From Candidatus Yanofskyibacteriota bacterium (GTDB lineage: Bacteria; Patescibacteriota; Minisyncoccia; 2-02-FULL-40-12; GWA2-44-9), in assembly GCA_016181045.1 (NCBI GenBank), contig JACPAB010000001.1:1-45704 (forward strand): a stretch of 45,704 bases of DNA, given 5' to 3'. Under the pieces are notes generated by a model, which saw nothing but the letters and a program-made list of their open reading frames with translations, searched no databases and was not told the origin of the DNA. The number at the start of each line of letters is the position of its first letter. The first letter of the stretch is position 1. Of this stretch, positions 1 to 45,704 are shown piece by piece. A program made the position numbers and the translations under genes.

Positions 1-643
1 CTCGAATTAGCATTATGCATTCACTCAAACAAAAAGAATTTGTCGAATGGAAATACCAAGAATTAAGGAGATTCGTTAAGATGAAACCGATGCAATCAGA
101 ATATTTTGATCATAGGTATGAGAAAAAGTATTTCTGGTGGCGATTTCAAACAAGACGTTTTCCAGAATTCAAGGAATTAGCTGATATTTTCTACGACGGA
201 AAAACAAAAATTATTCCCCGTACTATCGGCCAAATATTAACACACCCACTAGCTCTCGCAGTTTGGTATATGGATGACGGTGGCAGAAGAAAAGATTGCC
301 ATGGAATGTTCTTGAATACATTAAGTTATTCAAAAACAGAACAAACAAAGTTACAAAAATGCTTAGTCAAAAATTTTGGAATAGAAACTAGAATCCATTG
401 GATTTCTGATGGATATCGACTATACATTCCGACACATTCTGCTAAAAATTTTTGTAAATTGATCAGTCCGTATATTATTCCATCAATGATCTATAAATTA
501 CCTTATAACCCCGTAACGACTGAATCCGCCGGAATATGGCGGAAGAGATAGATTGAAATAACATCTATCAAACGTCGGGCCCGTCTCTCATAGAGAGCGG
601 AGCAAGGTATAGTCTGTGCTCTTAGTAATAAGAGAAACACACG
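1..643 (+). other. Group I intron in 23S rRNA (3' part, truncated at window edge)
   Basis: The sequence up to 643 is the 3' part of an intron that ends just before 23S rRNA resumes at the A-loop (TTGGCTGTTCGCC). The last intron base is G, as group I introns require. Near the 3' end GGTATAGTCTG matches the usual P7/P3 strand of group I cores, and ACCCCGTAACGACT at the end of the internal ORF recurs at the same place in the second intron. Using G2553 of the A-loop as anchor, the insertion lies near E. coli 2546/2547. The 5' splice site is outside the window. Confidence 0.8.
15..551 (+). CDS. LAGLIDADG homing endonuclease (intron-encoded, 5' end possibly outside window)
   Basis: This is a 178-residue ORF inside the first 23S intron. 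The segment LALAVWYMDDGGRRKD (about residues 79-94) is a typical LAGLIDADG_2-type motif with the catalytic acidic pair, and the surrounding basic, aromatic-rich sequence fits that family. Such enzymes cut an intron-free 23S allele and so drive intron homing. The reading frame stays open upstream of ATG 15 to the window edge, so an N-terminal half with another motif is probably missing. Its stop lies in the conserved intron core shared with the second intron, so it belongs to the intron rather than being an independent gene. Confidence 0.8.
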   Translation: MHSLKQKEFVEWKYQELRRFVKMKPMQSEYFDHRYEKKYFWWRFQTRRFPEFKELADIFYDGKTKIIPRTIGQILTHPLALAVWYMDDGGRRKDCHGMFLNTLSYSKTEQTKLQKCLVKNFGIETRIHWISDGYRLYIPTHSAKNFCKLISPYIIPSMIYKLPYNPVTTESAGIWRKR

Positions 644-752
644 TTGGCTGTTCGCCAATTAAAAGGGTACGCGAGCTGGGTTCAAACCGTCGTGAGACAG
701 GTTGGTCCATATCTGGTACGGGCGTAGAAGTTTGAGGAGGGTTGTTCCTAGT
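644..752 (+). rRNA. 23S rRNA internal exon (A-loop to sarcin-ricin loop)
   Basis: The 109 bases align with E. coli 23S from about 2547 to 2656: the A-loop GGCTGTTCGCC, then GGTACGCGAGCTGGGTT, CGTCGTGAGACAG, and the 5' side of the sarcin-ricin loop ending CCTAGT. The exon ends in T, as expected for a group I 5' splice site. Length matches E. coli to within one base. ORFs called across it (for example 702-923) are shadows. Confidence 0.93.
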
Positions 753-1514
753 AAAGAATTGCTACTGTCGCCAGTAATGGCGACTGACAACTCGGCTAAT
801 AACGGTGGAATCTTAATTTATCTGGATCCGTTGATAACTCTGGTTGCTTTAGTCCTTCAATCAAAGTACAATTACTTGAGGACCAGAAAACAATTAAGAC
901 AATACCGTGGGAAGTCGATCTAACATTGATTTAGCTTATATCGCCGGTTTTCTTGATGGAGACGGAAGCTTGATGCTTCAAATCAAGAAACGAGGCGATG
1001 GAAAGCGAAAGTGGCGCATCATGTGCACTATCTGTTTTTATCAAGACGGTAGACATGAAATGCCTCTTTATTGGATACGAAGAGTGCTCGGGATAGGGTA
1101 CGTTTCCAAGCGTAACGATGGAATGTCTGAACTTAGAATTAATGGGTTTAAGCAAGTTAGAGATATTCTCAAAAACTTGTTGCCATTCATTAAATTCAAA
1201 AAAGAACAGGCAAAAGCTATGTATTATGCGCTGGAGATGTTATTAAAAAATGATCAATTAAAAGATTCGCAGTGGCGAAAAATAGTTGATTGTATTCTGA
1301 AAATCCAAGAGCATAATTATGTAACCAAGAAAAAGAAAACTCGAGAAGAGTTATGTCTCATGTTAGGTTTGACCCCGTAACGACTTGTTCCTGAGCTCCT
1401 GAGAGCGAGGGACGGATAGAAGTTTTTTGGCTTCTATAATATGCCGATCTCCGATCCCGCCCTGGCGGGAGGAGAAAGATATAGTCTGCACTTATAGTGA
1501 TATAAGAACATGTG
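753..1514 (+). other. Group I intron within the 23S sarcin-ricin loop
   Basis: The 762-bp insertion splits the universally conserved AGTACGAGAGGACC. The 5' exon ends in T752, the intron ends in G1514 and the 3' exon starts ACGAGAGGACC, matching group I boundaries. Near the 3' end AGATATAGTCTG is the group I P7-type strand, as in the first intron, and ACCCCGTAACGACT follows the ORF in both. By E. coli numbering the site is about 2656/2657. The intron must be removed for a functional factor-binding site, so splicing is presumably efficient. Confidence 0.85.
907..1380 (+). CDS. LAGLIDADG homing endonuclease, single-motif type
   Basis: This 157-residue ORF in the second intron carries one clear LAGLIDADG motif, YIAGFLDGDGSL (about residues 11-22). 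One motif per chain suggests an I-CreI-like homodimer that cuts a near-palindromic site in intronless 23S DNA. The called start is GTG at 907, which overlaps bases likely to belong to the intron core, so the true start may lie a few codons downstream. The stop falls in the conserved ACCCCGTAACGAC core segment, the same arrangement as in the first intron. Confidence 0.82.
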   Translation: MGSRSNIDLAYIAGFLDGDGSLMLQIKKRGDGKRKWRIMCTICFYQDGRHEMPLYWIRRVLGIGYVSKRNDGMSELRINGFKQVRDILKNLLPFIKFKKEQAKAMYYALEMLLKNDQLKDSQWRKIVDCILKIQEHNYVTKKKKTREELCLMLGLTP

Positions 1515-1678
1515 ACGAGAGGACCGGAATGAACGAACCTCTGGTGTACCAGCTGTCCCGCCCGGGGCAGCGCTGGGTAGCTATGTTCGGTTCTGATAAG
1601 CGCTGAAAGCATATAAGCGCGAAGCAGGCTCCAAGATTAGACTTCATAGTTACTAATAGATCATCATGAACTAAAAAG
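1515..1678 (+). rRNA. 23S rRNA 3' exon (shortened 3' end)
   Basis: This stretch resumes at ACGAGAGGACCGGAATGAAC, completes the sarcin-ricin loop and continues through GGTAGCTATGTTCGG and the CTGAAAGCATATAAGCGCGAAG stem region. Then a short spacer leads straight to TTACTAATAGATC, the match to the E. coli 3' terminal GGTACTAATGAACC. The E. coli sequence between these blocks (helices 98-101 region) is largely missing, giving about 164 nt instead of about 248. Such reductions are known in CPR. The exact 3' end is approximate. Confidence 0.85.
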
Positions 1679-1722
1679 TAATAATTCCTTGTAGAATTAA
1701 GTTTCTTTTAAAGCAAGAACCC

Positions 1723-1845
1723 GTTAGCTTGGTAGCTATACTGGTGTTGTCCCACCTGATCCCATCCCGAACTCAGAAGTGAAATACGCCAAGGCCCATG
1801 ATAGTCGAGCTTACTCGGCGAAAGTAGGTAGCTGCCAGACTAACG
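1723..1845 (+). rRNA. rrf: 5S rRNA
   Basis: The sequence contains the conserved GTCCCACCTGATCCCATCCCGAACTC-type core (loops B and C), then GAAGTGAAA, and GAAAGTAGGTAGCTGCCAGAC near the 3' end. The termini pair as helix I, and the pairing continues outward: GCAAGAACCCGTTAG upstream against CTAACGGGTTTTTGC downstream, with only one wobble. This long stem is probably the processing substrate. It lies about 45 nt after 23S, the normal rrn order. End positions are good to a few bases. Confidence 0.93.
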
Positions 1846-1858
1846 GGTTTTTGCTTTA

Positions 1859-1953
1859 CTTAAAACCGGCGCCCCTGGCCGGGAGGCCATAAAAAGGAAC
1901 TCCGCCCGGCCGTAGCCGGGTAGTAGCCGCCAGACTGATGGTTTTAATTTTAG
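1859..1953 (+). terminator. Structured rRNA operon trailer / possible terminator
   Basis: After 5S the sequence forms nested pairing: TTAAAACC and GGTTTTAA at the outside, with GGCG/CGCC further in, and a strong CCCGGC-CGTA-GCCGGG hairpin inside, followed by a T-rich run. This may end the rRNA transcript just before the next promoter. It is not a textbook terminator, so the call is tentative. Confidence 0.4.
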
Positions 1954-1964
1954 AAAACACGTAT

Positions 1965-1993
1965 TTGACAAAGTGCGTGTTTTTAGATATAAT
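1965..1993 (+). promoter_or_regulatory. Consensus sigma70 promoter for downstream ncRNA
   Basis: A perfect TTGACA (1965-1970) and a perfect TATAAT (1988-1993) are separated by 17 bp. The expected transcription start is near 2000, at the start of the structured RNA. A promoter this strong is typical of stable RNAs. Confidence 0.9.
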
Positions 1994-1999
1994 TATAGG

Positions 2000-2155
2000 G
2001 TGATGGTGGGGAGGGTATGCTTGAACGTTAATCCTCTGTGCAACCAGCCAGAGGCCCCGCGCAAGAGTGGGGATGAAGCTGGAACTGAAGAAACCTCTCG
2101 GTGGTGTACCAAAACTAACCCGCCATCACAGCGTCCTCCTCGGAGGCGCTTTTTT
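2000..2155 (+). ncRNA. Abundant structured small RNA, family not identified
   Basis: A transcript of about 150 nt is defined by a perfect promoter upstream and a terminator at its end. Its ends pair (GTGATGGTGGGG with CCCGCCATCAC). Inside, CCAGC/GCTGG encloses CCCC-GCGCAAGAGT-GGGG, and CCTCT/AGAGG would cross it, which may indicate a pseudoknot. It does not show the SRP signature GGAAGCAG, the RNase P GAGGAAAGTCC block or a tmRNA T-arm. A 6S-like RNA is possible because of the closing stem around a large internal region, but I cannot confirm it. It has no convincing ORF; the 1973-2179 ORF is a shadow. Confidence 0.65.
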
Positions 2156-2870
2156 GTTTCAAGTCAGCCAAAAATTTAATAATTTTCGGAACATAGGGTT
2201 TTAATGTATCTAAAGCATAACCAGACCTACGAACTTTAAATAAGATAGAAATTAGCTCTTTAGTTTGGGCAGTAGAATTTTCTAAAAGAGTATTATGGCT
2301 AAATTGATATTTCCCGTTTTCTTGGCAATTGATGTAGTGACACATTGTCAAAAGAAGTTTTGTGAAATGTTTTACATCGAAATTCGAATTATTAATATTG
2401 GGAATAAATCGTTTATATAAATCCTGCTTAATATATTGAACTGCTTCGGGGTAGGTGAAGTCATTGAGCAAAAAATCTGTACGCTCAAACCTTTTTCCCA
2501 CCACATATTTCCAGTTATAAAAATTTAGAAGTAGTTGGCGAGGATGTAAAATTTTCGCCAGCGGGCTTTGCGGTTCTCCACCGTTTAGTTCATCAATATA
2601 GATATAATTTATATTAAAATCTCGGATTTCCGGAGCTGACTCTTTTAAGAACTTTCGTATCACTATTAATTTATCCGTTGGAAAATCACTGTTTACAATA
2701 ACGAGCGCATCAACATCGCTTCTTATTGGATCAAAATCGTTGCGTGCGAGTGAACCCCAAAGATAAACTGATATAAATCCTTTATCGCGGTATTCATTAA
2801 AAATTTCCCGCAAAACAAAGGAAGCTTTGTTAATAATATTTTCTGTAAACATTAATTTGTATTTTATCAT
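2115..2870 (-). CDS. Nucleotidyltransferase-domain protein
   Basis: The protein has 251 residues with a Pol beta-type nucleotidyltransferase motif, GSLARNDFDPIRSDVDALVI (about residues 38-57), holding the GS...DxD metal-binding signature. The remainder is probably an alpha-helical C-terminal domain, as in the kanamycin-nucleotidyltransferase-like and MNT-type families. The substrate is unknown. A Met seven residues in is an alternative start; neither has a clear Shine-Dalgarno. It is convergent with the small RNA and its last codons overlap that RNA's terminator. A second, unrelated nucleotidyltransferase-domain gene lies near 36.5 kb. Confidence 0.75.
   Translation of the reverse strand: MIKYKLMFTENIINKASFVLREIFNEYRDKGFISVYLWGSLARNDFDPIRSDVDALVIVNSDFPTDKLIVIRKFLKESAPEIRDFNINYIYIDELNGGEPQSPLAKILHPRQLLLNFYNWKYVVGKRFERTDFLLNDFTYPEAVQYIKQDLYKRFIPNINNSNFDVKHFTKLLLTMCHYINCQENGKYQFSHNTLLENSTAQTKELISILFKVRRSGYALDTLKPYVPKIIKFLADLKQKSASEEDAVMAG
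2131..2155 (+). terminator. Intrinsic terminator of the small RNA
   Basis: GCGTCCTCC and GGAGGCGC pair with one bulge around a short loop and are followed by T6. The hairpin lies inside the 3' end of the convergent nucleotidyltransferase gene, encoding part of its last dozen residues on the other strand. Confidence 0.8.
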
Positions 2871-2951
2871 TCTTTTTAAACAAGGGAATGGCTCTTTTTA
2901 ATTTTGTCTTGTAGAATAATACTATATCTGATAACGCCGGGCGTTTTACTC

Positions 2952-3093
2952 AAGTTCGAGGCAAAAGCGAAGCCCGAACCGAGCCATATATAAATATGGT
3001 GAGGGAGGACTGGAGCTTTCAACGAAGAAATTGAGAAAACCCGAAGGGCCCGTACCGCTTAACGTAAGTTAGCGGAGGGCGAACAAGTTATAT
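2952..3093 (+). promoter_or_regulatory. Conserved leader element, copy A (upstream of exported-protein gene)
   Basis: About 140 bp directly before the ATG at 3094 resemble the leader of ssb on the other strand (copy B). Shared blocks in the same order are AGTTCGAGGCAAAA (ATTCGAGGCAAAA in B), GCCATAT-N4-ATATGGTGA (a hairpin with different loops), TGGAG, AACGAAGAA and CAAGTTATA immediately before the start codon. Local hairpins are also visible, such as CGCTTAAC-GTAA-GTTAGCG in this copy. The function is unknown: a cis-acting RNA leader or a dispersed repeat that delivers translation signals. Confidence 0.6.
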
Positions 3094-3894
3094 ATGGAAG
3101 CAAGGGCGAAAAAGCAGTTAATAATAGGCGCTATATTTGTTTTGCTTATCGGCGGAGCGGTTTACGGTCTTGCCGACAGGTTTTTCATAATTGAGGCCAC
3201 GTGTTTTGATAATATCCAGAACGGCAAGGAAGAGGGCGTTGATTGCGGCACTCTGGCCTGTGGTATTGTCTGCCAAGAGCCCGTCCAGCCGCTGCAGGTG
3301 TCCGACGAAAAGTTATTCAGGATAGGCCCCGGAAGCTACGACTTCGTAGCCAAGCTTGTGAATTCCAATACTTCCTATGGGGCGCCCGAGATAATGTATT
3401 CGATAGCTCTGCCGGGTGAGGGGACAAAAACCGGTATGACATACATCCTGCCCGGCCAGACCAAGTATGTGGTTCTCACATCTCTGCGGACTGCCGGGGA
3501 GGTGGGTTCCGCCGGACTTAGGGTGAACTCCGTTCAGTGGGAAAAGCTTGATATGCCGTCGGGTGAAGTTAATTTGATAAACAGAAGAGGCAATTTTGGG
3601 AACGCTGAAGCCGAGAGTTCCTATGAGGGCGTCGTATTCAACGATTCCAATTATGATTTTGACAAGGTGGAAGTGTCGGTTATATTATTTGATGCATCCA
3701 ATGCCGTTATCGGCGTGAATAGGACGGAAATAAGAACGCTATTGGCGAAGACCGAAAGGTCTTTCAAGGTTGTCTGGCCGTTCCCGCAGCCGCTCGTCTC
3801 CAGGGCGGACGTGCAGATATCGACCAATCTGTTCGAGAACTCTAATTTCATAAAAAGCTATGGCACACAGGAGAGATTTCAAGAGTTTTATTAA
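3094..3894 (+). CDS. Membrane-anchored or exported protein with Cys motif, upstream of rodA
   Basis: The 266-residue protein starts with a short basic stretch and one hydrophobic segment (about residues 9-27), so it is exported or anchored with the rest outside the cytoplasm. Residues 36-59 carry a Cys cluster (CFDNIQNGKEEGVDCG, then CGIVC) that could form disulfides; this DGxxNGxExGVDCG-like pattern is common in extracellular proteins of CPR. The remainder looks like beta-rich repeats. The gene overlaps rodA by 35 bp, so the two are cotranscribed and translationally coupled; a role in envelope assembly is inferred from that context only. Confidence 0.7.
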   Translation: MEARAKKQLIIGAIFVLLIGGAVYGLADRFFIIEATCFDNIQNGKEEGVDCGTLACGIVCQEPVQPLQVSDEKLFRIGPGSYDFVAKLVNSNTSYGAPEIMYSIALPGEGTKTGMTYILPGQTKYVVLTSLRTAGEVGSAGLRVNSVQWEKLDMPSGEVNLINRRGNFGNAEAESSYEGVVFNDSNYDFDKVEVSVILFDASNAVIGVNRTEIRTLLAKTERSFKVVWPFPQPLVSRADVQISTNLFENSNFIKSYGTQERFQEFY

Positions 3895-4963
3895 AGGACT
3901 ATTCAGAGACACAGATGTCCCATTGTTCGCCGCGGTAGCGGCCATTTCTTTGTTCGGGGCGGTTAATATGTATGGCATCGTGGGTCCCGGTTCGCTATTG
4001 ACCAAGCATTTGACATTCATTGCGGTTGGCCTTGGGCTGATGATTTTTATGTCCTTCGTTAATTACCGATATTTAAAAAATTACTCTTTTCCTGTTCTGG
4101 TTCTCTATTTTCTTTCTCTTTTTCTCCTATTGCTTACTTTTTATTCCCGATCTGTCAGGGGAGTGAATGCCTGGATCGTTCTGGGGCAGTTCACATTCGA
4201 GCCGGCAGAGCTGGCCAAGCTGATGCTGATAATTTTGATGGCAAAATACTTTTCCCAGCGCCATGTCCACATAAACCAGTTTAAATATATAGTGATAGCG
4301 GGCATCTATTTTGTTCTTCCCGTGGGAATAATGCTGGTCCAGCCCGATCTCGGTTCGGCCATAATTTTGTCTTTGATCTGGCTGGGCATGCTCCTTGCGG
4401 CCGGCATCAACAAGAGGCATCTTTTTCTTTTGTTGATTCTGGCCGTAGTTGTCTCATATGGTGCCTGGGCGGGGGTTCTTAAGCCATACCAAAAAGAACG
4501 ACTGGTGTCTTTCGTCAATCCGGGAGCGGACCCGCTCGGAACAGGATACAACCTTATCCAGTCGCAGGTCGCGATCGGTTCCGGCCATTGGTTCGGTAAC
4601 GGCTTGGGGAAGGGTTCGCAGGCAACTCTCGGATTTTTGCCGGAACCGCACAACGATTTTGTTTTTGCCGCCGCGGCCGAGCAGTTCGGGCTGGTCGGTC
4701 TGGGTCTGATTTTGGCGGCAATCGCTTTTATAATTTCTAGAACATTGCTGATAGGCCGGTCGGCAATGTCCAATTTCGGAAAATTATTCTCGATAGGGCT
4801 CACTATCTTTATATTTGCCCACGCCATTATCGGCGCCTCGGTCAACATCGGCTTGATGCCCGTTACGGGCTTGCCATTCCCGTTCTTAAGCTATGGCGGC
4901 AGTTATATGATATCTCTGATGGGCGGATTGGGGATTCTGCAAAGCATTCGCCGTTATGGCTAA
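3860..4963 (+). CDS. rodA: Rod shape-determining protein RodA (SEDS glycosyltransferase)
   Basis: The 367-residue polytopic membrane protein has about ten hydrophobic segments. SEDS family hallmarks are visible: RGVNAWIVLGQFTFEPAELAK in the middle, the QPDLGSAI segment, GFLPEPHNDFVFAAAAEQFG, and the C-terminal LPFPFLSYGGSYMISLMGGL. SEDS proteins polymerise peptidoglycan glycan strands from lipid II together with a class B PBP. The length fits RodA better than FtsW, though the two are hard to separate by eye. Its start lies inside the preceding gene, suggesting coupling. Confidence 0.9.
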   Translation: MAHRRDFKSFIKGLFRDTDVPLFAAVAAISLFGAVNMYGIVGPGSLLTKHLTFIAVGLGLMIFMSFVNYRYLKNYSFPVLVLYFLSLFLLLLTFYSRSVRGVNAWIVLGQFTFEPAELAKLMLIILMAKYFSQRHVHINQFKYIVIAGIYFVLPVGIMLVQPDLGSAIILSLIWLGMLLAAGINKRHLFLLLILAVVVSYGAWAGVLKPYQKERLVSFVNPGADPLGTGYNLIQSQVAIGSGHWFGNGLGKGSQATLGFLPEPHNDFVFAAAAEQFGLVGLGLILAAIAFIISRTLLIGRSAMSNFGKLFSIGLTIFIFAHAIIGASVNIGLMPVTGLPFPFLSYGGSYMISLMGGLGILQSIRRYG

Positions 4964-5109
4964 CCATAACGGAATTTCTAATTTCTAAACCCTAATTTCT
5001 AAACAATATCAAATGACCAAATATCAAAATCCAAAACAGTTTAAATATTTGAGATTCGGATTTTGGATTTGTTTAGGATTTAGAGATTAGAGTTTAGAGA
5101 TTTTATATT
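4964..5109 (+). repeat. AT-rich intergenic inverted repeat
   Basis: The spacer consists of TAATTTCTAAACCC-type direct repeats followed by an inverted counterpart. AAATCCAAAA pairs with TTTTGGATTT, and the CTAATTTCTAAAC family reappears as GTTTAGGATTTAGAGA. The same word types occur inside uvrC as a presumed in-frame insertion. I see no gene or convincing promoter in it. Confidence 0.7.
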
Positions 5110-5379
5110 ATGGATTTAGTAATAAACTTTGTGGATATCGGAAAAATACGACTAGAATTAAAGCAAGGCAGACGTGTGGAGGATACTCTTGACTTTTCTT
5201 TTCATGGTAATCTCGATGACTTGTTAATATCCTCTGTTGACAAAGTTTTAAAAGAGAATAGAATAGAAGCATTGTCTTTAAAAACCGTAAGTATCGGTGG
5301 AGATGTTGATAAAAACAGCTCGGCGTATAAGATAGCCCTTGCTTTCATAAAAGCGTGGAAAGAAGCCAAAAAATTGTAG
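5110..5379 (+). CDS. Small protein resembling the N-terminal part of TsaB (weak)
   Basis: The 89-residue protein has the layout of a TsaB/ASKHA N-terminal half: a beta-hairpin-like N-terminus, a helix ending SSVDKVLKENRIEALSLKTV, then SIGGDVDKNSSAYKIALAFIKAW, which occupies the place of the TsaB GxGSFTGLRxGLA motif but with the glycines mostly lost. TsaB helps make the tRNA modification t6A; here any such activity is doubtful and this may be a derived structural homologue. The gene sits alone between two repeat-filled spacers, upstream of rpoB. Confidence 0.5.
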   Translation: MDLVINFVDIGKIRLELKQGRRVEDTLDFSFHGNLDDLLISSVDKVLKENRIEALSLKTVSIGGDVDKNSSAYKIALAFIKAWKEAKKL

Positions 5380-5403
5380 TTTTTTAACTGGTCATAACAT
5401 AGA

Positions 5404-5470
5404 GATTAGGACTTAGCCAGTAGAACTTAGAATCAGATTCTAATGGCTAAAAACTAATGGCTAATTACTA
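5404..5470 (+). repeat. Dispersed palindromic repeat, copy 1 (before rpoB)
   Basis: This copy has the pattern GACTTAGCCAGTAGAACTTAGAA, a short loop, TCTAATGGCTAA and CTAATGGCTAATTA; the two halves are inverted repeats (TTAGCCA against TGGCTAA). Close copies are at 8750, 20635 and 33131. Confidence 0.8.
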
Positions 5471-5593
5471 TCAATTAAAAACCTAACAATCGCCACCAGA
5501 TTGTCCCCAGATAAAATCATAAATTAGGTGATATTTTAATCCGTTCAGCACGCGGGAAGAGTGGGCGTGTGTGTTTTTGTTGTCATACGAACT

Positions 5594-8500
5594 ATGCGAA
5601 AAATATTCTCCAAATTCGATGTAGACAAATTGGAAGCCCCTAATTTGGTTCAGGTCCAATTGGATTCTTACAAGTGGTTTTTGGACATCGGTCTTAAGGA
5701 GCTTTTGAAAGAGGTCTCCCCCGTAGCCGACTGGACCGGAAAAGAATTGGAGTTGAGTTTCATCGATTATAAGCTCGAAGAACCGAAATACAAAGAGAGA
5801 ACCGCTATCGAAAAGAACATCTCATACGAAGCGCCGCTCAAAGTAAAAGTCGGCTTGAGAAACAAAAGAACCGACGCATACAAGGAACAGGAATTATTCC
5901 TTTCTGATTTCCCCCTTATGACAGAAAGGGGAACTTTTATCATTAACGGAGTGGAGCGCGTCGTTATTTCCCAGCTTATCCGAAGTCCGGGCGTATTTTT
6001 TTCGATGTCCCGCTCCTCCCGCTATAAGAGATTCTTTGGGGCTAAGCTTATTCCTTCCCGAGGCGCTTGGCTTGAATTCGAGACCGAATTCAACGGAGTC
6101 ATTTCTTGCAGAATAGACAGAAAGAGAAAAGTAGCCGCAACGGCGTTGTTGCGGGCTTTTGGCATAACCGAAGACGAGGAGATAAAGAAGATATTTGCCG
6201 ATGTCGATACCGACGAGAATATGAAGTACATCATGGCGACCATTTTACAAGACCCCTCCTCGAACGAAAATGAAGGTCTCATCGAATTATATAAGAGAAT
6301 TCGCCCCGGAGACCCGGCCACGCCGGATAATGCTAAGCAGATGGTCCACAATCTTTTCTTCAACCCTTCCCGATACGATCTTTCCAAGGTCGGCCGCTTC
6401 AGAATGAACAAAAGGTTCGGTGAAGAACTGCATTTGGAAAAGTCCGAGAACAGGGTTTTGAGGAAAGAGGACATCATAAATATTCTCAAGGAGATCATCC
6501 GCCTCAACAATAATCCGAGCGCTCAGCCCGATAATATCGACCACCTTGGCAACAGAAGGGTCAAAACATTGGGTGAACTTTTACAGGACCGCTTAAGGAT
6601 CGCGTTTGCCAGGATGGAAAGGATAATCAAGGACAGGATCAGCACATCGGATATTGCCACAGTGCTTCCTTCCCAGTTGATAAACTCCAGGCCGTTCGTG
6701 GCGGCGCTGAAAGAATTTTTCGCTTCCGGCCAGTTATCCCAATTCATGGACCAGCATAATCCGCTGTCCGAGCTGGAACACAAAAGGCGCCTATCCGCTT
6801 TAGGTCCCGGGGGATTGACCAGAGAGAGGGCAAGCTTTGAGGTTCGTGACGTCCACCCTTCCCACTACGGGAGGATATGCCCCATCGCTACCCCGGAAGG
6901 TCCCAACATCGGTCTGGTCGGCCATTTGGCCATGTATGCCAAGATATCCGATCTCGGATTTATTCTTACTCCTTACAGGAAAGTAATCAAAGGCAAGATT
7001 ACCGACGATTTTAAATACATGGATGCCGTCGAAGAAGAGAGATATATAATCGCTTCCGCCGGAACTGAAGTTGATAGCAGTGGAAAACTCGTTGGCAATA
7101 AAGTTGTCGCCAGGTTGCATGGCGAACCGGGCACCGCTGAGCTGGCGCAGATCGATTACATGGACGTTTCACCGAGACAGCAATTCTCGGTCTCGACTTC
7201 TTTGATCCCGTTCCTCGAACATGACGACGCAAACAGGGCACTGATGGGTTCGAACATGCAAAGACAAGCTGTGCCGCTATTGCAGCCCGAATCGCCTTAC
7301 GTCGGAACCGGTTTGGAAGAAAAAATAGCTAAAGATTCCGGAATGGTTGTCTTGGCTCCCGAAGCGGGACTTATTAAGGAAGCCGATGCTTCTCATATAG
7401 TATTGAAGACAGACAAAGGCAAAGAGCATGAGTTCAAACTTTTAAAATTTGCAAAGTCCAATGCATTCACCTGTTTGAACCAGAGATCCTTGGTCAAGAA
7501 AGGGGATAAGGTCAAGAAAGGCCAGGCATTGGCCGACGGTCCCTCCACGCAGGACGGAGAGTTGGCCCTGGGAAAGAATTTGGTGGTTGCTTATATGTCT
7601 TTTGAAGGCGCCAACTTCGAAGATGCCATCGTTCTCTCGGAGAGAATGGTCACGGAAGATGTTTTCTCCTCGATCCACATAGAAGATTATTCGACCGATG
7701 TCCGGGAAACAAAGCTCGGATCCGAAGTCACTACTTACGATATTCCGAATGTTGCCATGGAGCGGCTTAACGACCTTGATCCGGACGGTGTCGTCAGGGT
7801 CGGAGCGGAAGTCCGTTCGCAGGATATTTTGGTCGGCAAGATATCTCCGAAGGGAGAAAGCGACCTTACCGCCGAAGAGCGTCTTTTGAGAGCGATATTC
7901 GGGGAGAAATCACGAGACGTCAAAGACACCTCTTTGCGTCTTGATTACGGAAAACTGGGCCGCGTCGTGGGCGTGAAAGTGTTCTCCAGAGACGAAGGAG
8001 ACAAGCTCGACGTCGGCGTTATTAAGAAAATACAGGTTTCGGTCGCCCAATTAAGAAAGATCCAGGTTGGAGACAAGCTGGCCGGAAGACACGGAAACAA
8101 GGGCGTCGTGTCCGTAATATTGCCCGAAGAAGATATGCCGTTCCTGGAGGACGGCACGCCGGTGGATATCGTATTGAGCCCCTTAGGTATCATTTCCCGT
8201 ATGAATATCGGCCAGGTTTTGGAGTCCCATCTCGGTATTGCCGTAAGAAAGAACGGATACAAAGCCGCAACGCCTGCGATGGCCGGGCCGACGGAAGAAG
8301 AGATAATGGACGAGCTCAAAAAAGCCGGATTCCCCGTTGACGGAAAGAGCCAGCTTTACGACGGCAAGACCGGACTGCCTTACGAACAGAAATGCCATGT
8401 CGGCCTCACTTATTTTATGAAATTGATCCACATGGTGGAGGACAAGATGCACATGCGCTCCATCGGGCCTTATTCATTGATCACCCAGCAGCCATTGGGA

Positions 8501-8749
8501 GGTAAAGCCCAATTCGGGGGCCAGAGATTCGGAGAAATGGAAGTGTGGGCCTTGGAAGGATACGGGGCCGCCCACACCCTGCAAGAAATGCTGACCATCA
8601 AGTCCGATGATGTTCTGGGCCGCGCGAAGACGTATGAATCGATCGTGAACGGGGAAGAAATAAAAGCGCCGCATTTACCGGAGTCATTCAAGGTATTATT
8701 GTCCGAAATTAAAGGTCTGGCTTTGAACGTGGAACTTTTAGAGAAGTGA
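5594..8749 (+). CDS. rpoB: DNA-directed RNA polymerase subunit beta
   Basis: The protein is the beta subunit of RNA polymerase, about 1050 residues, complete. Recognisable landmarks include [20 protein letters not shown] (fork region), the rifampicin-region [20 protein letters not shown] with [44 protein letters not shown], and the C-terminal [20 protein letters not shown] block that contacts beta'. I chose ATG 5594 ([17 protein letters not shown]) over the upstream GTG at 5561, because the added residues are not family-like. It ends with TGA, showing TGA is a stop here. rpoC follows after a 67-bp repeat-filled gap. Confidence 0.97.
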
Positions 8750-8816
8750 TTAGGATTTAGCCATTAGAACTTAGAATAATTTCTAATAACTACTGGCTAA
8801 TAACTAATGGCTAATT
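8750..8816 (+). repeat. Dispersed palindromic repeat, copy 2 (fills rpoB-rpoC gap)
   Basis: ATTTAGCCATTAGAACTTAGAA is followed by the inverted half ending AACTAATGGCTAATT. The element runs from the base after the rpoB stop to the base before the rpoC start, so it makes up the whole intercistronic spacer. Confidence 0.85.
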
Positions 8817-11800
8817 ATGGACTTATCATCGATAAAACTTAAGCTCGCGTCGCCGGAGGACATAATGTCCTGGTCTTACGGAGAGGTTACCAAGCCGGAA
8901 ACCATCAACTACCGAACGCAGAAGCCCGAGAGGGAAGGTCTTTTTTCCGAGGCCATTTTTGGTCCGACCAAGGACTGGGAGTGTTATTGCGGCAAATACA
9001 AAAGGATCCGGTATAAGGGCATCATCTGCGACAGGTGCGGTGTCGAAGTTACCCGCTCAATAGTCAGAAGAGAGAGAATGGGTCACATTAAGCTGGCCGC
9101 TCCGGTCGCTCATATTTGGTTCCTGCGGGGCGTGCCTTCGAAAATCGCCGCAATCCTGGGCGTTTCTCTCCCTGACCTGGAGAAGGTTATTTATTTCGCA
9201 AGCTATGTCGTAACCAAAGTGAACGAGGACTTGAAAGCCGAGGCCATGAAGAGGATCGAATCCGAGTTCAAATCGAAACTCAAGAACGCTAAGAACGAAG
9301 AGGGGCGGGAGAATTTGAAGGAACTTAAAGACAGGGAGAAGAACAGTTTAAAAAATCTCATAAAATACCAAATCATATCCGAACTGGACTTCAGGGATCT
9401 CTCTTTGAAATATGGAGAAGTGTTCGAGGCCAGGATCGGCGCCGAAGGCGTCAGACATTTGCTGGAAGAAATGAATCTCGAGGATCTTATCCAAGAACTC
9501 GAAGGAGATCTAAGTAACGAGGTAAATCCTCTGGAACAGAGAAAGGTTGCCCGCCGGCTCAAGTTTGCTAAGGGTATGCTCAAGGCCGGTATCCGGCCGG
9601 AATGGGCCATTATGACCACTTTGCCGGTAATTCCTCCGGCGTTGCGGCCGATGGTTCCGCTTGACGGCGGCAGATATGCCACCTCGGATCTCAACGATTT
9701 ATACAGACGGGTCATAAACAGAAACAACCGTCTGAAACATTTGCTTGAATTGAAAGCCCCGGAAGTCATCACCAAGAATGAAAAGAGAATGCTTCAGGAA
9801 GCGGTTGACGCCTTGATAGACAATTCCATGAGAAGGGGGCAGGTTACGACCGCCGCATCGACCGGCCAAAAGAGGGCTTTGAAGTCATTGGCCGATATGC
9901 TCAAGGGCAAGCAGGGCAGATTCAGGCAGAACTTGCTCGGAAAGCGCGTGGACTATTCAGGCCGTTCGGTTATCGTCATCGGAGCGGAACTTGGCATTGC
10001 CGAGTGCGGACTGCCCAAACACATGGCTTTGGAACTGTTCAAACCGTTCGTTATTGGAATTCTTATAAAGAAAGAGCTTGCCCACAATATAAAATCGGCG
10101 ACCCGTTTGATAGAACAGGAAACCCCGGATGTCTGGGCCGCATTGGAAGAGGCGATGCACGAGAAGTTGGTATTGCTCAATCGTGCTCCGACTTTGCACC
10201 GTCTCTCCGTGCAGGCCTTCAAGCCGGTCCTTATCGAAGGTAAAGCCGTCAAGATCCCGGCCCTGCCGACTCACGCCTTTAACGCCGACTTTGACGGAGA
10301 CCAGATGGCCGTTCACTTGCCCCTGACCAATGAAGCCCAGACGGAAGCAAGAGAACTGATGCTGGCCAGCCACGGAATATTGAAGCCGGCAACCGGAGAA
10401 CCGGTTGCCACGCCAAGCCATGATATGTCGTTCGGCATTTATTATCTGACCAGCGTTCTGGAGGGAGCAAAAGGCCAGGGTAAAATATTTTCTTCCCGGT
10501 ATGAAGCGCTTTTATCTTTTGAGAACGATTTTACCGATCTAAGAGCCGTTATAAAAGTTCCCAATCCGGATTATAACCCGCCTTCGCCTGATGGCTTTGG
10601 CGAGGCAAAGCCGAAAATGATAGAGACGACTCCAGGCCGGATGATATTCAATAAAACCCTGCCTAAAGGGCATAAATATGTCAACAAAATTCTAACCAAG
10701 CCCGATTTGAAAATGATCGGTTCGGATATTTGGGATGAATATGGAGAAGAAACTACCGTCGAATTTTTAGACGCGATTAAAGATCTCGGTTTCCACTATG
10801 CGACTGTCTCGGGCATCTCCTGGGGATTGAATGACCTGAAGATCCCTCCCGAGAAGCCGCAGATAATTGCCGAGTCCGAAAAACTTATCGAAGAAAACGG
10901 GCAACTCTACGAAGACGGTCTCCTTACCGAATACGAGAGAAGGTCCAAGGCCATCGAGATCTGGAACGAGACCAAGTCCAAGCTTTCCGACTTGGTCAAG
11001 AAACAGGTTTCCGACCAGGACCCGGCGTTCCTTATCGTTGACTCCAAATCCAGAGGCAACTGGTCGGTGCTTGACCAGATGATGGGCATGAGAGGCATCT
11101 TCGTGAATCCGGCCGGAGAGTTCATTGAACTTCCCGTAAAAAATTCTTTGAAAGAAGGCCTTACCTCGCTTGAATACTTTATTTCAACCCATGGCGCCCG
11201 AAAAGGTCTGGTGGACACCGCCTTAAAGACGGCAACCGCCGGATACCTGACCAGGCGTTTGGTTGATGTTGCCCAAGATGTCGTCATCACCGAAGACGAC
11301 TGCAAAGACAAGGAGGGCTACACGCTTTATGCCGAGGACTCCAAGTTCAGCGGCGAGTCATTGGGCAGGAGAGTGAAGGGCCGCGTAGTGATGGAAGATA
11401 TTGTTGATGCCAACGGGGAAGTTGTGGTTAAGAAAAGCAAGATAGTCGACAAGGAAGCATCAAAGAAAATAGAGGACCTTAAGCTCGCCAAGATAAGGAT
11501 CCGGTCCCCGATAAAGTGCAAATCACCCAACGGCATCTGCCGCCTTTGCTACGGATACGATTTGTCAAAAAATAAGATGGTCGACATCGGCGAAGCCGTG
11601 GGTATCGTGACCGCGCAGGCCATCGGAGAACCGGGAACCCAGCTGACGATGAGGACATTCCACACCGGCGGCGTTGCCGGCGGCGCGGACATTACAATGG
11701 GATTGCCTCGGGTCGAAGAGATATTTGAAGTTCGACCGCCCACATTTAAAGCCCTAATTGCTGACGTGAACGGCAAAGTATTATCCGTCCAAGATACAGG

Positions 11801-12431
11801 CAAGAATAAAATAATCACGGTTGAAGTCATCGATACCCATTCGACAAGCTCAGGGCAAGCTGGCGAGAAAAGAGAATATTCTGTTGCTCCTAATCTTGCA
11901 ATAGCCGTTGCTTCAGGCGACCTTATATCACAGGGCCAGCAACTTAGCGAAGGCCATGTGGACTTGAAAGAACTTTTTGCCACCACTGACAACAACATAG
12001 ATACTGTTGCCAGATATATCGTAAGAGAAGTTCAGAGCATTTACTTTCCGACGGGAGACAGCATCAACGACAAACACGTCGAGCTAATCACCCGACAGAT
12101 GTTTTCGAGAGTCAAAGTGGCCGATCCCGGCGATACCGACCTTCTTTCCGGCGACGTTGTTGAAAAAAAGCGGCTCTGGCAGGAGAACGAAATAGTAAAA
12201 GGTGAGAAAAAGGCCGAGGCGACATATGAGCAGCTCATTTTGGGTATATCCAAAGTGGCCCTTACCACCGACAGCTTCCTCTCGGCCGCTTCTTTCCAGG
12301 AAACCGCCAGAATTCTTATCGAGAGCGCGATAGTAGGCAAAGAGGATTACCTCCGCGGCCTCAAGGAGAATGTCATCATTGGCCGGCTGATACCTGCCGG
12401 AACGGGGTTTCAGGAAAAGATAGGAGAGTAG
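8817..12431 (+). CDS. rpoC: DNA-directed RNA polymerase subunit beta'
   Basis: This is the 1204-residue beta' subunit. The N-terminal zinc site CYCGKYKRIRYKGIICDRCG, the clamp/rudder region GKRVDYSGRSVIV, the catalytic NADFDGDQMAVH, the second zinc site around CKSPNGICRLCYG, and GEPGTQLTMRTFHTGGVA (trigger loop) are all present. Two spots look inserted: HSTSSGQAGEK near residue 1015, carried by a TTCGACAAGCTCAGGGCAAG word repeated in many bacterial genomes, and NPPSPDGFGEAKP near residue 592, carried by a GCCTTCGCC...GGCGAGGC palindrome. Both keep the frame. Confidence 0.97.
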   Translation: MDLSSIKLKLASPEDIMSWSYGEVTKPETINYRTQKPEREGLFSEAIFGPTKDWECYCGKYKRIRYKGIICDRCGVEVTRSIVRRERMGHIKLAAPVAHIWFLRGVPSKIAAILGVSLPDLEKVIYFASYVVTKVNEDLKAEAMKRIESEFKSKLKNAKNEEGRENLKELKDREKNSLKNLIKYQIISELDFRDLSLKYGEVFEARIGAEGVRHLLEEMNLEDLIQELEGDLSNEVNPLEQRKVARRLKFAKGMLKAGIRPEWAIMTTLPVIPPALRPMVPLDGGRYATSDLNDLYRRVINRNNRLKHLLELKAPEVITKNEKRMLQEAVDALIDNSMRRGQVTTAASTGQKRALKSLADMLKGKQGRFRQNLLGKRVDYSGRSVIVIGAELGIAECGLPKHMALELFKPFVIGILIKKELAHNIKSATRLIEQETPDVWAALEEAMHEKLVLLNRAPTLHRLSVQAFKPVLIEGKAVKIPALPTHAFNADFDGDQMAVHLPLTNEAQTEARELMLASHGILKPATGEPVATPSHDMSFGIYYLTSVLEGAKGQGKIFSSRYEALLSFENDFTDLRAVIKVPNPDYNPPSPDGFGEAKPKMIETTPGRMIFNKTLPKGHKYVNKILTKPDLKMIGSDIWDEYGEETTVEFLDAIKDLGFHYATVSGISWGLNDLKIPPEKPQIIAESEKLIEENGQLYEDGLLTEYERRSKAIEIWNETKSKLSDLVKKQVSDQDPAFLIVDSKSRGNWSVLDQMMGMRGIFVNPAGEFIELPVKNSLKEGLTSLEYFISTHGARKGLVDTALKTATAGYLTRRLVDVAQDVVITEDDCKDKEGYTLYAEDSKFSGESLGRRVKGRVVMEDIVDANGEVVVKKSKIVDKEASKKIEDLKLAKIRIRSPIKCKSPNGICRLCYGYDLSKNKMVDIGEAVGIVTAQAIGEPGTQLTMRTFHTGGVAGGADITMGLPRVEEIFEVRPPTFKALIADVNGKVLSVQDTGKNKIITVEVIDTHSTSSGQAGEKREYSVAPNLAIAVASGDLISQGQQLSEGHVDLKELFATTDNNIDTVARYIVREVQSIYFPTGDSINDKHVELITRQMFSRVKVADPGDTDLLSGDVVEKKRLWQENEIVKGEKKAEATYEQLILGISKVALTTDSFLSAASFQETARILIESAIVGKEDYLRGLKENVIIGRLIPAGTGFQEKIGE
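10580..10606 (+). repeat. Possible in-frame palindrome in rpoC
   Basis: GCCTTCGCC and GGCGAGGC form an imperfect inverted repeat encoding PSPDGFGEA, a Gly/Pro-rich patch in a region of beta' that is not expected to be conserved. Confidence 0.4.
11836..11866 (+). repeat. In-frame TTCGACAAGCTCAGG-type repeat in rpoC
   Basis: ATTCGACAAGCTCAGGGCAA encodes STSSGQ. From general knowledge, this word (peptides STSSGQA, or PELVE on the other strand) recurs as a small dispersed repeat in CPR and other bacterial genomes. I see only one copy in this window. Confidence 0.5.
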
Positions 12432-12473
12432 GTGCTTGTATTTGTAATCTGATTTGATAAATTTGGATTACCT

Positions 12474-12541
12474 GGGCCCGGTCCGGTGACAAGCTTAGTC
12501 TTGACAGCTGAGTCTTCGGGGTTCAACTCCCCGCGGGTCCA
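12474..12541 (+). other. tRNA-like fold, probably not a functional tRNA
   Basis: GGGCCCG pairs with CGGGTCC as an acceptor-like stem, extending outward to 10 bp (CCTGGGCCCG/CGGGTCCAGG). A perfect T-arm follows the tRNA pattern: CGGGG-TTCAACT-CCCCG. The middle is only 36 nt and I could not fit a D-arm and a 7-nt anticodon loop. It may be a degenerate tRNA, a tRNA-derived insertion site, or a rho-independent structure after rpoC. It stands at the left edge of the DGR segment. Confidence 0.35.
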
Positions 12542-12561
12542 GGATAAAGAAATATCAACAC

Positions 12562-12590
12562 TTGACTTGTTTGTTCTGTTCTGATAGCAT
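12562..12590 (+). promoter_or_regulatory. Promoter of short RNA unit
   Basis: TTGACT (12562-12567) and TAGCAT (12585-12590) are separated by 17 bp. Transcription would start near 12597. Confidence 0.6.
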
Positions 12591-12596
12591 TAAAGT

Positions 12597-12672
12597 ACTG
12601 TCAAGGCTGAGCTTTAAGTCACCAGACTAGACTCGCAAAGAGTCAGCAAAAACCGCCATTTTGGCGGTTTTT
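12597..12672 (+). ncRNA. Short RNA upstream of the DGR target gene
   Basis: A unit of about 75 nt is bounded by a promoter and a strong terminator. It contains GACTC-GCAAA-GAGTC as a hairpin and no ORF. A second promoter for the DGR target gene begins 7 bp after its terminator. The role is unknown; it could be a small regulator of the DGR or an unrelated sRNA. Confidence 0.5.
12648..12672 (+). terminator. Intrinsic terminator of short RNA
   Basis: AAAAACCGCC-ATTTT-GGCGGTTTTT is a strong GC stem with A/T flanks, so it can work in both directions. Confidence 0.85.
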
Positions 12673-12678
12673 GTGTGG

Positions 12679-12707
12679 TTGACTTTTTGTGTGAAAAGGC
12701 GTATAAT
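12679..12707 (+). promoter_or_regulatory. Promoter of DGR target gene
   Basis: TTGACT (12679-12684) and a perfect TATAAT (12702-12707) are 17 bp apart. The start is expected near 12714, giving an 80-nt leader, which is long for this window. Confidence 0.85.
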
Positions 12708-12713
12708 TAAAAA

Positions 12714-12793
12714 ATAGTGGTATTACCACCAGCACCTTAACTGCCGCGTAGTGCGGCCAAAACTCTCCTGCGTAGTGCGGGAAGGAGTGTGTT
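12714..12793 (+). promoter_or_regulatory. Structured leader with Shine-Dalgarno-masking hairpin
   Basis: The leader forms three hairpins: GTGGT-ATT-ACCAC, GCCGC-GTAGT-GCGGC, and CTCCTGC-GTAGT-GCGGGAAGGAG. The last two share the word GCGTAGTGCGG. The third pairs CTCCT with AGGAG, the Shine-Dalgarno of the target gene (AAGGAG, 9 nt before ATG), so translation may be controlled by opening this stem. Confidence 0.55.
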
Positions 12794-13396
12794 ATGTCAG
12801 ATTTCGATCTCACCTACACCCAGACCGGCGATCTCGGCAACAAAATCGGCGGACAGGAAGGTGCCAAAGGCATTCTCTCCGGTGAGCTCGTTGTGGTGAA
12901 GAGAAGCGAGGCCAACCGCCGCTGGATCAAGATTGACGAGAACACCATCGCGGTGGACCTTGAGTCCAGCCCCGGCCTGCCCTTCGCCGGCGCCCAGGTC
13001 GAGAAGCATATCGGTGTTGGCGGCGCGATCTTCCAGAAGCAGGCCGACGGTCTGTATCGAAACGGCCGCAAGGTGGGTCTCCACCTCTCCGGGCGTCAGA
13101 AGGGCGGCAAGGTCGTGAAGGGCTATGAGCTCCGCGACGAGCTCACCGGCAAGCCGGTGCTCAACGCGAATGAGCTCGACGCCCTCTACGACAACCCCCA
13201 TCTCCTCCCCGAGGAATGGAAGCGGGACGAGAACGGCAACATCCGCTTCATCTTCTTCTGGGGGACGATCTACCGCAACTCGGACGGCGGCCTGTACGTC
13301 CGGTACATCTACTTCGACGGCGGGTCGTGGGACCGGGTCTTCAGCTGGCTCGACCGCGGCTGGCGTGGCAACGACCCGGCGGCGCTCGCAAGTTAA
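12794..13396 (+). CDS. DGR target protein with C-terminal variable region
   Basis: This 200-residue protein is noticeably GC-richer than its neighbours. The N-terminal 140 residues match no family I recognise and have no signal peptide. The C-terminal about 45 residues (YRNSDGGLYVRYIYFDGG... to PAALAS) are Tyr/Trp/Gly-rich and have the layout of the C-type-lectin-like ligand-binding domains diversified by DGRs in CPR. The last 121 bp of the gene form the variable repeat. Residues matching template AAC/AAT codons have changed (for example template N-N to R-G or V-F). It has a strong promoter and a good Shine-Dalgarno. The partner bound by the domain is unknown. Confidence 0.9.
   Translation: MSDFDLTYTQTGDLGNKIGGQEGAKGILSGELVVVKRSEANRRWIKIDENTIAVDLESSPGLPFAGAQVEKHIGVGGAIFQKQADGLYRNGRKVGLHLSGRQKGGKVVKGYELRDELTGKPVLNANELDALYDNPHLLPEEWKRDENGNIRFIFFWGTIYRNSDGGLYVRYIYFDGGSWDRVFSWLDRGWRGNDPAALAS
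13272..13392 (+). repeat. DGR variable repeat (VR)
   Basis: This copy aligns without gaps to the template at 13765-13885 (offset 493). All 15 mismatches from 13272 to 13380 fall where the template has A, and become G, T or C. The 3' end holds the likely initiation-of-homing site, with one non-A difference (GGCGCTCGC here, GGCGGTCGC in the template), as expected for IMH versus IMH*. Confidence 0.97.
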
Positions 13397-13417
13397 GTCC
13401 TTGGGACTTGGCTTCTT

Positions 13418-13431
13418 GGTCAGCGTTGACC
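13418..13431 (+). other. Hairpin downstream of VR
   Basis: GGTCA-GCGT-TGACC is a 5-bp stem with a 4-nt loop, 26 bp after the VR. DGRs such as that of phage BPP-1 need a hairpin or cruciform just downstream of the VR for efficient retrohoming, so this is a candidate for that element. The stem is shorter than the BPP-1 one. Confidence 0.5.
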
Positions 13432-13499
13432 TTGGATCCTTGGCCCTTGGAGCGGCGAATAAAATCGCTGCAACGCTTTGGAGATATGCGTCAACTCCA

Positions 13500-13526
13500 G
13501 GCCCGTGCAGAAATGCCGGGCCTTTT
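13500..13526 (+). terminator. Terminator after DGR target gene
   Basis: GGCCCG and CGGGCC, with an inner TGCA/TGC pairing, are followed by TTTT. It separates the target gene from the template RNA unit. Confidence 0.8.
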
Positions 13527-13532
13527 AAATTC

Positions 13533-13541
13533 TGATATAAT
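13533..13541 (+). promoter_or_regulatory. Extended -10 promoter of the template RNA
   Basis: TGATATAAT is a perfect extended -10 element. It lies right after the target-gene terminator and would start a transcript near 13548 that reads through the template repeat. Confidence 0.65.
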
Positions 13542-13547
13542 GATCTT

Positions 13548-13923
13548 GGAACTAGGTGAATATGCGGGAGATCAAGGTTTCCCGCTACCGAAACCAGTAT
13601 CCATATAACCCAGAGTATCTCTGACTATGGTTTGAGGTAGTGTGGTATATGCGAACTCAAAAACAAAAGAAACTTGGTATAGGGCGTTAAGGTATTACGA
13701 TACCAAATGCGATACAGCTCTGAGAGTATTCAATGGGCAGTGGTATGGAAGACGCTCTATACACACCGCAACTCGAACGGCAACCTGTACGTCCGGTACA
13801 TCTACTTCAACGGCGGGTCGTGGAACCGGAACTACAACTGGCTCGACAACGACTGGAATGGCAACAACCCGGCGGCGGTCGCAAATCTCTTACGTTCTCT
13901 CCCTACTTATCGGGAGAGTTTTG
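13548..13923 (+). ncRNA. DGR template RNA (contains TR)
   Basis: The unit runs from an extended -10 promoter to a terminator (CTCTCCC-N8-GGGAGAG, TTTTG at 13897-13922), about 370 nt, with the template repeat near its 3' end. GCGGGA...TCCCGC forms an upstream hairpin. ORFs called across it (13642-13986, 13707-13973, 13733-13930) merely read through the repeat in other frames. The RNA serves as the copy template for the reverse transcriptase. Confidence 0.75.
13765..13885 (+). repeat. DGR template repeat (TR)
   Basis: The TR is rich in AAC/AAT codons in the VR frame (NSNGNLYVRYIYFNGG, NRNYNWLDNDWNGNN), the arrangement that lets adenine mutagenesis reach many residues while avoiding stops. The 3' end (GGCGGTCGCAAAT) is the presumed IMH*. 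It lies between the target gene and the reverse transcriptase. Confidence 0.97.
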
Positions 13924-14306
13924 TTTCTGAAGCTGACCGCTCCAGCCCCCGATCATTTTCCCTATCTCGTTAATCTTAGTCGATAGAGCTATATATTTCT
14001 TGCTGTCGAGCGACTTTGTCTCCCAAAGGATCATGAGGAGTATCCGCAGCACATCCAGTTTCCGAATAGCTACATTAACGTAGGGCAGTTTGTCGTGTCG
14101 AGGCAGAAAGCTTGCGGTTGCGACTGCTTCTATGATTTCGATAAAATAATTATCGATCCGCTGCCCAAGCGAGTGTTTGTGGGTTTTGGGTATGGTCTGA
14201 TAGTATTCATACCAAACCAAATAAGCGCTTTTGGTCTTTTGTAAAAGCGGAAGTGAAGGTTGGGGGGGGGGGGCGTAACTGGTGTATGAAAATCAGGTTT
14301 ACTCAT
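13903..14306 (-). CDS. avd: DGR accessory variability determinant (Avd), inverted, frame broken at C12 tract
   Basis: The minus-strand product YLVWYEYYQTIPKTHKHSLG, then a stretch around KLDVLRILLMILWETK and INEIGKMIGGWSGQLQKQ, matches the four-helix Avd/bAvd family that partners DGR reverse transcriptases. The annotated ORF starts at TTG 14220, too late to include the first helix. Upstream the same frame reads SLPLLQKTKSAYL. An ATG at 14306 (MSKPDFHTPVT) reads into a C12 tract (14262-14273 as G12 on the plus strand) in a different frame. One extra C, or two fewer, would join them. The gene runs opposite to target, TR and RT, and its 5' end overlaps that of the RT gene by about 20 bp. Confidence 0.75.
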
Positions 14307-15263
14307 AGTTACGAAAGCGTTATATCTTTGGAAAATCTCCTCGAAGCGTGGAAAGAGTTTATCATCGGGAAGAGGTCTCGTAAAGATGTCCAAGAATTCG
14401 AGTTAAATCTGATGGGCAACATCATAGATCTTCATGAAGACCTTACTGCGAAAACCTACTCACACTCCGCCTATGAACCTTTCAATATTTCTGACCCAAA
14501 ACCGCGCAGAATCCACAAATCATTGGTCCGGGACCGGTTGCTCCACCATGCCATTTATCGGCAACTTTATCCATTTTTCGATAAGACATTCATTGCCGAT
14601 TCGTATTCATGCCAGATTAATAAAGGGACACATAAGGCCTTGAATCAATTTCGAGAATTTGGGCATATCGCTTCCAAAAATCACACCAAAACCGTCTGGG
14701 TTCTGAAATGCGATATCCGAAAGTTCTTTGCCAGTATTGACCACGCGGTGCTTTTGGAAATTTTAAGAACGCATATCGATGACGACGACATCATTTGGCT
14801 GCTTGAGAGGATTGTCGGTAGTTTTAACAGCGGCAAACCGAGGACTGGCTTGCCGCTCGGTAATCTTACTTCGCAGCTATTGGTTAACATATACATGAAT
14901 GAGTTTGACCAATTTATGAAGCATCGGATGAAAATTAGATACTATATCCGTTACGCGGATGACTTTGTGGTCTTGTCTCAAGATAAAGCATGGCTCGAAG
15001 AGTTGTTGCCGAAAATTGCTGACTTTCTTTCGGAGCGGCTCAAACTGGACCCGCATCCTGACAAGATCTCAATCCGCACTCTTTCTTCGGGTATCGATTT
15101 TTTGGGCTGGGTTCATTTTCCGGACCATAGGGTTTTGAGGACTGTAACAAAAAGAAGAATGATGAAAAGAATTAAAGAAAACCCCAGACCAGAGGTGATG
15201 AATTCTTATCTTGGTTTACTGAAGCATGGGAATACACAAAAGTTAAGAAAAAGATTGATTTGA
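14286..15263 (+). CDS. DGR reverse transcriptase
   Basis: This RNA-directed DNA polymerase has about 325 residues from ATG 14286. RT blocks appear in order: KPRRIHKSLVRDRLLHHAIY, KCDIRKFFASIDH (catalytic Asp of motif A), GLPLGNLTSQLLVNIYMNEFD with the LGxxxSQ signature that distinguishes DGR enzymes, and IRYADDFVVLS with the YxDD catalytic pair. It has no maturase or endonuclease domain, as usual for DGRs. The ORF track starts at GTG 14253, which would read through the G12 tract (GGGG); ATG 14286 gives a family-like N-terminus. A separate promoter was not seen; it may depend on readthrough of the template RNA terminator. Confidence 0.95.
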   Translation: MKIRFTHSYESVISLENLLEAWKEFIIGKRSRKDVQEFELNLMGNIIDLHEDLTAKTYSHSAYEPFNISDPKPRRIHKSLVRDRLLHHAIYRQLYPFFDKTFIADSYSCQINKGTHKALNQFREFGHIASKNHTKTVWVLKCDIRKFFASIDHAVLLEILRTHIDDDDIIWLLERIVGSFNSGKPRTGLPLGNLTSQLLVNIYMNEFDQFMKHRMKIRYYIRYADDFVVLSQDKAWLEELLPKIADFLSERLKLDPHPDKISIRTLSSGIDFLGWVHFPDHRVLRTVTKRRMMKRIKENPRPEVMNSYLGLLKHGNTQKLRKRLI

Positions 15264-15295
15264 TTTAATTTGTAAAATTCCTATACTTAATAGAT

Positions 15296-17455
15296 ATGGC
15301 GAAGCGCAAAAGGAAAGAAAAGCCAGCATCTAAGCCAAAGAAAGAGACCGAGTCCATTTTCGACATTTCCCAGGAGACCAAGAACAGCATCTGGGGAATA
15401 ATGAGTTTTATAATGGCCGTGCTGGTTATTCTTAGTTTTGTCGGAAGAGCCGGCTGGGCGGGGGAAGGTTTTAATATTTTTGCCAGAGCGCTTTTCGGGT
15501 GGGGGTTCTTTATTGTTCCGGTTGCTTTGGTTCTTCTCGGCATGTCCTTCATCAAGTCCATTTCAAGACGCATATATTTCAGCGCCATGTTCGGAACGCT
15601 GTTATTCGTCCTGGCTATCCTGGCCACACTCTATATATTCGGTAACGGAAACTTTGATGCCCGGCTTACTCAAGGAGGTTATCTGGGCGTGGTTCTGGGA
15701 TTTCCTCTTCTTGCATCGGTTGGTTTCGGAGCATCTTTAGTAATACTTTTGGCCACCGTCATTATTGCTCTCTTGGTCTCTTTGAATGTTCCGATCTACG
15801 GCCTGATCGCCAAAAATGAAGAAGATGAAGCCAAGTCCGAAGACAAAGTGATCATCAAAAAAGGCAATGAGATAGTTACTGCCGGCCAGAAGCCGGAAGT
15901 AAAGCCGGTCGCGGCCAAGGCCAAAGCGCCGGATTCGGAAAATGCTTTTGTGATCAAGAGTTTCAAAAAGGGGAAATGGACCTTGCCGCCGCTCAACCTG
16001 CTCCATGAAGACCAGGAAGAAGCCGTGACGGGGGATATCAATGCCAGCGCCACGATAATTAAAAGAACTTTGTCCAATTTCGGCATTGACGTTGAGATGG
16101 GCGAGGTCTCTATCGGGCCTACCGTAACGCAGTTCACTCTCCGGCCGGCTGTAGGTATGAAGCTATCAAGAATAGCCGCGCTTCAATCCGACTTGTCCTT
16201 AGCTCTCGCCGCTTATCCGATAAGAATAGAAGCGCCGATACCCGGCAAATCGTTGGTCGGCATCGAAGTCCCGAATAAAAAAGTCGCGCTTATCGGATTA
16301 AGGAATATGTTCGAACACGACGAATACAAGAAATCCAAGTATTTCCTGCCTTTAGCTATGGGCAGAGACGTATCGGGGAATCCCGTTTTTGCCGGACTTG
16401 AGAAGATGCCCCATCTTTTACTCGCCGGAGCGACCGGCACCGGAAAGTCAGTGAGCATCAACGGCATCCTTCTTTCCATGCTCTACAAATATTCTCCGGA
16501 AGTTCTGAAATTAATATTGATTGACCCCAAGCGCGTTGAGCTTACTTTGTATAATGAAATTCCTCATTTGATAACGCCCGTAATTATCGACAATAAAAAA
16601 GTTCTCGGAGCGTTGAAGTGGTCTCTTTCGGAGATGGACAGGCGATACGATACTCTTTCCAAGAGCGCTTCCAAAGATATCCTGTCCTACAACACCAAGA
16701 TGTCCGAAAGGGGCGAGTCGATAATGCCTTTTATAGTGATAGTCATAGACGAATTGGCCGACTTGATGGCTTCGTATGGCCGGGACGTGGAGGCGGCTAT
16801 CGTCCGCCTGGCCCAGATGTCTCGAGCGGTGGGTATCCACCTTATACTTTCTACCCAAAGGCCATCGGTTGAAGTTATCACCGGTTTGATAAAAGCGAAC
16901 ATAACTTCACGTGTCGCTCTTCAGGTGGCCAGCCAGATTGACTCAAGGACTATTCTCGATATGGCCGGAGCGGAGAAGTTGCTCGGCAAAGGAGACATGC
17001 TCTTCTTAGCCGGAGATGTTGCCAAGCCCAGGCGTTTGCAGGGAGCAATGGTCACGGAGAAGGAAGTAAAAGATGTCGTTAAATTCTTGAAAGCCCAAGC
17101 GGAAGATCTAGATATGGAAACAACCGAAGGCGATTTGAAAGTTGATTTTGATGCCGCCGCAAGAATGAGAGGCGGTTTTGCCGGCAGTGACGACGATGCC
17201 GATGACGATATGTATCATGAAGCAAAAGAGGTCGTAGTTCTGGCCGGTAAGGCCTCGGCGTCTCTTTTACAAAGGCGTTTGCGGGTGGGCTATGCCCGGG
17301 CAGCCCGTTTATTGGATATATTGGAAGAAAACGGCATAATCGGGCCAGGGGACGGCGCCAAACCCAGAGAGGTATATCATAAACCGGAAGGAGCACTGGC
17401 CGGTGCTACTGCGATCAACGCGGATACTCCAGAGGCAGAAAACGAAGAAGTATGA
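15296..17455 (+). CDS. ftsK: DNA translocase FtsK/SpoIIIE
   Basis: The 719-residue protein begins with about four transmembrane segments (residues 25-170), then a charged linker, an alpha/beta translocase core and a C-terminal gamma domain. The Walker A motif is LLAGATGTGKSVSING, Walker B is PFIVIVIDELADLMA, and HLILSTQRPSVEVITGLIK is the typical FtsK box. The C-terminal winged helix is ASLLQRRLRVGYARAARLLD. FtsK pumps chromosome ends across the division septum and aids dimer resolution. The linker is short, as usual in small genomes. Two hairpins follow the gene. Confidence 0.96.
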   Translation: MAKRKRKEKPASKPKKETESIFDISQETKNSIWGIMSFIMAVLVILSFVGRAGWAGEGFNIFARALFGWGFFIVPVALVLLGMSFIKSISRRIYFSAMFGTLLFVLAILATLYIFGNGNFDARLTQGGYLGVVLGFPLLASVGFGASLVILLATVIIALLVSLNVPIYGLIAKNEEDEAKSEDKVIIKKGNEIVTAGQKPEVKPVAAKAKAPDSENAFVIKSFKKGKWTLPPLNLLHEDQEEAVTGDINASATIIKRTLSNFGIDVEMGEVSIGPTVTQFTLRPAVGMKLSRIAALQSDLSLALAAYPIRIEAPIPGKSLVGIEVPNKKVALIGLRNMFEHDEYKKSKYFLPLAMGRDVSGNPVFAGLEKMPHLLLAGATGTGKSVSINGILLSMLYKYSPEVLKLILIDPKRVELTLYNEIPHLITPVIIDNKKVLGALKWSLSEMDRRYDTLSKSASKDILSYNTKMSERGESIMPFIVIVIDELADLMASYGRDVEAAIVRLAQMSRAVGIHLILSTQRPSVEVITGLIKANITSRVALQVASQIDSRTILDMAGAEKLLGKGDMLFLAGDVAKPRRLQGAMVTEKEVKDVVKFLKAQAEDLDMETTEGDLKVDFDAAARMRGGFAGSDDDADDDMYHEAKEVVVLAGKASASLLQRRLRVGYARAARLLDILEENGIIGPGDGAKPREVYHKPEGALAGATAINADTPEAENEEV

Positions 17456-17506
17456 TAACGACATTCAGTGTCGTTATCAAAAAATCGGCCTTTTAGGCCG
17501 ATTTTT
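17454..17506 (+). terminator. Tandem hairpins and terminator after ftsK
   Basis: GATAACGACA-TTCAG-TGTCGTTATC (10-bp arms, starting in the stop codon region) is followed by AAAATCGGCC-TTTTA-GGCCGATTTTT with a T-run. The second is a typical intrinsic terminator. Confidence 0.88.
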
Positions 17507-17554
17507 AGGTACTTGTACCGAGCTCGTCGAGGTATTGCTTTTTCATTAAGTTCC

Positions 17555-17563
17555 TGATATAAT
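17555..17563 (+). promoter_or_regulatory. Extended -10 promoter of DksA-like gene
   Basis: TGATATAAT, the same extended -10 as in front of the DGR template RNA. Start is expected near 17570, followed by a strong AGGAGG Shine-Dalgarno at 17593. Confidence 0.65.
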
Positions 17564-17603
17564 TAAACTACACAAATTTGGTTCTTTTTGCCAGGAGGGT
17601 CAG

Positions 17604-18026
17604 ATGGATGCTGCCAGAAGACGAGAGCTTCACACAATGCTGGTGGAGCGCAGGCGGGAAGTCGCGGACGAGGTCAAGGACATGATGAGGTCCAACCGCG
17701 ACGAGAACACCCAACGAAGGGGCGACAAAGTGCGGGACTTTGCCGAGGACTCCGAGGTCAGCGCGCGCGAGGACGTCGAGCTCGCGCTCATCCAGATGAA
17801 GTCCGACACCCTGACCAGGGTCGACCAGGCCCTGGGCCGGCTCGATCAGGGCACCTACGGCAACTGCTTTGAATGCGGGGACGAGATCTCGGAGAAGCGA
17901 CTCCGGGCCCTTCCGTTCGCCCCCCGCTGCAAGGACTGCCAGGAAACCCACGAAGCCGAAGAGCAGCGCTCAAAGCAGCGCGGCTTCGGCCTCTTCGCCG
18001 ACGTCGGTCCCCGGTTCGATTCGTAA
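17604..18026 (+). CDS. DksA/TraR family zinc-finger regulator
   Basis: The 140-residue protein has an N-terminal helical coiled-coil-like region (residues 1-80) and a C4 zinc finger, CFECGDEISEKRLRALPFAP then CKDC (about residues 91-115), the DksA/TraR signature. Such proteins enter the RNA polymerase secondary channel and modulate initiation; the acidic coiled-coil tip is not clearly present. The gene is far GC-richer than its ftsK and recA neighbours and has an unusually strong Shine-Dalgarno, suggesting acquisition from a GC-rich donor. It has its own promoter and terminator. Confidence 0.85.
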   Translation: MDAARRRELHTMLVERRREVADEVKDMMRSNRDENTQRRGDKVRDFAEDSEVSAREDVELALIQMKSDTLTRVDQALGRLDQGTYGNCFECGDEISEKRLRALPFAPRCKDCQETHEAEEQRSKQRGFGLFADVGPRFDS

Positions 18027-18028
18027 TC

Positions 18029-18072
18029 CTGACCAGCGTGGTCAGGGGCCCCCACCGTGGTGGGGGCCTTTA
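18029..18072 (+). terminator. Double hairpin terminator after DksA-like gene
   Basis: CCTGACCA-GCG-TGGTCAGG is followed by GGCCCCCAC-CGTG-GTGGGGGCC and TTT. The second stem is very GC-rich, in keeping with the gene it follows. Confidence 0.85.
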
Positions 18073-18138
18073 ACTTTTCAACAAAGTCAATTTGCTTTAA
18101 TAAAATGCTCTGGTAAGATACGTGGGTAATTAAAACTC

Positions 18139-19146
18139 ATGATCAAAAAACTATCAGACGACACCAAATCAAAACATGTCGATATAACCGTAAAGGAGCT
18201 TCAGGAAAAGTATGGCGAGGGTTCCATAATGCGCTTGGGCCAGGTAAAGAAGGTTGATGTCGATGTAATTTCAACCGGCTCGCTTTCGCTCGACATCGCC
18301 CTTGGCGTGGGCGGCGTGCCGCGCGGGCGCATCATTGAGATATACGGCCCCGAGAGCTCGGGCAAGACAACTCTCTGTCTCCATATTGTCGCCGAAGCCC
18401 AGAAAACCGGCGGCGTTGCCGCTTACGTTGACGCCGAGCATGCCCTGGATCCGGAATATGCCAAGAAGATAGGAGTAAAAATAGACCAGCTTCTCATATC
18501 CCAGCCGGATACCGGCGAACAGGCATTGGATATCGTTGAATCATTGGTAAAGTCGGGAGGCGTGGACGTCATCGTTATTGACTCCGTCGCCGCGCTGACC
18601 CCGCGGGCCGAGATAGAGGGGGAGATGGACCAACAGCACATGGGGCTCCAGGCGCGCTTGATGTCCCATGCCTTAAGGAAGCTCACCGCCATTGTGGCAA
18701 AGTCCAATACGACGGTAATTTTTATCAACCAACTGCGGATGAAGATTGGCGTGATGTTCGGCAACCCGGAGACGACCACGGGCGGTATGGCATTAAAGTT
18801 CTATTCATCGGTCCGAATTGATATAAGGCGCTCGGCTCAAATCCAATCCGGCGAAAAAATAGTCGGCAACCGCACAAAGGTTAAGATAGTAAAGAACAAA
18901 GTTGCCCCGCCGTTCAGGACTTGCGAATTCGATATTCTATACAACGAGGGCATTTCCCGATATGCCGATGTTGTGAATGCCGGCGTCCGCTATGGCGTGC
19001 TTGCGAAGGCCGGAAGCTGGTATAACTACGGCACGCAGAAACTCGGGCAAGGCGTTGAGGGCTCCCGCCAGTTCCTCAAAGAGAACCCCAAAGTGGAGAA
19101 AGAGATAGTCACTAAAATAAAAGAAGCCGCGGTCTTGGAGGCATAG
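18139..19146 (+). CDS. recA: Recombinase RecA
   Basis: The 335-residue protein is complete. It has the Walker A motif [15 protein letters not shown], the ATP-cap region [19 protein letters not shown], the DNA-binding L1 loop region [19 protein letters not shown] and the L2-containing [21 protein letters not shown]. RecA forms filaments on single-stranded DNA for strand exchange and SOS signalling. The C-terminal acidic tail of longer homologues is absent. No LexA-type box was seen upstream. Confidence 0.97.
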
Positions 19147-19315
19147 GCGCTCCGGCCACAACCCCCGACTCGACCAATAGTCCTCGCTTCCGGCGAGCTC
19201 GGCTATCTACATGCTCGGCATTTTAGTCGCCAGAGGCGACACCAAGCTAAAACGCCTGCGCAAGTTCTCGCTGTGGGTTATGGCCTTCCGCGCCCATCAC
19301 TCATTTTACAAGTCC
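19147..19315 (+). other. Intergenic region after recA with small palindromes
   Basis: No gene is seen. CTCGC-TTCC-GGCGAG and TCGCC-AGA-GGCGA hairpins occur, the second enclosed by TTTTAG...CTAAAA, resembling the short palindromes found in coding genes elsewhere in the window. Confidence 0.4.
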
Positions 19316-19343
19316 TTGACAAATTATGTGGAAGGAGTATAAT
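19316..19343 (+). promoter_or_regulatory. Consensus promoter of large structured RNA region
   Basis: A perfect TTGACA (19316-19321) and a perfect TATAAT (19338-19343) with a 16-bp spacer. The start is expected near 19350. Confidence 0.85.
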
Positions 19344-19349
19344 ACTAAA

Positions 19350-19782
19350 TAATCCAGCTCGGGAATCGCTCGGTCCTGGAGGGTGTCACGGCCCGTTAGG
19401 ACCGTGGCGGATTAGGTGTAGCGCTGGCTGGCCAGACGGCTGCAGTGCCGGCGCTACACCCCGTTTCTTTAAATAACAATTTGTCTCGCGAAATTGGTTC
19501 AAAAACACAGGTTTTTGGCTCAATTCCGCGAGGGTCAGATTGGAAGAATGGGCGTGCGATGGAACCGTCGCACGATATCCAGCCAACCTGGCCTCGCGGT
19601 TCTTTCCGGCACAAGATGGTGGTAGCCGGAGAGCAGTACTGTACTACTGTTGTCCACCGTTGTTCGTTGCATTGTACCCTAGTTGAATCAACCGGGGGAG
19701 CGATGTGCAGATCGTTCCTCCTTGCCTTGCTTGTTCCCGACAGTTTCCCGCTTCGTTTGAGCACAGCTCGCGGGGCTTTTTT
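19350..19782 (+). ncRNA. Candidate large structured RNA, about 430 nt, unidentified
   Basis: The region lies behind a consensus promoter, ends at a terminator-like hairpin and has no credible ORF (the 114- and 122-residue ORFs on the two strands are low-complexity readings). It is packed with strong local stems: GGTGTAGCGC/GCGCTACACC (10 bp), CTCGCGAAATTG/CAATTCCGCGAG, CGTGCGA/TCGCACG, CTTTCCGGC/GCCGGAGAG, and GGGGGAGCGAT/ATCGTTCCTCC, several kept by G-U pairs. I saw no RNase P, tmRNA or SRP signature. The 10-bp stem near 19460 could instead end a first, shorter RNA. Confidence 0.55.
19747..19782 (+). terminator. Terminator-like hairpin at end of structured RNA
   Basis: CCCGC pairs with GCGGG around an inner GAGC-ACA-GCTC hairpin, followed by GC and T6. 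Confidence 0.6.
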
Positions 19783-19797
19783 GTTTTAATTAAAAGA

Positions 19798-19815
19798 CCC
19801 GCGACGCGGGTTTTA
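19798..19815. terminator. Bidirectional terminator
   Basis: ACCCGCG-A-CGCGGGTTTT lies at the tail of the minus-strand secreted-protein gene, overlapping its stop. It can end transcription from either side. Confidence 0.7.
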
Positions 19816-20325
19816 TCTGTAGCCGTTTTGTCGGGCCAGGTCTTTGTTCCTCTGCCATTGCCTGAAGTTTCGGTGCGAGTACTTATAGCCGATATAGCCG
19901 TTTACGGCTATCTTTTCCACCCAACCGAGGGTCTTGATGAGTTTCCGGTGCTTCGGGTGCCTCCTAATCAGGAGCCGTTCATTTGCGCTTACGCTCGCAT
20001 TGTTAATGAGCGAAAGCTGAAGGACAGGTAAGCTTATCAGGATTACTTTCCCGTTGCCGGCGGCGTAGCTTTTAGGTTTATCGAACGGCAAACCGTTTAT
20101 GGTGAAGTCGGCGTTGCTTTCCATGAAGCCGTGTTCGAAGAAGACCTGCGAGCTGTTCCAGTCGAGTTGCTTGCCCAGCCAGGAGGCGCCGAATGGGCCA
20201 TATGTGGTCGGGTCGAGGACGACGTTTTTGGCAACGCCTTTGATGAATTCACCGACCCCGTTTTGGGCCTCGACAGGCCGGGGCGCGGCCAGGATAATTG
20301 CCAAAATAACCCAGACAAACTTCAT
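19813..20325 (-). CDS. Secreted protein of unknown function
   Basis: The 170-residue protein has a signal peptide (MKFVWVILAIILAAPRPVEA, cut probably after VEA). The mature part has no family I recognise; it contains short polar and hydrophobic segments and a basic C-terminal third (RRHPKHRKLIK). It stands alone with its own promoter and a Shine-Dalgarno-like GAGAGG, so it is a single-gene unit. Similar small exported proteins are found at 35.1 and 36.0 kb. Confidence 0.7.
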   Translation of the reverse strand: MKFVWVILAIILAAPRPVEAQNGVGEFIKGVAKNVVLDPTTYGPFGASWLGKQLDWNSSQVFFEHGFMESNADFTINGLPFDKPKSYAAGNGKVILISLPVLQLSLINNASVSANERLLIRRHPKHRKLIKTLGWVEKIAVNGYIGYKYSHRNFRQWQRNKDLARQNGYR

Positions 20326-20334
20326 CGGGACCTC

Positions 20335-20384
20335 TCAAGGAACTGTAAGTTCCCATATTATAATACAAATTTAAGAATTTTCAA
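20335..20384 (-). promoter_or_regulatory. Promoter and leader hairpin of secreted-protein gene
   Basis: On the minus strand TTGAAA (20384-20379) and TATAAT (20362-20357) are 16 bp apart. GGAAC-TTACA-GTTCC follows immediately and could be an operator or leader hairpin. Confidence 0.65.
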
Positions 20385-20391
20385 GTAAATC

Positions 20392-20418
20392 AAAAACCTC
20401 GGAAAGGGGTTTTTGATT
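20392..20418 (-). terminator. Terminator after rpsR
   Basis: AAAAACC and GGTTTTT pair around TCGGAAAGG, ending the rpsF-ssb-rpsR unit. The A/T flanks allow use in both directions. Confidence 0.6.
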
Positions 20419-20423
20419 TGAAC

Positions 20424-20633
20424 TTATTTAACCGTTTGGCTACGGGTATACGGCATCAATGCCATATATCTGGCGAGTTTTACCGCGTCGGCTATCTTCC
20501 TTTGGTGTTTATTGCAAAGCTTGTTCCTTCGGGATGTCGCAATCTTAAACTGTGAAGTAACATACTTCCTTAGGAATTGAGTGTTCTTGTAGTCCACTCT
20601 GTTTATATTATCTTGGCAAAACTGACAATTCAA
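20424..20633 (-). CDS. rpsR: 30S ribosomal protein bS18
   Basis: The 69-residue protein matches bS18: N-terminal CQFCQDN, VDYKNTQFLRKYVTSQFKI, then TSRRNKLCNKHQRKIADAVKLARYMALMPY. bS18 binds the 30S platform next to bS6. It lies downstream of ssb in the usual rpsF-ssb-rpsR order. The two N-terminal Cys residues suggest a C+ (zinc-capable) variant. Confidence 0.95.
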   Translation of the reverse strand: MNCQFCQDNINRVDYKNTQFLRKYVTSQFKIATSRRNKLCNKHQRKIADAVKLARYMALMPYTRSQTVK

Positions 20634-20634
20634 A

Positions 20635-20696
20635 TTAGTGATTAGAACTTAGCCAATAGAACTTAGAACTAAATACTAATGGCTAATAACTAATGG
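20635..20696 (-). repeat. Dispersed palindromic repeat, copy 3 (ssb-rpsR gap)
   Basis: TTAGAACTTAGCCAATAGAA is followed by the inverted part TACTAATGGCTAATAACTAA. The repeat overlaps the ssb stop codon (CTA in plus-strand GGCTAG), so the element helps end the reading frame. Confidence 0.8.
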
Positions 20697-21239
20697 CTAG
20701 AAAGGCAGGTCTTCTTCTTTTATTTTCATTTCGTCTTCTTCGACCCCGGCATTCATCGGTTCGTTCTCGTCTATTATCGGAATATCTGCGTCTTTGACGG
20801 GACCAGCTTTTTTGATATCGGCCATCGGCTCGCCTCGCGAAGCGGGGCTTTCGTTCGAATATGCGGCTCCTGCCGGTGATCGGAGTGAGGCATCGCCCAC
20901 TCCTGGGGAACTCTGTCGAGGCCCCAACTGAAGGTTCTCGGCGATTATCTCGGTGATATATTTTTTGACGCCGCTTGAATCGGTCCAGTTCCTGGTCTGG
21001 AGCCGGCCTTCTATCATGACCAGCCCGCCCTTTTTAAGATATTGTGTCGCAACATCCGCCAGGCGGCCCCAGGCAATAACGGTATGGTATTCGGTGGCGT
21101 CTTTGCGCTGGCCGGAAGGATCTTTCCAGACCCGATTGGTGGCCATTCTAATGGTGGCGACACTCTGTCCGCTCGGAATAGATCTGGAATCCGGGTCTTG
21201 GGTTAATCTTCCTATTAATACTACCTTATTTAAATTCAT
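20697..21239 (-). CDS. ssb: Single-stranded DNA-binding protein
   Basis: The 180-residue protein has an N-terminal OB fold (MNLNKVVLIGRLTQDPD to about residue 110, with WRLADVA-type and MIEGRLQTRNW segments) and an acidic tail ending EEDLPF, the partner-binding tip. I chose ATG 21239, ten codons inside the ORF-track start, because the OB fold begins there and a CAAGTTATAAC leader precedes it. The linker contains SPGVGDASLRS and SNESPASRGEP, both encoded by small palindromes, which look like inserted elements in a tolerant region. Confidence 0.95.
   Translation of the reverse strand: MNLNKVVLIGRLTQDPDSRSIPSGQSVATIRMATNRVWKDPSGQRKDATEYHTVIAWGRLADVATQYLKKGGLVMIEGRLQTRNWTDSSGVKKYITEIIAENLQLGPRQSSPGVGDASLRSPAGAAYSNESPASRGEPMADIKKAGPVKDADIPIIDENEPMNAGVEEDEMKIKEEDLPF
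20832..20848 (-). repeat. In-frame palindrome in ssb linker (1)
   Basis: GCCTCGC-GAA-GCGGGGC, a hairpin with one mismatch, encodes PASRG-type residues in the disordered linker. Confidence 0.5.
20882..20903 (-). repeat. In-frame palindrome in ssb linker (2)
   Basis: GGAGTGAGGC-AT-CGCCCACTCC forms an inverted repeat with one mismatched pair and encodes GVGDASL-type residues in the linker. Confidence 0.5.
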
Positions 21240-21372
21240 GTTATAACTTGCTGGCCGCTCTCGCCGCAATTAGGCGAGTACGCTCTTGCCCAACTTCTTC
21301 GTTAAAATCTCCACTTGCTCGTCACCATATTTCAATATGGCCCCTCGCAATGCTCGATTTTGCCTCGAATTT
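21240..21372 (-). promoter_or_regulatory. Conserved leader element, copy B (rpsF-ssb gap)
   Basis: On the minus strand this reads AAATTCGAGGCAAAA, GGCCATATTGAAATATGGTGA, TGGAGATTTTAACGAAGAAG and then GCAAGTTATAAC right before the ssb ATG. The same blocks in the same order precede the gene at 3094 (copy A). The hairpin CCATAT-N4-ATATGG is kept while its loop differs, suggesting that RNA structure matters. Confidence 0.6.
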
Positions 21373-21407
21373 GGCCAAGCCAGCTGCGTTCTAATTAATA
21401 CTGATTG

Positions 21408-21789
21408 TTATAGGTTTCCAAGTATATCCTCTAATTTCTTTTCCATTTCTTTTGTTTCTTCCGGCGTAGCGATCTTCTCTTCTTTTGCCCGTCTTTCGGC
21501 TCTTTCTTTGGCTTTAACCTGTTTTAGCACGGCCTCTCTTCGTTGTCCAGCAGAGGGGACTTTGATTATCATTCGCGTTTTCGACGGTGAACTGGATGTA
21601 GCCAAAAAAGGCATTATCATTGTGCTTTATTTGGTAAGACAAACGCATCTTTTCCGGCTCTCTGGAAAATAAAACATTTCCGTTTCGGCCGGTGATGCTT
21701 TTTTCTAGCGCTTGTTTGGTCTCCTGAACCTTGGATTCTTCCAAATTCGGGTTCAAATGGAAGGCTAATTCGTAGTTTTGCTTCTCCAA
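21408..21789 (-). pseudogene. rpsF: rpsF (bS6) with internal deletion and frameshift
   Basis: The first part (LEKQNYELAFHLNPNLEESK to YIQFTVEN) is the N-terminal half of bS6; the last part (RMIIKVPSAGQRREAV to LEDILGNL) is its C-terminal strand plus a basic tail. They lie in different frames, joined by a +1 shift near 21576, and the helix normally found between them (about 20 residues) is missing, so a deletion not divisible by three is likely. The start is uncertain: TTG 21789 gives a family-like start, while ATG 21855 adds unrelated residues. A sequencing error alone would not explain the missing helix. The neighbours ssb and rpsR are intact. Confidence 0.65.
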
Positions 21790-21855
21790 TTGCGTAATGA
21801 CTTTAGTCCGAGAGATAGGGCAAGTAGTGCCACTAATGGGTACCCAGCATATCAT

Positions 21856-21897
21856 CTTCGACTTGCCTTTGGCTTAGCCGCGAAGCGGCTGTCGAAG
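21856..21897 (+). repeat. Intergenic palindrome upstream of rpsF
   Basis: CTTCGAC and GTCGAAG form the outer arms; AGCCGC-GAA-GCGGCT is a perfect inner hairpin. Confidence 0.6.
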
Positions 21898-21980
21898 TTG
21901 TATTACTGGGGGTATTCTCTCGCGTTTCAAAGCCATTTATTAATGACGCCTCATGTTAGCAATTTAGGGCTGAAATGTCA

Positions 21981-22032
21981 ATCCCGTACGAAGCAGAAGC
22001 ACGCTGCGGGCCCTCGCGGCTTCGTACGGGAT
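21981..22032 (+). repeat. 52-bp palindromic element, intergenic copy
   Basis: ATCCCGTACGAAGC and GCTTCGTACGGGAT form perfect 14-bp arms. The 52-bp element matches the one at 31555-31606 inside the oppA-like gene at about 46 of 52 positions. Confidence 0.85.
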
Positions 22033-22035
22033 CAA

Positions 22036-22584
22036 CTATTTTTCCCAGCCCGTTCCGAGCTTGGGAGGTTCAGCATCTGGCCAGTCGGCGAGCATTATCA
22101 GGACTTCCGTATCGAGAACTTTGTTATTGTGCGCGAGCAATGCGATGGCGCAGGCGCGATGCATACCCTCAACCACGACCAGATCATTATTTGGCAGCCG
22201 GAGGGCGGTCAGGGTTGTGGGTGCTGGAAAGTTGTCGGCTATTTCTCTGATGTACCAATGGTTGTGGACTCCGGGGTGGGCGAGCAGGTCTTTCAGGCGG
22301 GGCGGTTTTTCCGGAAACGAGCCGTAAAACCACTTATCCCAGCCGTGGAACATTCCGCCTCTCCATTCGGGCACGGATTTTATCGGTTCGTTTACCTTGT
22401 GTAGTTTCCAATTTAGTTCTTTTGCGAAAAGAGGAGCATGGGTGGCGCGCCGCCATTCTTCCCACGATTTAAAACCTTTTGCTTGCCAAAAACTTTTCCA
22501 GTGCTCAAGGGACTCTTCCGTGCTTCGCCATGCTTCAAAAACTTCTTCTCGAGTCAGCGTTTTATTAGTGTTAAATTTTCCATG
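22036..22584 (-). CDS. Hypothetical protein behind ychF, 5' frame uncertain
   Basis: The track ORF (22374-22036, GTG start) continues open upstream as ...KTLTREEVFEAWRSTEESL... SWEEWRRATHAPLF, which looks like real protein, to the ychF stop codon. No ordinary start exists in that extension; the ATG at 22583 (MENLTLIK) is in another frame and hits a stop, so a frameshift near 22550 is likely. The C-terminal part contains NNDLVVVEGMHRACAIALLA, reminiscent of the ligand site of ParB/sulfiredoxin-like proteins, but the match is weak. Function unknown. Confidence 0.5.
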   Translation of the reverse strand, partial: HGKFNTNKTLTREEVFEAWRSTEESLEHWKSFWQAKGFKSWEEWRRATHAPLFAKELNWKLHKVNEPIKSVPEWRGGMFHGWDKWFYGSFPEKPPRLKDLLAHPGVHNHWYIREIADNFPAPTTLTALRLPNNDLVVVEGMHRACAIALLAHNNKVLDTEVLIMLADWPDAEPPKLGTGWEK

Positions 22585-23640
22585 TTAGATCTTGATTTCC
22601 ACCACATCTCCTTCTCGAATTATATAGTCGCGGCCGACGGTACGAAGAAGGCCTTTAGAGCGGGCGGGAGCATACCCGCCGGATTCGAGGAGCGTTTTCC
22701 AGTTTATCACTTCGGCCCGGATGAATAACTTTTCAAAATCGGTATGGATGGCGCGGGACGCTTTCGGTATAAAGTCGCCGATGTGCGCGGTCCATGCCCG
22801 GCTCTCGTCTTCTCCTGTTGTGAGAAATGTAACAAGGCCGAGAGTTTTATACGCTTTTTTTATAAGCTGGTCCAAACCGCTCTCTTTTATTCCGAATTCT
22901 GTTAGATATTCTTTTTTTTCGTCTGCAGTTGATTCCGAAAGAAGCAGTTCCAGAGGCGTGGATAGAACGACATAGTCCCTTCCGGCCATCGCTTTTAGCA
23001 AATCAGGCCCAGGTTGCCAGCCGTCAGACATTTGGGACTCGGAAACATTTAGAACAAAAATTACCTTTTTCCCGGTTAGTAAATTCAATTCTGGTAATTT
23101 TGATATCTGATTTATTTCACGATCGTGTAATAAATCAGATTTTGTTTTTACCTTCTTTTCTCGTTTTTCCTTTGTTTCGAGGTCGGCCAGCTCGAGCTCC
23201 GTTTGAATTATCTCGATGTCGTCGGCCGGGCTTGCCCCGTTAGAAGTAGGTCGCCCAGGGCGACCGTCAGTTCTAACGGGGTCGATTTTGTTGTCATATC
23301 TAATTACATTTTCATTCTCAAAAACCCGGACAACATGGGCGATGGCGTCCACTTCTCTGATATTGGCCAAAAACTTGTTTCCCAGCCCTTCGCCCTGGGC
23401 CGCGCCTTTGACCAGACCGGCGATGTCGAAGAAGTCGATGGTCGTATAGATCTTTTTCTTTGAATCGGACAGCAAGGACAGAGCATCCACCCTCTCATCG
23501 GGCACGGCAACAACACCCACATTCGGGTCGATAGTCGTGAAGGGATAATTCTGTATATCCACTTGTTTGTTGGTCAGGGCCTTGAACAGCGTTGACTTGC
23601 CGACATTAGGCAAACCCACGATTCCTATGGATAATGGCAT
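22585..23640 (-). CDS. ychF: Redox-regulated ATPase YchF (Obg-like)
   Basis: The 351-residue protein has a TRAFAC P-loop domain with GLPNVGKSTLFKALT (Walker A), a DxxG-type DIAGLVKGAAQGEGLGNKFL switch, and a C-terminal TGS domain (from about residue 270, ending EGDVVEIKI). YchF hydrolyses ATP and binds ribosomes. Two in-frame palindromic inserts are visible: RTDGRPGRPTSNG (also in pyrG) and SDLLHDREINQI (also in uvrC). Both lie in the coiled-coil/insertion region around residues 120-180, where length varies in the family. Confidence 0.95.
   Translation of the reverse strand: MPLSIGIVGLPNVGKSTLFKALTNKQVDIQNYPFTTIDPNVGVVAVPDERVDALSLLSDSKKKIYTTIDFFDIAGLVKGAAQGEGLGNKFLANIREVDAIAHVVRVFENENVIRYDNKIDPVRTDGRPGRPTSNGASPADDIEIIQTELELADLETKEKREKKVKTKSDLLHDREINQISKLPELNLLTGKKVIFVLNVSESQMSDGWQPGPDLLKAMAGRDYVVLSTPLELLLSESTADEKKEYLTEFGIKESGLDQLIKKAYKTLGLVTFLTTGEDESRAWTAHIGDFIPKASRAIHTDFEKLFIRAEVINWKTLLESGGYAPARSKGLLRTVGRDYIIREGDVVEIKI
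23105..23140 (-). repeat. 36-bp palindrome in ychF (HDRxINQI family)
   Basis: ATCTGATTTATT and AATAAATCAGAT are perfect arms around an ACGATCGT-type centre. Twelve codons, in frame. A second copy of the same length is in uvrC (33998-34033). Confidence 0.88.
23235..23281 (-). repeat. 45-bp palindrome in ychF (GRxGRPTSNG family)
   Basis: CCCCGTTAGAA and TTCTAACGGGG form arms around GGTCGCC-CTG-GGCGACC. The same element, in the same reading frame and orientation relative to coding, is in pyrG (44757-44802). Confidence 0.9.
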
Positions 23641-23644
23641 ATTC

Positions 23645-24328
23645 TTATTTTAAGATTTTTTCCGCTCTTTTGATATCGGCCGGACTGTTTATCTGGAGCC
23701 AGTTTTTCATTACCACGCCTTTTATCGGGGTGTCTTTTGCGGCTGCCAGCATTGTTTGGGGGAGTCCGTATTCGCCGTTGGAGAGTTTTACCGGCTTATA
23801 TTTGAATATTCTCGAATTCATTACGTAAGCGCCTGTCGATACGAGTATGCCTGTTTTCATTTCTCTGGCTGTCGGATAAAGCGCCTGGATTATGTACTGC
23901 TTTGAGTCGAGGATCATATTCAAATACTTTGAGGTTGGGGGAATGGTTTTGGCCAGCCCGAATGCCCATTTGAAGCGGACTAATTTACCCAATTCTTTTT
24001 TCGAATAAATATCATCACCGTATAAAACAAGGAACTTTTCTTTACCCAGATATTTCCTGGCCTTATAAACGGCAGTCGCTGTCCCGGTTAAATTCTTCAG
24101 CTCGATATATGTTATTTTAATTCCTTTATATTCTTTGCCGACATGTTTTTTTATCTGTGCGCCAAGATGCCCGATGACCAAAAAGACCTCTTTTATTCGG
24201 GAGGGCAGGGAGTCAAGCGTGTATTCAATTATTGGCTTGCCGGAAACTTTTATAAGCGCCTTTGGCGTCTTTTTAGTTATATCTCCGAAACGCGTTCCTT
24301 TTCCGGCTGCTAATATAATAGCTTTCAT
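23645..24328 (-). CDS. Sugar-phosphate nucleotidyltransferase
   Basis: The 227-residue protein starts at the internal Met (MKAIILAAGKGTRFGDITKK), the classic NTP-transferase motif GxGTR; the 30 extra residues in the ORF track are not family-like. PKALIKVSGKPIIEYTLDSL, LVLYGDDI (the metal-binding Asp) and the C-terminal NWLQINSPADIKRAEKIL support a RmlA/GlmU-N-type enzyme that makes an NDP-sugar. The exact sugar cannot be read. No acyltransferase domain follows, so it is not full-length GlmU. The PMM/PGM gene lies nearby on the other strand. Confidence 0.88.
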   Translation of the reverse strand: MKAIILAAGKGTRFGDITKKTPKALIKVSGKPIIEYTLDSLPSRIKEVFLVIGHLGAQIKKHVGKEYKGIKITYIELKNLTGTATAVYKARKYLGKEKFLVLYGDDIYSKKELGKLVRFKWAFGLAKTIPPTSKYLNMILDSKQYIIQALYPTAREMKTGILVSTGAYVMNSRIFKYKPVKLSNGEYGLPQTMLAAAKDTPIKGVVMKNWLQINSPADIKRAEKILK

Positions 24329-24330
24329 TA

Positions 24331-24356
24331 TTAAAAAAGGAGAACGAGTCTCCTTT
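24331..24356 (-). terminator. Terminator after Nudix gene
   Basis: On the minus strand AAAGGAGA-CTCGT-TCTCCTTTTTT, beginning at the Nudix stop codon and ending before the nucleotidyltransferase gene. Confidence 0.8.
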
Positions 24357-24810
24357 AGTACTCTATGATTGGAGGGTCGGTGGCGATGGCGAATACCGGA
24401 AGCGGGAGTTTCAGCCAAGCTGTTTCGTATATCTTGACGAAGATCCGCTGGGCCCGATAGATGTCCTCGTTGTCGTGGATATCTTCGGGCTTGAAGAATC
24501 TCGCGTCCTTTATTTCGTCCTTGAACAGGGGATCGATGATGCCGTCCCAGCTTGTTGCCGTGAACAGGACGACTTTGTGTTTCCAGTTGATCACCAGCTG
24601 GACGTCGGCAACCATGATGGGCCGCTCGATGATGAGGCCTGACTCTTCGTTCGTCTCTCTTACGACTGCCTGCTTGGAGGTTTCACCTCTCTTGATTCCG
24701 CCGCCGGGCAATGACCACTTTGTCCCATTGTGAACGAACAGGTACTCTCCCTGCGCATTCTTCAGGACAATGTTCACGCCGTTGTTGGGAAGGTCTCCTA
24801 GCTCTGCCAC
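24355..24810 (-). CDS. Nudix hydrolase
   Basis: The 151-residue protein contains a full Nudix box, GGGIKRGETSKQAVVRETNE ending ESGL (about residues 37-60), with the Glu residues that bind metal. Nudix enzymes cleave nucleoside diphosphates linked to other moieties; which substrate is unclear. It is divergent from the PMM/PGM-kinase gene with only 50 bp between the starts. Confidence 0.9.
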   Translation of the reverse strand: MAELGDLPNNGVNIVLKNAQGEYLFVHNGTKWSLPGGGIKRGETSKQAVVRETNEESGLIIERPIMVADVQLVINWKHKVVLFTATSWDGIIDPLFKDEIKDARFFKPEDIHDNEDIYRAQRIFVKIYETAWLKLPLPVFAIATDPPIIEY

Positions 24811-24845
24811 CTTTTCTCCTTAGTTTGTAAGAACAATGGATATAG

Positions 24846-24851
24846 TATAAT
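24846..24851 (+). promoter_or_regulatory. -10 box giving a near-leaderless mRNA
   Basis: TATAAT ends 9 bp before the GTG start of the PMM/PGM gene, so transcription would begin within about two bases of the start codon. Confidence 0.6.
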
Positions 24852-24860
24852 TGAAAAATC

Positions 24861-26756
24861 GTGATTAGCAAGATTTTCAGGGCCTATGATGTGAGAGGGA
24901 TTTATCCGGAAGAGCTCAACGAAGAGGCGGCTTTTAGGATTGGCCAGGCGGCGGCTGTTTTTCTGAAAGCCAAGACAATGATTGTCGGGGAAGATGCCAG
25001 AAGCTCGTCGCCGGCGATAAGCGCCAAGGTCAAAGAGGGCATAACTAGCACCGGCTGTAACGTGATATCAATCGGCAGATCAACCACGCCTCTTTTTTAT
25101 TTTTCACTCAATAAACTGGGCGCCGACGGAGGGATCATGGTAACGGCATCCCATAATCCACCGCAATATAACGGCCTTAAGGTGGCAGGCAGGGAGGCGG
25201 AACCAATAAGCGTCAACTCTGGTCTTTTGGAGATAAAAAAGCTTACCGATGCAGATATTCCTATGAGCGATAACCGCGGAAGTGTTAAAGAAATATCGTT
25301 CAAGGAGGACTATGTTAGTTTCCTGATAAAAAATTCGGGAAGCGTCATCGAAAAGGCCAAGAATATCAAGCTTGTGATCGATGCCTCCAATGGTATGGCT
25401 CCGCTGATTTTGTCTGATGTTATGAAAAAGGCTGGTCCCAATGCCACATTTTTGAATTTCGATATAGACGGAACTTTTCCAGGCCATCTTCCCGACATAT
25501 CGAAAGAAGAAAATCTCAAAGAGTTAAAAGATAAAATATTGGAAATCAGCGCGGATATAGGCTTCGCATTTGACGGGGATGCTGATCGTCTTGCCGTACT
25601 GGATGAGAAGGGGAATAAGATCAGCGCCGATTTTGTGGTCGGACTTTTATATAAAGCTAAAAGCAGCTGGTTCAAAAGACCGAAAGTCGCCTATGACCTG
25701 CGCTTCTCAAAATCGGTCAAGGAACTCTTTGGCAGGAACGGCTTTCCGTCACGCGTCGGCTATGCGTTCGTCAGGAAAACTATGAAGGCCGCCAGCGCCG
25801 ACTTCGGAGGGGAATTGGCCGGCCATTTTGACTTTAAAGAAATGAACTACGCCGAATCGGCTGTCCTGGCAATGCTGAAAGTGGTTGCCATTGTTGCCAA
25901 AGAACGAAAACCCTTGTCCAAGCTTGTCGAACCATTCCAAAAATATGCCAATTCCGGGGAAATAAATACAGAAGTCCAAAATCGGGAAAATGTTTTGGAT
26001 AAAATAAAAAACGCATACAAAGACGGCAAAACCAACGAGTTGGACGGCATCACTGTTGAATACAACGACTGGTGGTTCAACGTGAGAGCGTCGAATACCG
26101 AACCCATCCTGCGTCTGGTGGTAGAAGCCGACAGCCGGGAACTTATGGACAAGAAAGTCAAAGACATAACATCTCTCATTGGTTCGGAAGAAGTCGCAAA
26201 AGAATATGAGAAAACGGTTGTTATGCCGGAACAAAAAGGCAAACAGTTCTTGCTGTGTTCTGTCGGTTTGGTCGGGGCCGGAAAGACCACAGTTTTAAAG
26301 CCATTGGCGGAAAAATTTGGTTTGGTCAGGATCTCTACCGACGAGATAAGGAAAATACTTAAAGAAAAGGGATATGGCTATAAAGCTGCCGAGAGCATCG
26401 CCCTATCCGTCGGCGAAAAATACGCCCGCCAGGGTCACGGGATCGCGATAGATGCCGATTGTTCAAGGGCCGAGAAGAGGCGGGAGATAGAGGAGGTGGC
26501 AAGAAAAATAAACATTCCTGTAATTTGGATACACGTAAACCCCCCTGAAGAATTCATAATAAACAAACTGAAGAATTATCCGCACACCTGGCTGTTCAAA
26601 GATGCCGAGCAGGCGATACAGAACTACTATGCCCGCAAACCCTTGCACGAGAAGCTTGATTTTGACTTCACTTACACTTTCGATACCTCGAGAAGCGACC
26701 TCGGCAAGCAAATAGACGAAGCGTCAGAAAAGATAAAGAGAAAACTGGGGCTATAA
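24861..26756 (+). CDS. Phosphomannomutase/phosphoglucomutase fused to a P-loop kinase-like domain
   Basis: The 631-residue protein has two parts. Residues 1-450 are a PMM/PGM: FRAYDVRGIYP, the active-site serine loop TASHNPPQYNGLK, metal loop FDGDADRLAVLD, sugar-binding GELAGHFDFKE and phosphate-binding RASNTEPILRLV. From about residue 465 a P-loop domain follows: VGLVGAGKTTVLKPLAEKFG, STDEIRKILKEKGYGY and AIDADCSRAEKRREIEEVAR, like the AAA_33/zeta-type kinase fold. Such an arrangement could couple sugar phosphorylation to isomerisation, but no sequence evidence names a substrate. The GTG start fits a leaderless transcript. Its tail overlaps trpS by 6 bp. Confidence 0.9.
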   Translation: MISKIFRAYDVRGIYPEELNEEAAFRIGQAAAVFLKAKTMIVGEDARSSSPAISAKVKEGITSTGCNVISIGRSTTPLFYFSLNKLGADGGIMVTASHNPPQYNGLKVAGREAEPISVNSGLLEIKKLTDADIPMSDNRGSVKEISFKEDYVSFLIKNSGSVIEKAKNIKLVIDASNGMAPLILSDVMKKAGPNATFLNFDIDGTFPGHLPDISKEENLKELKDKILEISADIGFAFDGDADRLAVLDEKGNKISADFVVGLLYKAKSSWFKRPKVAYDLRFSKSVKELFGRNGFPSRVGYAFVRKTMKAASADFGGELAGHFDFKEMNYAESAVLAMLKVVAIVAKERKPLSKLVEPFQKYANSGEINTEVQNRENVLDKIKNAYKDGKTNELDGITVEYNDWWFNVRASNTEPILRLVVEADSRELMDKKVKDITSLIGSEEVAKEYEKTVVMPEQKGKQFLLCSVGLVGAGKTTVLKPLAEKFGLVRISTDEIRKILKEKGYGYKAAESIALSVGEKYARQGHGIAIDADCSRAEKRREIEEVARKINIPVIWIHVNPPEEFIINKLKNYPHTWLFKDAEQAIQNYYARKPLHEKLDFDFTYTFDTSRSDLGKQIDEASEKIKRKLGL

Positions 26757-27764
26757 CAAGCCCATCTTCTCTTTGACCTCTTTGAGGGTCTTACTGGCGA
26801 GTTCCCGGGCTTCTTCTTCCGATTTCTCGAGTATTTCCAATACCATTTTGGGATTATCTTCAAATTCTTTTCTCTTTGTCTGGAATGGCTTCAGGAATTC
26901 CACAACAACTTCGGCCAGATCATTTTTGAAATCAACATAGGATTTGCCTTCGTATTCGGCTTCAATGTTTTTTATCTCTTTGCCCGAGAGCAGGTGAAAA
27001 ATGGTTATGAGATTTGATATGGCCGGTTTTTCTTCATCGTTGTAATAAATTTCTTTTCCGGAGTCGGTGACGGCCCTTTTTATCTTGGCGCGAATGGTGT
27101 CAGGAGTATCAACAAGGAAAATACAACTTTCGTCTCCGGCCTGCCCCGCGGCGACTTTGCCGCTTTGCGGGGTCTTGGACATCTTTTTACTCGCGTCCTG
27201 GAGCGACATGATGCGGGCGCCCTCGGTTAGTTTTGCCTTGACCGGTTCAAACGTTTGTCCAAACATGGAATTAAATTTCTTAGCTATTTCGTTGGCGAGG
27301 TCAATGTGAGGCATTTGGTCCTCTCCGACAGGCACGAGATTTGATTTCTCCGCGAGAATATCAGCTGCCATGAGAACGGGATAATCAAGCAAGCCCATGT
27401 GGTTGTATTTAGGCGATTTTTCAAGCTGTTCTTTGTATGTCGGCAGACGGTCCAGCCAGCTGACAGGAGTGATTGTGTTAAAAAGCCACGCCAATTCCGT
27501 ATGTTGGGGGACTTTTGATTGGCGGATGAGCAATGCTTTGTCGGGGTCAATTCCTGCGGCTAGATAATCCAAAACCACATCCATTATCTGCTGCTGGAAT
27601 GTTTTCGGGTCGTAAGGAGTGGTGATACCGTGGTAATCAACTACAGCGAAAATTGACTGGTGGGCAGAGTTTTGTAATTCTATCCAATTTTTTATGGCAC
27701 CCAGGTAATTACCGAGATGTAATTTGCCCGAGGGGCGAATGCCGCTAAATACTCTGGTTTTCAT
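26751..27764 (-). CDS. trpS: Tryptophanyl-tRNA synthetase
   Basis: The 337-residue class I synthetase has SGIRPSGKLHLGNYLGAIKN (HIGH-like) and KKMSKTP (KMSKS-like). It charges tRNA-Trp. After KMSKTP, where relatives usually have only a few residues, this protein has PQSGKVAAGQAGDES, encoded by a CCCCGC...GCGGGG palindrome, so the flexible catalytic loop seems to carry an inserted element. TATACT lies 7 bp before ATG, so the mRNA is probably leaderless. Confidence 0.95.
   Translation of the reverse strand: MKTRVFSGIRPSGKLHLGNYLGAIKNWIELQNSAHQSIFAVVDYHGITTPYDPKTFQQQIMDVVLDYLAAGIDPDKALLIRQSKVPQHTELAWLFNTITPVSWLDRLPTYKEQLEKSPKYNHMGLLDYPVLMAADILAEKSNLVPVGEDQMPHIDLANEIAKKFNSMFGQTFEPVKAKLTEGARIMSLQDASKKMSKTPQSGKVAAGQAGDESCIFLVDTPDTIRAKIKRAVTDSGKEIYYNDEEKPAISNLITIFHLLSGKEIKNIEAEYEGKSYVDFKNDLAEVVVEFLKPFQTKRKEFEDNPKMVLEILEKSEEEARELASKTLKEVKEKMGLL
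27144..27172 (-). repeat. In-frame palindrome in trpS next to KMSKS loop
   Basis: CCCCGCGGC and GCCGC...GCGGGG pair with a small bulge. It encodes SGKVAAGQAG-type residues directly after the KMSK motif. Confidence 0.6.
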
Positions 27765-27771
27765 AGTGTTT

Positions 27772-27777
27772 AGTATA
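27772..27777 (-). promoter_or_regulatory. -10 box of trpS (leaderless)
   Basis: TATACT on the minus strand, 7 bp before the start codon at 27764. Confidence 0.5.
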
Positions 27778-27796
27778 ATATAATTTGAAATTTTAC

Positions 27797-27821
27797 AAAA
27801 ACCGCCCGATAGGCGGTTTTT
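27797..27821. terminator. Bidirectional terminator
   Basis: AAAAACCGCC-CGATA-GGCGGTTTTT, between the tRNA-binding-domain gene and trpS. Confidence 0.85.
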
Positions 27822-27831
27822 GTTTGTGTCT

Positions 27832-28155
27832 CTATCGTATCGTTGAACCGTTCGGAACTTCTTTTATCGGTTGTATGAGTATAGGATTATCGTTCTCGTC
27901 GCTTGCGGCGAGGATCATGCCCTGCGATTCCAGGCCCATCATTTTTCTTGGCTCCAAGTTTTCTAAAACAAGCACCTGTTTATTTATCAATTCCTGTTTT
28001 TAGTACGACAATTTCAAGCCGCCTAGAATTTGACGGGTTTCATTGCCTATATTCACCCGGAGTTTGTATAATTTCTCGCTACCTTCAATATCTTCCACGC
28101 TTTCAATAGTTCCAACCACAATATTTAATTTTTTGAAGTCGTCGATATTTATCAT
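27832..28155 (-). pseudogene. tRNA-binding domain protein (MetRS C-terminal/CsaA-like) with in-frame stop
   Basis: Read on the minus strand from ATG 28155, this gives MINIDDFKKLNIVVGTIESV, then ETRQILGGLKLSY, a TAA stop at 28002-28000, then in the same frame KQELINKQVLVLENLEPRKM and MGLESQGMILAAS to a TAG at 27832. That is one complete OB-fold tRNA-binding domain (107 codons) of the kind found at the C-terminus of MetRS or as a free protein, interrupted by one nonsense codon just before the ELxNK loop. The ORF track misses it for this reason. It may be a recent null mutation, a sequencing error, or a translated pair of fragments. Confidence 0.8.
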
Positions 28156-28241
28156 TAAAAAATCCTAGTAATAATATTTAAGAATACACAAAATTCCAAA
28201 AAACGGCCAGAAGTTTACGATTAGCCAGGTTTAACTATGTT

Positions 28242-28270
28242 TTGACTTTATTATTTATGTATCCTACGAT
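28242..28270 (+). promoter_or_regulatory. Promoter of PaaX-like gene, overlapped by palindrome
   Basis: TTGACT (28242-28247) and TACGAT (28265-28270) are 17 bp apart. The -10 box lies in the centre of the palindrome at 28248-28283, an ideal site for autorepression. Confidence 0.65.
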
Positions 28271-28283
28271 ACATAAATAATAA
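28248..28283. promoter_or_regulatory. Operator-like palindrome upstream of PaaX-like gene
   Basis: TTATTATTTATGTATC and GATACATAAATAATAA are perfect 16-bp arms around CTAC. It shares the core TGTATC-N2-ACGATACA and flanking TTATTT-N-TG with the palindrome after the gene. Confidence 0.75.
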
Positions 28284-28293
28284 TGAGGGAATA

Positions 28294-28851
28294 ATGAGTG
28301 AGAACAAGGAAAAATCAAAATTTATTCACCAATTTGCCAAAGTGATGTTGGAGATAGGGAAAACAAGCGGGTATATTATAGCCGATATCTTTGAGGTTTG
28401 GGCCACGACTTCATATAAAGGTGTGAGAATGAAAGAAAAAATAAATTATGATTTTCCTAGTTATCGTCGCGGTCTATACAATCTTAAAAACAGGGGATTG
28501 GTGAATATAAACGGTCAGAAGGTGAGCATGACCGGCAAAGGCCGGATTTGGCTTAAAACATCATATCTCAAACACCTAAGGATCCTTCATCCGAAGTGGG
28601 ACGGCAAGTGGCGGGTAGTGATTTTTGACATACCCCAAGAACTGCACACAAACAGAAATCGTTTTAGACGGAAATTAAAATCGTTGGGGTTCTTTCTCTT
28701 ACAAAAAAGCGTTTTGGTAATTCCATATCCGTGTGAAGAGGATCTCGCCGAGATTTGCGTTAATTTTAAGATTTCTGACTATGTTGATGTGATTGTTGCC
28801 GACTCCATCGGCTCTCGAAAAGAAGAGGTTAAGAGATTCTTTGAACTTTGA
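28294..28851 (+). CDS. PaaX-like regulator with Cas2-like C-terminal domain
   Basis: The 185-residue protein has an N-terminal winged-helix-like half (GYIIADIFEVWATTSYKG, SYRRGLYNLKNRGLVNINGQ) and a C-terminal half with WRVVIFDIPQELHTNRNRFR and KLKSLGFFLLQKSVLVIPYP, the ferredoxin-like fold shared by Cas2, VapD and the PaaX C-terminal domain. No CRISPR array or other cas gene is nearby, so a transcriptional or nucleic-acid-binding role is more likely than spacer acquisition. Large palindromes on both sides suggest autoregulation. It has a GAGGG Shine-Dalgarno 9 nt before the start. Confidence 0.75.
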   Translation: MSENKEKSKFIHQFAKVMLEIGKTSGYIIADIFEVWATTSYKGVRMKEKINYDFPSYRRGLYNLKNRGLVNINGQKVSMTGKGRIWLKTSYLKHLRILHPKWDGKWRVVIFDIPQELHTNRNRFRRKLKSLGFFLLQKSVLVIPYPCEEDLAEICVNFKISDYVDVIVADSIGSRKEEVKRFFEL

Positions 28852-28860
28852 GTCGAATTT

Positions 28861-28900
28861 TATGATTATTTCTGTATCGTACGATACAGAAATAATCATA
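28861..28900. promoter_or_regulatory. 40-bp perfect palindrome downstream of PaaX-like gene
   Basis: TATGATTATTTCTGTATCGT is followed immediately by its exact reverse complement. No T-run follows, so it is unlikely to be a terminator. The core matches the upstream operator-like palindrome. Confidence 0.8.
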
Positions 28901-28989
28901 GACAGCAATTAGCAAACAAAGTAAAAAGCAATAGAGTTTCAGTTTTCTGTATTTATACTTCTCGTAGCTGGTCTTGGCGCTTACGAATT

Positions 28990-30831
28990 TTATACCTCAA
29001 TCAATACCGGGAGCACCATCGGGCGACGTTCCGTTTTCTGGAAAAGGAAGAGCCCGATCTGGTTTCTGATGGCGTCTTTCAGGTATGACAGGTTGGTTTC
29101 TTGTCCCGCCGATTTATTTTCAACAATGAATCGTATCCTTTTTCTGACTTGGGACAAAAGTTCCTTGTTCTCTTTGAGATAAACGAATCCTCTGGAAATG
29201 ATGTCGGGACTGCCCCGGACCTGACCTGTTTTCGAGTCAATAAGCGCGAAGATGACGAACATTCCGTCCTCGGCTAATATCTGCCTGTCCCTTAAGACGA
29301 CGTTGCCCACGTCGCCGACGCCGAGGCCGTCAACGTAGACCGGGTCGGACGGGGCCTTGTCTTTATCGAACCACCACTTTTCCGGTTCCAGGTGGACTAT
29401 CGAACCGTTGTCGGCAATAATAACATTCTCCGGCGGCATGTCTTCTTCCTGGGCTATTAACCCATGATTGATCATCTGCGAATATTGGCCGTGGACCGGA
29501 AGCAGGAATTTGGGTCTGATGAGCTTCAGAAGCTCCCTGATATCCTCTTTGCTGCCGTGGCCGGAAGCGTGGACATCAAGCATTTGGTAGTTGAACACTT
29601 TCGAGCCGTTCCGGTAGAGTTGGTCTTTGAGGAATTGAACATCGGATTCGTTGCCCGGAATGACCGACGAAGAGAAGATGTAAGTATCGTTGGTGGTCGG
29701 GTGGATGTGCCGGTGCTCGCCGTTGGCGATACGCATGAGAACGGCATTGCCTTCTCCCTGGGCGCCCGTCACAACCGCCACGATCTTATCGTGCGGATGG
29801 TTATTTACTTCCTCCATGGTTATCTGGGTTCCGCGCTGGAACTTCAGATACCCGAGATGTTTGGCTATCTCGACGTTGGTTTTCATAGAATAGCCGTCGA
29901 ATACGACCTTCTTGCCCATTTTCTCGGCCAGGGTAACTATCTGCTGGACACGGTTCAAGGTCGAAGCGAAACATCCGATTATCGTCAAGCCGGTAGCGTC
30001 CAACATCAACTGTTCTATATCTTTGGTAACGGCGCTTTCTGATAATGAATGTCCCTCTTTTTCCGCGCCGGTAGAGTCGCCCATGAAAAGAAGGACGCCT
30101 CGGTCGCCTATGGCCTTAAATTCTTCCAGGTCGGCCGGGGGATCGTTGACCGGATTGGAATCAAACTTATAGTCAATGGCGTGGATTATTACGCCTGCGG
30201 GTGTCCGGATCTCAAACATAAGGTCGTCGGGAATGCTGTGGTTTATACGATGGGCCTTTACGGTGAAGTATTGGCCGACCTTAACTTCGTCTCCCGGCTT
30301 CATGTCGTATATATCGAGCGGTTTCTTGTCTTTGAACTCATCCATCCTCTTGGTTATGAGGGCTTTGGTTAAAGGCGCGGCATAAACATCCGGATCACCG
30401 ATCCTGTCTCTGATGAACGGAACAGCGCCGATATGGTCCAAGTGGCCGTGAGAAAAGAACATCGCATGGATCATGTCTTTTTTATCGTCCAGATAACTGA
30501 CGTTGGGAATTGAGAAGTCGATACCGGGCATGTTCTGGCGGGGGAATCCAAGTCCGGCATCGATGAGGATTATCTCATCGTTATATTGGATGCAGGCCAT
30601 GTTGTTCCGGCCGATCTCGCCGAGGCCTCCGAAGTTGATGATCTTTAGGCCGCCGTTCCTTGCGGCTCTGGCGTGGTCCTCCGGTGTGCCCTCGTTGATC
30701 TGCCTTAAAACCCTTATCTTGCGGATAAGAGGTTTTTGCCAGCGCCGATCGCCAAGGCGGGGAGCGCGTCTGCCCCTTGAACGCGCGGGCCTGTCGCCCT
30801 GCGGCTTTTCTTTACTTTTTTGAGGTGTCAT
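28990..30831 (-). CDS. rnj: Ribonuclease J
   Basis: The protein has 613 residues from ATG 30831. It has a basic N-terminal tail, then a metallo-beta-lactamase/beta-CASP core: INFGGLGEIGRNNMA, IDAGLGFPRQNMPGIDFSIP, FFSHGHLDHIGAVPF (metal ligands), and the C-terminal LLPVHGQYSQMINHGLIA. RNase J combines 5' exonuclease and endonuclease activity in mRNA turnover and rRNA maturation. The ORF-track extension MAELVYAHASGACGSNP is translated tRNA and is not part of the protein. The start codon is 4 nt from the tRNA-Leu 3' end. Confidence 0.95.
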   Translation of the reverse strand: MTPQKSKEKPQGDRPARSRGRRAPRLGDRRWQKPLIRKIRVLRQINEGTPEDHARAARNGGLKIINFGGLGEIGRNNMACIQYNDEIILIDAGLGFPRQNMPGIDFSIPNVSYLDDKKDMIHAMFFSHGHLDHIGAVPFIRDRIGDPDVYAAPLTKALITKRMDEFKDKKPLDIYDMKPGDEVKVGQYFTVKAHRINHSIPDDLMFEIRTPAGVIIHAIDYKFDSNPVNDPPADLEEFKAIGDRGVLLFMGDSTGAEKEGHSLSESAVTKDIEQLMLDATGLTIIGCFASTLNRVQQIVTLAEKMGKKVVFDGYSMKTNVEIAKHLGYLKFQRGTQITMEEVNNHPHDKIVAVVTGAQGEGNAVLMRIANGEHRHIHPTTNDTYIFSSSVIPGNESDVQFLKDQLYRNGSKVFNYQMLDVHASGHGSKEDIRELLKLIRPKFLLPVHGQYSQMINHGLIAQEEDMPPENVIIADNGSIVHLEPEKWWFDKDKAPSDPVYVDGLGVGDVGNVVLRDRQILAEDGMFVIFALIDSKTGQVRGSPDIISRGFVYLKENKELLSQVRKRIRFIVENKSAGQETNLSYLKDAIRNQIGLFLFQKTERRPMVLPVLIEV

Positions 30832-30834
30832 ATG

Positions 30835-30918
30835 TGGGTACGGAGAGATTTGAACTCTCACGGGATTGCTCCCACACGCTCCTGAAGCGTGCGCGTATAC
30901 CAGTTCCGCCACGTACCC
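30835..30918 (-). tRNA. tRNA-Leu (anticodon CAG)
   Basis: The sequence folds as a full tRNA: acceptor GGGTACG/CGTACCC with discriminator A, anticodon arm CACGC-TTCAGGA-GCGTG giving anticodon CAG (reads CUG), a long variable arm as in Leu tRNAs, and T-arm GAGAG-TTCAAAT-CTCTC. The CCA end is not encoded. It is 84 nt and lies directly ahead of rnj. Confidence 0.95.
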
Positions 30919-31034
30919 AAATTAAAATCGGTTAGTTAAAAAGAGGGGTTTTGTATAGTTAACTTAAGGAGTTCAATATCGTAGTAGTTTCATTATACAC
31001 TAACCTTGAAATTAATGCAAGTGCGGATAAGTTT

Positions 31035-32828
31035 TTACTCCCAGCCTCTCTTGGTTTCCATATACCACTTTTCAATGTTCGCGAATCTGTCCGACGGCAT
31101 GGATATGATCTTGCTTTCAAAGCCCCGGATGTCTTTGGTCTGGCCGTAAATATAGTATGAGTTATACAGGAACACTGCCGGCGCGTCTTCGATCACTAAT
31201 TTTTGGAATTCATCGTATTTTTGCGCCCGCTCCAGCGGATTGAGTATCTTTCTGGCTTCTTCAAGCAATGTGTCGGCGGTCTTGTTGCTGTATAGAGCCA
31301 GGTTCAATCCCGGATCGCGCCTTTGTGAAGAGTGCCAAAGCGTGAACGGGTCAGGATCAAGGGTCAGTATTTCTCCGAAAAGCAGCATTTGGTAGTTCCT
31401 TTCTTTGATGGCTCTTTGCAGTTCCGGCGTAGGTAGTATCTCAACTTCAATATTCACTCCCACTTTGGCCCATTGCTCCTTGAGCGCATTTGCTACGGCG
31501 ACTAATTCCGGCCAGGTTGACGTGGTCAGTTTCAGGTCTATTTTCTTTCCGTTCATCCCGTACGAAGTAGAGGCGCGCTGCGAGCCCTCGCGACTTCGTT
31601 CGGGATTCAGCAGCTTATTGGCCTGATCAAGGTCGAAAGGATATGTCTTAACGTCGCTGTTGATGTCCAAAATGTTTCCCACCATCGGCGAGGCGACCGA
31701 TTCGCCCTTGCCTTCCAATATCTTCGAGAGCAACTCATTTTTGTCGGTGGCGTGGTTCAAGGCCAGGCGGATATTCTTGTCGGCCAGCTCTTTCGACTGG
31801 TCTTGATTGAAGAACACTCCGAAATATCTGGGCATTTTGAGTTCGCGGACATTCAGCCGCCTTTTGAATTTTATTTTCTTTAAGTTGGGTCCCGAAACGA
31901 AAGAGATATTTTCGATGCTGTTTTTGTTGTAGGCATCTATCATCGCGTCTTCCGAATCAAAGAACCTGAACCCGATACGATCTATATGAGACCGGCCAAG
32001 ATAGAACTTCTCGTTGACTGCCAGCTCATATTCTCTGACTCTTCCGAGCGTATCTTTCTTGAGCTTGGCGAATTTATACGGGCCGGAGCCGATGGGCTTC
32101 AGGTTCAAATCGGCCTGGCCGAAATTTATCGGTTTGATGTCCTGCCAGGCATGCTTGGGCAGTATCCTGATGGTAAAATTATTTACGAACTGGGCATATC
32201 TTTCTTTCAGTTTGAATATTATGGTGTAGTCGTTAACTTTGTCCGTCTCAACTCCCTGCCAGTTGACCCTCTGCTGGCTTCCGTAATCGGGGTTTTGGGC
32301 GGTTTGGACGGTGAATACGACATCATCCGCGGTAACAGCCGTACCATCGTGCCAAAAGACGTTATCTCGGAGATAGATAGTATAATTCAGCCCATCGCTG
32401 GAAACCTCATATGACTTAGCCAGGTCGGGGATGAGCTTCCCTGCCTCGTTGTATTTCATGAGTCCCGAATAAATAAGCGAGGTCAGGTCCCTGTCCGCAT
32501 CGTTGCTTTGTGAAAGCAGAGGGTTGATAAGCCGGGGCTCTCCGACCATGCCTTCGGTGAAAGACCCGCCATTATCCGGTACGCCCGTTGTGTAATGGTA
32601 AAAAGATGTGAACGGGATAGAGATGACCGAACCGAGCATTACCAGAGCAAAAATAAATATCAAATAGCGCTCTTTGTTGGAGAGGACTTTCGGGATCAGG
32701 CGTAATTTATTGCGCTCAACGCTCTTAAGAAGAGAGTCCTTGATGCCTTCTTTGTGTCTGGCGGAAGGACCTTCTTTTTCGGACTTTAAACCGAAAAAAT
32801 CGTCGAGCTGGTTATTATCCTGGAGCAC
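31035..32828 (-). CDS. Extracellular solute-binding protein, OppA/DppA family (SBP_bac_5)
   Basis: The 597-residue protein has a cytoplasmic N-terminal about 50 residues, one transmembrane anchor (ERYLIFIFALVMLGSVISIP), then a family 5 binding domain: GMVGEPRLINPLLSQSNDADRDL, SGLMKYNEAGKLIPDLAKSY, LRDNVFWHDGTAVTADDVVF. Anchoring by a TM segment instead of a lipid is seen in CPR homologues. It likely binds peptides, but no permease or ATPase gene is adjacent. The stretch ERSREGSQRASTSYG is encoded by the 52-bp palindromic element also found near rpsF. Confidence 0.92.
   Translation of the reverse strand: MLQDNNQLDDFFGLKSEKEGPSARHKEGIKDSLLKSVERNKLRLIPKVLSNKERYLIFIFALVMLGSVISIPFTSFYHYTTGVPDNGGSFTEGMVGEPRLINPLLSQSNDADRDLTSLIYSGLMKYNEAGKLIPDLAKSYEVSSDGLNYTIYLRDNVFWHDGTAVTADDVVFTVQTAQNPDYGSQQRVNWQGVETDKVNDYTIIFKLKERYAQFVNNFTIRILPKHAWQDIKPINFGQADLNLKPIGSGPYKFAKLKKDTLGRVREYELAVNEKFYLGRSHIDRIGFRFFDSEDAMIDAYNKNSIENISFVSGPNLKKIKFKRRLNVRELKMPRYFGVFFNQDQSKELADKNIRLALNHATDKNELLSKILEGKGESVASPMVGNILDINSDVKTYPFDLDQANKLLNPERSREGSQRASTSYGMNGKKIDLKLTTSTWPELVAVANALKEQWAKVGVNIEVEILPTPELQRAIKERNYQMLLFGEILTLDPDPFTLWHSSQRRDPGLNLALYSNKTADTLLEEARKILNPLERAQKYDEFQKLVIEDAPAVFLYNSYYIYGQTKDIRGFESKIISMPSDRFANIEKWYMETKRGWE
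31555..31606 (-). repeat. 52-bp palindromic element in oppA-like gene
   Basis: ATCCCGTACGAAGT and ACTTCGTTCGGGAT are inverted with one mismatch. It encodes PERSREGSQRASTSYG in frame; the matching intergenic copy is at 21981-22032. Confidence 0.88.
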
Positions 32829-32905
32829 CTATAACTAACGACTAACGACTAACGACTAACAACGAGAAATTAAACTGTTGTAAGTTGTTTGTTGTAAGTT
32901 GTGGG
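32829..32905 (-). repeat. Short tandem and inverted repeats before oppA-like gene
   Basis: ACGACTA occurs several times in a row, then TTGTAAGTTGT twice. No gene is seen in this spacer. Confidence 0.6.
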
Positions 32906-33130
32906 TTAAGAAAAATAGATTCTTGCGACCGATACGGCTATGAACAGAACGGCCAAGATAATGGTTGCCCGGAAAATAATTTTTTCGGCGCCTCTTTTGG
33001 TGCTGTATTCAATACCACTGCCGCCCATAGCGGAACCCAATCCGCTGCCTTTTTGCTGCAGCAAAATACCGGCCACCACAAGGATGGACAATGCTATCTG
33101 GCCGTAAGTTAAAATTTGTATTAAATCCAT
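32906..33130 (-). CDS. secG: Protein translocase subunit SecG
   Basis: The 74-residue protein has two hydrophobic segments (residues 9-24 and 52-70) separated by LLQQKGSGLGSAMGGSG, the signature SecG linker. SecG supports SecYEG-dependent export. A dispersed repeat fills the gap to the next upstream gene. Confidence 0.93.
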   Translation of the reverse strand: MDLIQILTYGQIALSILVVAGILLQQKGSGLGSAMGGSGIEYSTKRGAEKIIFRATIILAVLFIAVSVARIYFS

Positions 33131-33200
33131 AATTAGTGATTTAGGACTTAGCCATTAGGACTTAGAATTTCTAATTTCTATTGGCTAATTACTAATGGCT
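33131..33200 (-). repeat. Dispersed palindromic repeat, copy 4 (secG upstream gap)
   Basis: GGACTTAGCCATTAGGACTT, then inverted TTGGCTAATTACTAATGGCT. It fills exactly the 70 bp between the two minus-strand genes. Confidence 0.85.
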
Positions 33201-33551
33201 TTATGTTACCACTTTTGTCGTTGCCGAAATAAATATATTTACTATCGAGATTATGATGGTCGCCCATACCAGAGCCGTCAGGTCCTGGACCACGACGAAG
33301 TCGAAAGCATAGTCAACCGTCCACAACATTAAAGCATTTATGACAATTGTCCAGAGTCCCAAGGTCAGGATTATCAGGGGCATCGATATCACTTTCAGTA
33401 TCGGCTTGACGGCGAAGTTCAGGATACCAAGCAGGACACCGGCAAGCAGATACTCTTTTGTCCCGCCGTTTATGACAAATCCCGGAACCAGGTAAGTAGC
33501 CGCAAAAATAGCTAAAGAATTGCCCAAGACCCTTATTATGAAGCTAACCAT
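33201..33551 (-). CDS. Small membrane protein, phage holin IV-like (PF04020-type)
   Basis: The start chosen is ATG 33551 (MVSFIIRVLGNSLAIFAATY); upstream residues in the track belong to an uvrC overlap frame. The 116-residue protein has four hydrophobic segments and the pattern GVLLGILNFAVKPILKVISM, LPLIILTLG and FIVNALML-type blocks of the four-TM holin-superfamily IV/YvlD-like proteins. In bacteria these are usually chromosomal envelope proteins, not lysis proteins. Confidence 0.85.
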   Translation of the reverse strand: MVSFIIRVLGNSLAIFAATYLVPGFVINGGTKEYLLAGVLLGILNFAVKPILKVISMPLIILTLGLWTIVINALMLWTVDYAFDFVVVQDLTALVWATIIISIVNIFISATTKVVT

Positions 33552-33588
33552 ACAGGTTGTGTAACAATAGCATCTTTGGGGTCGAGAT

Positions 33589-35049
33589 TCAATATTGACC
33601 AAGAGACCTCCGGTGGAGGCGGCGGTAATAAGTGATGGCGAAACGGTGGGCTTCGGCGTCGATGCTTTTAATAAGATTACGGACATTTTGCGGGAGCTTT
33701 GACATCGAGACGGGTTTTTCCAGGGTGGTCGAGAATATCTCATATTTACCTTTAGCCAAAGCAATGATTGGGATTTGAGATTTAGGATTTTTGATTTGTT
33801 TGCTCGGAGAAGGTTCACGGTGCTTTAGCCCGGGAATCTCTGTAGGATTTAGAAATTTGGATTTAGAAATTGCCGCTCTAGCGGCGTTGAGCTGGCCTTT
33901 GCCGCCGTCTATGAGTATCAAGTCCGGGAATGACCACTCGTCATGTTTGAGACGGCGCTCCAAGACCTCCCGGAGCATTCCGGTATCTCCGCTTGGAATC
34001 TGATTTATACTACGATCGTGAAATAAAGCAGATCTTGTTTTTGTAATTCTCGCTCTTATTTTAAACTTGCGGTAGAGGTTCTTGTCCGGCCGACCGCTGA
34101 TGAACGTGACCATGGCGCCTGTGGCATTTGTGCCCTGGATATTGGAAACGTCGTAGCCCTCTATGCGATATGGTACGCGGTCTAATTTTAATAGGCGGGC
34201 TAATGCTTTTAGGGTGTTTTGTGCTCTGACGTCGTTTTCAGTATTAAGTATACCGTATTTAGTATTACGAATAATTTTAGCGTTTTCGAAAACTCTCTTT
34301 AGTTTCTCTATTTTGTCGCGCAATTCTATTGCTTCCTGAAATTTTTCTTCTTTCCCGAGTTTTATCATTTCTTTTTCCAGGTTTTTCACTAGAGAGGTTT
34401 TCTTTCCCGACAAGATTTTCTTAATCGCTTTGATGCCATCTTTATATATTACACCATAATACGATCGTGGTGAGGTGTAAGATGGTGGCATGAGTGCTTT
34501 TGGTTCATTGTCTTTTAAGCAACAAACGCCGAGGCACTTTCCTATATGATAGTTCAAGCAGAAGTTGTTGTGCGGATTTTTACAGGTGCAATAGGGGAAT
34601 ATTTTTCTTAGGAATTTTAATGTTGATTTAAGAACGGCTCCGTCAGTAAACGGGCCAACAGAATCGGATATTTCAATATTTAAATATTTAAATATGCGTG
34701 GTTGATGAGTGAGAAAAATTTTAGGAAATTTTTCGTGAGTGAAAACCACGTAGAAGTATTGTTTGTCGTCCCGCATTACGATATTGAATCTTGGCTGCAG
34801 GTTCTTTATTAGTTGAGATTCGAGTATCAACGCTTCGATGTCGGATTCAGTGACCCTGAATTCCAGACTGTTCGCGGTCGAGACCATTTTTTGTATCCTT
34901 GGGTCCGTTGTTTTTAAATACGAACGCAGGCGCGCTTTTAAGTTTGCCGCTTTTCCTATGTATATTTTCTTGCCTTCTTCTTTGAACATATAAATTCCGG
35001 GGGAAGAAGGCGATCCGGAAATAATTTTTGCCAAGAGGTCGCTTGTCAT
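33589..35049 (-). CDS. uvrC: Excinuclease ABC subunit C
   Basis: UvrC makes the two incisions around UvrAB-marked lesions. From ATG 35049 (MTSDLLAKIISGSPSSPGIY) the protein has a GIY-YIG domain (PGIYMFKEEGKKIYIGKAANL), a UVR-like stretch and a C-terminal endonuclease region with RIEGYDVSNIQGTNATGAMV and PDLILIDGGKGQLNAA. The -10 box lies upstream of this ATG, so the track's TTG start is unlikely. The protein has 486 residues but ends shortly after DAEAHRFAITYYRRLHRR, so the HhH tail is missing. Several blocks look inserted: RSALFHDRSINQI, SYTSPRSYYGVIY, TKYGILNTEND and a 30-residue stretch ending KNPKSQ. Confidence 0.93.
   Translation of the reverse strand: MTSDLLAKIISGSPSSPGIYMFKEEGKKIYIGKAANLKARLRSYLKTTDPRIQKMVSTANSLEFRVTESDIEALILESQLIKNLQPRFNIVMRDDKQYFYVVFTHEKFPKIFLTHQPRIFKYLNIEISDSVGPFTDGAVLKSTLKFLRKIFPYCTCKNPHNNFCLNYHIGKCLGVCCLKDNEPKALMPPSYTSPRSYYGVIYKDGIKAIKKILSGKKTSLVKNLEKEMIKLGKEEKFQEAIELRDKIEKLKRVFENAKIIRNTKYGILNTENDVRAQNTLKALARLLKLDRVPYRIEGYDVSNIQGTNATGAMVTFISGRPDKNLYRKFKIRARITKTRSALFHDRSINQIPSGDTGMLREVLERRLKHDEWSFPDLILIDGGKGQLNAARAAISKSKFLNPTEIPGLKHREPSPSKQIKNPKSQIPIIALAKGKYEIFSTTLEKPVSMSKLPQNVRNLIKSIDAEAHRFAITYYRRLHRRSLGQY
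33998..34033 (-). repeat. 36-bp palindrome in uvrC (HDRxINQI family)
   Basis: Same length and layout as the ychF copy (arms ATCTGATTTAT..., centre ACGATCGT), about 31 of 36 positions identical, in the same reading frame. Confidence 0.88.
34449..34480 (-). repeat. 32-bp palindrome in uvrC with ACGATCGT centre
   Basis: TTACACC and GGTGTAA arms flank ACGATCGT. It encodes YTSPRSYYGV in frame. It is related to the 36-bp family only through the centre. Confidence 0.6.
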
Positions 35050-35061
35050 TAGTCGGGCAAT

Positions 35062-35085
35062 ATTATACCATATCGTCAAGTTATT
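35062..35085 (-). promoter_or_regulatory. Promoter of uvrC
   Basis: On the minus strand TTGAAA and a perfect TATAAT (35067-35062) are 16 bp apart; transcription would start about 5 bp before ATG 35049. This fixes the start of uvrC. Confidence 0.75.
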
Positions 35086-35100
35086 TCAAAAAAGAATTCC

Positions 35101-35943
35101 ATGAGAGTTATTTTTGCCGCGCTTTCTTTTCTTTTGCTTACGGCTGATTTGGCAGCAGGCCAGAAAGACAAGATCTGGGTCGGTCCGACTGATGTAAATA
35201 ACCCTCGTTGGGCAACCCCTTCCGACTTTGACGGTTCTTCTCTGGTATTCTGCCGAGGATACTATGAAAACGTTAAAATTAAATCTGACCACCAGATTTT
35301 GGGGTGGTACGTTGACTATCCTGGAGCGGATCATAATTTCCTCGTTCGAATAGCTGAATTAACTAAGACGCGAATACGGCGGGATGCTGACGGTAAACCC
35401 GTCCATGTAGTCGTGCGTCTGGATAGTTCGCTTATATTCAATTGTCCGGTGATATTTCTTTCTGATGTGGGAGAAATCGAATTTAAAAGTAGCGAGATTG
35501 ATAATCTCCGCGTTTACTTCAAAAAGGGAGGATTTCTGTGGGCAGATGACTTCTGGGGGTCGCAGGCATGGGATCATTGGGAGTATCAGATCCGGCAAGT
35601 TCTACCGTCCGGCCTCTATCCGATGATAGACATTCCTGAAACCCATCTAATTACTAATCTGCTGTTTCCCATACCCAAGGTTCCCCAGATTCCGAATATC
35701 GGTCTTTGGTGGTACGGCGCCGGAAAACAAACATCAGAACGCGGTGAAGACAGCAAGGAAGTCCATTTTCGAGGCATTGAAGACGGGAAGGGCCGTCTGA
35801 TAGCGGTAATGACCCACAATACTGATATTGGAGAAACTTGGGAAATGGAAGGATTTGATACCAGAGGAGAATTTTTTCTTAAGTTCTCTCCGACAGGATA
35901 TGGAATAGGGATAAACATTTTCCTTTACGCTCTCATACACTAA
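35101..35943 (+). CDS. Secreted DUF4159-like protein
   Basis: The 280-residue protein has a signal peptide (MRVIFAALSFLLLTADLAAG). The rest fits DUF4159: an N-terminal half of beta strands, FLWADDFWGSQAWDHWEYQI, then IDIPETHLITNLLFPIPKVP, GRLIAVMTHNTDIGETWEME and the C-terminal GYGIGINIFLYALIH. This fold is related to glutamine-amidotransferase-like domains but the catalytic residues are not evident. Function unknown. The family is commoner outside CPR, so transfer is possible. Confidence 0.75.
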   Translation: MRVIFAALSFLLLTADLAAGQKDKIWVGPTDVNNPRWATPSDFDGSSLVFCRGYYENVKIKSDHQILGWYVDYPGADHNFLVRIAELTKTRIRRDADGKPVHVVVRLDSSLIFNCPVIFLSDVGEIEFKSSEIDNLRVYFKKGGFLWADDFWGSQAWDHWEYQIRQVLPSGLYPMIDIPETHLITNLLFPIPKVPQIPNIGLWWYGAGKQTSERGEDSKEVHFRGIEDGKGRLIAVMTHNTDIGETWEMEGFDTRGEFFLKFSPTGYGIGINIFLYALIH

Positions 35944-35968
35944 AGGCCTCGCATGTCGGGGCTTTTCA
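35942..35968 (+). terminator. Terminator after DUF4159-like gene
   Basis: AAAGGCCTCG-CATG-TCGGGGCTTTT, starting in the stop codon. Confidence 0.75.
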
Positions 35969-36030
35969 TTGACTTTAAAAACCCCAGGTATAGTATTAGA
36001 AATAAGATTCAATTTGACTGGGGGTAGGCA

Positions 36031-36429
36031 ATGTTTCGTTCTTTGACTATCATGCTGGTACTTACTTTTGCGACTACTTTGTCTTTTGCTTCCGACCCCA
36101 AGACCTCAAAGGGTGTTGTAAGTGTCGCAGCCGCAGGTCTTAACGGAAAAGAAGTGTTCCTAAAACATAAATGCAACAATTGCCACGCTGTAAGCACGGC
36201 TGGTATTGAGGCCAAAACAAAGTCAAAGGCGCCAGACCTTGTTGACGTAACTGTTCGTCATGAAAAGCCGTGGATTCGCAGGTTTATCAGGCAGAATGAC
36301 GTTCATGTGTCCTGTCCGAAAGTTGACCCGCTTCGGGATGGTAAGAAACATGCTATAAAATTTAAAGGTACTCAAGACGAGGAAGACGCTTTGATAGAGT
36401 GGCTGGATCAACAGCGGAGCGGGAAGTAA
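36031..36429 (+). CDS. Exported c-type cytochrome-like protein
   Basis: The 132-residue protein has a signal peptide (MFRSLTIMLVLTFATTLSFA) and one haem-binding motif CNNCH (about residues 48-52) in a KEVFLKHKCNNCHAVSTAG context, followed by a C-terminal helix with EEDALIEWLDQQ as in monohaem cytochromes c. The usual distal Met is not obvious; the position before the last helix reads IKFKGTQ. Cytochrome c is unexpected in a fermentative CPR cell, and no haem-attachment genes are seen here. Confidence 0.8.
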   Translation: MFRSLTIMLVLTFATTLSFASDPKTSKGVVSVAAAGLNGKEVFLKHKCNNCHAVSTAGIEAKTKSKAPDLVDVTVRHEKPWIRRFIRQNDVHVSCPKVDPLRDGKKHAIKFKGTQDEEDALIEWLDQQRSGK

Positions 36430-36440
36430 CCCCGCGTCTG

Positions 36441-36463
36441 AAGTTCTCTACGGAGGACTTTTT
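36441..36463 (+). terminator. Terminator with UACG tetraloop
   Basis: AAGTTCTC-TACG-GAGGACTT with T-run; the C(UACG)G loop is an especially stable tetraloop. Confidence 0.8.
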
Positions 36464-36479
36464 AATTTGTAAAAGATGG

Positions 36480-36485
36480 TATATT
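36480..36485 (+). promoter_or_regulatory. -10 box giving leaderless mRNA
   Basis: TATATT ends 8 bp before ATG 36494. It lies downstream of the track's start (36476), which therefore cannot be used. Confidence 0.5.
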
Positions 36486-36493
36486 TTGGATCA

Positions 36494-37477
36494 ATGGACT
36501 CTTTTAAAAGCGCAATTTTAGCTACCGTTGTTTATTATGACATTCTCGACGTCTCCTTGACGCTTTTCGAGGTTCATAAATTCCTGGTCAATCCGGGCCG
36601 ACTTTCCAAGATACCGATTGCAGAGCCGATTACTTTGGGGCATATAGACGAAGAGCTTCAGACATTGGTCAAGCTCGGAACGATTCAAACAAAGAATGGT
36701 TTTTATTTTCTTCCCGGGAGGGAGCGGCTTTACGATATCCGCATCGGAAGAGAGAAGATATCCGCCGCCAAATGGAAGAAATTCTTAAAAACATCCCGTT
36801 GGTTCCAGGCGGTGCCATATTTACGCGGCATGCTGGCCTCCGGCTCGATGGCTTTAGGAAATACAGACGAGGACAGTGATTTTGACGTGCTGGTAATTGC
36901 CGCCTCCGGCCGGCTTTATACCTGCCGGGTGTTCCTGTCTCTAACGGCCTCGCTTTTCCGGGCGCGCCGCAAACGGTTCGACAAGACCGCTCCCGATAAA
37001 TTCTGCTTCAATCATTATATTACCGACACATCATTGCCCATCCGGCACGAAAGTTTGTATAACGCCCAGACATACATCCACTTAAAGCCGGTGCTGATAG
37101 GCGGCGAGCTTTTTGAGGATTTTTATGCCTCAAATATCTGGTTAAATAAATATGTTTACAATTTTAAGCCGGCCAACATGTTTGTCCGCCGGAGCGTGAA
37201 GCCGAGTGTTTTTTTGCGCTCGGCTGCTGTTCTGGGAGAATTTTTTCTTAACAATAAACTGGGCGATTTACTCGAAGGGTTTTTGAAGAAATACCAACAG
37301 CGCAGGATTAGGTCCAATCCGGTTACATATGAGAAAGGCGGCAGGGTCGTTTTTAATGGCGGTGAGCTGGAATTCCATCCCCACTCTTTCGAGCGAATTG
37401 TTGTTGATAGATATAATGTAGGCCTGATAAAGCTTGGCATCCCCGGGATTGTTGAAAAGGACTCGGGCTTGAGTTGA
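36494..37477 (+). CDS. Nucleotidyltransferase-domain protein (second)
   Basis: The protein has 327 residues from ATG 36494 (MDSFKSAILATVVYYDILDV). An N-terminal winged-helix-like region of about 110 residues is followed by MLASGSMALGNTDEDSDFDV, the GS...DxD Pol beta nucleotidyltransferase motif, and then a helical C-terminal region. This layout is frequent in CPR genomes, often near polysaccharide or lipid genes; the substrate is unknown. It is unrelated in sequence to the gene at 2.1 kb apart from the catalytic motif. Confidence 0.75.
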   Translation: MDSFKSAILATVVYYDILDVSLTLFEVHKFLVNPGRLSKIPIAEPITLGHIDEELQTLVKLGTIQTKNGFYFLPGRERLYDIRIGREKISAAKWKKFLKTSRWFQAVPYLRGMLASGSMALGNTDEDSDFDVLVIAASGRLYTCRVFLSLTASLFRARRKRFDKTAPDKFCFNHYITDTSLPIRHESLYNAQTYIHLKPVLIGGELFEDFYASNIWLNKYVYNFKPANMFVRRSVKPSVFLRSAAVLGEFFLNNKLGDLLEGFLKKYQQRRIRSNPVTYEKGGRVVFNGGELEFHPHSFERIVVDRYNVGLIKLGIPGIVEKDSGLS

Positions 37478-37502
37478 CATGTTTTTTTGCTTTCGCTACG
37501 AT
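37474..37502 (+). promoter_or_regulatory. Promoter of exported metallopeptidase-lipoprotein operon
   Basis: TTGACA (37474-37479) and TACGAT (37497-37502) are 17 bp apart. The -35 box overlaps the stop of the preceding gene. GGGAG precedes the ATG. Confidence 0.75.
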
Positions 37503-37537
37503 TGGAGCACGATTGCATGACTTAAAGGGAGACCGGC

Positions 37538-39061
37538 ATGAACCTTTACAAGAAAATAACAGGTCTGATTTTGGTCTGTTCACTGCTCACTATCGGTTCG
37601 TCCGATTTGTATGCTCAAACTCAAGAGCTTCCCCACTTTTTTCCGGAAGGGGTAACATCGACAAATGTTCCGGTTAAACAATGGCAGGAATGGCGGCGTT
37701 ATTACAACGCTACCCGTCATGCCTTGGCTGACCATGAAGCAATATGGCCGGGTTTTATTCACGGCAAGGACGTCATCGTTCTGGACCGAAGTTACTTTGG
37801 CCAGAAGGTGAAGCTTGTCTTTGACAATTATATTTGCGAGGGCAAGATTACGTCAAAGTCCTGCGACGGCAAGATCCGCTACCAGTCATTTGACGGCCAG
37901 TACTACATCACTGAACGGCAGTTCCAGGTCGTAGCGGCTAAGGTGGACGAGTTTGTCCCGAAGGCCGTAAAGTTTAACTTTGGTTTCTGGGGCAAGGTTG
38001 AAAGCGTTGCTGTCGCCGCGGCGGCTAAGAGCGAGGGAAAGACAGAAGATGAATTTCGAAAGGTCCTGGACAAAAACGACCCGGTAAATCCGGGCATCAC
38101 ATTCAGGGAACAGCGTCATATCCCCGAACGGCTTGAGGAAAAGGATTTCATTCCTTACCGGGAGATACATTTCGGTCTTACTCCCGACTATCCGCAAGTT
38201 CTTGGGGTCGCCTGGCTTAACGCTGGAATTATCCACTATACGCCGGAGGCGATGATCAGAGATTATTTGACGCAGAACACTCCTCTCGTGTTGGCTCACG
38301 AATTTGTCCACGCCAACAAGAAACTTCAGAGTTTGCCTATCGGTTGGGGCCTTGACCTTGAAACCATGGCGAGTGTTCCGGATATGTTGTTTGAGGATAA
38401 CCACCTTGACCTGTGGATACATTCTTATTCAACAATGTTCAGAGAGCTTATCTGGGTGTTTTACGGATTCAGATTTGAGCAGGCGGCGGACGAAATAACA
38501 AAACGTCCTTCGTGGCTGTCTATGGGCAATACCCAATATGACGAAGAAAAATTCAATGAACTTTCTTTGAAACTCAATACTGCCAAAAAGGCCTTGCAGG
38601 AGGCGTTTCTGGTTGTGGTCGGTCAGCATTACTCCACTCCTATCTTTTGGACGGCCGTGAACGACAAGGTTGTTGACGACAACTTTGTGTTCAGAGTCAT
38701 GATGTCCGCTCTCTATAACCCGACTCTTTTGGGCGGTGAGGGACCGACAATGAAGTGGCTTGAGGCCCGCGGGCCCCGCATCAAGCAGATGATGGACAAG
38801 GCCTGGGAAGAAGCCGGGACTGTTCCAAACGAGCAAATGACGATGGGGAATGCGGAAAAAGACCCCGGAGAAAGAAGGTCTTTGATCCTTTTTAATCACA
38901 TCAGGAACGGCTATGAAATTTCGGACGACGACGCCCAGAAGTTCCTAAGAGCCAACAAGGTCTCTTCGTTAAAGGAACTGCTGACTTGGGAACCGGCGCG
39001 GCTTAGGAAGGCGATAGAGAGCTTCATCCAAAGCGAGAGAGCCACAAGGAGGCCTCAATGA
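37538..39061 (+). CDS. Secreted protein with HExxH zinc-peptidase-like motif
   Basis: The 507-residue protein has a signal peptide (MNLYKKITGLILVCSLLTIG, cut near LYA). Around residue 250, LVLAHEFVHANKKLQ contains HEFVH, the HExxH zinc motif of metallopeptidases, followed by GWGLDLETMASVPDM that may hold the third ligand (Glu). The rest is not recognised. The last four bases overlap the start of the lipoprotein gene, so both are made together. A partner role in processing or surface attachment is inferred from that coupling. Confidence 0.7.
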   Translation: MNLYKKITGLILVCSLLTIGSSDLYAQTQELPHFFPEGVTSTNVPVKQWQEWRRYYNATRHALADHEAIWPGFIHGKDVIVLDRSYFGQKVKLVFDNYICEGKITSKSCDGKIRYQSFDGQYYITERQFQVVAAKVDEFVPKAVKFNFGFWGKVESVAVAAAAKSEGKTEDEFRKVLDKNDPVNPGITFREQRHIPERLEEKDFIPYREIHFGLTPDYPQVLGVAWLNAGIIHYTPEAMIRDYLTQNTPLVLAHEFVHANKKLQSLPIGWGLDLETMASVPDMLFEDNHLDLWIHSYSTMFRELIWVFYGFRFEQAADEITKRPSWLSMGNTQYDEEKFNELSLKLNTAKKALQEAFLVVVGQHYSTPIFWTAVNDKVVDDNFVFRVMMSALYNPTLLGGEGPTMKWLEARGPRIKQMMDKAWEEAGTVPNEQMTMGNAEKDPGERRSLILFNHIRNGYEISDDDAQKFLRANKVSSLKELLTWEPARLRKAIESFIQSERATRRPQ

Positions 39062-40536
39062 GAACCAGGATAACCACTCTTGTCATTGTGCTTCTGTCCG
39101 TTATTTCGGGCGGTTGCGCAACTACTCTTAAAGGTTCATTTCTTGAACAAGCCGAAAAAGAGGGCTGGACGAAAGAGCAGCAGTATACGGCTTTTTACTA
39201 CGGCCTGCGCCTGAAGTTCCTCAAAGAAAATCCCCAGGGCGGATACGACGTTTACTACGCGGTCCTTACCAACAAACAGGCCTTAACCATTCTTGAAACC
39301 CGGCTGGAAGATCTCAAAGGCATGCTTGATTACAAGAACAAAGGTGAGGCCAAGTACCTGGAAGAATTTGGCTTGAGGGCCGAGTTGGAAAGAGAAGAAA
39401 GGACTTTGAAAGCCGTTTATGCCAGGTTAAGGTTGTTGGAGAACTTCAACGACTTTAAGGCAAATATGGGCGACTCAAATTCTTATCAGAATCAACATTC
39501 TGACAGGGGTTTCAACTCCGCCAAGATATTTGTTGAAGACGTTGCCGGGGCATATCCTTTCACCAGTACTCAAGTTGAAGAAGCCAGAGCCGGCGGTTCC
39601 CTAAAGGAGATCGAACGCATTGTTTGGTTTTCCGAAAGGACCCTTGGCAAAAAAGAACCGGACCCGGACGATCCGGAAGACCCGAATAAATTTATTTGGA
39701 AACCGGTGAAAGTCGGAGTTGAATTCGTATCTTACAAGATTCTCGGCGCTGACAGGCCAAAAGACAACATGGCCGAATACGTTGAGGGCACGCGGCTTGA
39801 AGTTGCCGATAACGGCAACATAAAGCGGGAGTCCAAACCGTCTCTAAGATTGTTCCTTCCGAACAATGGCTACGGCTCGGTCCTGGTCATTGATAAGGAT
39901 AAGGAAGGCGAGATCGGATTCCTGTTGCCTGACTTTGTTGAAAGAGTGGGAAGGGTCGCTACTGCCCAAAATCTCATGAACGACTCGGTTCTGTCCAGGT
40001 TGTTCTATGAGGATGAGCAGAGCAACCGGATTCCGCCAAAGACGCCTCCGCCGATCACTGTCACAATAGCTCCTGTTGGCGGGAATAAGATAGACGTTTG
40101 GGAGACCAATCCAAACGGTTGGACGGTTCCCATGAGGTATAAGAACAATACGGTGGATAATTACTCGGTCGGCCTAAAGCTCAAAGGTTCGGACGACGAA
40201 CATTTTGACCATTCCAAGCCCAATAAGCAGATCGAATACTTCAGGAAAAATTGGGACAGCGCGGGCAATGTGGTTGAATATTTCCACCCCAAACCGCCTT
40301 ACAACGAGGGAAACATTGAACAGATCTCTGCGTTCGGCAAAGACCTGTCAGGTTTCTTCGCTAACGGCGACAGGATTGAAGGCCGTATTACTTCCGGAGT
40401 CAACAAGTTCATCCAGGACAGGCCCTACGCTATCGCGTATGCGCAGTCCGACAAAAGATGGATGCTTCGGGATGAAGACGGCGACGGCAAGTACGAAGGC
40501 AGACGTGAACTATTTGGTGCTAACGGTGACAGATAG
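39058..40536 (+). CDS. Large lipoprotein with calcium-loop-like C-terminus
   Basis: The 492-residue protein has a lipobox (VISGGC, Cys about residue 20), so it is lipid-anchored on the membrane. The N-terminal third is helical, then beta-rich and acidic segments follow (DPDDPEDPNK). Near the C-terminus, DEDGDGKYEG looks like an EF-hand-type calcium loop. I recognise no family. Translation is coupled to the HExxH protein by an ATGA overlap. Confidence 0.7.
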   Translation: MRTRITTLVIVLLSVISGGCATTLKGSFLEQAEKEGWTKEQQYTAFYYGLRLKFLKENPQGGYDVYYAVLTNKQALTILETRLEDLKGMLDYKNKGEAKYLEEFGLRAELEREERTLKAVYARLRLLENFNDFKANMGDSNSYQNQHSDRGFNSAKIFVEDVAGAYPFTSTQVEEARAGGSLKEIERIVWFSERTLGKKEPDPDDPEDPNKFIWKPVKVGVEFVSYKILGADRPKDNMAEYVEGTRLEVADNGNIKRESKPSLRLFLPNNGYGSVLVIDKDKEGEIGFLLPDFVERVGRVATAQNLMNDSVLSRLFYEDEQSNRIPPKTPPPITVTIAPVGGNKIDVWETNPNGWTVPMRYKNNTVDNYSVGLKLKGSDDEHFDHSKPNKQIEYFRKNWDSAGNVVEYFHPKPPYNEGNIEQISAFGKDLSGFFANGDRIEGRITSGVNKFIQDRPYAIAYAQSDKRWMLRDEDGDGKYEGRRELFGANGDR

Positions 40537-40549
40537 TTAGACATTTACA

Positions 40550-40574
40550 AGCTCTCTCGCAAGAGAGCTTTTTA
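40550..40574 (+). terminator. Terminator after lipoprotein operon
   Basis: AGCTCTC-TCGCAA-GAGAGCT with TTTT. Confidence 0.85.
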
Positions 40575-40597
40575 ATTTCTGGTGAGCGGGGTGTGTG

Positions 40598-40625
40598 TTG
40601 ACATTTTTATATTTATGCATAAAAT
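40598..40625 (+). promoter_or_regulatory. Promoter of groES-groEL
   Basis: A perfect TTGACA and TAAAAT are separated by 16 bp. No CIRCE (TTAGCACTC-N9-GAGTGCTAA) is present, so HrcA control is not indicated. Confidence 0.75.
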
Positions 40626-40641
40626 ATGACTACATCTATTT

Positions 40642-40932
40642 ATGAGCAAAATCAAACCACTGTCGGGCCATATTCTCCTGGAGCCCCTCCGGGAGGAGAA
40701 GAAAAAAGGGGGCATTATCCTGCCCGAAACGGCAGAAAAAGAACGCTCCGAAAAAGGCAAAGTTATTGCCGTGGGCGCGGGGCGTCCGGATAAGGACGGC
40801 AAAAAGGTGCTCATGGAGGTTAAAAAAGGCGACATAGTTATTTTTACCAAATACGGCCCGAACGAAGTTAAGGTCGGCGACAAAGAATACTTGATTGCCA
40901 AGGAAGACGACATTTTGGCGATTTTGAAATAA
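40642..40932 (+). CDS. groES: Co-chaperonin GroES
   Basis: The 96-residue protein has the GroES fold: KPLSGHILLEPLREEKKKGG, GGIILPETAEKERSEKGKVI (mobile loop), VKKGDIVIFTKYGPNEVKVG and the C-terminal EYLIAKEDDILAIL. It caps the GroEL ring during folding. groEL follows after a repeat-filled spacer. Confidence 0.96.
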   Translation: MSKIKPLSGHILLEPLREEKKKGGIILPETAEKERSEKGKVIAVGAGRPDKDGKKVLMEVKKGDIVIFTKYGPNEVKVGDKEYLIAKEDDILAILK

Positions 40933-42749
<1,817 letters not shown>

Positions 42750-42776
42750 GTAATTAAGAAATTGAGAAATTAGGTC

Positions 42777-42800
42777 AAGAGCGGCCGTACGGCCGCTCTT
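42777..42800. terminator. Perfect 24-bp palindrome after groEL
   Basis: AAGAGCGGCCGT is followed by its exact reverse complement; it probably acts as a hairpin terminator, although T's are few. The last two bases are the start of the next promoter's TTGACG. Confidence 0.65.
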
Positions 42801-42827
42801 GACGTATTTATTATGTAGTCATACAAT
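42799..42827 (+). promoter_or_regulatory. Promoter of lipoprotein gene
   Basis: TTGACG and TACAAT are separated by 17 bp. Confidence 0.7.
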
Positions 42828-42865
42828 CTAGGTACTTCATTAAAAACATAAGAAAAAGGCCAAAA

Positions 42866-43231
42866 ATGACCAGAACAAAAGCGCTCCTGACCCTTGCTGT
42901 TATTTTGTTTGCAAGTTCGCTTTTTGCAATCGGTTGTTCCACGAAATCAGCTGATGCTAACACAGTTCTTGCCCCACATCGTACAAGCGTTTATTTTGTT
43001 GTCGATAGGCCAGATGGTTTTGTGGCCTATGTGCCGGAGGGTTCTGTGCGTGTCGGTATAAAAATTCAGCCAAACGTTACTGAACCATACGTTGAAGTTC
43101 CCAAACAAAAAAAAGACGCCTATCAAATGGGAGAGGGTGAATTTGTTGCTTGGGGCTTTGGTGGCACATTGTACGTGAAAGATGTAGAACAGTTTAGGGG
43201 CCTTCTTTTGGCCAAATCCGAGCGTGAGTAA
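42866..43231 (+). CDS. Small lipoprotein of unknown function
   Basis: The 121-residue protein has a basic-hydrophobic N-terminus and the lipobox LFAIGC (Cys about residue 24), so it is a lipoprotein. The mature part is a short beta-rich domain (SVYFVVDRPDGFVAYVPEGS). No family is recognised. It has its own promoter and terminator. Confidence 0.7.
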   Translation: MTRTKALLTLAVILFASSLFAIGCSTKSADANTVLAPHRTSVYFVVDRPDGFVAYVPEGSVRVGIKIQPNVTEPYVEVPKQKKDAYQMGEGEFVAWGFGGTLYVKDVEQFRGLLLAKSERE

Positions 43232-43245
43232 CTCACGCTTTTTTG
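43221..43245 (+). terminator. Terminator overlapping lipoprotein stop codon
   Basis: AGCGTGAGT-A-ACTCACGCT with T6; the stop TAA lies in the loop. Confidence 0.85.
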
Positions 43246-43274
43246 TTTTTAAAATTTTAGTTAAACTGATTTTA

Positions 43275-44957
43275 ATGGAAACAAAATTTATCTTTGTTGC
43301 TGGTGGGGTCATGTCGGGGATAGGCAAGGGCGTTACTGTCTCTTCTACGGCGAGAATTCTCAAGGACTATGGCTTTCGTGTTACGGCCGTGAAGATAGAC
43401 CCTTATCTTAATGTTGACGCCGGCACGATGAACCCCACCGAACACGGCGAGGTTTTTGTGACAGATGACGGTTGTGAATGCGACCAGGATGTTGGCAACT
43501 ACGAGAGATTTCTCGACGAGAATATTTACAAGGATAACTATATGACTTCCGGTCTGGTGTATAAGTCAGTGATAGACCGAGAGAGAAATCTTGGCTACGC
43601 CGGTAAGTGTGTTCAAATAATTCCCCACATCACTGATGAAGTGGAAAATCGGCTGATGAAAGTTGCCAAAAAACAAAAAGCTGATTTTGTTCTCGTTGAA
43701 ATAGGCGGAACGGTGGGCGAGTATGAAAACTTATTATTCCTTGAGACCGGCAGAATAATGAAACTAAAAATGCCCGGTCATGTCTTGTTTTTACTTGTCA
43801 GTTATTTCCCGATTCCTGATATGATAGGCGAAATGAAAACAAAGCCGACCCAGCATGCGGTCCGCGCGCTTAACTACGCCGGTATCCAACCCGACATTAT
43901 CATTGCCCGCTCAACACAGCCGTTGGATGAAATAAGAAAGAACAAGGTCTCTATTTTCTGCAACTTGGATGTTAAAGATGTGATATCCGCTCCGGATTTC
44001 AAGGGCTCAATATACGAGATTCCGGTTAATTTTGAGAAAGATAATTTGGGAAAAAGAATTTTGGAAAAATTAGGCATCAAGTCGCGCTCTAAAAAATCAA
44101 ACAAGTGGGATTTGATGGTTAAAAACATAAAAAGCGCGGCTAAACCGGTCAAAATAGGCATAGTGGGTAAATATTTCGGTACAGGCGACTTCACTCTAGC
44201 CGACTCGTACCTATCTGTAATAGAGGCGGTCAAGCATGCCGCCTGGTCTTTGAAAAGAAAACCGGAAATTACCTGGCTTAGCGCCGAGAATTATGAAAAG
44301 GACCCGGCTGTCTTGGAAGAATTAAAAAATTTCGATGGTGTTATCGTACCGGGTGGATTTGGCAAAAGGGGAGTTGAAGGCAAGATCGCCGCAATCAAAT
44401 ATGTCCGGGAAAATAACATTCCTTTTCTTGGGTTATGCTATGGATTGCAATTAGCGGTTGTGGAATTTGCCAGAAACGCCTGCGGCCTTGAAGATGCTCA
44501 TACTTCCGAAGTAAATCCGGATACGTCACGGCCGGTAATATGCACGATGCCGGATCAGTTAGTGAATATTAAAGAAAAAAGGATGGGCGGTTCTATGCGC
44601 CTCGGAGAGTATAAATGCAAATTAACCCCACAAGCCACAAGCTATAAGCTCTATGCTAAAAGCCTGATTTCCGAACGCCACCGCCATCGCTACGAGGTAA
44701 ATAACCACTACCGCTTGAAGTTGGAAAAAGAGGGAATGCTCGTTGCCGGCACTCATCCCATTAGAACTAACGGTCGTCTGGGACGACCTACTTCTAACGG
44801 GACAGGTCCACAAAAAAACTTAATTGAAATTATAGAAATCCCGGAACACAAGTTTTTTGTTGCCACTCAATTCCATCCGGAATTCAAGTCGCGGCCTCTC
44901 ACGCCGCATCCATTATTTGTCGGGTTGATAAAATCAGCGTCAGGGGTTAAAATTTAA
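43275..44957 (+). CDS. pyrG: CTP synthase
   Basis: The protein has 560 residues from ATG 43275 (METKFIFVAGGVMSGIGKGV); the 17 extra upstream codons in the track overlap the previous gene. The synthase domain holds the P-loop SGIGKG and NVDAGTMNPTEHGEVFVTDD; the glutaminase domain has FLGLCYGLQLAVVEFARN with the nucleophilic Cys, and ATQFHPEFKSRP with His-Glu. It turns UTP into CTP using glutamine. Near the C-terminus an in-frame palindromic element encodes IRTNGRLGRPTSNG, the sequence also found in ychF. Confidence 0.96.
   Translation: METKFIFVAGGVMSGIGKGVTVSSTARILKDYGFRVTAVKIDPYLNVDAGTMNPTEHGEVFVTDDGCECDQDVGNYERFLDENIYKDNYMTSGLVYKSVIDRERNLGYAGKCVQIIPHITDEVENRLMKVAKKQKADFVLVEIGGTVGEYENLLFLETGRIMKLKMPGHVLFLLVSYFPIPDMIGEMKTKPTQHAVRALNYAGIQPDIIIARSTQPLDEIRKNKVSIFCNLDVKDVISAPDFKGSIYEIPVNFEKDNLGKRILEKLGIKSRSKKSNKWDLMVKNIKSAAKPVKIGIVGKYFGTGDFTLADSYLSVIEAVKHAAWSLKRKPEITWLSAENYEKDPAVLEELKNFDGVIVPGGFGKRGVEGKIAAIKYVRENNIPFLGLCYGLQLAVVEFARNACGLEDAHTSEVNPDTSRPVICTMPDQLVNIKEKRMGGSMRLGEYKCKLTPQATSYKLYAKSLISERHRHRYEVNNHYRLKLEKEGMLVAGTHPIRTNGRLGRPTSNGTGPQKNLIEIIEIPEHKFFVATQFHPEFKSRPLTPHPLFVGLIKSASGVKI
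44757..44802 (+). repeat. 45-bp palindrome in pyrG (GRxGRPTSNG family)
   Basis: CCCATTAGAACTAACGGTCG, then CTGG, then CGACCTACTTCTAACGGGA; nearly identical to the ychF element (about five differences, mostly C/T and A/G). Confidence 0.92.
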
Positions 44958-44960
44958 GGA

Positions 44961-45515
44961 ATGAATATTATTACTATACTTATTATAATCTTGGTCGTTT
45001 TGGGTCTTTGGTTGGCCGGCGCCTTTAATGCGCTTGTCCGTTCTCGCAACAGGGTCAAAGAATCCTGGTCGGATATAGATGTTCAGTTGAAGAGGAGATA
45101 TAACCTTATCCCGAATCTCGTAGAAGCGGTGAAGGGCTACGCCGCCCACGAACAAAGTGTTTTGGAAAATGTCATCAAGGCCCGTTCTGCGGCGATGGGC
45201 GCGCATTCGGTCAAAGAGCACAATCAAGCCGAGAACATTCTATCGGGAGCATTAAAAAATTTGTTTGCTCTCGCAGAAGCATATCCTCAATTAAGAGCAG
45301 TAGAGTCATTTACAAAACTTCAGGACGAATTGACAGATACAGAGAACAAGATCCAAGCTGCCCGCAGGTTCTATAATACAAATATAATGACACTTAACAC
45401 CCAGATAGAGCAATTCCCGACCAACATAGTCGCCAATATATTCGGATTCAAAAAATCCGACTTCTTCGAACTCAATGAAGAAGCGGCTCGCGAACCGGTC
45501 AAAGTTAGTTTCTAA
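44961..45515 (+). CDS. LemA family membrane protein
   Basis: The 184-residue protein has one N-terminal transmembrane helix (IITILIIILVVLGLWLAGAF) and a long helical domain with the LemA signature NRVKESWSDIDVQLKRRYNL, IPNLVEAVKGYAAHEQSVLE and AARRFYNTNIMTLNTQIEQF. Function is not firmly known; it is anchored to the membrane. It follows pyrG by 3 bp, probably in one transcript. A half-copy of the dispersed repeat (CTAATGGCTAA) supplies the stop codon. Confidence 0.92.
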   Translation: MNIITILIIILVVLGLWLAGAFNALVRSRNRVKESWSDIDVQLKRRYNLIPNLVEAVKGYAAHEQSVLENVIKARSAAMGAHSVKEHNQAENILSGALKNLFALAEAYPQLRAVESFTKLQDELTDTENKIQAARRFYNTNIMTLNTQIEQFPTNIVANIFGFKKSDFFELNEEAAREPVKVSF

Positions 45516-45585
45516 TGGCTAATCTGTATTCTCACAAGGACTCAAACATTCGTAAGACATGGTTATTGATGACCGTGTTTTTGGT

Positions 45586-45614
45586 TTGACATACGGCTTG
45601 CTTTTATATAGAAT
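45586..45614 (+). promoter_or_regulatory. Promoter of HicB-like gene
   Basis: A perfect TTGACA and TAGAAT are separated by 17 bp; ATG follows about 8 bp after the -10 box, so the leader is minimal. Confidence 0.75.
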
Positions 45615-45621
45615 TTAAATA

Positions 45622-45704
45622 ATGAAAAAACACAAATTTACTCATAAAATATATCACTATACCGCCGTGTTTGAACCCGACGAAAAAGCGGGGGGTTTTA
45701 CTGT
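45622..45704 (+). CDS. HicB-like antitoxin or HicB-fold protein (3' truncated)
   Basis: The 27 visible residues (MKKHKFTHKIYHYTAVFEPD, then EKAGGFTV) match the start of HicB/UPF0150 proteins, where a Tyr/Phe-rich strand is followed by FEPDEEGGYTV-like residues. HicB partners the mRNA-cleaving toxin HicA, but solitary relatives are common. The gene continues beyond the window, so the partner cannot be seen. Confidence 0.6.
   Translation, partial: MKKHKFTHKIYHYTAVFEPDEKAGGFT

Follow-up and report, generated by a model that had tools for sequence, protein, structure and literature searches.

How does a gene work when its start codon and its conserved body lie in different reading frames? The avd gene of a DGR in a small Patescibacteria genome (an assembly of 457 kb in 9 contigs, 85% complete) raises this question, as its two parts meet out of frame across a run of twelve cytosines. 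Comparison of the window, by which the whole analysed stretch of 45,704 nucleotides is meant, with the corresponding sequences of relatives points, as the very probable answer, to translational phase variation of Avd by slipped-strand mispairing, which would turn targeted hypermutation on and off.

A DGR with avd in two reading frames

The DGR is placed between rpoC and ftsK in the order target, TR, divergent avd and RT (Table 1), and the whole assembly contains one detectable DGR RT and one avd. Fifteen of 16 mismatches between template and variable repeat fall on TR adenines, and such adenine specificity is the signature of DGR mutagenesis. The RT adjoins the TR and is conserved jointly with avd in relatives, while a Pfam scan of the target gene product returned no match.

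Table 1. Features of the DGR locus (window coordinates)
Feature	Position	Strand	Remarks
DGR target gene	12794..13396	+	ORF, 200 aa; VR within 3' part
Variable repeat (VR)	13272..13391	+	87% repeat of TR
Template repeat (TR)	13765..13884	+	paired with VR
avd body, four-helix Avd, intact	13903..14261	-	no start codon in own frame
C12 tract, between avd start and body; proposed site of switching by slippage	14262..14273	-	G12 on plus strand
ATG start codon of avd (14306-14304) with short leader	14274..14306	-	open into tract; out of frame with body at C12
DGR reverse transcriptase (RT)	14286..15263	+	RVT_1 match, 80 bits; 325 aa

The avd body matches positions 1-102 of the 104 in the NF033474 DivGenRetAVD profile at 78.4 bits, just below the cut-off of 80, and PF22296 bAvd at 54.9 bits, above its cut-off. 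Its fold, predicted by AlphaFold2 with a pLDDT of 94.4, consists of four helices and recovers Avd 4dwl and the DGR RNP 8ub7 in Foldseek at a TM of about 0.8, whereas a PDB sequence profile search with the Avd alignment gave no match. A separate S23-like four-helix protein is encoded elsewhere in the same assembly, away from any DGR RT (L261:1490-1849, G000:C6).

From the ATG at 14306 the minus strand reads MSKPDFHTPVTPPPP, and beyond C12 the leader frame gives NLHFRFY..., while the body (PSLPLLQKTKSAYLVWYEYYQ...) occupies a different frame, in which no ATG, GTG or TTG precedes body codon 14. The preliminary description had placed an Avd-like gene opposite to target, TR and RT, with its ATG and its body in separate frames joined through C12 just ahead of the RT start. 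All of this was borne out: the body is complete by family profiles, and the tract ends 12 nt ahead of the RT ATG at 14286. The tract is also the sole G or C run of at least 7 within the 45.7 kb window.

The avd and RT starts overlap head to head by 21 bp (window 14286-14306), the first 21 bases of RT being antisense to the avd start and the RT His7 codon (14304-14306) complementing the avd ATG, so that the avd promoter should sit within RT. A TR-RT transcript would be antisense to the entire avd, which makes antisense regulation possible. Upstream of the DGR, a short tRNA-like stretch ending in a T-arm-like sequence follows rpoC (window 12474-12544); tmRNA and mascRNA models match it only below threshold, and ARAGORN found nothing there.

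Repeats and reading frames at avd loci of relatives

Loci with avd were gathered from genome contigs, from searches of relatives, class and phylum, and by direct fetch; removal of near-copies left 188 distinct loci, nearly all from Patescibacteria. Within the collected loci the pairs L026/L033 and L025/L036 are identical across avd and the upstream region, which equates two genomes of the order with MAGs named Candidatus Yanofskybacteria. The inverted avd, initially described as unusual, is so only against phage-type DGRs: in a control set of 60 mostly viral avd loci, taken from viral contigs, 49 have avd on the RT strand, whereas avd is divergent from RT in 179/188 loci of the main set.

A simple repeat is present within the 62 nt preceding the avd body in 154/188 loci. 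C tracts account for 142 of these (C7 in 4, C8 in 15, C9 in 46, C10 in 44, C11 in 25, C12 in 6, C13 and C14 in 1 each), and the remaining 12 comprise 8 dinucleotide repeats (CA 4, GA 3, CT 1) and 4 tetranucleotide repeats (CGAA, CCAA, CAGC and CAAT, 1 each); none of the 154 has a repeat unit of 3 or 6 nt. By way of background, 3/3582 random 65-nt windows from the same loci contain a run of at least seven C or seven G residues. In the viral control set a repeat was found only in two CPR-like contigs (L263, L264), alongside one A7 run, and no near-identical strain with a different tract length came up when viral contigs were scanned. Among the tracts of at least C9 listed in 31 genomes, 27/81 lie just 5' of avd; the other such tracts of related genomes (17 loci inspected) have no shared reading-frame pattern around them. 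Two further arrangements were observed: in L166 (G007:C22) C9 is followed by G9, a self-complementary homopolymer pair just ahead of the avd body, and at G026:C57:1576-1585 a second C tract lies on the avd strand about 1.6 kb past the avd 3' end, near the same DGR.

All 139 repeat-bearing loci tested have an ATG within 72 nt that is open into the repeat, against a shuffle expectation of 73. Measured against the body, this start is in frame in 28 loci, at +1 in 67 and at +2 in 57 (152 loci). The in-frame share is below one third (p=6e-5), also if every locus with any in-frame ATG is included (37/152, p=0.02). Each of the 30 valid loci lacking a repeat is in frame; L109 (body start cut off) and L173 (not an Avd of this kind) were left out. 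The same holds within the repeat-bearing clade, where 13/13 repeat-free loci are in frame versus 37/152 with a repeat (p=5e-8). That every repeat-free locus is in frame while most repeat-bearing loci are not is the best argument for taking the upstream ATG as the real start and the repeat as the cause of the broken frame. The locus has two attributes of SSR translational phase variation, namely a slippable repeat with non-3-nt units between start codon and conserved body, and mixed phases among relatives with intact bodies. The constant start/body offset expected of programmed frameshifting was not found, given that each wrong phase is frequent and some loci are in frame.

The same counts bear on a recoding mechanism, in which the C tract would induce programmed ribosomal frameshifting or slippage of RNA polymerase, and every template would give rise to a constant proportion of in-frame Avd. 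Transcriptional slippage can occur at long homopolymers, and the equal diversification of VRs in out-of-frame (OFF) and in-frame (ON) loci, described below, also speaks for recoding. A recoding site nevertheless predicts a single fixed offset, while the two wrong frames are about equally frequent; repeat-free loci are in frame; and the same site can be occupied by (CGAA)9 or (CCAA)12, tetranucleotide repeats that to our knowledge are not recoding sites. Recoding is accordingly improbable.

Homopolymers are error prone in sequencing, and a consensus of C10-C12 built from short reads may be one base too long or too short, which would suit a true gene that is in frame everywhere and merely misassembled. 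Such an explanation is extremely improbable, as the 152 separate loci come from many projects and about 80% of them, including ones with 2- and 4-nt repeats, are out of frame, with a significant deficit of in-frame loci. Homopolymer phase variation of the avd frame, originally a guess from one genome, is therefore supported by the comparison of related genomes, in which tracts range from C7 to C14 and most put the body out of frame, in one wrong phase or the other; a fixed in-frame tract, the outcome that would have spoken against it, did not occur, and some relatives carry 2- or 4-nt repeats at the site.

Constraint on the start codon and position of the tract

The avd start lies exactly opposite RT codon 7 in 91 loci. 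His7 of the RT is encoded by CAT in 93/93 loci, as compared with 842 CAT to 578 CAC (59% CAT) at other RT histidines (p=7e-21), and the Leu codons TTA and CTA, which would be stops in antisense, are depleted between the RT start and His7 (p=0.001); these p-values ignore the kinship of loci and so overstate certainty, while the direction is uniform. The fixation of CAT together with the avoidance of TTA and CTA indicates that the avd start limits the choice of codons in RT.

This constraint also bears on the proposal that translation of avd begins at a non-ATG codon beyond the tract, leaving the tract non-coding. The first body codon is TTG in 40/114 OFF loci, in keeping with that proposal, and an in-frame alternative start near the body is available as ATG in 3 of the 114, as GTG in 15 more and as TTG in 54 more. 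The first body codon is otherwise variable (TTA, CTG, CTT, ATA, CCT and others), however, and the window lacks ATG, GTG and TTG there. A downstream start would moreover leave unexplained the in-frame ATGs of the repeat-free loci (30/30), the invariant CAT and the absence of 3-nt units. We regard it as quite improbable as a general account; a weak alternative start is possible in OFF loci of this kind, though not in this window.

The tract might instead serve the RT side: as a G run in the promoter or 5' leader of the RT transcript, it would adjust RT expression through its length. In many loci it indeed ends 10-25 nt before the RT ATG, within the RT transcript leader. Its distance to the avd body is nevertheless steady (median 8 nt, IQR 7-9, sd 3.5), while that to RT is loose (sd 26, range -10 to 263 nt, counted from RT codon 2), and in L040 and L104 the RT is about 150 nt off, yet the tract remains within the avd leader. 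The difference in sequence among repeat units, the conservation of the avd start codon beyond the needs of RT and the frame kept in loci without a repeat likewise count against an RT-side function, which is very improbable.

Probable slippage, repeat turnover and past diversification

Slippage of such repeats is plausible in this group. MutS (PF00488) was undetected in 46/46 genomes, the host of the window and 45 related ones, whereas 11/14 control genomes match; mismatch repair may be missing across this part of Patescibacteria. MutS loss strongly destabilises homopolymers in other bacteria. Assembly N gaps at the tract number 5 against 0.27 expected, as would be the case for mixed lengths in one sample, but homopolymers alone can also break assembly.

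On a FastTree phylogeny of 165 Avd+RT rows, in which long branches were flagged and change counts are approximate, about 21 changes between repeat states can be counted, of which 14 or more fall on well-supported branches. One tight group alone contains C9 (L056), (CAAT)7 (L238), (CGAA)9 (L053), (CCAA)12 (L063) and (CAGC)6 (L078), as well as a two-copy CCAA relic that is in frame (L047). That one slippable repeat has been exchanged for another in the same place suggests that slippability is selected for.

If avd were decaying and dispensable in the clade, a majority of out-of-frame copies would be expected, and this is what is observed. None of the OFF avd bodies is truncated, however, and in close pairs of them substitutions at codon positions 1:2:3 number 380:192:1123; the third-position bias combined with the lack of truncation indicates purifying selection on OFF bodies. 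With the start codon conserved as well, decay is the least probable of the explanations considered here.

Adenine-type TR/VR pairs are present in 69/77 OFF loci (1127/1174 mismatches at TR A) and in 24/27 ON loci (393/405 at A), so the OFF loci were active in the recent past. Equal past diversification in OFF and ON loci fits fast switching, but would also fit Avd made in OFF cells.

The phase-variation model can then be outlined as follows. The avd gene would be a contingency locus whose translation begins at the ATG antisense to RT codon 7; the ribosome would pass through a leader encoded by a slippable repeat (C7-C14, sometimes with 2- or 4-nt units) before reaching the four-helix body. Slipped-strand mispairing, favoured by the apparent MutS absence, would alter the repeat length and thereby bring the body into frame or take it out. 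In the in-frame state Avd would be made, the RT-Avd-TR complex could act and the target would be diversified; out of frame, Avd would presumably be lost and the target left unchanged. We infer both the slippage in living populations and the control of diversification from these comparisons. In a reconstituted BPP-1 DGR in E. coli, avd nonsense mutations lower activity to about 1e-9 (PMC12875486), and by analogy an out-of-frame avd should stop diversification in CPR DGRs, although several avd copies in some genomes could act in trans. Since most sampled assemblies, the window with its C12 included, are out of frame, OFF would seem to be the default state and the rare ON cells the diversifiers. 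It is probable that a second, random mutation switch is laid over targeted hypermutation, whereby rare ON cells diversify, revert to OFF and fix the winner, and that this two-layer mutability is old and has been kept by selection across many CPR lineages despite repeat turnover.

Relation to known systems

The DGR of Bordetella phage BPP-1 (avd-TR-brt) shares with the one described here the RT, Avd and adenine-specific TR/VR, and its Avd fold is the one recovered by the structural search. The BPP-1 avd, in contrast, forms one operon with TR and brt (PMC12875486), whereas the avd of the window runs divergently from RT, overlapping its start, and contains an SSR. Closer in host group and cellular location are the Patescibacteria-restricted cellular DGRs of DGR clade 2 (Roux et al. 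2021, PMC8144416), to which the DGR of the window probably belongs; the main text of that paper mentions neither homopolymers nor frameshifts.

The SSR contingency loci of Neisseria, Haemophilus and Campylobacter offer the nearest parallel in logic, with C/G tracts and tetranucleotide repeats, a near-start position in the 5' coding region, non-3 units, mixed phases and reversible frameshifts. These loci mostly switch surface structures or methyltransferases, however, while avd belongs to a targeted hypermutation machine. Phasevarions, governed by phase-variable methyltransferases, similarly place a random switch over a higher-level variable programme, but their output is gene expression, whereas that of the avd switch would be mutation of a chosen gene. 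The literature searched, which covered few subscription papers, contains no report of a repeat switch on a DGR or avd; each component is of a known kind, and the combination appears to be new.

How DGRs spare good variants and are regulated in nature was described as open in a 2026 paper (PMC12875486). A repeat switch on avd would offer a concrete, testable answer on DGR control for a very large, mostly uncultivated bacterial group, extending phase variation both to Patescibacteria and to a mutagenesis machine. Tract lengths in reads would give the ON fraction, which could be compared with VR diversity in the same sample. On the practical side, automated annotation will label many genuine avd genes as frameshifted or miss their starts.

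The 457 kb assembly has just one further C run of at least 8 besides the avd C12 (G000:C3:50260-50268, L262:1461-1469). It lies among ORFs for a VGIGTT-repeat protein with several apparent frame changes, which may represent a surface protein gene that is broken or phase-variable.
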